DNA from: Bacteroidales bacterium
Lineage (GTDB): Bacteria > Bacteroidota > Bacteroidia > Bacteroidales > WCHB1-69
Length of the DNA stretch: 35,245 nucleotides
Reading direction: 5' to 3'
Assembly: GCA_012522535.1 (NCBI GenBank)
Contig: JAAYKF010000036.1
Span: forward strand, 1 to 35,245
Shown: positions 1-35,245 of the stretch, one piece after another
Layout: the number at the start of each line of letters is the position of its first letter
Numbering within the stretch: position 1 is the first letter of the stretch
Made by a program: the position numbers and the translations under genes
Notes under the pieces: generated by a model
What the model was told of the DNA's origin: nothing
What the model saw: only the letters and a program-made list of their open reading frames with translations
The model's database searches: none

Positions 1-56
1 AAAAGAATTAGGTTTAACGGATGTTTTTTAGAATTTTGTGATACTATCCAAAAAAA

Positions 57-79
57 GGGGCTAAGCAAAACTTAGCCCC
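57..79 (-). terminator. Rho-independent terminator of mutAB
   Basis: A 9-bp perfect stem (ggggctaag / cttagcccc) encloses a 5-base loop. It is followed on the minus strand by six T (positions 56-51) and flanked on the plus side by four T. It lies 25 bases past the mutB stop, so it most likely ends the mutA-mutB transcript, and it could also work in the other direction. Confidence 0.85.
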
Positions 80-103
80 TTTTAGTATTATTTATGTTTG
101 GAA

Positions 104-2251
104 TTAGTCTTCCAACATAATATCAAGTATTTGTATGGCACATTCAGAGATAATTGAGCCGGGTCCAAATACTGCGGCTACTCCTTTTTCGTACAAGAAA
201 TCGTAGTCTTGTGGTGGAATTACACCGCCCACAACAACCATAATATCTTCACGTCCAAGTTTTCTCAACTCTTCCATCACTTGTGGTACAAGGGTTTTGT
301 GTCCGGCAGCAAGTGACGAGACTCCAAGAATGTGAACATCATTTTCTACAGCTTGTTGGGCTGCTTCGGCTGGTGTTTGGAAAAGTGGTCCCATATCCAC
401 GTCGAAGCCTATATCGGCATAGCCTGTGGCTACAACCTTAGCTCCTCTGTCGTGACCATCTTGCCCCATTTTGGCAACCATAATTCTAGGACGGCGTCCC
501 TCTTTTTCGGCAAATTTTTCTGCCATTTCTGTAGCTTTTTTGAAGCTATCATTTTCGTTTGTCTCTGATGAATACACGCCTGAAATTAAATTAATTTTCG
601 ATTTATATCTTCCGTAAACTTTTTCTAAAGCATCTGAAATTTCGCCCAAAGTGGCTCTCTTGCGAGCTGCATCCACCGACAATGCCAACAAATTACCCTC
701 GCCAGTTTCGGCACTCTTTGTTAGTGCTGCCAAAGCCTCATCAACATCAGCTTGATTGCGGTTTGCCTTTAATTCTTCCAAACGTTTAAGCTGTGCCAAA
801 CGAACGGTTGTATTGTCAACCTCAAGAGTTTCGATGGGGTCTTCTTTCTCCAAGCGATATTTGTTAACTCCCACAATTATATCTTTTCCAGAGTCGATAC
901 GTGCTTGTTTACGAGCAGCTGCCTCTTCGATACGCATTTTGGGTACTCCCGATTCGATAGCTTTTGCCATTCCGCCCAAAGACTCCACCTCTTCGATATG
1001 TGCCCATGCACGACGAACGATATCGTTGGTTAGCGATTCAACATAGTATGAACCAGCCCATGGGTCAACAGCTCTACAAATATTTGTTTCATCTTGTATA
1101 AACAGCTGAGTGTTACGGGCAATACGTGCACTAAAATCTGTTGGTAGAGCAATGGCTTCGTCCAATGCATTGGTGTGCAACGACTGAGTATGTCCCATGG
1201 CAGCTCCCATGGCTTCTATACAAGTACGTGCAACATTATTGAATGGGTCTTGCTCTGTTAAACTCCAACCTGAGGTTTGCGAGTGCGTACGCAAAGCCAT
1301 TGACTTTATGTTTTGTGGATTGAATTGTTTTACAATTTTCGCCCACAACATACGTGCTGCTCTCATTTTGGCAATTTCCATAAAGTGGTTCATTCCCACA
1401 GCCCAGAAGAACGACAAACGTGGTGCAAATTGGTCAACGCTCATACCTGCCTTTATCCCTGTACGAAGATACTCTAAACCATCAGCCAAAGTGTATGCCA
1501 TCTCGATATCAGCAGTGGCTCCAGCCTCTTGCATATGGTATCCTGAAATGGAAATCGAGTTAAATTTAGGCATATTTTCGGAGGTAAATTTGAAAATATC
1601 GGCAATAATTCTCATTGATGGCTCTGGTGGATAAATATATGTATTACGCACCATAAACTCTTTCAGAATGTCGTTTTGTATTGTACCGCTAAGTTGCTCA
1701 AGGTTAACGCCTTGCTCTTCGGCAGCCACAATATAGAATGCCATAATGGGCAATACAGCACCATTCATGGTCATAGAAACTGACATTTTGTCCAATGGAA
1801 TTTGGTCGAATAATATTTTCATATCCAAGATTGAGTCGATGGCAACGCCAGCTTTACCAACGTCTCCCACAACTCTATCGTGATCGGAGTCGTAGCCACG
1901 GTGAGTAGCCAAGTCGAAGGCAACAGACAATCCTTTTTGCCCTGCTGCAAGATTTCGACGATAGAATGCATTACTCTCTTCGGCGGTGGAGAAACCAGCA
2001 TATTGACGCACTGTCCATGGCCTCATTACATACATTGTTGAGTATGGTCCGCGTAAATATGGAGGAATTCCAGCTGCATAATTCAGATGCTCCATTCCGG
2101 CAAGGTCTTCTTTGCCATAGGCAGCTTTAACAGCTATTTGCTCCGAAGTCATCCAATCTTTTGATATATTATTTTCCTTTGCCCAATTTTCAAAGTTATG
2201 CTCTGAATCGATTATGGGCTTATATGGTATATTTTTAAAATCTGGTCTCAT
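104..2251 (-). CDS. mutB: Methylmalonyl-CoA mutase large (catalytic) subunit
   Basis: This is the adenosylcobalamin-dependent subunit that interconverts succinyl-CoA and (R)-methylmalonyl-CoA in the cytosol, the carbon-skeleton step of propionate formation or use. At 715 aa it is full length for the family. The N-terminal part is the TIM-barrel substrate domain, with typical stretches such as [18 protein letters not shown] and [23 protein letters not shown]. The C-terminal B12 domain carries the base-off cobalamin motif DGHDRG at about residues 598-603, with H600 as the expected cobalt ligand, followed by [12 protein letters not shown]. It follows mutA on the same strand with an 11-base gap and ends just before a strong terminator, so the two form an operon. 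No MeaB chaperone or epimerase gene is in the window. Confidence 0.97.
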
Positions 2252-2262
2252 GATTGTTCTCC

Positions 2263-4137
2263 TTAGTTTTGTTTCTCAATGTTTAATAAGTTATTGTACT
2301 TTTTAAGCTCTTCCAAAACATTGGAACGAACGTGAATATAATTTTCAACGCCGATGGCTTTAAAGCTGTCCAAAAGCTCTTTGGGGTATCCTGCAACCAC
2401 TGTTATTGCATTGAGCTTTTGCTTGTTCAGCTCTTCCTTCACTTGGGGTACTACTTGTTCATATTCATCGTCGGAGCTACAAACCACAACAATATCAGCA
2501 TTTTTCGCCATTGCTTCGGCAACGCCTTCTTGAGCAGTTTCAAATCCGTTGTTATCAACAATTTCGTATCCAGCACAGCCAAAGAAGTTTGTTGCAAATC
2601 CGGCTCTTGCCTTACGCATTGCCAAATTTCCAATTGTCAAAAGGAAAACCACAGGACGGCTACCGCCATTTTCAACAAACTTTTCTGTTGATAATCTGAG
2701 GTTTTCAAAACCTTCGGAACGACGACTGGCATTAAGTCCGTCATACTCTTCTTCTTTTATATCTTCAATTTCGTTAAGCATAAATTCGTTGGCATTGGGA
2801 TATTGATTTGTTCCCACCATAACAGTTTTTCTTGTTGCCACATCTATTGCTCTTTGCACCGCTGTAGCTTCGATGGCTGCTTTTATGCTTAAGTTCTCCA
2901 CATTGGCTATAAATCCGCCTTCGGCTTCTATTATTTGGAACAGACTCCATGCCGATGATGCCAACATATCTGTTAGATTTTCGATATAATACGAGCCTGC
3001 TGATGGGTCAACAACTTTATCAAAATATGACTCGTGCTTCAATAAAAGCTGCACATTACGAGCTATTCTTGAAGAGAACTCATTTTCTTTTTTATAGTTT
3101 ATATCATAAGGGTTTAGCATAATTGAGTCGCAACCAGCAACTGCTGCCGACATACCTTCGGTGGTCAAGCGGAGCATATTTACGTTGGCATCGTAAATTG
3201 ATTTATTCCACAATGAACTCACAGCATGCAATCTCATTTTCGTAGATTCTTCGTTTTGTGGATTGTATTGTTTTACAATCTTTGCCCACAACATTCTAAC
3301 TGCTCTAAATTTTGCTATTTCAAGGAAATAGTTGCTACCAACTCCAAATTGGAACTCCATTTTGGGTGCAATTTTATCCACTTCCACACCTTTTTCTGCT
3401 GCAAAAGCAAGATATTCATTTCCCCATGCCAATGCATAAGCCATTTCTTGAACTATATGTGCACCTGCATTGTGCATTGTTTTGGCATTAACAGAAATTG
3501 TTCTGATTTTCGATTTCTGAACCAAATCGCTAATTGCAACATTCAGCACTCTTTGCATCACATCAGCCTTAGAGGTTGGAAATTTATTGTTTTGCAAAAC
3601 ATAGTGAATAGGATCTCTGTCGAACTGAATGTCGAGCTTTGTTACATCTAACTTTTTCTTTTCAACATAAGCCGAAATTACCTCAAAAAGCTGGGTATAT
3701 GATGTTGCGTTGTGAAATCTAATGGGATTTTCTTGCAAACAAATATTTGCCAAAAGTACTTCTAAATCTTCAACTTCGTTAACATTAAAAGCATTAAAAG
3801 CAATAGCTTCTGCTCCGCGTCCAAAAGCTTTAAGGGCAATTTTGTTGGCTTTTTGCAAGTCCTCTTCTCTAATTTCTTGAACTATCTGCCAGTTGTTTTC
3901 TACACCTTTGTTGCCACGAACAAAAGGATAAGCATCTGGGTTTTGTCTTAAATAGTTTAAGTTCTCAATGTCTTCTTCTCTGTAATAAGGTCTAACCGAT
4001 AAACCTTCGTCGGTTTTCCAAACAAGTCGTTTTTCGTAATCGGCACCTTTTAGGTCGGCCTCAATTACACTCTCCCACTCTTGAGTTGAAATGGGTGGAA
4101 ACTCCTCAAATAGTCGTTTTTTCTGGTTTGATTCCAT
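2263..4137 (-). CDS. mutA: Methylmalonyl-CoA mutase small subunit
   Basis: This is the non-catalytic partner of MutB in the heterodimeric mutase, 624 aa, as expected. It shares the barrel fold with MutB, visible in matching stretches such as [18 protein letters not shown] and [14 protein letters not shown]. Where MutB has the cobalamin motif DxHxxG, this protein reads [20 protein letters not shown], so the cobalt-binding histidine is absent, as is usual for MutA. It is the first gene of the mutAB operon. A Bacteroidota-type promoter box lies about 30 bases upstream of the ATG. Confidence 0.95.
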
Positions 4138-4169
4138 TTTTAGATTGATTTATTAATAATAATTGACTG

Positions 4170-4202
4170 CAAAATTATAATAAAATCAGTACTTTACACA
4201 AT
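4170..4202 (-). promoter_or_regulatory. Putative mutAB promoter
   Basis: On the minus strand TAATTTTG (4177-4170) matches the Bacteroidota -7 box TAnnTTTG exactly. A TTGTG (4202-4198) lies about 20 bases upstream in the -33 position. The predicted transcript start is about 25 bases before the mutA ATG. The motif match is seen; promoter activity is inferred. Confidence 0.45.
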
Positions 4203-4301
4203 ATTATTAGGGATAATGAATATTTTAGTGCATAATGGTAAAACTAATGTGAAAAAAACAAAAATTTACTCGACTTTACTTCATTGAATGCGATAGAAAA
4301 T

Positions 4302-4341
4302 AAAAAAACGGGTTTCGAAACTCCTTGAGCTTCAAAACCCG
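4302..4341 (-). terminator. Rho-independent terminator after the 26-aa ORF
   Basis: On the minus strand a 15-bp stem (cgggttttgaagctc / gagtttcgaaacccg, complete if two G-U pairs are allowed) has a 3-base loop and is followed by seven T (4308-4302). It lies 23 bases after the stop of the 26-aa ORF at 4365-4445, so that ORF sits in a defined transcription unit separate from mutA. Confidence 0.85.
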
Positions 4342-4364
4342 CCTGAACAAATTAGGAATTATGA

Positions 4365-4445
4365 TTAAAAAATATAAGTTAGTGACAATAACAATGCCAT
4401 AACTCCTAAGTAGATTGCCCATAATACTAATTTCACTGATTTCAT
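4365..4445 (-). CDS. 26-aa putative single-pass membrane microprotein
   Basis: A short open frame, ATG to TAA, encodes MKSVKLVLWAIYLGV... ending LLLSLTYIF. It has a basic start (K2, K5) and then about 20 hydrophobic residues, so it is predicted to span the inner membrane once. It is immediately followed by a strong terminator (4341-4302) and preceded by an intergenic region with a possible sigma-factor-type promoter (GGCAACCTTTT at 4509-4499). I do not recognise a family. Before the AbiE insertion it would have lain about 150 bases downstream of the LtaS-like gene on the same strand. The ORF is short enough to be chance, but the membrane profile plus a dedicated terminator argue for a real small gene. 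Confidence 0.5.
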   Translation of the reverse strand: MKSVKLVLWAIYLGVMALLLSLTYIF

Positions 4446-4474
4446 GGCTTTAAATTTTAATGTTTATACTATTT

Positions 4475-4509
4475 AATAGATAAACATCTAAAAGGGTCAA
4501 AAGGTTGCC
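4475..4509 (-). promoter_or_regulatory. Possible ECF-type promoter of the 26-aa ORF
   Basis: The minus strand reads GGCAACCTTTT (4509-4499), then about 15 bases on TTTATCTATT (4484-4475), roughly 30 bases before the ATG of the microprotein. The layout resembles promoters with an AAC-type -35 element used by ECF sigma factors. No TAnnTTTG box for the housekeeping sigma factor is seen here. The assignment is by resemblance only. Confidence 0.25.
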
Positions 4510-4593
4510 TCTATTTTAATCTACTCTAAATAAAAATTGTTAAAATGTTATTTCATACTGATAATCAAACCATTAGCAAAAACGATTTGAGCT

Positions 4594-4740
4594 AACTATT
4601 CTCTAATAATCTAAAAAATCTTGAAATAGTTCTTGAACATATGCCTTTGCATCATCTACATAATGCTTCTGACTATCGTCAAAATCATTTCTAAAAACCC
4701 TATCCAAGCCAAGGTGATATAAAAACTGTCCTTGGGGATT
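4594..4740. repeat. 147-bp direct repeat, left copy (flanks AbiE cassette)
   Basis: This segment matches 6576-6722 with three mismatches (at 4600, 4601 and 4618). It is a second copy of the last 46 codons (stop included) of the LtaS-like gene plus 9 bases beyond its stop. Within the coding part there is one difference, which would change a Glu to an Asp four residues before the end. The two copies have the same orientation and lie 1,982 bp apart, enclosing the AbiE genes. Confidence 0.95.
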
Positions 4741-4767
4741 AGTAAAAAAAAACGTATATTTTTCCAT
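4603..4767 (-). pseudogene. 54-aa ORF carrying a duplicated LtaS-like C-terminus
   Basis: An open frame starts at ATG 4767, reads MEKYTFFFT, then enters the duplicated tail in frame (NPQGQFLYHLGLDRV...) and ends at the same TAG as the full gene, ending LFQDFLDY where the full gene has LFQEFLDY. It is a by-product or remnant of the event that placed the AbiE cassette at the gene's 3' end. The catalytic domain and all membrane segments are missing, so no enzyme function is expected. Whether it is translated is unknown. Confidence 0.6.
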
Positions 4768-4816
4768 TAATTTTATTATTGATATAAAAAAAGAACTACC
4801 TTTACAGTCGAAAATC

Positions 4817-4845
4817 TGTCCCGATTATTTGCAATATTTGGGACA
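4817..4845. promoter_or_regulatory. 29-bp palindrome, candidate AbiEi operator
   Basis: Arms TGTCCCGATTATT (4817-4829) and AATATTTGGGACA (4833-4845) are inverted repeats matching at 11 of 13 positions around a TGC centre, ending 16 bases before the abiEi ATG. AbiEi antitoxins are known to repress their own operon by binding inverted repeats in the promoter, so this is the natural operator candidate. The palindrome is seen; binding is inferred. Confidence 0.55.
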
Positions 4846-4861
4846 ATAAGCAACTAATAAT

Positions 4862-5479
4862 ATGCGTGAAACAGTTGAGGACAAAATACTTACAAAAATA
4901 AAAAAAGCCAAGAGGGGTACGCTTTTTTTTAGCAACAATTTTACTTCTTTTGGCAGTTCTGAAACTGTTAGACGTTTACTTAACAGATTGGTGGAAAAAG
5001 GAGAAATTGACAGAGTAGCAGCTGGTATTTTCGTGCGTCCCGAAATTGACAAAATCATTGGTAAAATTACTCCAAAAATTGAAGATATTGCAGATGCTAT
5101 TGCACGGCGAGATAAAGCAAAAATCGTTCCCACAGGTGCCTATGCGATGAATATGCTAGGTCTTTCTACACAAGTACCTATGAAAATTGTTTATCTTACA
5201 GACGGTTCTGCGAGAAACATCAAAGTAGGCAACTACACAATTTCATTCATTCGCACAGCACCCAAAAATGTGGCTGCAATCGGCAAAATCAGTCGTTTGG
5301 CAATTCAGGCTTTAAAAAGCATTGGTCAAGAGAATGTTAGTCAAGTAGAGATTGAACAAATACAAAATGCTTTAATGAAAGAGAAAGTATCGCACTTGGA
5401 ACATGATATTCGGGTTGCACCTGCGTGGATTAAAGAAATAATTAGATATTCACTACAAAAACTCAAAGGAAATGAGTAA
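4862..5479 (+). CDS. AbiEi-type antitoxin (DUF6088 family)
   Basis: This is the antitoxin and likely autorepressor of an AbiE-type (type IV) toxin-antitoxin system, associated with abortive phage infection and plasmid stability. At 205 aa it has an N-terminal winged-helix region (about residues 10-60, including ETVRRLLNRLVEKGEIDRV and AAGIFVRPE). A C-terminal domain typical of DUF6088/AbiEi proteins follows (TGAYAMNMLGLSTQVP, YLTDGSARNIKVG). The frame is intact. Its stop overlaps the toxin start by 8 bases (ATGAGTAA), a coupled arrangement usual for abiEi-abiEii. A near-perfect palindrome lies just upstream. The cassette is flanked by 147-bp direct repeats, which marks it as acquired DNA. Confidence 0.85.
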   Translation: MRETVEDKILTKIKKAKRGTLFFSNNFTSFGSSETVRRLLNRLVEKGEIDRVAAGIFVRPEIDKIIGKITPKIEDIADAIARRDKAKIVPTGAYAMNMLGLSTQVPMKIVYLTDGSARNIKVGNYTISFIRTAPKNVAAIGKISRLAIQALKSIGQENVSQVEIEQIQNALMKEKVSHLEHDIRVAPAWIKEIIRYSLQKLKGNE

Positions 5480-6479
5480 AAACAATTTCATAGCTTTACC
5501 TGAACAGTCGAGGCGAAACGCATTTACTGAAGCAGCAACAAGAAAAGCACTACCCGCAGTTGCAGTTGAAAAAGATTGGTGGATAACGGCAGTATTACAC
5601 GCTTTATTCTTATTGCCTTACGCAGAACACTTGTCGTTCAAGGGTGGTACTTCTTTGAGTAAATGCTACAACTTAATAGAACGCTTTTCTGAAGATATAG
5701 ACATTGCTATAAACCGCGAGAAACCTAATTTCACGAAAACAAATACACGGTTACGTAACGATTTGCGTCGTGCCACCTGCAAATTTGTAAGAGAAGAAAT
5801 GCAGTTTGATGTTAAAAAACAACTATAGGTCAACGGCATAACCGCTAATTTATTTACGGTAAACGTGAATATTACACCTATTACAACTACCGACCCCGAA
5901 ATTATTGAAGTTGCGTACCAATCATTGTTTGACGATAACGACTATATTAAACCAGTTGTAAAAATAGAAATTAGCGGACGCTCAATGAGTGAGCCCTTGC
6001 AAAGGGTAAAGCTACAATCAATTGTTGATGAGGCTTTTGCCAAAATGCAATTTGCAAACCCTCCATTTGAAGTAAATGCCGTGGCTCCTGAACGAACGTT
6101 TTTAGAGAAAATTTTCTTGTTGCATGAGGAGTTTTCTAAATCAGGAGAACTAATAAGAACAGAACGGATGAGCCGCCATTTATATGATTTAGAAAAAATG
6201 GCGAGTACTGATATTGCTAAAAAAGCATTGGCGGACAAAGTGCTGTACGAAAACATTGTTGAACACCGCCGTATCTTTATCGGTTTAAGTGGTTTTGACT
6301 ATGATACGCTCGCACCTAAAGCCGTAAAAATCATTCCCCCCGAAAGCGTATTTATACAGTGGCAACAAGATTACGAAACTATGCAACGTAGCATGATTTA
6401 TGGAAAATCGTTATCATTCAGCAATCTGATTGACAGAATAAAAGAATTGAACAAAAAAATAGGAGAAATAAGCTGGTAA
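5472..6479 (+). pseudogene. AbiEii nucleotidyltransferase toxin, interrupted by in-frame TAG
   Basis: AbiEii toxins are cytoplasmic nucleotidyltransferases that block growth when not neutralised by AbiEi. The first 118 residues hold the catalytic core: GGTSLSK at 58-64 and SEDIDI at 73-78 (acidic pair D75 and D77). A TAG at 5826-5828 then stops translation after KKQL. The same frame stays open from 5829 to the TAA ending at 6479 and continues the family sequence (VNGITANLFTVNVNITP, then PERTFLEKIFLLHEE and the C-terminal helical part). Without the stop the product would be 335 aa, near the usual length. A single base change (from CAG, GAG or AAG) explains the lesion. Restart at GTG 5865 could give a 204-aa C-terminal piece without the core. 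The toxin is probably dead or much weakened; suppression or a split active form is not excluded. Confidence 0.8.
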
Positions 6480-6508
6480 ACTCAAGTCTAACTTACATCT
6501 AATATCAA

Positions 6509-6525
6509 TTATAATACCGACTGGA
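6509..6525 (+). repeat. Copy of dispersed motif TTATAATACCGACTGGA
   Basis: These 17 bases match 17199-17215 with one difference (C for T) and resemble the outer end of the inverted-repeat element at 32276-32371. The copy lies between the AbiE toxin and the right-hand direct repeat. It may be a solo end of a small repeat family. Confidence 0.4.
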
Positions 6526-6575
6526 AAAACATTTAGGACAAGTAGCTTTTGTGTTTCAGTTTTGATATTGTTTTA

Positions 6576-6722
6576 AACTATAATCTAATAATCTAAAAAT
6601 TCTTGAAATAGTTCTTGAACATATGCCTTTGCATCATCTACATAATGCTTCTGACTATCGTCAAAATCATTTCTAAAAACCCTATCCAAGCCAAGGTGAT
6701 ATAAAAACTGTCCTTGGGGATT
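6576..6722. repeat. 147-bp direct repeat, right copy (3' end of LtaS-like gene)
   Basis: This is the partner of 4594-4740 (144 of 147 identical). It forms the actual 3' end of the intact LtaS-like gene plus 9 bases past its stop. Together the copies bracket the AbiE cassette so that the target gene keeps a complete C-terminus. Confidence 0.95.
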
Positions 6723-8441
6723 TAGCCATGCAAAACCCTCATTCATTTCAAAGTAAGCAAATTCTGGTGTATAAGGGTTAAATAAATTTTTGGACCACCT
6801 ATATTTTGAGGTATCAAGTCCTAATTGTTTCAAAATTGTTGTTGTTATGTCGGTTTGCGATGCAATTTTATCATATTGAGTACCCTTGAACTCCTCTTTT
6901 ATAACATCACCCATAATCAGCATTGGAATTTGTCGATACTCGAAAGTGTTTACACCATAATTTTTATGGCTAACATGGCTGTGGTCTGCCACTATAACAA
7001 AGAGTGTATTTTTGTACCAATGCTGTTTTTTAGCATTTTCAAAAAAATCTCCCAGACATTTGTCTGTATAATAAACTGAATTAATAAATGGTAATTCGGA
7101 AATATCTTTTTTTATGACATTTTGTAATGGCTGATCGTAGGGCGAATGCGAGCTTTGCGTAAAAACAACATGGAAAAAGGGTTCCTTTTCATTTTTTAAA
7201 TCATTTAAGCTTCGCTGAAAAAGATATTCGTCATGAACTCCCAATCTACCACGTGGTATAGATTTATCAAAATTTTCAAGCTCTATTATTTTATCAAACT
7301 GATTATACATCAAATATGATTTTATATTTCCATATCTGAGCTGTCCTCCGAAGTAAAAACTTGAGTTCCAGCCATTTTCATTCAAATCCTTCACCATACT
7401 TGGCAATGAAGAATATTTTTCGGGATAATTTGTAAATGTAGTTATGGGCAAACTTGGAAAACCAGCAAAAAACGCCACCATTCCTTGCTGCGATCGATTT
7501 CCACTGGCGTATAAATTGGTAAAAAGCACACCTTCTTTTTCCAACTTATGAAAATTTGGAGTAATAAAATCATCGCCACTGATGGACTCAATTACCGTTG
7601 CCGGCCAGCTTTCAAGTATTATATATACAATGTTTGGCTTTGCAGAATTAAGGATATTTATGGTGGTGTCGGTTTCCACTTGATGCATCTCTTCCACCCT
7701 TTGTTGAGCAAATTCAGCATCAAAATATATAAAGGGATTTTCTCCACTAAACGAAGAATATTTAATATAATTGAAAACAAAATTCCATGTGGTATTCACA
7801 GCGGCATCATTCATAATCATATGGTCGGAGTACCATGCATCGCTTTGTGAAATGGGTATTTCTTTGGTTCCACCACGAACAAAATAGAACAATATCAAGG
7901 GCGTTAATAAGATAAAAACCAGCTTACTATACCACTTGCTAAAATTGTGTCCCTCCGGAAATTCAACAAACTTCTTATATACATAAATGGCGATAAACAT
8001 CACACTTACAAGCACAAAAAATAGGGCTAAAAGGTTTAAAAAAGAGATAGATTCGAAAACTTCCGATGGGTTTTTGAGATAAACAAGAGCTTTAGAATTA
8101 ATTTTTGTTCGCCATTCGGGATATATTCCCACTTCACCAATGGATAGAAGTGAAACTACACTTAGCACGATATATGTGTAAATATTTATGATTTTCGCTA
8201 TAAAATTCTTATTAATGAAAAGAGAGATAGTAGCAAAAGCATAGACTAAAGTTGTTATATATGCCAACATGGACATATCGAGATTGAAGGCTGCTACGAA
8301 GGATTTTGATATATGCCAAAAGGCTATATTTTCACTTCTAATGATGGAAAGATTTGCTAATATGAATATTAGCCTGAGCAAATTGAGTATTATTAACCAA
8401 TATACAACATATTTTAGGAAGAATAGCAGTAGTCGTTTCAT
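6585..8441 (-). CDS. LTA synthase/MdoB-like membrane phosphoglycerol-transferase family protein
   Basis: This is a 618-aa inner-membrane protein with an extracytoplasmic alkaline-phosphatase-superfamily domain, of the kind that moves phosphoglycerol or related groups onto surface polymers; its substrate here is unknown. Five membrane segments are visible near residues 5-30, 53-76, 83-104, 132-156 and 172-189. The catalytic domain starts near 269 with NIVYIILESWPAT, where E277 is the expected metal ligand. The nucleophile region reads YASGNRSQQG, so S317 sits where LtaS uses threonine. VADHSH (D486, H487, H489) gives further metal ligands. Its last 45 residues are duplicated beyond the AbiE cassette. 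A divergent promoter region separates it from yggS. Family assignment is firm; calling it a sulfatase or LTA synthase would be a guess. Confidence 0.85.
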   Translation of the reverse strand: MKRLLLFFLKYVVYWLIILNLLRLIFILANLSIIRSENIAFWHISKSFVAAFNLDMSMLAYITTLVYAFATISLFINKNFIAKIINIYTYIVLSVVSLLSIGEVGIYPEWRTKINSKALVYLKNPSEVFESISFLNLLALFFVLVSVMFIAIYVYKKFVEFPEGHNFSKWYSKLVFILLTPLILFYFVRGGTKEIPISQSDAWYSDHMIMNDAAVNTTWNFVFNYIKYSSFSGENPFIYFDAEFAQQRVEEMHQVETDTTINILNSAKPNIVYIILESWPATVIESISGDDFITPNFHKLEKEGVLFTNLYASGNRSQQGMVAFFAGFPSLPITTFTNYPEKYSSLPSMVKDLNENGWNSSFYFGGQLRYGNIKSYLMYNQFDKIIELENFDKSIPRGRLGVHDEYLFQRSLNDLKNEKEPFFHVVFTQSSHSPYDQPLQNVIKKDISELPFINSVYYTDKCLGDFFENAKKQHWYKNTLFVIVADHSHVSHKNYGVNTFEYRQIPMLIMGDVIKEEFKGTQYDKIASQTDITTTILKQLGLDTSKYRWSKNLFNPYTPEFAYFEMNEGFAWLNPQGQFLYHLGLDRVFRNDFDDSQKHYVDDAKAYVQELFQEFLDY

Positions 8442-8451
8442 TTGAAAACTT

Positions 8452-8491
8452 TATCTTTGTACAAAGTTAGTTAAAAAAGTTCTCACTCAAA
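8452..8491. promoter_or_regulatory. Overlapping divergent promoters, LtaS-like gene and yggS
   Basis: TATCTTTG (8452-8459, plus strand) and TAACTTTG (8469-8462, minus strand) both match the Bacteroidota -7 box TAnnTTTG and nearly form one palindrome around TA. The minus-strand box has a TTTG (8491-8488) 18 bases upstream, a good -33 element, and points to the LtaS-like gene with a start about 15 bases before its ATG. The plus-strand box points to yggS; no clear -33 element is seen for it. Confidence 0.5.
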
Positions 8492-8503
8492 TTTTTTTTC
8501 AAA

Positions 8504-9181
8504 ATGAAATCTACCATTGACAACTATAAAGAAATTAGAAATAGCATTCCAGAATCTGTAAATTTAGTAATTGTGAGCAAAACTCACCCTTCAGAGGCTA
8601 TAAAAGAGCTTTATGATGTTGGGCACAGAGCTTTTGGTGAAAACAAATCTCAAGAAATTCTTATTAAACAACAAGAGCTTCCCCTAGATATTGAGTGGCA
8701 TTTTATTGGACATTTGCAACGCAACAAAGTTAGACAAATTGTCCCTTTTGTGCATTTAATACACGGGGTGGATAGCCTTAGACTCTTAAAAGAGATAAAT
8801 AAACAATCCATTAGATTTGAGAAAAAAACCAATTGTTTGTTGCAGTTTTTTATTGCCGATGAAGAGACAAAGTTTGGCTTTGAACTTGACGAGGTAAGAG
8901 AAATTTTGCAAAGCGATGAGTTTAAAGAGATGCAAAACATACAAATTTGCGGTGTAATGGGCATGGCAACATATACAGAAGATGTGGAGCAAATAAAAGC
9001 TGAATTTGTTAATTTAAAAAATATTTTTGACAATCTAAAATCAGAGTTCTTTGCTGGCGACGACAAGTTTAAGGAAATCTCCATGGGGATGACCAACGAC
9101 TATGGCATTGCTGTTGAGCAAGGAAGCACAATTGTACGCATTGGAAGTGCCATATTTGGGGATAGAGATTATTCAAAATAG
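8504..9181 (+). CDS. yggS: YggS-family pyridoxal-phosphate homeostasis protein
   Basis: This is a small cytosolic PLP-binding protein (225 aa, normal length) of the alanine-racemase-like fold. It buffers free PLP and affects amino-acid and keto-acid balance, with no known catalytic reaction. Diagnostic stretches are LVIVSKTHP with the PLP lysine K26, then AFGENKSQE, WHFIGHLQRNKVR, and near the end the phosphate-binding MGMTNDYGIAVEQGSTIVRIGSAIFG. It is a single gene divergent from the LtaS-like gene. Confidence 0.93.
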   Translation: MKSTIDNYKEIRNSIPESVNLVIVSKTHPSEAIKELYDVGHRAFGENKSQEILIKQQELPLDIEWHFIGHLQRNKVRQIVPFVHLIHGVDSLRLLKEINKQSIRFEKKTNCLLQFFIADEETKFGFELDEVREILQSDEFKEMQNIQICGVMGMATYTEDVEQIKAEFVNLKNIFDNLKSEFFAGDDKFKEISMGMTNDYGIAVEQGSTIVRIGSAIFGDRDYSK

Positions 9182-9245
9182 GGGCTTCAATCTGTTAATT
9201 TTGAAAATTAATATGGTTAAAATGTAATTTCAATAATAACATTTG

Positions 9246-9253
9246 TATTTTTG
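9246..9253 (+). promoter_or_regulatory. Putative -7 box upstream of kamA
   Basis: TATTTTTG matches the Bacteroidota -7 consensus TAnnTTTG, about 70 bases before the kamA ATG. No good TTTG is seen at the -33 position, so this is tentative. Confidence 0.35.
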
Positions 9254-9321
9254 CAAAGCAACTATATATTACAATTGTAATTTAAGTTTAGAAATCAACG
9301 TTAAATTATATATAATCAATT

Positions 9322-10569
9322 ATGCTTACCGACAATAGAAAAAAGTATTATCCAGATGTTACTGATGAGCAGTGGAACGACTGGAAATGGCAAGTAAAAA
9401 ACCGTATTGAAACATTAGACCAACTAAAGCAGTTTATCAATCTTAGTCCAGAAGAGGAAGAAGGTGTTAAAGAGTCGTTGAAGACATTGCGAATGGCCAT
9501 AACGCCCTACTATCTTTCGAGAATAAATACGGAGTCGAAAAACTGTCCTATTCGTAAACAGGCTATTCCTACTGGTGCCGAAGCTTTTCAATCGGATGCC
9601 GACTTATTGGATCCGCTTTCGGAAGATGAGGACTCTCCAGTTCCTGGATTGACACATCGCTATCCAGACAGAGTTTTATTTTTAATAACCGATATGTGTT
9701 CGATGTATTGCCGCCATTGCACACGTCGCAGATTTGCTGGTCAAACGGATAGCCAGTCGCCTTCCGACAGAATTCAAGCTGCTATAGACTATATAGCTCG
9801 TACTCCAGAAGTGAGAGACGTATTATTGTCAGGTGGTGACGCCTTGATGGTAAGCGATAAAATGTTGGAATCAATAATTCAAAGATTGAGAGAGATTCCT
9901 CATGTTGAAATCATCAGAATAGGTACCAGAACACCAGTGGTTTGTCCACAAAGAATTACTGACGACTTGGTGAATATGCTTAAAAAATATCATCCAATTT
10001 GGCTAAACACGCATTTTAATCATCCCAACGAAATCACTCCAGAATCGTCAGCAGCTTGCGAAAAGCTTGCCAATGCTGGTATTCCATTGGGCAACCAATC
10101 GGTTCTACTACGCGGTGTGAATGATTGCACCAGTGTGATGAAAAACTTGGTTCAAGGATTGGGAAAAATTAGAGTTAGACCATATTACATATATCAATGT
10201 GATCTTTCTATGGGCTTAGAACACTTCCGTACACCTGTTTCAAAAGGTATTGAAATAATTGAAAATTTACGTGGACACACATCTGGTTATGCTGTTCCAA
10301 CTTTTGTGGTTGATGCTCCCGGAGGTGGTGGAAAAACTCCTGTGATGCCCAACTACTTAATTTCGCAAAGTCCAGGAAGAGTTGTACTACGTAACTTTGA
10401 AGGTGTTATTACAACATATACTGAACCTTCAGACTATGTAAGCAACTGTAGCTGTGATGATTGCAATCAAAACTCTGGTTCTAAAGGTGTTGCATCGCTA
10501 CTTCGTGGCGATCAACTTTCGCTTGAACCACAAAATTTAGATAGAAAGAAAAGAACTGAAAAGAAATAA
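9322..10569 (+). CDS. kamA: L-lysine 2,3-aminomutase
   Basis: This radical-SAM, PLP-dependent enzyme converts L-lysine to L-beta-lysine, the first step of anaerobic lysine fermentation and also of osmolyte synthesis. It is 415 aa, matching characterised clostridial enzymes. CSMYCRHC at 126-133 supplies the three cysteines (C126, C130, C133) of the [4Fe-4S]-SAM cluster. DVLLSGGDAL follows. D294 (YQCDLSMG) and D331 (VVDAPGGGGK) are the expected substrate-amino-binding aspartates, and K338 the PLP lysine. The rest of a kam cluster is not adjacent, although a KamB-like gene lies about 5 kb downstream. Transcription ends at a shared hairpin. Confidence 0.95.
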   Translation: MLTDNRKKYYPDVTDEQWNDWKWQVKNRIETLDQLKQFINLSPEEEEGVKESLKTLRMAITPYYLSRINTESKNCPIRKQAIPTGAEAFQSDADLLDPLSEDEDSPVPGLTHRYPDRVLFLITDMCSMYCRHCTRRRFAGQTDSQSPSDRIQAAIDYIARTPEVRDVLLSGGDALMVSDKMLESIIQRLREIPHVEIIRIGTRTPVVCPQRITDDLVNMLKKYHPIWLNTHFNHPNEITPESSAACEKLANAGIPLGNQSVLLRGVNDCTSVMKNLVQGLGKIRVRPYYIYQCDLSMGLEHFRTPVSKGIEIIENLRGHTSGYAVPTFVVDAPGGGGKTPVMPNYLISQSPGRVVLRNFEGVITTYTEPSDYVSNCSCDDCNQNSGSKGVASLLRGDQLSLEPQNLDRKKRTEKK

Positions 10570-10609
10570 AACAGTTTGGACTATTTTCTTATTTGTTTGC
10601 ACAAAAAAA

Positions 10610-10632
10610 CGGCTGAAAATCAGCCGTTTTTT
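10610..10632. terminator. Bidirectional terminator between kamA and ilvE
   Basis: A perfect 7-bp stem (cggctga / tcagccg) with a 3-base loop has seven A before it and six T after it, so it can serve the convergent kamA (plus) and ilvE (minus) transcripts. Confidence 0.85.
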
Positions 10633-10650
10633 ATTAGAATTTTTTGTTGT

Positions 10651-11673
10651 TTATTCCACAATATCACACCAATTGAATTTGTCTTCAACTTCGCCATATT
10701 GTATTCCTTGTAATGTTTTGAAAAGTTTTTCGCTCCAAGGTCCTGGATTTCCATCTTTTGAAATTTTGTAAATATCGCCAGTATCGCGGTCGTGAATTTC
10801 GCCAATGGGTGAAATAACGGCTGCTGTACCGCATGCACCAGCTTCTTCAAAAGTAGCCAATTCTTCAACAGTAATATGACGACGTTCAACTTTCAGACCG
10901 AGGTCTTCTGCCAATGTACGCAGACTCATATTAGTAATTGATGGTAAAATTGATGCTGACTCTGGAGTTACATATGTATTATTTTTTATACCGTAGAAGT
11001 TAGCTGGACCAGCTTCGTCTATATATTTTTTCTCTTTAGCTTCTAAGAAAATTGGTGCAGCAAAACCTTCACCTTTGGCACGTTCGCCAGCTCTTAAACT
11101 AGCGGCATAGTTTCCACCAACTTTAATATTACCTGTTCCAAGAGGAGCTGCACGGTCGTAGTCTCTAACTAATTGCATTTTCACTGGTTTGAACCCTTCT
11201 TTAAAGTATGGTCCTACAGGAGTTACAAATACCATAAATAAATATTCATCAGCAGGGCTAACACCAACGCGAGCACCAGTACCTATCAATAATGGGCGGA
11301 TATATAGCGAGCCACCTGTTCCATAAGGAGGAATAAAATGTTTATTTTCAAGTACTACTCTATCAATTGCTTCTTTAAAAATATCTTCGGGAACTTCTGC
11401 CATTAAAATTCCTCTTGACGAACTTGCAAGACGTTTCCAATTTTCTCTCCAACGGAAAAGACGAATTTTTCCATCTTTGCCCATAAATGCTTTCATGCCT
11501 TCAAAAGCTGCTTGTCCGTAGTGTAAACAAGTTGCGGCCATATGCATAGTTATTTCTTCAGAAGATGTTGCTTCAATTTGTCCCCATTTGCCATTTCGGT
11601 AGTAGCTTCTCACGTTAACATCGGTTTTAATATAACCGAAAGATAGGTTTTTCCAATCAATGTTGTTACTCAT
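10651..11673 (-). CDS. ilvE: Branched-chain amino acid aminotransferase
   Basis: This is a cytosolic fold-IV PLP enzyme that exchanges amino groups between glutamate and the keto acids of leucine, isoleucine and valine. At 340 aa it resembles the longer, eukaryotic-like BCAT type (early HYGQAAFEGMKAF and FRWRENWKRL motifs). K184 in GNIKVGGNYAASL is the expected PLP lysine, and the cofactor loop ends in EEAGACGTAAVISP. It is convergent with kamA and stands alone; no other ilv or leu genes are near. Confidence 0.95.
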   Translation of the reverse strand: MSNNIDWKNLSFGYIKTDVNVRSYYRNGKWGQIEATSSEEITMHMAATCLHYGQAAFEGMKAFMGKDGKIRLFRWRENWKRLASSSRGILMAEVPEDIFKEAIDRVVLENKHFIPPYGTGGSLYIRPLLIGTGARVGVSPADEYLFMVFVTPVGPYFKEGFKPVKMQLVRDYDRAAPLGTGNIKVGGNYAASLRAGERAKGEGFAAPIFLEAKEKKYIDEAGPANFYGIKNNTYVTPESASILPSITNMSLRTLAEDLGLKVERRHITVEELATFEEAGACGTAAVISPIGEIHDRDTGDIYKISKDGNPGPWSEKLFKTLQGIQYGEVEDKFNWCDIVE

Positions 11674-11766
11674 AATATACTCTATTTTATAATTAATATT
11701 CTATTCAAAACACTAAATTAGGAATTATATTTAAGACTTCGACAAAAAAACAAAAAAAAATTCAAT

Positions 11767-13257
11767 TTATTCTGTTTTTGAAGCCAAAATTAGCAGTTCT
11801 TCAACAATATCTCTTATATCTTCACCCTTGCATTTATAGTTATTTACTATGGCTGCGAAGGTTAAAATCTCTTTTTTAGAATTATATATATATCCTGCAT
11901 AGGCTCTGACTCCTTGCATGGAACCACTTTTGGCATAAACGATAGGTCTTTGGGCAACAGCTCGTTTTCTGAACATATTTCTTAAAGTGCCTGATTTTCC
12001 TGCTTCAGACATACTGTAATAAAAAATATCTTTGTGTTTGCTTTTAATCATATGCTCCAAAAGATTGCAAAAAAATGCTGCATTAACGGCATTGTTTCTG
12101 GACAAGCCACTACCATCGGCTATGATTACCTCTTCCACTCCTATATTTAAACGTCTAATAAGCATCTGAACAGCCGATGAACCAGTTTCGTATGATGCAG
12201 TTTTGAAATGTTTTAGACCCAAAGATTTAAAAAGTGCCTCTGCATATATATTATTACTAAATCTGTTAATTAGAGGAATTATGTATGTTAAACTTGGTGA
12301 ATAATGCGTAGAAATTAAAACTCTTTTGCTGCTTGCTTCTATATCTTCTTCTTCGTGCAAAACACTTAATTTATTCTCAGTTTTAATTCCATTAGCATTA
12401 AAAAACTCATCCAAATAACTTATAAATACAAACTCAGGTTTGGGCAATGCAGCTTTAAGTATGGTTTGCTTTGAGCTAACGGGAATACTTCCTTCAAGGA
12501 AAAAATTTCCATCAAAATGGTTTACATACGCCATAGAATTATTTCCACTTCCTATTTTTTCTATCCTTACATTGTTTACAATGTTGAGCCCGTATGGAAA
12601 CGGAAATATGGAGTCAATTTTGGTGGTATCTCCTATTTTGGAGTCAGATTTTAGGAATATTTCTATTTGATTGCTATTGAAATTAATAGCCGATGCACCT
12701 GCACCGTATGTGTTTCCCACGTCAGACCATTGCCAAAGCGGTGATACTTGCTCTTTCTGAAAGAGTGAAATATCGGCTATTATTTCGCCTTCAATTTTAT
12801 TTATTCCTTTGGCTTTAAGAGATTTTGTCCAATTTTGAAAAATGGCTTCTTGCTGTGTTGTCTTCCATCTTGGGGTGCAGAATGTGGGGTCGCCGTAGCC
12901 TTTTATATAGATATTTCCTTTTAGAACCGAGTCTTTGGTTATAAAACCATCGTGAAGGATTTCGGTTTTAAATCTGTAATTTTCGCCAAGGCTAATTAGT
13001 GCTGCCGATGTGTTTATGAGTTTCATAACAGATGCTGGCACGAGGTTCATATTGGGGTTTAGCTCGGCTATAATTTCCGAATTTTCCACCTTTTTAAGCT
13101 GAAAACTAATTGCACTATTCTTAAGATTTGGATTCTCTTGAAGTTTATTTAGAAAACTCTGTAAGTTGCTTAGTTTTGCTTGTGCCGAAATATACGATAA
13201 TGGCAATAATGCCATTAATATGAATAAGCTTAATCGTATTATCTGTTGTTTCCTCAT
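11767..13257 (-). CDS. dacB: PBP4-type D-alanyl-D-alanine carboxypeptidase/endopeptidase
   Basis: This is a periplasmic peptidase of family S13 that trims or opens peptidoglycan cross-links. It is 496 aa with an N-terminal signal peptide ending near AQA (residues 25-27). The active-site motifs are all present: SVMK at 76-79 (S76 nucleophile, K79 base), SGLSRNN with its SxN triad in the C-terminal half, and KSGS (the KTG-equivalent box) near residue 443. The long insert between the first two motifs is normal for PBP4. It is a single gene with no obvious terminator before ilvE. Confidence 0.92.
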   Translation of the reverse strand: MRKQQIIRLSLFILMALLPLSYISAQAKLSNLQSFLNKLQENPNLKNSAISFQLKKVENSEIIAELNPNMNLVPASVMKLINTSAALISLGENYRFKTEILHDGFITKDSVLKGNIYIKGYGDPTFCTPRWKTTQQEAIFQNWTKSLKAKGINKIEGEIIADISLFQKEQVSPLWQWSDVGNTYGAGASAINFNSNQIEIFLKSDSKIGDTTKIDSIFPFPYGLNIVNNVRIEKIGSGNNSMAYVNHFDGNFFLEGSIPVSSKQTILKAALPKPEFVFISYLDEFFNANGIKTENKLSVLHEEEDIEASSKRVLISTHYSPSLTYIIPLINRFSNNIYAEALFKSLGLKHFKTASYETGSSAVQMLIRRLNIGVEEVIIADGSGLSRNNAVNAAFFCNLLEHMIKSKHKDIFYYSMSEAGKSGTLRNMFRKRAVAQRPIVYAKSGSMQGVRAYAGYIYNSKKEILTFAAIVNNYKCKGEDIRDIVEELLILASKTE

Positions 13258-13311
13258 TTTTTACATTATTGTTTGCAAAGTTAAAAAAATGCTGTTTTAT
13301 ACAATAAAAAA

Positions 13312-13331
13312 GGGAGCTAAAAATTGCTCCC
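13312..13331 (-). terminator. Terminator after the T9SS-sorted protein gene
   Basis: A gggagc / gctccc stem with an 8-base AT loop lies 24 bases past the gene's stop, followed on the minus strand by six T (13311-13306). Confidence 0.65.
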
Positions 13332-13354
13332 TTTTAATATTGTGTGATATAAGT

Positions 13355-15019
13355 TTATTTAATAACAACTTTCTTCACTGTAACTTCTTGACCATTATCA
13401 ATTTTCACGAAGTAAACACCTGATTGGTAGTTTGCTGAATTGATAGTCAAAATATTTTGTGTATTGTCGATAGTTTCAACAACTTGTCCTAAAGCGTTAA
13501 CAACAGTTACAGTTGTGTTTTCTGCGTTGCGTATTTGGAAGCTGTTGTTTGCTGGGTTAGGATAGATATTAATTTTTGCTTGTAAGCTTTCTTCGATAGA
13601 AGTACCTACAGAGATACTTACATCATCAAGTTTGATTTGGAAAACGTCTGAAGAGTTATGGTGACGGAAAGCGATATAAACTTTTTGTCCATTGTATTCA
13701 GCAAGAGATACACTTCTTTCAAACCAACTACCATCGTACATTGGTAAAGTTTCTGAGAATACTGATGTAAAGCTACTTAGTTCAGCATCAGTAGTAGAAA
13801 TCATAATTGAGTAATTCTCATCTGAGTAGTCTTCGTCTTGACCTGCTACAAAATATTTCAACACCAAATCTTCTACATTTACATCAACTTGTGGTGTAAT
13901 TAGGTAGTTGTCTGGGAAAAGTGCATCACCGTCCCATGAAGCCGACATCATAGCAAAGCTTCCTGAATGTGGTGAGTGTCCAGGCTCACCAACTAGTTCC
14001 CAAAAATATCCATCACCATCTGCATCAATATTTAACCAGCAAGACAAAGTTGAGGGGTCTTCAAAACTTTCTGTCCATGGGAATGTAGAAATTTCATCAC
14101 ATTCAATTGCATTACCTGCAAGGCTTAGCTCTACTGTTCCACCATTAGTTTCAATCTGTACAGTAGCATTGTTATCTCCAACAACTGTTGGTTCGTATGT
14201 AATAGTAAAAGTATAATCTTGACCATTGGTAAGGCTTACTGCACTTGCATCAAATGTAGTTGTGAAAGGGGCTTCTATACCAGTGATATTAGAAGCTGTT
14301 AATGTTTCTGCACCATCATTAAATAGCTTTACTTCTTTGGTTACAGATCCGGGTAGAATAACTGAACCAAAGTTTAATGAGTTGGCTGACAAAGAAGCTA
14401 TTGGCTCTGTAGGAAGATCTCCTAATTGAACACGGATATTCCAGTTAGCATCAATCTCAATATCTGTTGATAAACGAATCCATTCATTAGAGAATATCAT
14501 ATAGTCTCCATTTTCATGGGCAGGACCAGCATCACAACCAGCAGGATAACCGCTACTTACACTTACTTCATAACCAAAATACAAATCTGTAGTTCCATCA
14601 ATTGCAAGAGAATTAATATTAATAGTATTCCAACCATCAACAGAGGCAAATGCCTTACGATAGACCTCATTACCTTCAAATCCATCATAAACCACAACCG
14701 AAGTTGAATTTGTAGGTCCATTTATGTAAACTTGCATTTTTAATAAATACTTTCCTACATGAGCTGCCAAATCAGCTGCAGGAATTTTCATAAGTACTGT
14801 AAATTCAGCTGCACCACCAGTTCCAATAGCATCATCGTTTTCACCATCATAGTGAATCCAGTCTGCTCTCGTAGCATCGTTAGCTTTGCTAACAAACTCT
14901 ACGCCAGCTTGCTTTGCGGACATAAAGTCATTTTGTGTGGCGGTGTTTTTACGTGCCACTTGTGCGTTGATTGAAAAAATCATTGCAAACAACACTGTTA
15001 AAATTGTAATTTTTCTCAT
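13355..15019 (-). CDS. Secreted protein with choice-of-anchor D and J domains and T9SS sorting tail
   Basis: This 554-aa exported protein has a signal peptide (MRKITILTVLFAMIFSINAQ). The N-terminal domain (about 40-200) is unassigned. An ASPM/SPD-2/Hydin-like choice-of-anchor D domain follows at about 205-305 (SANSLNFGSVILPGSVTKEV). A cleaved-adhesin/choice-of-anchor J domain spans about 310-475 (FPWTESFEDPSTLSCWLN, LKLDDVSI-like IKLDDVSIS). The C-terminus is a type A T9SS sorting domain (INIYPNPANN, then SGVYFVKIDNG and KKVVIK). It should cross the outer membrane through the type IX system and be surface-bound or released. No catalytic motif is visible, so a binding or adhesin role is the reasonable inference. 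Confidence 0.88.
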   Translation of the reverse strand: MRKITILTVLFAMIFSINAQVARKNTATQNDFMSAKQAGVEFVSKANDATRADWIHYDGENDDAIGTGGAAEFTVLMKIPAADLAAHVGKYLLKMQVYINGPTNSTSVVVYDGFEGNEVYRKAFASVDGWNTININSLAIDGTTDLYFGYEVSVSSGYPAGCDAGPAHENGDYMIFSNEWIRLSTDIEIDANWNIRVQLGDLPTEPIASLSANSLNFGSVILPGSVTKEVKLFNDGAETLTASNITGIEAPFTTTFDASAVSLTNGQDYTFTITYEPTVVGDNNATVQIETNGGTVELSLAGNAIECDEISTFPWTESFEDPSTLSCWLNIDADGDGYFWELVGEPGHSPHSGSFAMMSASWDGDALFPDNYLITPQVDVNVEDLVLKYFVAGQDEDYSDENYSIMISTTDAELSSFTSVFSETLPMYDGSWFERSVSLAEYNGQKVYIAFRHHNSSDVFQIKLDDVSISVGTSIEESLQAKINIYPNPANNSFQIRNAENTTVTVVNALGQVVETIDNTQNILTINSANYQSGVYFVKIDNGQEVTVKKVVIK

Positions 15020-15084
15020 AATAATAGTTTTTGTTGATTATTCTAATTTCTTATTAATTTGTTTACATATAACGTTTCACACAT

Positions 15085-15092
15085 CAAATGTA
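15085..15092 (-). promoter_or_regulatory. Putative -7 box of the T9SS-sorted protein gene
   Basis: On the minus strand TACATTTG matches TAnnTTTG about 65 bases before the ATG. A -33 element at correct spacing is not clear. Confidence 0.35.
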
Positions 15093-15277
15093 AAAGACAA
15101 AAATAATAACTATTTTTTACAATACAAAACAATAAGCACATTTAACAATATTGATTAGCGTTTTTAACATTTGAATTTAAAAAAAAGTGCAGGTTGCAAA
15201 TATTAAATTAATGAAATAGTTACTTTCACCATTTCAGAAACACAACATCAACTAGATAGAATGTTTTTAAAAGATTG

Positions 15278-16297
15278 TTATATCACGGTTTTTCTCAAAT
15301 GCCTAACATCATACACCGACATATTAATGGCTTGTGAAAGCTTATTTCTAATACCTTCCGAGTCGAAAACAAAGCCATTGGGCGCAAGGGGATTTAGGCA
15401 GACTGCCAACAAGTTTGTACGTTCTACGACCTCTATTTTTCCGCCACAGCGGATATATTTTTCAAAGACATCCTTTGTTGCAAACACTTTGGTAAAATCC
15501 TTGACAATGATGGCGGAATGACCGCTATTGGGCTGACTTATAACAAAATTCAAAAACTGATTGCTCAATGCACCGCTAACAAAAATCCGCTTACCATAGT
15601 GAAATATATCTGTCTTGTTTTGGGATAGTAAAAAGCCTGAAGGGATATCTAATTTATGCTGTAAATCATTTTCATCTATACCAAATATTCCATTTTCAAT
15701 GGCTAATAAATCGTCCCTATTTTTCAAATTTGCTTTTGGTAGATTTATCAAATCAACGGTAAATTTTGTTTTGTCAACCAATTGTTTTGCACTGGTGGAA
15801 ACGGCTGCACCAGTGTTTAAAATCATACAATCGGTAATGGCAGGCGAAGCTAACGACAAGCGCGAAAGTGCACCATCAACAACCACTATATTATTGTTTT
15901 CAGATAATTTATCCAAGTATGACTTCAGCTCATCGGTGCTACTTGGTCCGGCTAAAATAACTTTTCCTTTGCTCAACGACCTTGCTGTTACATAACGGCC
16001 TAAAAAGCCAGAAGTTTTACTTAAATCTATTACTTCTGAAACTAATTTTCGTTGATTATAAAATTTCTCTAATGTAACAAATACCGTATTTTTGGGCAAT
16101 TCTATTTCTGGCTTCGGAGTGTTAGTTACAGCATCAATCGACTCGCCATCAATCCCTATTGAAGTGAGTGCAATTTTAATATCTCTTTGCGATAATTTTT
16201 CAACAACATAGTTCAAACATTCGGTTTTACCCGTATTTTTTTCCAAACCTACTATTGCAATGCTTTTATAATTTAATATGTTGTCGATAAAGGGCAT
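15278..16297 (-). CDS. P-loop NTPase, resembles lysine 5,6-aminomutase reactivase subunit KamB
   Basis: This 339-aa cytosolic protein has a Walker A near its start (VGLEKNTGKTE, about residues 16-26), then ALTSIGIDGES and a Walker B-like strand (NNIVVVDGAL). The Walker A and the overall length recall the KamB protein of anaerobic lysine-fermentation clusters, which with KamC reactivates the B12-dependent lysine 5,6-aminomutase. This is from memory of the family, not a search. The presence of kamA about 5 kb away supports the idea, but kamC, kamD and kamE are not in the window, so the cluster would be dispersed. If not KamB, it is an unassigned P-loop protein of the SIMIBI type. Confidence 0.5.
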   Translation of the reverse strand: MPFIDNILNYKSIAIVGLEKNTGKTECLNYVVEKLSQRDIKIALTSIGIDGESIDAVTNTPKPEIELPKNTVFVTLEKFYNQRKLVSEVIDLSKTSGFLGRYVTARSLSKGKVILAGPSSTDELKSYLDKLSENNNIVVVDGALSRLSLASPAITDCMILNTGAAVSTSAKQLVDKTKFTVDLINLPKANLKNRDDLLAIENGIFGIDENDLQHKLDIPSGFLLSQNKTDIFHYGKRIFVSGALSNQFLNFVISQPNSGHSAIIVKDFTKVFATKDVFEKYIRCGGKIEVVERTNLLAVCLNPLAPNGFVFDSEGIRNKLSQAINMSVYDVRHLRKTVI

Positions 16298-16360
16298 TTG
16301 AAATATCTGCTATTTAGAACTGTTATAAATTCATCATGAATTTGAACAGTAAATTATTTT

Positions 16361-16570
16361 CTATTGTTCATCTGTTGTTTCCACCTCTTCGTTCTTATCT
16401 GTAGTGTTGTATTCGCTGTCGAAATAGGAGTTAACATCCTCTATAACCGACTGGCGATCTATGTTGTGCAATGAATCTTCGATGGCTCTTAGTCGTTCTT
16501 CTTCTTGTGCACTCATACCACACGACAGAACAAAAAGTGAGACAATGGAAAATATTATTATCTTTTTCAT
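16361..16570 (-). CDS. Small lipoprotein, 69 aa, unknown function
   Basis: It has a signal peptide with a lipobox (LFVLSCG, lipidated C17), followed by a short acidic tail rich in Glu and Asp (EEERLRAIEDSLHNIDRQ) that may form one helix. It is predicted to be anchored in a membrane. No family is recognised. It is divergent from sodB; a -7-like TAGATTTG lies at 16593-16586 on the minus strand, about 16 bases before its ATG. Confidence 0.65.
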   Translation of the reverse strand: MKKIIIFSIVSLFVLSCGMSAQEEERLRAIEDSLHNIDRQSVIEDVNSYFDSEYNTTDKNEEVETTDEQ

Positions 16571-16625
16571 TGGTATAATTTTCTACAAATCTACAATAAA
16601 AATTAATAACTTAAAAAAAGAAATT

Positions 16626-17204
16626 ATGACATTTACATTAAAGGAATTACCTTATGAGAAAACGGCTCTTGAGCCTTTTATTTCGGCAAAAACATTAGAA
16701 TTTCATTATGGCAAACATCATCAAGCCTATGTAAACAACTTGAACAATTTGATAGTTGGTACTGAGTTTGAAAATGAAACTTCGTTAGAAGAGATTATCA
16801 AAAAATCGAAAGGTGGAATTTTCAACAATGCGGCACAAGTTTGGAATCACAGTTTTTATTGGAATCAGTTTTGCAAAGAGGGAAAGAAGAAACCAGAAGG
16901 CAAACTTCTATCATTGATTGAAGATGCTTTTGGTAGTTTCGAAAAATTTGTAGAAGAGTTCAACAAGGCATCTGCTACACTATTTGGTTCGGGTTGGTCG
17001 TGGTTGGTTTTGAATGGCGAAGGCAAGTTGGAAATCACACAAGAGAGCAACGCGGGAAACCCCATGACATCGGGTCTGAAACCACTTTTGACTTGTGATG
17101 TTTGGGAGCATGCATATTATATTGATTATCAAAACAAGCGCCCAGACTATATTGCAAATTTCTGGGAAATTTTAGATTGGAGTGTAATTGAGAATAGATT
17201 ATAA
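16626..17204 (+). CDS. sodB: Superoxide dismutase, iron/manganese family (Fe-type)
   Basis: This cytosolic enzyme converts superoxide to oxygen and hydrogen peroxide. The ATG at 16626 gives 192 aa, the normal length, beginning MTFTLKELPYEKTALEP; the frame is open further upstream but that part has no family match. Metal ligands are H27 (EFHYGKHHQAYV), H74 (QVWNHSFYW), D158 and H162 (DVWEHAYYIDYQNKRPDY). QVWNHSFYW and GSGWSWLV resemble Fe-type or cambialistic enzymes of anaerobic Bacteroidota. A terminator follows. Confidence 0.95.
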   Translation: MTFTLKELPYEKTALEPFISAKTLEFHYGKHHQAYVNNLNNLIVGTEFENETSLEEIIKKSKGGIFNNAAQVWNHSFYWNQFCKEGKKKPEGKLLSLIEDAFGSFEKFVEEFNKASATLFGSGWSWLVLNGEGKLEITQESNAGNPMTSGLKPLLTCDVWEHAYYIDYQNKRPDYIANFWEILDWSVIENRL

Positions 17205-17215
17205 TACCGATTGGA
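17199..17215 (+). repeat. Copy of dispersed motif TTATAATACCGATTGGA
   Basis: This 17-base copy overlaps the sodB stop codon and lies just before its terminator. It matches 6509-6525 with one mismatch and 14 bases at 32277-32290 closely. Confidence 0.4.
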
Positions 17216-17228
17216 ATTAAAAAGTAAA

Positions 17229-17262
17229 ACAGCCATATCTCACGACATGGCTGTTTTTTTTT
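17229..17262 (+). terminator. Terminator of sodB
   Basis: An 8-bp stem (acagccat / atggctgt) with a 10-base loop is followed by a run of eight or more T, 25 bases after the sodB stop. On the minus strand it could also end the ftsZ transcript, since it lies just past ftsZ. Confidence 0.8.
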
Positions 17263-17279
17263 GTTTATGCCCAAATCAA

Positions 17280-18755
17280 TTAATCTACATTATCGTGTAA
17301 GAATCTATTTTTCTTAATTTCAACACCGTTGTCATCTTTAGATTCAATGTCGAAACCGAAATCTAGCTCATCTGCGGAGCCAGAACCAATATTGATATTG
17401 ATGCCAGCACGAACAAAGGCAGGTGTGTTTTCATACTCTTCAACTCCAGCTTCTGTTCTAATTTTTGAATTCATTTTTCTAAGTTCACTTAGTTTTTCCA
17501 AATCGCTCATAGGGCTTTCATCTAGATATGGATTTGGAACTTTGTTGGGCTCCTGATTTGTGTCCTTGCTGACTACTTGTTGAACTTGATTTACGGTTTG
17601 CGTACCTCCAAAGTCTAAGTCTGTTCTTGGATTTTGCTGGACAGGACCTCCCATTGGCTCCTGTGGTGCACTCTCCTCAGATTTTACACTCACTGTAAAC
17701 TCATCATTATGTATTTGTTCAACTTCCCCTAAGGTATGTTGTTTAACTCTTGGTTTTGCCTCGGCTGGATTTATGGAGTCAAACCCAGTGGCAATAAGTG
17801 TTATTGAAATACTTTCGCCTAAATCATCGTCAGACGACAGTCCCCAAATAACATTAACATTTTCGCCTGCTGAGTCTGACACATAATCAGTAATTTCGGT
17901 CATTTCGTCCATCGTAACTTCATGTTCTGCTGAGGATGAAATATTTAGAAGTATATCTTTTGCTCCATAAATTTCATTGTCGTTTAGAAGAGGCGAAGTT
18001 AGGGCAGTTTGTATAGCTTCGATGGCTCTATTTTCGCCATTAGCGGTTCCTGCACCCATAATGGCAACTCCACTATCTTTCATAACGGTTTTCACATCTT
18101 CTAAGTCAACATTAACACTACCAACGTAGGTAATTAGCTCGGCTATGCTTTTGGCTGCTGTTGCCAGCACATCATCGGCTTTAGCAAAAGCTTCTGTCAT
18201 TTTCAAGCTTCCGTAATAATCGCGAAGTTTGTCGTTGCAGATAACCAAAAGTGCATCTACTTTATCTTTAATATTTGCAATTCCCTCTTGGGCAAATTGC
18301 AATTTTTTTCTTCCTTCGAAACCAAAAGGTATGGTAACAATTCCCACTGTGAGTATTCCCAATTCGCGAGCCACACTGGCTATAACTGGAGCTGCTCCAG
18401 TGCCAGTACCTCCGCCCATTCCAGCAGTGATGAATACCATTTCAGTATTATTTTCCAACTTCTCTTTTATGGCATCCACACTTTCCAAGGCTGCATCTCT
18501 TCCCACATCGGGAACAGAGCCAGCTCCAAGCCCTCTATTTCCCAAAGGGATTTTTACAGGCACTGGACTTGCATTAAGCGATTGTGCATCGGTGTTGCAC
18601 ACAATAAAATCTACACCCTTAATTCCCTGCCTAAACATGTGGTTTACGGCATTGCTGCCACCTCCACCAACACCAATAACTTTTATTAATGATGACTCGT
18701 TTATGGGTAAATTAAAGTTTAATATATCATCGTTTTGATCAAAATTCATAGTCAT
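17280..18755 (-). CDS. ftsZ: Cell division protein FtsZ
   Basis: This is the tubulin-like GTPase that forms the division ring. It is 491 aa, long because of the spacer between the GTPase domain and the tail, as in other Bacteroidota. VGGGGSNAVNHM (about 29-40) and the GTP-binding GGGTGTG (114-120) are intact. After the T7-like catalytic region comes a Pro/Gln-rich linker (about 340-430) and a conserved C-terminal FtsA-binding peptide ending RFLHDNVD. It is the last gene of the dcw cluster, 108 bases after ftsA. Translation may start at the first Met or at M3, 6 bases later. Confidence 0.97.
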   Translation of the reverse strand: MTMNFDQNDDILNFNLPINESSLIKVIGVGGGGSNAVNHMFRQGIKGVDFIVCNTDAQSLNASPVPVKIPLGNRGLGAGSVPDVGRDAALESVDAIKEKLENNTEMVFITAGMGGGTGTGAAPVIASVARELGILTVGIVTIPFGFEGRKKLQFAQEGIANIKDKVDALLVICNDKLRDYYGSLKMTEAFAKADDVLATAAKSIAELITYVGSVNVDLEDVKTVMKDSGVAIMGAGTANGENRAIEAIQTALTSPLLNDNEIYGAKDILLNISSSAEHEVTMDEMTEITDYVSDSAGENVNVIWGLSSDDDLGESISITLIATGFDSINPAEAKPRVKQHTLGEVEQIHNDEFTVSVKSEESAPQEPMGGPVQQNPRTDLDFGGTQTVNQVQQVVSKDTNQEPNKVPNPYLDESPMSDLEKLSELRKMNSKIRTEAGVEEYENTPAFVRAGININIGSGSADELDFGFDIESKDDNGVEIKKNRFLHDNVD

Positions 18756-18863
18756 TTCACTCCTAATTAAAAATTTTCAATAAAATTATATTATATAACA
18801 ACATAAATTAATGGAAAAAAGATTTACTTTTCAACATCGTTTTGTTAGCTTATTTTTAACACA

Positions 18864-20159
18864 CTACTTATACTCCTCGCCTCTATCGCCAAATAAATTT
18901 TCAAAAATCTTTTTCACTCCCTCTCCTGTTAATTTTCGAGATTTGCCTTCGGTTTTTCTTTTCTTTTTATCGACTTGAGTATTATTTTCCACCTCTTCTG
19001 CATCATCTTCAATCATCAATGCCTGAAGTGCCAAACCTATACTTGTTGAGTAGATTGGTGAATTCAAATCCTGTATTGATTTTTCTGAAATATAATCTGT
19101 TGGGAAACCAATTCTAACACTCATACCTGTGGTAAACTCAGTTAACTCCTTTATATGTTTTATCAGGGCTCCACCACCTGTTAGCACTATTCCTGCTATG
19201 AGCTTATCTTCATATCCACTATTTTTTATTTCCACAGCCACCTGTCCTAAAATTTCCTGAACTCTTGATTGTATGATGCTTGCCAAACTGTGCATGGAGA
19301 TTTCGCGTGGGTTGTGCCCCCTAATACCAGGTATGGTAATAATTTCGTCTTGGCGATTTTGGTTAGACAAGCATGAACCATATTTCACCTTCAATTTTTC
19401 GGCCTGCGACCTAATTATCATACAGCCCTCTTTTATATCTTCGGTGATAATATTTCCTCCAAAGGGAATTACTGCCGTATGACGAACTATATTATCGTGG
19501 ATAACTGCCACATCAGTTGTGCCACCGCCTATATCAACCAAAACAACTCCTGCCTCTTTTTCTTCATCGTCCAAAACTGCATTTGCCGATGCCAAAGGCT
19601 CTAAAATTAGCTCCTTGATGTCGCAATTCACTCTATTTACACATTCATAAATATTTCTAACAGCATTTACATTTCCTGTAATTATATGAAAATTTGCCGC
19701 CAGCTCACTGCCTATCATTCCCACTGGATTGGAGGTAACGGGATTGCTATCGATGAAATATTCTTGTGTTATAACACTCACAATTCTTTCGCCGGGGCGA
19801 GTGTTTATTTTCCACATATTATCTTTGAGCTTTTCAACATCTTCTTTGGAAATTTCTTCTTGATTATTGGACCTTACAATGTTGCCCCTATGTTGCGTAC
19901 TGCGGATATGCTGACCAGCTATCCCAACAACAACTTCGGAAATTTCGACATTGGATTTTATTTCCGACTCTTTTAGGGCTGCTCCAATGGTTGTTACGGC
20001 TTCTTGCAAATTTGCAATCTGACCACGATGAATTCCAGCAGCTTCCGTTTTTGAAAAACCAAGTACCTCTAACTTGCCATCTTTGTTGGACTGACCTACT
20101 ATTACAGCTACCTTGGTGGTACCGATATCTAAACCTACTACAATTTTTGAATCTGACAT
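18864..20159 (-). CDS. ftsA: Cell division protein FtsA
   Basis: This actin-like ATPase tethers FtsZ filaments to the membrane and recruits later divisome proteins. It is 431 aa. The phosphate-1 motif VGLDIGTTKVAVIVG (about 8-22), phosphate-2 VLVDIGGGTTDVAVI and adenosine motif GIVLTGGGALIKHIKEL are all present. A basic C-terminal segment (KKRKTEGKSRK) precedes a short helix, KIFENLFG, that fits the membrane-targeting role. It follows ftsQ with a 7-base gap. Confidence 0.96.
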   Translation of the reverse strand: MSDSKIVVGLDIGTTKVAVIVGQSNKDGKLEVLGFSKTEAAGIHRGQIANLQEAVTTIGAALKESEIKSNVEISEVVVGIAGQHIRSTQHRGNIVRSNNQEEISKEDVEKLKDNMWKINTRPGERIVSVITQEYFIDSNPVTSNPVGMIGSELAANFHIITGNVNAVRNIYECVNRVNCDIKELILEPLASANAVLDDEEKEAGVVLVDIGGGTTDVAVIHDNIVRHTAVIPFGGNIITEDIKEGCMIIRSQAEKLKVKYGSCLSNQNRQDEIITIPGIRGHNPREISMHSLASIIQSRVQEILGQVAVEIKNSGYEDKLIAGIVLTGGGALIKHIKELTEFTTGMSVRIGFPTDYISEKSIQDLNSPIYSTSIGLALQALMIEDDAEEVENNTQVDKKKRKTEGKSRKLTGEGVKKIFENLFGDRGEEYK

Positions 20160-20166
20160 AACTATA

Positions 20167-20961
20167 CTATTTACGTGTACAAACTACTTGATTAATATAT
20201 TTTAAATTTATTGTTTTATATTTATCCCAACCTACCATCTGAAAACCCTGGGTGTATAATGTTTCCAAATTTTGGAATTTTATTTCTAAATTATCAATAT
20301 CGCCCAAAATTATCAACTGCTCGCCTATTAGCGGAATAAGCTCTATCTCCAAATTTTCTGTTACGATAATTTGGTCTATTTGGGCACTCAAAAAAATATT
20401 TTGACGAATGTATGAGGCAAGTTTCCAAACTTTATAAAGTGCCAACTCATGAAAATTCCTGGGACTTTTGAAACTTCTACCACTATAAACGCTGTCAATT
20501 TCTTGATTTATTTCGCCAGAAACGACTATCAAATGCTCAATATCAATATTTGAAAGTGGCATTAATTTACACTCGCTGGTTAAATAATAAGAATCTCCTT
20601 TTTTATTAAAAACCCTTGCTATGGGCTCTTTTTGGTCGATATTAACCTCCACAATTCCGTTTAGTCCCAAAGAGACTTGAGCTTTGTGAATATAAGGATT
20701 GCTTTCCAAAACTTTTCGGATTTTTCCAACTTCGATATCTGAATAAACTGTGTTATTCAAATCGGGATAAATATTTCTTATCTCTCTTTCAATTTCAATT
20801 TCGCTGATAAATTTACTTGCGTCATTGTATGAAATCACAACCTTAACACCCTTGCAATATTGTTTGCCATGAGAGAATATTGTATAGGCAACACCTATGA
20901 GCAAAAGTGCAACAACTATAATTCCAAATATTCTTTTTTTCTTCATATTAAACTGTTTCAA
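20167..20961 (-). CDS. ftsQ: Cell division protein FtsQ
   Basis: This bitopic inner-membrane divisome protein has a short basic cytoplasmic start, one membrane segment (IFGIIVVALLLIGVAYTIF) and then an extracytoplasmic POTRA domain with ISEIEIEREIRNIYP and the KVLESNPYIHKAQVSL pattern. It is 264 aa from ATG 20961, which would overlap murC by 14 bases. M6 (20946, MKKKRIFGI) begins right after the murC stop and is an equally good start. It matches the family weakly in sequence, as usual for FtsQ, but fold pattern and position between murC and ftsA make the call firm. Confidence 0.88.
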   Translation of the reverse strand: MKQFNMKKKRIFGIIVVALLLIGVAYTIFSHGKQYCKGVKVVISYNDASKFISEIEIEREIRNIYPDLNNTVYSDIEVGKIRKVLESNPYIHKAQVSLGLNGIVEVNIDQKEPIARVFNKKGDSYYLTSECKLMPLSNIDIEHLIVVSGEINQEIDSVYSGRSFKSPRNFHELALYKVWKLASYIRQNIFLSAQIDQIIVTENLEIELIPLIGEQLIILGDIDNLEIKFQNLETLYTQGFQMVGWDKYKTINLKYINQVVCTRK

Positions 20962-22300
20962 AATGGTTTTTTAGTTGTGGTACAATTCTATCGATGTTCC
21001 CGGCACCCATAACCACAACTATATCTATGCTTTGTGATTCTAAAACATCAATTATATTTTTAAAATTTGCCATCTCTTTATTCTCTAATTTTACTTTTTT
21101 CAGAAGGTTTGTAGAATTAATTCCATCAATTGGCAACTCTCTTGCTGGATATATATCAAACAGAATCAGCCTATCTGTTTTTCCCAAAACCTCTGCAAAT
21201 TCGTCCATAAAATGTTGAGTACGGCTATATAAATGTGGCTGAAAAATGGTGGTGATTTTTCTGCCGGGGTACTGTTTTCTGATGGACTCTAAAAACGCTT
21301 CTACCTCTGTGGGATGGTGAGCATAATCATCTATTAGAAGTAGATTTTCTGTTTCTAAAATCTTTTCAAATCTACGTTTTACCCCTTTAAAACTTCCTAT
21401 TCCTTTTTTCAAGTCTGCCACCGACAAGCCATCAACCAACGCTACGGCAATACCTGCCACTGCATTTTCGAGGTTGTGCCTGCCCGGAAATGAGAAAATA
21501 AAACTTCCTAAATTCTCTTTTTTGTAATAAATATCGAAATGAAAACTTCCATCTTCTATCCTAATATTTGATGCGAAAACATCAGCTTCTGAACTCTCAA
21601 TGGAATAGCTAACAGCTTGAATATTAGACACTTTCACTTCTAAACCATATTTATATACCAAAGTTCCATTAGGTTTAATTTGAGAGAAAAATTCATGGAA
21701 GGTATCTTTTAGGTTGTTAGCATCATTATAAATATCTAAATGATCGGCTTCCATGGAGGTAACAACGGCTATATCGGGGAAAAGCGTCAAAAATGATTTA
21801 TCATATTCGTCGGCTTCAACCACGAAGGGTGAATTTTTGGATGTGAACAGATAATTTGAATCGAAATTCAATGAAACTCCACCTATGAAAGCATTTACAC
21901 CCTGCTTACTATTGTGATAAACATTTGATATTATGGCAGTTGTGGTTGTTTTTCCATGAGTTCCAGAAATGGCTATGGTTTTATGATTTTTGGTTACTTC
22001 ACCCAAAACCTGCGAGCGTTTGAAAAGGGGTATATTCCTGTTTTTCAGCTCATTAAGTTGTTTGCTATCTTGAGGTATGGCAGGAGTGTAGATAACCATA
22101 TCGATTTTTTCGGGGAGAAGAGAGATATCATCTTCGAAGACCACATCAATTCCTAAGTTTTGAAGGTATTGGGTAATGGGACTCTCTGTTAAATCGTAGC
22201 CCGAAACTTTGGCACCCTGCTCTTTGTAATAGTGAGCCAAAGCACTCATTCCGATGCCTCCAATTCCAAGAAAATAAACCGATGTTATCTTGTTCTCCAT
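20948..22300 (-). CDS. murC: UDP-N-acetylmuramate-L-alanine ligase
   Basis: This cytosolic ATP-dependent Mur ligase adds L-alanine to UDP-MurNAc. From ATG 22300 it is 450 aa, beginning MENKITSVYFLGIGGIGMSALA, the classic MurC N-terminus. The frame is open to an earlier ATG at 22321, but that would overlap murG by 17 bases and add residues with no family match. The ATP P-loop AISGTHGKTTTTAII, VVEADEYDKSFL and DDYAHHPTEVEAF are present, so all three domains are complete. This contrasts with the truncated MurD in the same operon. Confidence 0.95.
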   Translation of the reverse strand: MENKITSVYFLGIGGIGMSALAHYYKEQGAKVSGYDLTESPITQYLQNLGIDVVFEDDISLLPEKIDMVIYTPAIPQDSKQLNELKNRNIPLFKRSQVLGEVTKNHKTIAISGTHGKTTTTAIISNVYHNSKQGVNAFIGGVSLNFDSNYLFTSKNSPFVVEADEYDKSFLTLFPDIAVVTSMEADHLDIYNDANNLKDTFHEFFSQIKPNGTLVYKYGLEVKVSNIQAVSYSIESSEADVFASNIRIEDGSFHFDIYYKKENLGSFIFSFPGRHNLENAVAGIAVALVDGLSVADLKKGIGSFKGVKRRFEKILETENLLLIDDYAHHPTEVEAFLESIRKQYPGRKITTIFQPHLYSRTQHFMDEFAEVLGKTDRLILFDIYPARELPIDGINSTNLLKKVKLENKEMANFKNIIDVLESQSIDIVVVMGAGNIDRIVPQLKNHFETV

Positions 22301-22304
22301 TTCT

Positions 22305-23408
22305 CTACTTTTTGGTTTCAAATATTACGTTTACAATATCATTTAGAGCATCTTTATGAGCAAATTTCAAGATGTTTTCAGAAAGATTTTCAAGCTTTTC
22401 AGCATCATTCAAAGTGTCAATCATCAAATTGGGTAATAGATGAATTGCATCGCTATCTTTCAACATTATTGCAGCATCTTTGTCTGCCAACACCTTAGCA
22501 TTTTTGGTTTGATGGTCGCCCGACACATTAGGTGATGGGACTAAAATTGTTGGTTTTCCGAGGCAAGCCAATTCTGATATTGACAATGCTCCAGCTCTTG
22601 AAACCACCAAATCAGCCACCGAATAAAGGTAATCCATTCTGTCCACAAAGGGCATTATTTTGATATTTTCGCTGGCTTTTGAAGCCAAGTCAAACTCTTT
22701 GTAATATCTTTCGCCAGTTTGCCAAACAAGCTGAACATCAGCCAGTTCAAACTTTTCCAACGAAGCACCCAAGCTTATATTCAAAGTTTTTGCTCCCAAG
22801 CTACCTCCAATAACAGCCACACATTTTTTGTCGGGGTTGAGCTTGAAATATTCGTAAGCCTTTGGATTTTTCATTTCTGTTTTCAATAAATCTGCTCTGA
22901 TGGGATTTCCGGTTAGCACCATTTTTTCTTTGGAGAAATATTTATCTGTTTCTTCATAAGCCACACAAATTTTGTCTGCTTTTTTGGCAAGCATTCTATT
23001 TGTTGCACCGGGGAAGGAGTTTTGTTCTTGCAGAATTGTTGGAATTTTCATCATTGCAGCCATTTTTAGACTGGGACCACTGGCATATCCACCAACACCA
23101 ATTACCGCATTAGGCTTGAATTTTCGTATTACCTTATATGCTTTAATCATGCTCCACAACAACTTGAAGGGGAAAGTTGTATTTCTATAAATATTTTTCA
23201 GATTTACTTTTCTCTGAAAACCAGCCACAGGAAGTCCAACAATATCGTAACCTGCATTGGGGACTCTTTTCATTTCCATTCGTCCTTTGGCACCAATAAA
23301 CAAAATTTCTGCCAAAGGCTCACGCTTTTTAATTCCATTGGCAATAGCTATTGCTGGAAAAATATGTCCACCAGTTCCACCGCCACTAATTATAAATTTA
23401 CTGCTCAT
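22305..23408 (-). CDS. murG: UDP-GlcNAc:lipid I N-acetylglucosaminyltransferase
   Basis: This is a peripheral inner-membrane GT-B glycosyltransferase that turns lipid I into lipid II. It is 367 aa with the N-terminal GGGTGGHIFPA (9-19), a second glycine-rich loop (VIGGSLGAKTLN) and the C-terminal VVSRAGALSISELACLGKP that binds UDP-GlcNAc. It overlaps ftsW by 11 bases, implying translational coupling. Confidence 0.96.
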   Translation of the reverse strand: MSSKFIISGGGTGGHIFPAIAIANGIKKREPLAEILFIGAKGRMEMKRVPNAGYDIVGLPVAGFQRKVNLKNIYRNTTFPFKLLWSMIKAYKVIRKFKPNAVIGVGGYASGPSLKMAAMMKIPTILQEQNSFPGATNRMLAKKADKICVAYEETDKYFSKEKMVLTGNPIRADLLKTEMKNPKAYEYFKLNPDKKCVAVIGGSLGAKTLNISLGASLEKFELADVQLVWQTGERYYKEFDLASKASENIKIMPFVDRMDYLYSVADLVVSRAGALSISELACLGKPTILVPSPNVSGDHQTKNAKVLADKDAAIMLKDSDAIHLLPNLMIDTLNDAEKLENLSENILKFAHKDALNDIVNVIFETKK

Positions 23409-24603
23409 CTTCGTCCTCCTTTTTGATATTTGTTTTTCTGTTTTCTGTCCTTCTTACCTGATTTTCACTATGTTCCTCTTCGTTTTCAATCTCTTTGCTC
23501 ACGCTAAGTAGAATCCCAAAGGAGATACTAGTAAACCAAAACGATGAACCTCCCATACTCACCAAGGGCAAGGGCTGACCCGTTACCGGACCCAAACCAA
23601 CTGCCACTGCCATATTTATCATTGCTTGTAACACTATAATAAATGTAATTCCTATGGCAATATAGGCTCCAAAAGAGCCGGGAGCCCGAATGGCAATCCT
23701 AATGCCACGGTAGAGAAGAACCATATATAAAACCAAGATTAGCACTCCGCCAATGGGACCATATTCTTCCACTATAATTGCAAAAATGAAATCGGAATAG
23801 GGGTGTGGAAGGAAATTTCTTTGGGTACTTTTTCCGGGACCTTTACCCAATGGATATCCGCTGGCAATGGCTATTTTAGACTGCTCTTTTTGATAGTTTT
23901 TCTCTACATTTTCAGTATCGCTGTGATTTACAACACGATTTACCCATGTGGCAACCCTTGACGATTTTGACACATTCATCAAAACAACAGATACCGTGAA
24001 CATCAACAAAACCGTCAGCCCTGCGAGTTTGAGCATATGCTTAATTTTCACCTGACTAACAAAAAACATCACTGCCCAGGTGGCAATCATAAGTATTGCG
24101 GTGGAGAGGTTTGCTGGGAAAATTAAAAGAATAACAATTGCCAAAACTATTGCCACTGGCAATATCCCTTTTTTGAAATCGTCTAATATATCTTGATTTT
24201 TACGCAAATAAAAGGCTAAATAGACTATGCTTACAATTTTGGCTATATCCGAGGGTTGAATTGTGAGTTTTAAGATGGGTATCATCACCCATCTACTGGC
24301 TTCGTTGTAGGATGAGCCAGAGAAAATTGTATAAACAAGTAGCGGTATAACTGCATACATGGCTAATTTTGAAAAACGCCCATAAAAGGTGTAATTCACC
24401 AGATGTGACAGATACATCAGCAATAGACCAAAAATCATATAGCTAAAATGGCGAAGAAAATAATACTCTGTATTTCCTGCCTGCTTGCTATATGCCAATG
24501 CTCCTGTTGAGCTATAAACAGCTAACATAGAGATAAAAGAGAGTAGCAAAACTACTATCCAAATGGCTTTATCTCCCTTGACCTTATTTAACAATTTTGC
24601 CAT
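23398..24603 (-). CDS. ftsW: Septal peptidoglycan polymerase FtsW (SEDS family)
   Basis: This is a polytopic membrane glycosyltransferase that works with FtsI. It is 401 aa with about ten hydrophobic segments and the SEDS signature GYPLGKGPGKSTQRN, then LPHPYSDFIFAIIVEEYG, and the late loop GQPLPLVSMGGSS. The cytoplasmic tail is unusually charged (about the last 35 residues: SENQVRRTENRKTNIKKEDE). It lies 6 bases after the murD remnant. Confidence 0.95.
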   Translation of the reverse strand: MAKLLNKVKGDKAIWIVVLLLSFISMLAVYSSTGALAYSKQAGNTEYYFLRHFSYMIFGLLLMYLSHLVNYTFYGRFSKLAMYAVIPLLVYTIFSGSSYNEASRWVMIPILKLTIQPSDIAKIVSIVYLAFYLRKNQDILDDFKKGILPVAIVLAIVILLIFPANLSTAILMIATWAVMFFVSQVKIKHMLKLAGLTVLLMFTVSVVLMNVSKSSRVATWVNRVVNHSDTENVEKNYQKEQSKIAIASGYPLGKGPGKSTQRNFLPHPYSDFIFAIIVEEYGPIGGVLILVLYMVLLYRGIRIAIRAPGSFGAYIAIGITFIIVLQAMINMAVAVGLGPVTGQPLPLVSMGGSSFWFTSISFGILLSVSKEIENEEEHSENQVRRTENRKTNIKKEDEDEQ

Positions 24604-24609
24604 AATTTT

Positions 24610-25158
24610 TTATAATTCCGTTATTTCTGCCTTAAAGGCGTTGCCTCTATCTTCATAATTTTCGAACAAATCGAAGCTGGGATTTGCTGGCGACAACAGA
24701 ACCACATCTCCTTTTTGAGCCGAATAATATGCCTTTGTTACTGCATCAGACATATTATCAGTTTCTATAATTGTGGGTATAACCCCTTTGAAAGAGCGAA
24801 TTAGGTTTTCATTGTCCACACCCAAGCAAATCAACATTTTCACTTTTTGCTGAACCAGCTCCATAAGCGAAGAGTAGTCGTTGCCTTTGTCAACACCACC
24901 TGCAATCCAAATAATGGGCTTGTTGATGGAGCCAAGGGCATACCAAGTTGAATTTACTTTTGCCGACTTAGAATCGTCAATAAAGTCAACTCCACGAATG
25001 GTTGTTACATGTTCTAATTTGTGCTCAACGCCTTCGAATCCTGCAAAACTCTCACGAATATTAGCCTTTCGAACATCCTCCAATCTGGTTTGAATTGATG
25101 CTGCCATGCTACTTTGTCTGTACTGTTTCCCCTGAAGTGCTAAATTTTCGATTGTCAT
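24610..25158 (-). CDS. murD: MurD remnant: C-terminal ligase domain only, probably non-functional
   Basis: MurD adds D-glutamate to UDP-MurNAc-L-Ala and is normally about 440 aa in three domains. Here the frame is 182 aa and starts at a Met (MTIENLALQGKQ) that sits well inside full-length MurD. The UDP-binding and ATPase domains, including the P-loop, are missing, and only 37 bases separate it from mraY, so nothing is hidden upstream. Conserved C-terminal motifs are also altered: HR-LE reads HKLE (46-49), NDSKATN reads DDSKSAK (61-67, losing the usual Thr and Asn), and SPACASFD reads SPANPSFD (156-163). GGVDKG (87-92) and NYEDRGNAF (167-175) remain. This looks like deletion followed by decay, or reuse of the lone domain. 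A full-length MurD must exist elsewhere if standard peptidoglycan is made. Assembly deletion alone would not explain the motif changes. Confidence 0.8.
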   Translation of the reverse strand: MTIENLALQGKQYRQSSMAASIQTRLEDVRKANIRESFAGFEGVEHKLEHVTTIRGVDFIDDSKSAKVNSTWYALGSINKPIIWIAGGVDKGNDYSSLMELVQQKVKMLICLGVDNENLIRSFKGVIPTIIETDNMSDAVTKAYYSAQKGDVVLLSPANPSFDLFENYEDRGNAFKAEITEL

Positions 25159-25195
25159 TTTTATATATTTTTTGTTTTGTTACTCTGTTTATTTC

Positions 25196-26446
25196 TTATC
25201 TAACTTTCAATGTTATTACTGTAAAAACAGCCAACATTATTCCTATAATCATAAATCGCATCACTATTTTCGACTCGTGATATCCTTTTTTCTGATAGTG
25301 GTGATGAAGTGGCGACATAAGGAATATTCTGCGTCCTTCGCCATATTTTTTCTTGGTGAATTTAAACCAGCTAACCTGTAATATTACCGAAATTGATTCT
25401 GCCAAAAATATTCCACACAATATGGGAATTAGCAGCTCTTTGCGGATAATTATGGCAAAAACTGCAATTATTCCACCTAAGGTAAGGCTTCCCGTATCTC
25501 CCATAAAAACTTGTGCCGGAAAAGTGTTGTACCACAAAAAGCCAATGGTGGCACCCACAAAGGCACTTATAAATATTGCCAGCTCGCCCAGCATTGGTAT
25601 ATACATGATATTCAGGTAGTTGGCAAAAACAATATTACCCGAAACATATGCCAAAACTCCCAATGTGGCTCCAATTATGGCAGAAGTTCCCGTTGCCAAG
25701 CCATCAATTCCATCGGTGAGATTGGCTCCATTGGAAACAGCCGTAATTATAAAAATCACAATGGGTATGAAGATTAAGAACCCCCATTTTTGATAATCAT
25801 CACCCAAAAATTTTAATACTGCCGAATAGTCTAACTCATTGTTTTTTAAAAATGGTATTGTGGTCTTAGTTGACCTAACAGACTCATATTTAGGCAAGTC
25901 GGGATTTGTTTTGCTATCAAATCTAAACATTTCATTGGCTTCAACATGGCTATCCATGGTAACCTTTTCTTTTATCACAATATCGGGATGGAAGAACATT
26001 ACCGAGCCAACAACTATTCCCAAAGCCACCTGTCCAACAACCTTAAATTTGCCACTCAAACCTTTTTTGTCTTTTTTGAATGACTTGATATAATCATCAA
26101 TAAACCCAAGAATACCCAACCAAATGGTGGTGAATATCATAAGTTGGATATAAATATTTGTCAAATTGGCGAACAATAATACTGGAACTAATATTGCTAA
26201 AATTATGATTAAGCCACCCATTGTTGGAGTGCCCTCTTTTTTCATCTGCCCTTCTAATCCCAAATCGCGGATAGACTCCCCTACCTGCTTGAGTTTCAGA
26301 TAATTGATAATCCTTTTCCCAGTTATCATTGATATAAAAAGCGATGTAATTACAGCAGCTGCTGCACGGAAAGAGATATATTGGAACAAGCCCGATCCGG
26401 GGAAGCTATAAGCACTGTCTAACCAATCAAATAGGTGATAAAGCAT
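25196..26446 (-). CDS. mraY: Phospho-MurNAc-pentapeptide translocase MraY
   Basis: This integral membrane enzyme joins UDP-MurNAc-pentapeptide to undecaprenyl phosphate, giving lipid I. It is 416 aa, longer than the E. coli enzyme because of a periplasmic insert (around 175-220, common in Bacteroidota). Signatures are [45 protein letters not shown] and [11 protein letters not shown]. About ten membrane helices are apparent. It lies 3 bases after murE. Immediately downstream is the truncated murD. Confidence 0.97.
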
Positions 26447-26449
26447 AAT

Positions 26450-27907
26450 TTATTTTTTTAATTGTTTTTCTAATTCTTCTTTGTCGTCGAAGTGATGTCT
26501 CACTCCTTTTATTTCTTGATATTTTTCATGTCCTTTTCCAGCCACCAAAATCACATCTCCTTTTTGAGCCAAAATAGTGGCAGTTTTTATGGCCTCTCTT
26601 CTGTTTTCGATGGTCAAGTATTGTTTTTGCGAGTCTGCTGGAATTCCTGCTTGCATCTGTTCCAATATTTCCATTGGGTCTTCATGGCGAGGATTGTCTG
26701 ATGTCATAATCAGCACATCGCTCATATCGTGAGCAATGCGAGCCATTATGGGGCGTTTTTCTGCATCACGATTTCCACCACAGCCCACCACGGTAATAAT
26801 TCTTTCGCCTGCCTGACGTATATCTTCTATGGTTTCCAAAACATTTTCCAAGGCATCGGGAGTGTGGGCATAATCTACAATGGCAACTATTTCTGAGTTA
26901 TTTTCCACATAATCAAATCTGCCCTCGGCTGTTTTCAGATTGCTAAGCTCTGTTAAAACCTCCATTTTGTCAAATTTGCAAAGCAATGCCACGGCATATA
27001 CAGATATAATATTGTATGCATTAAATTCACCCACTAAGTTGAAATACGCCTCAACCCCATCTATATTAAGGTGCAAGCCCGAAAAAGCATTTTCAATTAT
27101 TTTAACCCTAAAATCGGCCATGGAGCGGGCACTATAATAATGTTTTGTTGCCTTTGTATTTTGAAGCATCACTTGCCCATTTCTATCATCTAAATTACTG
27201 AGGGCAAAGGCATTAGCCGGCAGATTATCAAAAAACTCTTTTTTAGCTTTTAGGTATGCATCAAAGGTTTTATGATAGTCTAAATGGTCGTGGCTTAGAT
27301 TGGTAAAAACGCCAGCAGCAAAGCTCAAGCCCGATATGCGTTTTTGGGTAACACTGTGGGAGCTAACTTCCATAAAGCAGAAATCGCAACCCTGAGCTAA
27401 CATCTGTGATAGAAGCTCATTGAGTGCCACCGAATCGGGTGTAGTGTGAGTTGATGGAATAACTTTGTCGGCTATACGGTTTTCAACCGTAGAAATCAAT
27501 CCGCATCTGTAACCTAAATTTGTAAATAGATTATACAATAAACTAACGCTGGTGGTTTTTCCATTTGTACCTGTGATGCCAATTAGCTTTAAATCTTCCG
27601 AAGGATTGTCATAATAATTTGAAGCTAAAAGACCCAATGTTTCGGAGCTGTCGGCTACTTTTATATAGGTAATATTATCCTTTATTTCAGTTGGCAAATC
27701 CTCACAAACAACCACTGATGCACCAGATTCGATTGCTTTTTCAATAAATATATGTCCGTCAACTTGTGTGCCTTTTTGAGCAAGATACAAAGATGACTTG
27801 GCAACTTTTCTGGAGTCGAAACAGATGGACGAAATTTGCACATCTTCGCTTCCTATAAGCTCCAAATAGGGAACATCATAAATTATATCTTGCAATCTCT
27901 TCATCAT
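26450..27907 (-). CDS. murE: UDP-MurNAc-L-Ala-D-Glu ligase MurE (meso-DAP type)
   Basis: This cytosolic Mur ligase adds the third peptide residue. It is 485 aa and complete, with P-loop GITGTNGKTTS at about 110-120 and VDYAHTPDALENVL. The motif DNPRHEDP is the DNPR signature for meso-diaminopimelate, so the peptidoglycan is predicted to be DAP type. Its ATGA overlaps the ftsI stop by 4 bases. Confidence 0.96.
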   Translation of the reverse strand: MMKRLQDIIYDVPYLELIGSEDVQISSICFDSRKVAKSSLYLAQKGTQVDGHIFIEKAIESGASVVVCEDLPTEIKDNITYIKVADSSETLGLLASNYYDNPSEDLKLIGITGTNGKTTSVSLLYNLFTNLGYRCGLISTVENRIADKVIPSTHTTPDSVALNELLSQMLAQGCDFCFMEVSSHSVTQKRISGLSFAAGVFTNLSHDHLDYHKTFDAYLKAKKEFFDNLPANAFALSNLDDRNGQVMLQNTKATKHYYSARSMADFRVKIIENAFSGLHLNIDGVEAYFNLVGEFNAYNIISVYAVALLCKFDKMEVLTELSNLKTAEGRFDYVENNSEIVAIVDYAHTPDALENVLETIEDIRQAGERIITVVGCGGNRDAEKRPIMARIAHDMSDVLIMTSDNPRHEDPMEILEQMQAGIPADSQKQYLTIENRREAIKTATILAQKGDVILVAGKGHEKYQEIKGVRHHFDDKEELEKQLKK

Positions 27908-30177
27908 TGTTGTTGATTTTTATAATTTTCTTCTATGGATTTAATTGAGTCGGCAACAATTGCACTTACAATTGAGTCGTTGGCTATATATGTTTTTGTA
28001 AACGAATGCTCCTTCATTCCAAGTTGTAATTTTATTTCCGAACCTTTAGTTAGCTCTGTACCTGGCAATATAGATTGCGAAACAACATGTCCTCTACCAT
28101 TTATTTTTGCCACATAGCCATGCTTTTCAACTAAGAAAACTGCATCCTTAGCTCCCATTCCTCTCAAATCGGGAACTACTCCTTTTTTATACCCCACAGA
28201 TTTCAGTCGAACTGTGTTGGCAATTGTAGAGCCCGAGCTTACCCAACCTGAACTTTTATTATCTGTAAATGTCTTATAGTTCAAGTAGTTATAAACCGTT
28301 TGAATATCCTTTTGATTTCCTGCTTGGATTAGAGGAATATTTTTTATTCTGATGCTATCATGCTGATTTTTAGGAATATCAATCTCCATAGCATAAACTT
28401 TATTGGCAATTTCGCGGAAAACTGGCACAGCAATTTCGGCACCATAAAACCCTCTTTCTCGCGGATTATTTATCATTATAATGCAGGTATATTTAGGATT
28501 ATCGGCAGGAAAATATCCTATAAAAGAGGCTGTATATTCCACATTACGACCTTCTCCTTTTATATTTCCATACCCACTTCCACCCTTGGCAATTTGGGCT
28601 GTTCCTGTTTTACCAGCAATGGTATAAACCTCGTTGGACAACCTTCGTGCAGTACCATGTGTTACTACCGACTCCATACAAACCTTAACTTTATCAATGG
28701 TTGACTGGGAACAAATTTTTTCGTTTAAAACCACAGGTTCAAACTCCTTTTCCACTCTTCCTGCCTGCTTAATGTGGGTTACAAATTGTGGCTTAACCAT
28801 TTTACCGTCATTGGCTACTGCATTATAAAGAGTTAGCAGTTGGAGGGGTGTCATTTTCACCTCATAGCCTATTGACATCCACGGAAGTGTTGTTGCCGAC
28901 CAGCCCTGAGTTTTATAGTCTTTAATTAGTGGTTGACCCTCTCCCTGAATTTCAACGCCAAGTTTTTCACCAACACCCATTTTTTTAATCAAATCCACAA
29001 AATCTTGTGGACGATTTCCAAAAACTTTAGTAACAGCCCTTGCTATCCCCACGTTGGACGACACCTCGAAGGCTCTTGCCAATGAAACATTTCCATAACC
29101 ATACTCATAGGAGTCTTTCATTTCGAAACTTCCAAACCTCACTTTGCCCGTGGGAACAAGCTCATTGGTGTCTATGCTCCCATCTTCTAAAAGAGCTATT
29201 AAAGAAATAAGCTTAAAGGTTGAACCCGGCTCCAAGCTTTCCCAAATGGCAAAGTTCATATCTTCGCCATAGGAGCCATCACTGCGGCGTTTGAGGTTTG
29301 CAATAGCTTTTATTTGCCCTGTTTTAACCTCCATAAGAACAGCACAACCATGGTCTGACTTTGTTGAGTCTAACTGTTTTAGCAAGGCACTTTCGGCTAC
29401 ATCTTGCACTCCTATATTTATTGTTGTAACAATGTCGTTCCCATTTTGGGGCTCAATTTGGTTCTCCTCCGTAAGGGGACGCCAAGCACCACCTCTGAGC
29501 TTTTGCTCCACTCGCTGACCATCTACACCTTTTAGCTCATCGCTATAGGCTCCTTCAAGTCCAACAAACAATTTGTTTATTTCATTACCCTCGTCGTCCC
29601 AAATAACTTGCTCATACCCAATTGTTCGGTGAGCCAAAAGACGATATGGCATTTTGCGAATACTCTTTTGTTCAACTATGAAACCACCTCTATTTTGACC
29701 TCTTCTAAAAATTGGGAATTTTTTGATTTTCTTTAAGTCGGTATATGAAATTTGATCCTTCTCTCTACGAATGTTTGAGAATTTCACTCTGTAATATCTA
29801 TTCCCTTTTTGCTTGGCTTCCACAAAAGCATTTTTATACTCTTGAGCTGATTTATCTTTAAAATGAGCAGAGAGATAAATGGCTAAGGAGTCAATATCCT
29901 TCTCGAAAATAGAATCAGGGCAAACCTGCGAATCCCAATAAAGGTCGAAAACAGGGAATGATGTTGCCAATAAACTTCCATCATCAGAATAAATATTTCC
30001 TCTGGCAGCCTCAATGGTTCTAATTCTCACATTACGCTCTTGGTCAATTTCTCTATACTCCTCGCCCAAAGCTATCTGTATATAAAACATTTTATACAAT
30101 ATTCCAATGGCTAAAACTAGCATTGCAAAATACATAATGCCCGAACGTATCATCAACTGACTGCTCTGTTTATTCAT
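27904..30177 (-). CDS. ftsI: Septal transpeptidase FtsI (PBP3-like) with PASTA domain
   Basis: This bitopic class B penicillin-binding protein cross-links septal peptidoglycan with FtsW. It is 757 aa: a membrane segment near 12-31, a pedestal region, then the transpeptidase domain with STFK (319-322, S319 nucleophile), SSN (373-375) and KTGT (523-526). A C-terminal PASTA domain lies at about 675-740 (GVVPDLRGMGAKDAVFLVEK, then VVSQSILPGTELTKGSEI), normal for Bacteroidota but not for enterics. It overlaps ftsL by 8 bases and murE by 4. Confidence 0.96.
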   Translation of the reverse strand: MNKQSSQLMIRSGIMYFAMLVLAIGILYKMFYIQIALGEEYREIDQERNVRIRTIEAARGNIYSDDGSLLATSFPVFDLYWDSQVCPDSIFEKDIDSLAIYLSAHFKDKSAQEYKNAFVEAKQKGNRYYRVKFSNIRREKDQISYTDLKKIKKFPIFRRGQNRGGFIVEQKSIRKMPYRLLAHRTIGYEQVIWDDEGNEINKLFVGLEGAYSDELKGVDGQRVEQKLRGGAWRPLTEENQIEPQNGNDIVTTINIGVQDVAESALLKQLDSTKSDHGCAVLMEVKTGQIKAIANLKRRSDGSYGEDMNFAIWESLEPGSTFKLISLIALLEDGSIDTNELVPTGKVRFGSFEMKDSYEYGYGNVSLARAFEVSSNVGIARAVTKVFGNRPQDFVDLIKKMGVGEKLGVEIQGEGQPLIKDYKTQGWSATTLPWMSIGYEVKMTPLQLLTLYNAVANDGKMVKPQFVTHIKQAGRVEKEFEPVVLNEKICSQSTIDKVKVCMESVVTHGTARRLSNEVYTIAGKTGTAQIAKGGSGYGNIKGEGRNVEYTASFIGYFPADNPKYTCIIMINNPRERGFYGAEIAVPVFREIANKVYAMEIDIPKNQHDSIRIKNIPLIQAGNQKDIQTVYNYLNYKTFTDNKSSGWVSSGSTIANTVRLKSVGYKKGVVPDLRGMGAKDAVFLVEKHGYVAKINGRGHVVSQSILPGTELTKGSEIKLQLGMKEHSFTKTYIANDSIVSAIVADSIKSIEENYKNQQQ

Positions 30178-30628
30178 TGCTCAATGTATCAGGGTTAAAA
30201 ACTAATTTATAAGGTGGTTTGTTATTGTCGTGAATTCCGATGGTACTAAGCTTTTGCATTATGGTTGACTCGCGAAGGCTGTCCATCATATCAGCCTTAC
30301 TGGAAATAAACTCATAACGTAGCTCGATAAGGTCTCGTTTAGACTGTTCCAATTTTATCATTGTTTTCTCCGAAGAGTAGTTCAAATAGATATATGTAAT
30401 TGAGATTGCAAGAAGTAAAAACAGAAAAGGAATATTCTTTATAAACTTTTTATGTGTCAAAAATGAACCTTCAAAAATCGAAAAAAACATCCTGCCCACA
30501 TAAGCAATACCTTTTTCCTTGTGGCTAGTCTTTTTGGGGCGAGAAGACTTTTTCTTTGACGTAGATTCTCCCGTCTCTGCTTGCCCATTTTCGTCAAATA
30601 AATCTTTATTACTTTTTAGTCGATTCAT
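30170..30628 (-). CDS. ftsL: FtsL-like divisome protein
   Basis: This 152-aa bitopic membrane protein has a long basic cytoplasmic N-terminus (KKKSSRPKKTSHKEK), one membrane segment (about 85-103, IPFLFLLLAISITYIYLNY) and a periplasmic coiled-coil-like part (KTMIKLEQSKRDLIELRYEF). FtsL is poorly conserved in sequence. The call rests on topology and position between rsmH and ftsI. In other bacteria it joins FtsB and FtsQ to activate FtsWI. Confidence 0.82.
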   Translation of the reverse strand: MNRLKSNKDLFDENGQAETGESTSKKKSSRPKKTSHKEKGIAYVGRMFFSIFEGSFLTHKKFIKNIPFLFLLLAISITYIYLNYSSEKTMIKLEQSKRDLIELRYEFISSKADMMDSLRESTIMQKLSTIGIHDNNKPPYKLVFNPDTLSNE

Positions 30629-30629
30629 A

Positions 30630-31541
30630 TTATAATTTTTCTGCTATTCTTAATTTTGCACTTCGTGCTCTATTATTTTGTTCAATCTCTTCTGCTGCCG
30701 GCACTATTGGTTTTTTACTAATAAGTTTAAATGGAGTAATTATATTTCCGTACATATCTTTCTCAATTTCGCCATTAAAATTTCCGCTTCTGAAAAAGTT
30801 TTTCACCAATCTATCCTCTAATGAGTGATACGATATTATGGACAGTCTTCCGCCTGGTCTCAGCATCTCTAAAGCCTGCTCTAACATAGATTTCAGAACC
30901 CCCATTTCGTCATTAACTTCAATTCGGAGAGCTTGTAGAATACGAGCAAAATAGCTATTCTCTTTTCCTCTTGGGGCAAAGTTTGCAAATGCTTCCGTTA
31001 TATCAGAAATGTTTTCAAAAACTCTCTCTTGGCGAATATTTGCAATATGTTTTGCCATTCTTCTCGACTCTCGGAAATCGCCATAATTGTACAAGATATT
31101 AGCTATTTCTTCCTCTTCATAGCTATTCAAAACATCGGCTCCTGTGCTTGATCTTCTGTTATCCATTCTCAGATCAATGGGACCATCAAAGCGAATAGAA
31201 AAACCTCTTTCGGCAACGTCAAACTGATGCGACGAAACACCTAAGTCTGCCAATAGACCATCTATGGCATCACATTGGCTAAATTTTAAAAAGTTTGACA
31301 AATAGGAAAAATTAGAGTTGAAAAGAGTAAATCTTTCATCATCAATGGTGTTTGCCAAAGCATCAGAATCTTGGTCAAAGGCAAAGAGTTTGCCCTCGTT
31401 CAACCTTGATAAAATCTCACGCGAGTGCCCACCACTGCCAAATGTAACATCTACATAAACTCCATTGGGATTTATATTCAATGCCTCTACAGACTCTGTT
31501 AGCAGCACCGGCTTATGATATGTTTGTCTCTTTTTCTCCAT
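30630..31541 (-). CDS. rsmH: 16S rRNA (cytosine-1402-N4)-methyltransferase RsmH
   Basis: This SAM-dependent enzyme (MraW) methylates C1402 in the ribosomal decoding centre. It is 303 aa with the SAM motif YVDVTFGSGGHS (29-40), then FAFDQDSDAL, LLADLGVSSHQFDVAERGFS, LQALRIEVNDE and SYHSLEDRLVKNFF, all typical. It overlaps the mraZ end by 29 bases, and its start is supported by the N-terminal YHKPVLLTESVEAL. Confidence 0.96.
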   Translation of the reverse strand: MEKKRQTYHKPVLLTESVEALNINPNGVYVDVTFGSGGHSREILSRLNEGKLFAFDQDSDALANTIDDERFTLFNSNFSYLSNFLKFSQCDAIDGLLADLGVSSHQFDVAERGFSIRFDGPIDLRMDNRRSSTGADVLNSYEEEEIANILYNYGDFRESRRMAKHIANIRQERVFENISDITEAFANFAPRGKENSYFARILQALRIEVNDEMGVLKSMLEQALEMLRPGGRLSIISYHSLEDRLVKNFFRSGNFNGEIEKDMYGNIITPFKLISKKPIVPAAEEIEQNNRARSAKLRIAEKL

Positions 31542-31995
31542 TTGCTTTTTGAACCATTACCTCTTCAGCCAAACTAGCAAAATCACGAGGCTCGTCAGAA
31601 AGCAAGTTTTCGTAACTACTCTTATCCCAAACTTCAATACGATTTGAATACGCAAAAAGAACTATCTCTTTGGTAGCTCCTGCATACTCCAACAAATTTT
31701 TGGGTATCAGAAAACGATTGTTTGCGTCAAGCTCTAGCATACTCGCTCCACGCATAAAGTAGCGGAAAAAGTCTCGATTGTTTTTGCTAAATAAATTCAA
31801 CTTATTGAGCTCCTGACTGATTAAATCCCACTCTGTTTTGGGGTATATGACAAGACATTTCTCGAAACCACGATTTATGACAAAGGTATTTTGCGACTCA
31901 GCCGGAATCTGCTTTTTAAGTGCAGATGGCATCATCACACGACCCTTGGCGTCGAGTTTGCAATCATATTCTCCCATTAGACTAATCACTGACAT
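31513..31995 (-). CDS. mraZ: Transcriptional regulator MraZ
   Basis: This is the first dcw gene and encodes a DNA-binding repressor of the cluster. It is 160 aa with two SpoVT/AbrB-like halves: GEYDCKLDAKGRVMMPSALK at 8-27 and LELDANNRFLIPKNLLEYAG in the second half, each with the DxxxR pattern. It likely represses its own promoter by binding the three GTGG repeats 45-70 bases upstream. Confidence 0.95.
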   Translation of the reverse strand: MSVISLMGEYDCKLDAKGRVMMPSALKKQIPAESQNTFVINRGFEKCLVIYPKTEWDLISQELNKLNLFSKNNRDFFRYFMRGASMLELDANNRFLIPKNLLEYAGATKEIVLFAYSNRIEVWDKSSYENLLSDEPRDFASLAEEVMVQKANGEKETNIS

Positions 31996-32030
31996 TTACT
32001 CTTTTTAAATAAGTTGAGGCTATTTTTATA

Positions 32031-32063
32031 CAAAAATATCCACTTTTTACCACTTTTTACCAC
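32031..32063 (-). promoter_or_regulatory. mraZ promoter with three MraZ-type operator repeats
   Basis: On the minus strand three GTGG boxes start at 32063, 32053 and 32043, exactly 10 bases apart (two full GTGGTAAAAA units and a third GTGG). MraZ is known to bind direct repeats of TGGGN-like boxes with one-helical-turn spacing. TATTTTTG (32038-32031), a perfect TAnnTTTG -7 box, follows at once, so a bound repressor would cover the -33 region. The predicted transcript starts about 30 bases before the mraZ ATG. Confidence 0.75.
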
Positions 32064-32064
32064 T

Positions 32065-32179
32065 TGTTGATAACTTTTTTTACTCATTTGGACAAATAAA
32101 GTTACATTTTGGGGCAAAACAAATTATAACTATCTGATTTTCAATACAATAATTATTAACAACTGTTGATAACTTTTTT
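32065..32179. repeat. Two 16-base direct repeats TGTTGATAACTTTTTT
   Basis: The copies start at 32065 and 32164, 99 bases apart. TGTTGATAA is the complement of TTATCAACA, one base away from the classic DnaA box TTATCCACA. They may be DnaA or other regulator sites upstream of the dcw operon; function is not shown. Confidence 0.4.
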
Positions 32180-32275
32180 CCATTTTTGGTGGGAGATATT
32201 TTAAAACAAATCAAAAAATCATATAAAATTAATATAGAAGCTATTTTTTTGGAATTTCAGCACCAATTTTTGATA

Positions 32276-32371
32276 TTATACCGATTGGACTATATATTTA
32301 AACCATCGGCATTTACCATTGTAAAATAATAAAATAGTTTGGACCATTTTATTATTACAATTGGTATTATT
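32276..32371. repeat. MITE-like inverted-repeat element of about 96 bp
   Basis: Outer ends ATTATACCGATTG and CAATTGGTATTAT are near-perfect inverted repeats. Inside are two hairpins: ccgattgg / ccatcgg (32281-32309), and a stem of about 22 bp with small mismatches (32315-32338 with 32344-32365) around a TTGGA loop. The outer end resembles solo motifs at 6509 and 17199. It has no coding capacity. Either a miniature inverted-repeat element or a structured leader is possible. Confidence 0.5.
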
Positions 32372-32527
32372 TTTATGTGCATTAAACTTTATATGCATAC
32401 TTTAGTCGAATATTTCATTAAAGTTTAATTTTTGTAACAAATATTTTTTTAATTTTGAGGATTAAACTGCATTACAACGACAATAGAACACATATTTTAA
32501 AAACAGTAAAAACTAAACCGATAAACA

Positions 32528-33622
32528 ATGAAACATTTATTCAAGATTCGATTTTCAACAAAATCGTCATTGCTACTTATTTTTGCATTATTAATTCTCA
32601 GTAGCGGCAACACTTTTGCTCAAATAGGCAAAAAAACAGACAAAAAAACCAATAGCCAAGAGCTTTCTAAAAAACCCAATAAAGAGACTAGAAAAGGGGT
32701 TAGAGAATCGGGCAAAACAACAAATATTGATAGTAGAAACAAAGAAGTTCCTAAAGAGATAAAGCCTGTCAACGAAGAAAAAATTGCCAGCAGGGAGGAA
32801 AAAACTACTACAGTTGAGAAAGAGGAGCCAAAATATCAAGAAATTATTGAGGAAAAGCCCAATGGAGTTATAAATTGGTCTGTTCAATATGTCGAAGCCA
32901 AAGGTATGTCAGTTATTGACACTGAAAGATTTAACAATCATGCCCAAGCCAAATTAATGGCCCGCAGAGGTGCCATTGTTGATGCCCAAAGAAATCTTTT
33001 AGAAATTGTTCAAGGAGTTAGAGTTGTGTCTGAAACAAAAGTTTCTGATATGATTACTGAAAGCGATTATGTTTTGACGCAAATTGACGGTGTAATTAAA
33101 AATGCCGAATTGGTGGGCGATGCGGTGGAAGTAGATGGCATTATGGAAGTTACAATGCGTGTTCCAATGTATAGTCGAAACGGCTTGGCATCAGCTATTT
33201 ATAGCGAAGTAGAGGGTCAAAGTAGAAAAGCTATGGGAGGTAAAAGTGAGATAAATTTTGCTGGCGACAACAATTCAGAAATTGACATAAGTTCCATTTC
33301 CGACTTAGTTTTCAACTTTAATGGCAAGGAATATAGTCCAAGTATGTTTCCCATAATTCTTGATGAAAATGACAATATTTTATTAGATTTCTCAAAATAT
33401 TACGACCCTAAAAGCGGAAAATTCCCCAAAATAGTTTCTGGTGCAAAGGAAATTATTGATGCCGTAGGCTCTAAAAAAGGAGCTCAAATAATTGATGTAA
33501 TTGAGTCATTTGACGGAAAAATAAAAATTGACAACAGCAAGATTAGTAAAAAAATCAACTGGCAAAAAATTGGAAAAGTTGCCACAACAATTGGCAAAGT
33601 TGTTGTGGCACTAATACTATAA
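32528..33622 (+). CDS. Exported LPP20-domain protein
   Basis: This 364-aa protein has a signal peptide (ending near NTFAQ, residues 28-32), a Lys/Glu-rich low-complexity linker (about 35-110) and an LPP20-like domain at about 115-215. That domain shows ARRGAIVDAQRNLLEIVQGV, the alternating TKVSDMITESDYVL and GVIKNAELVGDAV patterns seen in LPP20 lipoproteins and FlgP. There is no lipobox cysteine, so it is periplasmic or surface-associated rather than lipidated. The C-terminal 140 residues are unassigned and end in a hydrophobic stretch (GKVATTIGKVVVALIL) that might contact a membrane. It is followed after 18 bases by a FlgT-N-like gene. Confidence 0.7.
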   Translation: MKHLFKIRFSTKSSLLLIFALLILSSGNTFAQIGKKTDKKTNSQELSKKPNKETRKGVRESGKTTNIDSRNKEVPKEIKPVNEEKIASREEKTTTVEKEEPKYQEIIEEKPNGVINWSVQYVEAKGMSVIDTERFNNHAQAKLMARRGAIVDAQRNLLEIVQGVRVVSETKVSDMITESDYVLTQIDGVIKNAELVGDAVEVDGIMEVTMRVPMYSRNGLASAIYSEVEGQSRKAMGGKSEINFAGDNNSEIDISSISDLVFNFNGKEYSPSMFPIILDENDNILLDFSKYYDPKSGKFPKIVSGAKEIIDAVGSKKGAQIIDVIESFDGKIKIDNSKISKKINWQKIGKVATTIGKVVVALIL

Positions 33623-33640
33623 ACTACAAAAACGAAAATT

Positions 33641-34954
33641 ATGAAAAGAGTACTTTTAATATCAATATTTCTAACATTTGCTTTCACTTCGTGGGCTCAA
33701 GAAACCACCATAGTTGAAGCAAAAGGTGTTGGACTTAAACGCGAAGATGCCCTTCAGGATGCCTTGCGTAATGCCGTAGGACAAGCTGTGGGAATAACAG
33801 TTTCGTCTCAAACACAGGTTGAAAACTTTATGGTTTTAAGTGATGCTATATCCAGCAAAACAGAGGGTTATATTACCAATTATGAAATAATAAAGGAGAC
33901 CCCTTTTAAAGATAGATTTGAAATTGACATTAAAGCCAGCGTTAGCCTATCGCCTCTTAAAGCCGATGTTGACATGCTATCAAGAGCCATTGGAGGTGTT
34001 AGATTTTTGGCTATGTACGACCCCCGAAACGTTCCTGCCGACGAAATTGGAATGTACGATTTTGCCACCGAAAGAATTAATGAAGCATTGGCAAATAGAA
34101 AATATCGTTATATTGAAAAAAGTCGTTTCGATGCCCTAAATTATGAGGCAAAGGGAATGTTTCACGACGGATCGTCGGGCGAAGAGTCCTATGTTCAACA
34201 CATTGGTTTTAGAGCTGATGCACAGTTTATTATAAAACTTAATCGAATAACAGTTTCCAAGAGAAGTGAAGCCTTTGACACTCGCACCGCTTCTAAGGTT
34301 TTGATAGAGCTAAAAGCTTACGACAACTGTACTGCCGAAGGTTTGGGAACTACCCTTATTGAAAGCGACTGGGCAAGCGGTCGCGATGCAGAATCCACAC
34401 TATACTCCAGCATAGCCTCCACAATTGAAGAGAAAATTGATGAACTTTTCAAATTATACATCTCTTATATAGGCGACTGGGTAAATAATGGAACTCCTTA
34501 CGAACTAAGATTTTATGCCTCAGGCTCTTATAGAGATTTTAGAGATATTAGAAACAAACTAAAAGTTCATAAAGATTTTGGAGGACAGATGGAAATTGTT
34601 AGCTTTGACAATTACACTAAACTAAATTGCACCTTTAGTAAAAAACCCGACGACTTGGCTGATGCTATTTTGGATATTTCTGACGAAGTTCCATTTTTTA
34701 AAGAGAAAGAAATGGACGTAAGATTGATATTTGGTCGTCAAATATCTTTTGCACCCAGAAAAGAGAGTGTTCCAGAGTTGGATAAAATGAAAGAGGACTA
34801 TCAACGCGAACCTGCCCCTATTCCAGCGGAAGAAAAGCAGAAAATTACTACAGAAAAAACTATTAAAACTCCAGAACTTAAATCAAAAAATGAAACTAAA
34901 GAGTCTAACAAAAAAACAAGCAGAGGCTCAAAATCAAAAAAATCTAGAAGATAA
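33641..34954 (+). CDS. Exported FlgT-N/CsgG-like protein with basic tail
   Basis: This 437-aa protein has a signal peptide (MKRVLLISIFLTFAFTSWAQ). Residues 22-110 match the FlgT N-terminal pattern: VEAKGVGLKREDALQDALRN, then AVGQAVGITVSSQTQVEN and SKTEGYITNYEII. The middle region (about 125-280) has the CsgG-like phrase RYIEKSRFDALNYEAKGM, as in outer-membrane-associated CsgG/TolB-N folds. A further domain follows (290-370). The last 60 residues are a low-complexity Lys/Glu tail ending KSKKSRR. The FlgT name reflects domain resemblance only, since no flagellar gene is present. It probably forms an envelope complex with the LPP20-domain protein upstream. Confidence 0.65.
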   Translation: MKRVLLISIFLTFAFTSWAQETTIVEAKGVGLKREDALQDALRNAVGQAVGITVSSQTQVENFMVLSDAISSKTEGYITNYEIIKETPFKDRFEIDIKASVSLSPLKADVDMLSRAIGGVRFLAMYDPRNVPADEIGMYDFATERINEALANRKYRYIEKSRFDALNYEAKGMFHDGSSGEESYVQHIGFRADAQFIIKLNRITVSKRSEAFDTRTASKVLIELKAYDNCTAEGLGTTLIESDWASGRDAESTLYSSIASTIEEKIDELFKLYISYIGDWVNNGTPYELRFYASGSYRDFRDIRNKLKVHKDFGGQMEIVSFDNYTKLNCTFSKKPDDLADAILDISDEVPFFKEKEMDVRLIFGRQISFAPRKESVPELDKMKEDYQREPAPIPAEEKQKITTEKTIKTPELKSKNETKESNKKTSRGSKSKKSRR

Positions 34955-34972
34955 AATTTAAAACATTAAGAT

Positions 34973-35245
34973 ATGAAAAGAACATTATTAATAATAACAA
35001 TTGCACTTTTGGGTCTAAATGTGCAAGCACAAATTAAATCATCTCTTACAATTTTTAGTAAGAACGGTGAAAAATTCTGGATAGTTCGCAATGGCGTTAA
35101 GCAAAACAACGAGCCTCAAACATCTGTTACAATTAAAAATATAGAAGAGAAATCATTTAGAATAAAAGTTCTAATTGACGATGAAAAACTAACTTCCGTT
35201 GACAAGCTTATTTACACCGAAAATGTTGATGGTCAAATTTGTGAT
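34973..35245 (+). CDS. Exported protein, partial at window end
   Basis: The ATG at 34973 opens a frame running to the window edge (91 codons, no stop). It begins with a signal peptide (MKRTLLIITIALLGLNVQAQ) followed by SLTIFSKNGEKFWIVRNGVK and TSVTIKNIEEKSFRIKV. This N-terminal pattern, a short beta-rich domain starting with an F-S-x-x-G-E-x-F phrase, is common in exported Bacteroidota proteins of unknown role, some with DUF4476. It is the third gene of the operon, 18 bases after the FlgT-like gene. Function unknown. Confidence 0.7.
   Translation, partial: MKRTLLIITIALLGLNVQAQIKSSLTIFSKNGEKFWIVRNGVKQNNEPQTSVTIKNIEEKSFRIKVLIDDEKLTSVDKLIYTENVDGQICD

Follow-up and report, generated by a model that had tools for sequence, protein, structure and literature searches.

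The locus studied here raises the question of why a dcw operon should keep only the last third of an essential ligase gene. In a 35,245-nucleotide stretch of DNA from a Bacteroidales bacterium, hereafter called the window, the place between mraY and ftsW is taken by an open reading frame that corresponds to the C-terminal part of MurD (Table 1); the genome to which this contig belongs has 2.45 Mb, is 96% complete and comprises 194 contigs. Based on the comparisons set out below we propose, with a probability of about 0.6, that the C-terminal domain of MurD outlived the enzyme: catalysis would have been taken over by MurD2 and MurL, the original gene would have been truncated repeatedly, and the domain left behind would serve a putative docking or structural role derived from the ancestral MurD.

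Table 1. Genes and other features of the dcw operon in the window
Feature	Position	Strand	Basis
ftsZ	17280-18755	-	translation judged by eye
ftsA	18864-20159	-	translation judged by eye
ftsQ-like gene	20167-20961	-	translation judged by eye
murC, complete, 457 aa	20948..22321	-	translation
murG, complete, synteny query	22305..23408	-	translation
ftsW, neighbour downstream	23398..24603	-	sequence and profile match
Stand-alone MurD C-terminal domain, 182 aa	24610..25158	-	profile matches, AlphaFold2 model, Foldseek
Gap in place of the deleted N-terminal domain and most of the central domain	25159..25195	.	37 bases, A/T rich
mraY, neighbour upstream	25196..26446	-	sequence and profile match
murE, complete, 485 aa	26450..27907	-	translation and murE-type match
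ftsI-type PBP	27904-30177	-	translation judged by eye
Small ftsL-like ORF	30170-30628	-	translation judged by eye
mraW/rsmH	30630-31541	-	translation judged by eye
mraZ	31513-31995	-	translation judged by eye

The lone MurD domain of the window

The predicted protein aligns with the murD profile TIGR01087 only over columns 263-438, scoring 165 bits and thus falling short of the cut-off of 212 bits, and its sole Pfam match is to Mur_ligase_C (PF02875, 44.9 bits, cut-off 28.4). By these matches it is a homologue of the MurD glutamate-ligase domain, comprising what was the final helix of the central domain and the whole of the third, glutamate-ligase domain, without the UDP-binding N-terminal domain and the P-loop-bearing central domain of a three-domain MurD. 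The MurD of a sister genome has 445 aa, so that about 260 residues are missing from the window copy. The AlphaFold2 model has a mean pLDDT of 83.8, with values mostly of 86-98 over residues 51-182 and lower ones in the N-terminal helix, and MurD structures rank first when it is used as a Foldseek query (E about 1e-13).

The end of mraY lies 37 bases before the ATG of the lone domain and ftsW starts 6 bases past its stop codon. A coding remnant of the N-terminal half of MurD was looked for in the 37-base gap and none was found; homologous gaps are present at the same spot in relatives. An earlier note on this DNA, made from the letters alone, had described a murD reduced to its C-terminal domain, with about 260 residues absent, mraY ending close upstream, complete MurC and MurE, and the altered motifs DDSKSAK, SPANPS and HK in place of NDSKATN, SPACAS and HR, and all of this is borne out; canonical Bacteroidales MurDs have the latter three motifs. 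The window copy retains 68% of the catalytic set of the C-terminal domain. Because it has lost the HN of GKHN, the Arg of HR and the UDP-binding and P-loop domains, it should not be able to act as a ligase alone.

Probable replacement of the catalytic function by MurD2 and MurL

Among all murD-like places in the window genome there is one other MurD, of full length (307 bits, contig C118), and no orphan N-terminal half. The C118 gene lies directly downstream of a MurL homologue that matches the profile NF041275 with E = 4e-73 over 393 positions and 246 bits, the equivalog cut-off of 700 being fitted to Xanthomonadales, and a search of the window genome for murI (glutamate racemase) found none. 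In Xanthomonas, MurD2 adds L-Glu, which MurL then inverts (PMC8788868, Ogasawara and Dairi); the L-specificity is set by Glu197 and Arg358 of MurD2, equivalent to Asp182 and Lys348 of E. coli MurD, and an E. coli MurD with Lys319 changed also accepts L-Glu (PMC8788868). The C118 protein has Glu and Arg at the E. coli 182 and 348 positions, with QEH and DRG standing in for PDH and DKG, and with murL adjacent and murI absent we regard it as a MurD2. The same L-Glu-type residues (D182E, K348R and K319I relative to E. coli MurD) occur in the MurD2s of 18 of 18 genomes, the window genome included. The arrangement thus resembles the Xanthomonas system (XOO_1320/XOO_1319; PMC8788868, PMC5808125) in the adjacent murL-murD2 pair, the lack of murI and the L-Glu-specifying residues, and differs from it in the Bacteroidales host, in the NF041275 score relative to the Xanthomonadales cut-off and in the occurrence of some MurL-MurD2 and MurD2-MurB fusions. 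MurL/MurD2 or MurL orthologues have been described from Gammaproteobacteria, Alphaproteobacteria and actinobacteria, with low-similarity orthologues in a fungus, cyanobacteria and an amoeba; Bacteroidetes are not among the groups named in these two papers (PMC8788868, PMC5808125).

Judging from the gene content and the L-Glu-type residues, the stem-peptide D-Glu is probably made via MurD2 and MurL in the window genome. The earlier note had offered another MurD, a split MurD or an unusual peptide stem as ways out for the cell: the first is found in the MurD2 of C118, the second fails for want of an N-terminal half, and the third is not required, because MurL would restore D-Glu.

Across the order, a MurD2/MurL-type pathway occurs in 43 of the 119 genera sampled from Bacteroidales, one of the 43 being a weak partial match, and MurI (over its cut-off) and MurL never co-occur, whether among 60 relatives or in the 119-genome sample. 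MurL and MurD2 are fused in single ORFs, MurL first, in G113 (L305, 764-3394(-), 876 aa) and G141 (L306, 808-3621(-), 937 aa), which supports the view that they form a functional pair. A further fusion, of MurD2 with a C-terminal MurB (FAD_binding_4 and MurB_C), is seen in G035 (L070, 1663-3927(-)), and G008 has a similar longer MurD2 ORF (L071, 1171-3180(-)).

Full-length dcw murD is kept in 24 MurL genomes, in three of which it could be read only partly, at contig ends. These MurDs have their P-loop, metal-binding and D-Glu residues all intact; the loci L139-L157 (for example in G060, G074 and G117) represent genomes with MurL and without MurI that carry such a catalytically intact, D-Glu-type dcw MurD. 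The idea that they are dead enzymes was rejected on this full conservation of the active site. The full-length dcw murD evolves faster in MurL genomes.

Distribution of the lone domain

The lone domain was found in 48 genomes from 32 genera and 17 families, each time with mraY on one side and ftsW on the other; its length is 176-194 aa in the 40 genomes measured (181-187 in most), and its spacing from ftsW in relatives ranges from a few to tens of bases, with some overlaps. Because 48 independently assembled genomes share the gene, misassembly and decay specific to one genome are excluded, and the deletion is genuine, as the earlier note had argued. An assembly or deletion artefact, to which the fragmentation into 194 contigs might have pointed, is refuted by the recurrence of the same structure with graded divergence in dozens of independent assemblies, and we assign it a negligible probability.

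MurL was detected in 44 of the 48 genomes, the other four being three 65-75% complete assemblies of one family (f1) and the genome G049, discussed below. Within f1 the lone domain is present in every genome readable beyond mraY except G014 and G027, which keep a full-length murD. A normal murD with the altered motifs of the window copy was looked for in the closest full-length relatives, G014 and G027, which instead have NDSKATN, SPACAS and HR. Outside f1, the majority of MurL genomes have MurD2 and MurL together with a full-length dcw MurD and no lone domain. G111 is the sole MurL genome seen with neither form beside mraY, an ApbE-like lipoprotein gene (L166, 372-1373(-)) following mraY in place of murD and ftsW; an apparent sequence identity between G111 and a Flavobacteriales contig failed confirmation by blastn. 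Another relative, G047, shares sequence with a named record and could thereby be placed in Bacteroidales. Where the lone domain is most divergent within f1, FtsW is unusually divergent as well, being about 27-35% identical to that of the window, and mraY, murE and murG are far less so.

Repeated truncation to a common domain

In a tree built from mraY, ftsW, murE and murG of 91 genomes, the MurL genomes are monophyletic (SH-aLRT 100), and the distribution of the lone state within and beside this clade entails 12 changes, at least 8 of them forced by well-supported branches. A topology that unites every lone genome of the MurL clade in a single group was rejected (AU p 9.4e-6), which excludes a single truncation followed by vertical descent. 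Within the MurL clade, full-length murD was thus cut back to this domain on at least about eight occasions, with one further case, G049, outside it. The window domain is sister to the C-terminal domain of the full-length G014/G027 MurD (support 99, 71% identity) and only about 32-47% identical to the other f1 lone domains, which argues that its truncation was an event of its own. Regain of full-length murD from MurI-type donors is not favoured, since the MurL-clade MurDs and lone domains group in both whole-MurD and C-domain trees and the MurDs share R298K, with the caveat that the tree of the N-terminal part alone is poorly resolved and that G079 is an outlier. Relaxation of the N-terminal half before truncation was likewise unsupported (N/C ratio 1.11 versus 1.06, p 0.28).

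Most lone genes begin at a homologous Met, residue 264 in the reference MurD; in the older f1 copies the start lies nearby. Across the order, full-length MurDs have this Met in 92% of the MurI-type and 96% of the MurL-clade cases, and it might therefore be supposed that the ancestral Bacteroidales murD already yielded a separate domain from it, truncation having removed the long form only. Phylum-wide, however, M predominates at this position and the remaining cases are I, L, V or C, a pattern expected of a strand residue that is buried, so that its conservation need not mean a translation start. No special support was found for a dedicated internal start; as the position is kept hydrophobic and also offers the closest start codon in frame, the shared start is in part dictated by what was available, and we consider prior production of the short form improbable, at somewhat under one chance in ten.

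Constraint and catalytic decay

In pairwise comparisons the lone genes have dN/dS values of 0.06-0.31 and their neighbours values of roughly 0.02-0.12, and purifying selection thus persists in a domain that has lost catalytic residues. Measured against mraY, the evolutionary rate of the domain is 1.62 when alone and 0.84 within full-length MurD, and this about twofold acceleration indicates looser constraint than on the enzyme. The adenine-site Asn is kept in 15% of the lone domains and the equivalent of Lys348 (E. coli number) in 12%. By contrast with this erosion, Asp317 (E. coli number) is found in all, Glu312 and Trp347 (reference numbering) in 97% each, and Val369, Ala402 and Phe438 (reference numbering) in all; in the numbering of the window protein the invariant residues are E49, D62, W84, V106, A139 and F175. 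A pseudogene on its way to loss would account for the degraded motifs and the faster evolution, but dN/dS well below 1, an open frame of near-constant length in 48 genomes of 17 families and its presence throughout the readable f1 genomes bar G014 and G027 already largely refute it, and we hold it very unlikely. What had looked like decay private to one genome is instead a recurrent and selectively maintained state.

Retention of the catalytic set is graded by lineage, from 95% in G039 and G073 down to 21% in G068 and G105. As some lone domains keep 95%, motif loss follows truncation and is not its cause. These well-preserved active sites, and the near confinement of the lone domain to MurL genomes within the sample, could also suggest a trans-acting subunit or regulator of MurD2/MurL, which might bind MurD2 or sense Glu-bearing intermediates via the old glutamate site. 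We view this as unlikely, though less so than the other alternatives, because the Glu site has decayed in older lineages, the window genome encodes the lone domain far from MurD2/MurL, and, outside f1, the majority of MurL genomes run the pathway beside a full-length dcw MurD instead.

G049 bears on the same point. This 98% complete genome lies outside the MurL clade, and a lone domain occupies the place between its mraY and ftsW. Searches of it for MurI, for MurL and for a full-length MurD found none of them, the only Mur ligases detected being a MurC/Mpl-like ligase, MurE and MurF. In its dcw operon murC is gone entirely and murG leads directly to an ftsQ-like gene. As G049 keeps the lone domain in the absence of MurL, though it has lost murC, retention is neither tied to MurL nor a matter of mere operon inertia. 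The same operon contains a tandem pair of FtsZ-like genes (L307, 3447-6058(+)).

Tight spacing before ftsW, such as the 6 bases in the window, would also be expected if translation or RNA of the remnant served to coordinate ftsW translation or expression of the operon, the protein being idle. Purifying selection at the amino-acid level, invariant residues, constant boundaries and a well-predicted fold speak against such a remnant, for which a short leader would do, and G049 dropped murC from the operon leaving no piece; we put its probability at only about one in ten.

A proposed role for the domain

We envisage the following course of events, the first three steps of which are seen in the sequences. 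An ancestor of a large Bacteroidales clade acquired MurD2 and MurL and lost murI. With MurD2 ligating, the UDP- and ATP-binding parts of dcw murD were deleted repeatedly and independently, each deletion sparing the ~182 terminal codons, read in frame from the same pre-existing Met, between mraY and ftsW. The remaining domain has stayed under purifying selection with its predicted fold kept, while ATP- and Glu-site residues were lost. Because the domain is selected and folded and yet has lost its catalytic residues, we infer that the C-terminal domain of the ancestral MurD had a second, ligase-independent job that the lone protein inherited, most likely docking in a cytoplasmic assembly of Mur proteins, MraY, MurG and FtsW that would couple precursor synthesis to division. 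The lone domain itself would then be non-catalytic and act by binding. A structural or regulatory use, for which the earlier note had left room, is the best fit.

Among the operon genes tested, ftsW has the strongest rate covariation with the C-terminal domain (partial r 0.37, p 6e-4), a modest signal that is weaker than that between murE and murG and has p = 0.056 in the lone-only branches; in the full-length-only branches murE matches ftsW. Thermotoga MurD has been reported to bind MurG and MreB (PMC6420597), and Mur synthetases of M. tuberculosis to contact FtsW, FtsZ and FtsQ (PMC3605390). These contacts, together with the ftsW covariation, favour a docking or structural role, and point weakly to FtsW as the first candidate partner of the lone domain.

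Comparison with known systems

The lone domain shares with full-length MurD a homologous last third, the operon position and the predicted fold, and is unlike it in having neither a UDP-binding nor a P-loop domain. Other cases are known in which Mur ligase homologues work as parts of complexes. PAP11, the plastid MurE-like protein of the plastid-encoded RNA polymerase, is a Mur ligase repurposed as a structural subunit outside its own pathway; it is a whole ligase of another family in another complex, whereas the lone domain is a single domain in its original division operon. In MurT/GatD a Mur-ligase-like protein forms a complex with one other protein and acts on precursors of peptidoglycan, but MurT, unlike the lone MurD domain, retains its ATPase domain. 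A search of the open-licence literature turned up no account of a MurD domain that stands alone; an earlier mention elsewhere is possible.

Implications

That an essential MurD was replaced by a bypass, yet its last third was kept repeatedly at the same place and with the same cut, suggests a second, non-enzymatic job. More tentatively, at somewhat less than even odds, Bacteroidales MurD, and perhaps bacterial MurD generally, may be a two-function protein that combines glutamate ligation with a separable, important role of its C-terminal domain in division or cell-wall synthesis. If so, this second role would have been exposed once MurD2/MurL took over catalysis and the enzyme was repeatedly deleted around the domain, in ligases that are standard drug targets and are viewed as single-purpose enzymes. 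The at least about eight independent deletions ending at the same domain would represent a natural deletion series for the indispensable part of MurD, and the long-standing proposal that Mur proteins and divisome form a complex would become directly testable via one small protein. The MurD2/MurL-type pathway of Bacteroidales is also relevant to inhibitors directed at MurI or MurD.

Follow-up and report, generated by a model that had tools for sequence, protein, structure and literature searches.

Candidate operon for a FlgP/FlgT-type periplasmic ring or scaffold in Bacteroidota with no detected flagellum

Introduction

Work on accessory outer-membrane rings has mostly treated them as additions to flagellar motors. 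FlgP, which carries an LPP20 domain, and FlgT build outer-membrane-associated rings around some of these motors, and a lipoprotein anchor is expected of FlgP-type proteins. The closest described systems are the H ring of the sodium-driven polar motor of Vibrio, which contains FlgT, FlgP, and FlgO, and the basal disk of C. jejuni, for which FlgP chains have been solved (9hmf). Related folds occur in PelC and CsgG, outer-membrane-associated oligomers that are parts of outer-membrane export channels; channels of the CsgG type are marked, besides the fold, by two transmembrane hairpins and a lipid anchor.

In PMC6375700, the Vibrio fischeri candidates for FlgP, FlgO, and FlgT carry neighboring numbers (VF_1883-1885), and PMC5758724 describes outer-membrane discs as modular structures that have arisen repeatedly in evolution. 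PMC12222027 (2025) reports that an insert between the helix and the second strand of the SHS2 fold correlates with ring formation, a correlation that comes from this one paper; it also assigns dodecin and H. pylori Lpp20 to the SHS2 fold, which therefore occurs beyond ring builders. Our literature search returned no account of the gene pair described here (g1 and g2) in Bacteroidota. Two candidate papers were set aside: in PMC11225162, flgP comes up solely for a Smithellaceae bin, and FlgT stands only in the reference list of PMC9389320.

Results

Three exported genes at the end of a contig

The window, that is, the whole 35,245-nucleotide stretch of DNA that was analyzed, carries at 32528-35245 three plus-strand open reading frames, with 18 bases separating each neighboring pair:

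32528..33622, + strand: g1, exported LPP20/FlgP-type protein, 364 aa (FlgP profile matches; Foldseek top match 9hmf_A)
33641..34954, + strand: g2, exported FlgT-like protein, 437 aa (Foldseek top match FlgT 3w1e)
34973..35245, + strand: g3, opening 91 codons of a gene for an exported protein with DUF4476-type relatives (cut by the contig end)

Judged from sequence, all three have signal-peptide-like N termini that close in A-Q; these N termini and the reading-frame coordinates agree with the sequence-only reading, which had described three exported genes at 18-base spacing. The contig stops at 35245, where the g3 frame is still open, and related loci were used for the remainder. The genome of the window is 96% complete. 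Across a gap of 532 bases, g1-g3 run divergently from a wall/division gene cluster that, judged by its sequences, is of the mraZ/dcw type. Comparisons were made over 27 loci, namely, the window, 10 loci from a pattern scan, and 16 further full-length loci; L089-L092 were left out as N-terminal-only matches, L091 having come from a g1-type match.

g1 resembles solved FlgP

The following parts of g1 were distinguished:

32624..32851 (approximate), + strand: charged low-complexity linker from the signal peptide to the SHS2 domain, poorly conserved in the family alignment
32879..33175, + strand: SHS2 (LPP20-like) domain (LPP20/FlgP profile matches; aligned across 24 loci)
33014..33112, + strand: insert between the SHS2 helix and the second strand, in the place of the ring-forming hairpin of FlgP (gapless against the best FlgP chain)
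33299..33619, + strand: conserved C-terminal domain, closed by a hydrophobic stretch (IGK...) that is likewise conserved (family-alignment conservation)

Against Pfam LPP20 (PF02169), window g1 scores 12.3 bits, below the cut-off of 25.9; at E<=0.1 the domain is found in 5 of the 10 g1 members, the best value being 1.4e-5. Among solved PDB chains, the g1 profile finds C. jejuni FlgP 9hmf_C at E 8.9e-13 and four more FlgP-type chains at E 1.9e-8 to 1.9e-5. The structure model of g1 is weak (mean pLDDT, 48.9; C-terminal domain mostly below 50); Foldseek nevertheless ranks C. jejuni 9hmf_A first for it (E 3.6e-3), with a TM-score to the target of 0.62. Given so uncertain a model, all matches after rank 1 (E 0.5 and worse) were dismissed as noise. 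The profile matches point to homology between the SHS2 domain of g1 and solved FlgP, the FlgP-type insert included. The lipobox pattern was found in none of the 24 g1 N termini (that of L088 was judged by eye).

g2 resembles FlgT in domain order

In g2, five parts were delimited:

33704..33955, + strand: N-terminal SHS2 domain (FlgT_N/LPP20-like), with FlgT_N in 10/11 members
33788..33868, + strand: insert between the SHS2 helix and the second strand (gapless against C. jejuni FlgP; low pLDDT)
33995..34489, + strand: middle domain, of a fold common to FlgT-M, PelC, CsgG, LptE, and TolB-N (VIA-align)
34490..34756, + strand: highly conserved C-terminal beta-alpha-beta-beta-alpha-beta domain (secondary structure of the model; invariant columns)
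34796..34951, + strand: K/T/S-rich C-terminal tail, poorly conserved (family alignment)

Window g2 reaches 21.1 bits against FlgT_N (PF16548), under the Pfam cut-off of 28.8, and 17.8 bits against LPP20, likewise below the cut-off. At E<=0.1, Pfam FlgT_N is matched by 10 and LPP20 by 8 of the 11 g2 members, and one further relative, L083, exceeds the FlgT_N cut-off with 30.3 bits. FlgT_M (PF16539) had no match in window g2 and matched 2/11 members by Pfam (best E, 0.057). Two of the 11 members match DUF6175 (PF19672) proteins, with a best E of 4.2e-7, and the N-terminal SHS2-type region of g2 aligns with LipL46 (NCBIfam NF033164; E 1.5e-5), a match that is confined to this region and scores 23.9 bits against a cut-off of 400. 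By the pattern check, window g2 has no lipobox, and neither do most other g2 proteins. Weak Pfam matches of the window proteins (GRASP55_65, PARP, and others) and PDB profile matches to ribosomal eL31 and poxin were discarded as chance.

The model of g2 (mean pLDDT, 72.6; pTM, 0.62) has SHS2, middle, and C-terminal domains, with a pLDDT below 50 over most of the insert. Among PDB chains, Foldseek ranks FlgT 3w1e first (E 3.2e-11) and 8z5n_0, which belongs to the LPHT ring, second (E 3.5e-9); this ring is of the Vibrio type, and we take the chain to be its FlgT. The next match is CsgG 4uv2 (E 5.0e-6), which bears out an earlier remark that g2 is CsgG-like. Whole-chain TM-scores against FlgT are low (0.29-0.32), so that the domain placement of FlgT is not reproduced in the g2 model, and VIA-align against 3w1e gave Z 11.1 with an rmsd of 9.4 over 208 residues (model residues 4-259), an rmsd at which the domain placement of g2 must be regarded as different or uncertain. 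For the middle domain, VIA-align further returned Z 11.1 against PelC 5t10_C (rmsd 3.0 over 123), Z 11.0 against 8z5n_0 (rmsd 3.2 over 144), and about 10 against CsgG. Since FlgT and PelC are tied at Z 11.1, the middle domain represents a widely shared fold; LptE and TolB, which are not known to form rings, have the same fold. As modeled, the FlgT likeness of g2 is one of domain order, an SHS2 domain standing before a CsgG-type middle domain.

The g2 profile also finds C. jejuni FlgP 9hmf_C (E 2.6e-5) and window g1 (E 6.1e-5), and, given its detection of g1, the N-terminal domains of g1 and g2 are homologous. Profiles and folds have recovered the LPP20/FlgP and FlgT relationships that the sequence-only reading had proposed, with FlgT 3w1e and FlgP 9hmf_A as the top matches of the single-protein predictions for g2 and g1. 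On this evidence, g1 and g2 are distant relatives of FlgP and FlgT that lie outside both families by the Pfam cut-offs. The charged segments noted at the same time are present, as the N-terminal linker of g1 and the C-terminal tail of g2, but the wall binding suggested for them is unsupported, for they are the least conserved parts of the two proteins.

In the alignment of the loci, the insert is kept in 24/24 g1 and 27/27 g2 proteins, and its segment is gapless in the alignments of both g1 and g2 to C. jejuni FlgP. That a ring forms from g1 and g2 is plausible mainly because this FlgP-type insert is kept in both SHS2 domains.

The pair is patchily distributed

The pattern scan, which reaches close relatives only, covered 84,980 species genomes and returned 10 loci, each from a record whose title indicates a Bacteroidota-type MAG, and a search of relatives found g2 in 2/40 genomes, the window genome included. 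In a phylum sample, the g2 profile matched at least 8 of 395 genomes and the g1 profile likewise at least 8 of 395, each at full length in the window genome only, the remaining matches being short or weak; at most four candidates were scored per genome, so weak members may be missed. To judge from these searches, the pair is rare and patchy across the phylum, and the suggestion that it is ancestral finds no support in such a pattern, with the window genome alone holding full-length copies in the 395-genome sample. In an order sample, the g2 profile matched 17 of 247 genomes (11 full length; seven families) and the g1 profile matched 12 (10 full length), all 10 of the latter lying among the 11 g2 genomes; the hypergeometric value of this overlap is 5.7e-17 if genomes are independent, which related genomes are not. 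In the order of G442, g2 was matched in 11/194 genomes, 10 of them at full length, and four of these were used in the profile. N-terminal-only matches of about 110 residues, found in six order genomes, G854, and seven phylum-sample genomes, were not counted as g2.

Co-occurrence, which the sequence-only reading had expected, was found: g2 is present in each of the 10 genomes that have full-length g1, and g1 lies beside g2 in 24 of the 27 loci. It is missing there at L010, where the contig is a whole chromosome, at L073, and at L081, where the contig begins just ahead of g2; L080, counted in the 24, has an extra FlgT_N-like gene between g1 and g2.

The third slot holds either of two proteins

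The g3 fragment is 64% identical to g3 of L005. Pfam finds DUF4476 in 9/10 g3 members, at the end of the complete relatives; the domain was not matched in window g3, a fragment too short to show it. Among the 27 loci, the third slot is taken by g3 in 18 (one fused) and by a small lipoprotein, g4, in 6, and g3 and g4 never share a locus; the 3 loci with neither are L078, L080, and L085, and the contig of L080 ends shortly past g2. L083 carries g2 and g3 fused into one 655-aa frame, in which FlgT_N (30.3 bits) and DUF4476 (61.2 bits) both score over the cut-off. Pfam LpoB matches 3/6 g4 proteins weakly (best E, 2e-5), and the PDB matches of a profile built from four g4 members included none to LpoB, FlgO, or CsgG. 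With weak LpoB matches only and no FlgO chain by profile, we do not claim that g4 is FlgO. A weak FlgO match (E 0.011) falls in another protein of L079, not in g4. In the tree, the g4-bearing loci fall in two places, on long branches, a placement compatible with a single origin of the exchange of g3 and g4 as well as with more than one.

The fusion bears on the view that g1 and g2 are unrelated exported proteins which share easily recruited SHS2 and CsgG-type folds and are neighbors by chance or hitch-hiking. Window proteins that score below the Pfam cut-offs, and SHS2 domains in unrelated proteins, are what such a view would lead one to expect. It is countered by the g2-g3 fusion, by adjacency in 24/27 loci amid differing surroundings, by matching presence and absence across 247 genomes, and by FlgT structures at ranks 1 and 2 among PDB chains. 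The co-occurrence data make a chance neighborhood unlikely, and we give this explanation as a whole very little credence.

The genes that surround the trio differ between the loci read. This variation weighs against a non-ring periplasmic complex, linked to peptidoglycan or the envelope, in which SHS2 plus PelC/LpoB/TolB-like modules tie the outer membrane or lipoproteins to wall synthesis: no wall-gene neighborhood is conserved, and the ring-linked insert is kept in every copy. Such a complex would agree with a g2 middle-domain fold common to LpoB and TolB, with an alternative third gene that is LpoB-like (3/6; best E, 2e-5), with the position of the window copy, divergent beside the dcw-type wall/division cluster, and with a penicillin-binding protein two genes on from the L008 copy. 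We consider it unlikely.

Flagellar and secretion markers

FlhA (PF00771), the single flagellar marker searched, was found in 0/27 genomes with full-length g2 (0/11 plus 0/16), the window genome included, incomplete MAGs being part of this set; a control search of 14 named genomes was positive for FlhA in four, including E. coli and B. subtilis. The proposal that the pair resides in a flagellum-free genome is thus in keeping with the absence of FlhA from the window genome and from 26 other carriers.

SprA (PF14349) is present in 11/11 first carriers and in all 11 order genomes with full-length g2. Together with the closeness of the g2 middle domain to PelC and CsgG, this would fit a scaffold around the type IX secretion/gliding apparatus, or around an outer-membrane exporter of polysaccharide or protein, as the H ring lies around the flagellar L ring. 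However, SprA occurs in 233/247 genomes of the order, compared with 11/247 for full-length g2, so most genomes with SprA manage without the operon and the presence of SprA proves nothing; among the neighboring genes that were read by eye, none was recognized as a type IX secretion gene. A marker so nearly universal in the order gives no indication of a link to type IX secretion, and the association was dropped; we view a scaffold of this kind as distinctly improbable.

Discussion

Like the Vibrio H ring genes, the locus described here combines FlgT-like and FlgP-like genes, its g2 also has an SHS2 domain followed by a CsgG-type middle domain, and the small lipoprotein of six loci makes a loose counterpart of the third H-ring part. 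The neighboring numbers of VF_1883-1885, as given in PMC6375700, are echoed by the g1/g2 pair. Unlike the Vibrio system, the genomes lack FlhA and no flagellum was detected, no lipobox is present in g1 or in nearly all g2 proteins, an additional C-terminal domain is found in g1 and a different one in g2, and the third position is usually filled by a DUF4476 protein, whereas the lipoprotein of the six loci is LpoB-like. With FlgP of the C. jejuni basal disk, its best profile and fold match, g1 shares the SHS2 domain and the insert, but g1 is larger and non-lipidated, is extended by a charged linker as well as by a C-terminal domain, and is paired with a FlgT-like gene where no flagellum was detected. 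The middle domain of g2 is alike in fold to the outer-membrane-associated oligomers PelC and CsgG, whereas window g2 has no lipid anchor but has an SHS2 domain in front and a further domain behind; no pel or csg genes were recognized by eye among the neighbors of the operon.

The best explanation, and one that we hold to be moderately probable, is that the operon encodes a periplasmic ring or scaffold, exported and probably associated with the outer membrane, that is assembled from FlgP/FlgT-type parts in bacteria with no detected flagellum. Ring formation, outer-membrane location, and contact between g1 and g2 are what we infer from the comparisons above. In this model, g1 would reach the periplasm and polymerize via its SHS2 domain; the wall of the ring would be formed by the hairpin inserted there. 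g2 would join or cap the g1 ring via its homologous SHS2 domain, and its middle domain, of the PelC/CsgG/TolB-N type, and conserved C-terminal domain would contact a partner. The third gene may supply a further contact or anchor, in most loci through the DUF4476 protein and elsewhere through the LpoB-like lipoprotein.

Counting for a ring are the FlgP profile matches, the FlgT fold, the insert, the co-occurrence, the g2-g3 fusion, and the absence of FlhA. Counting against it are the Pfam scores below cut-off, the lack of a lipid anchor on g1 and most g2 proteins, the poor g1 model, the low pLDDT of the g2 insert, and the low TM-scores of g2, as well as a middle-domain fold that is equally that of PelC, LptE, and TolB, the occurrence of SHS2 domains in non-ring proteins, and the two loci, L010 and L073, without g1 beside g2.

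A more specific and clearly more tentative proposal, which we regard as possible though doubtful, is that flagellum-free Bacteroidota build an outer-membrane ring of their own, from FlgP/FlgT-type proteins and a third protein particular to the lineage, and that this ring encloses a channel for export or motility. If this is true, the parts of H rings and basal disks would be a portable envelope module, either recruited by flagella or taken from them. A conserved pair without a flagellum offers a way to test ring parts as an independent envelope module, and the pair would indicate that Bacteroidota have a periplasmic structure not described before.

Among the loci related to the trio of genes for an exported LPP20/FlgP-type protein, an exported FlgT-like protein and a DUF4476-type protein, the last two are fused at L083:6001-7968 into one open frame of 655 aa. 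Genome G453, which carries a complete trio on another contig, has a second, full-length copy of the LPP20/FlgP-type gene at C62:4028-5080; in L010 (7458-7977), on a whole-chromosome contig, this gene was not found adjoining the FlgT-like gene, and the closest relatives of that locus, L009 and L014, have kept it.

In the window, a CCACTTTTTA-type unit is present at 32040-32066 in three close copies, spaced by ~10 bases, upstream of an mraZ-like gene that is itself divergent from the trio. From their appearance, we take these repeats to be putative MraZ-type operator repeats.

At L079:57-3409, 3' of the LPP20/FlgP-type, FlgT-like and lipoprotein genes, are encoded a caspase/FGE-sulfatase protein and a DUF4384 protein (42.7 bits), the latter with a weak match to FlgO (E 0.011).

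Additional FlgT_N-like genes were also observed. Between the first two trio genes of L080, positions 5011-5973 encode a second FlgT_N-like protein, matched by the FlgT-like profile alone (E 1.7e-16), for which a Pfam search returned no family at E ≤ 0.1. Locus L089 (1966-6443) holds two FlgT_N-like genes in the same orientation, separated by ~1.7 kb; in one of them there is an Lcl_C domain (46.8 bits) as well. These two represent a separate exported SHS2 family, with no LPP20/FlgP-type gene recognised.
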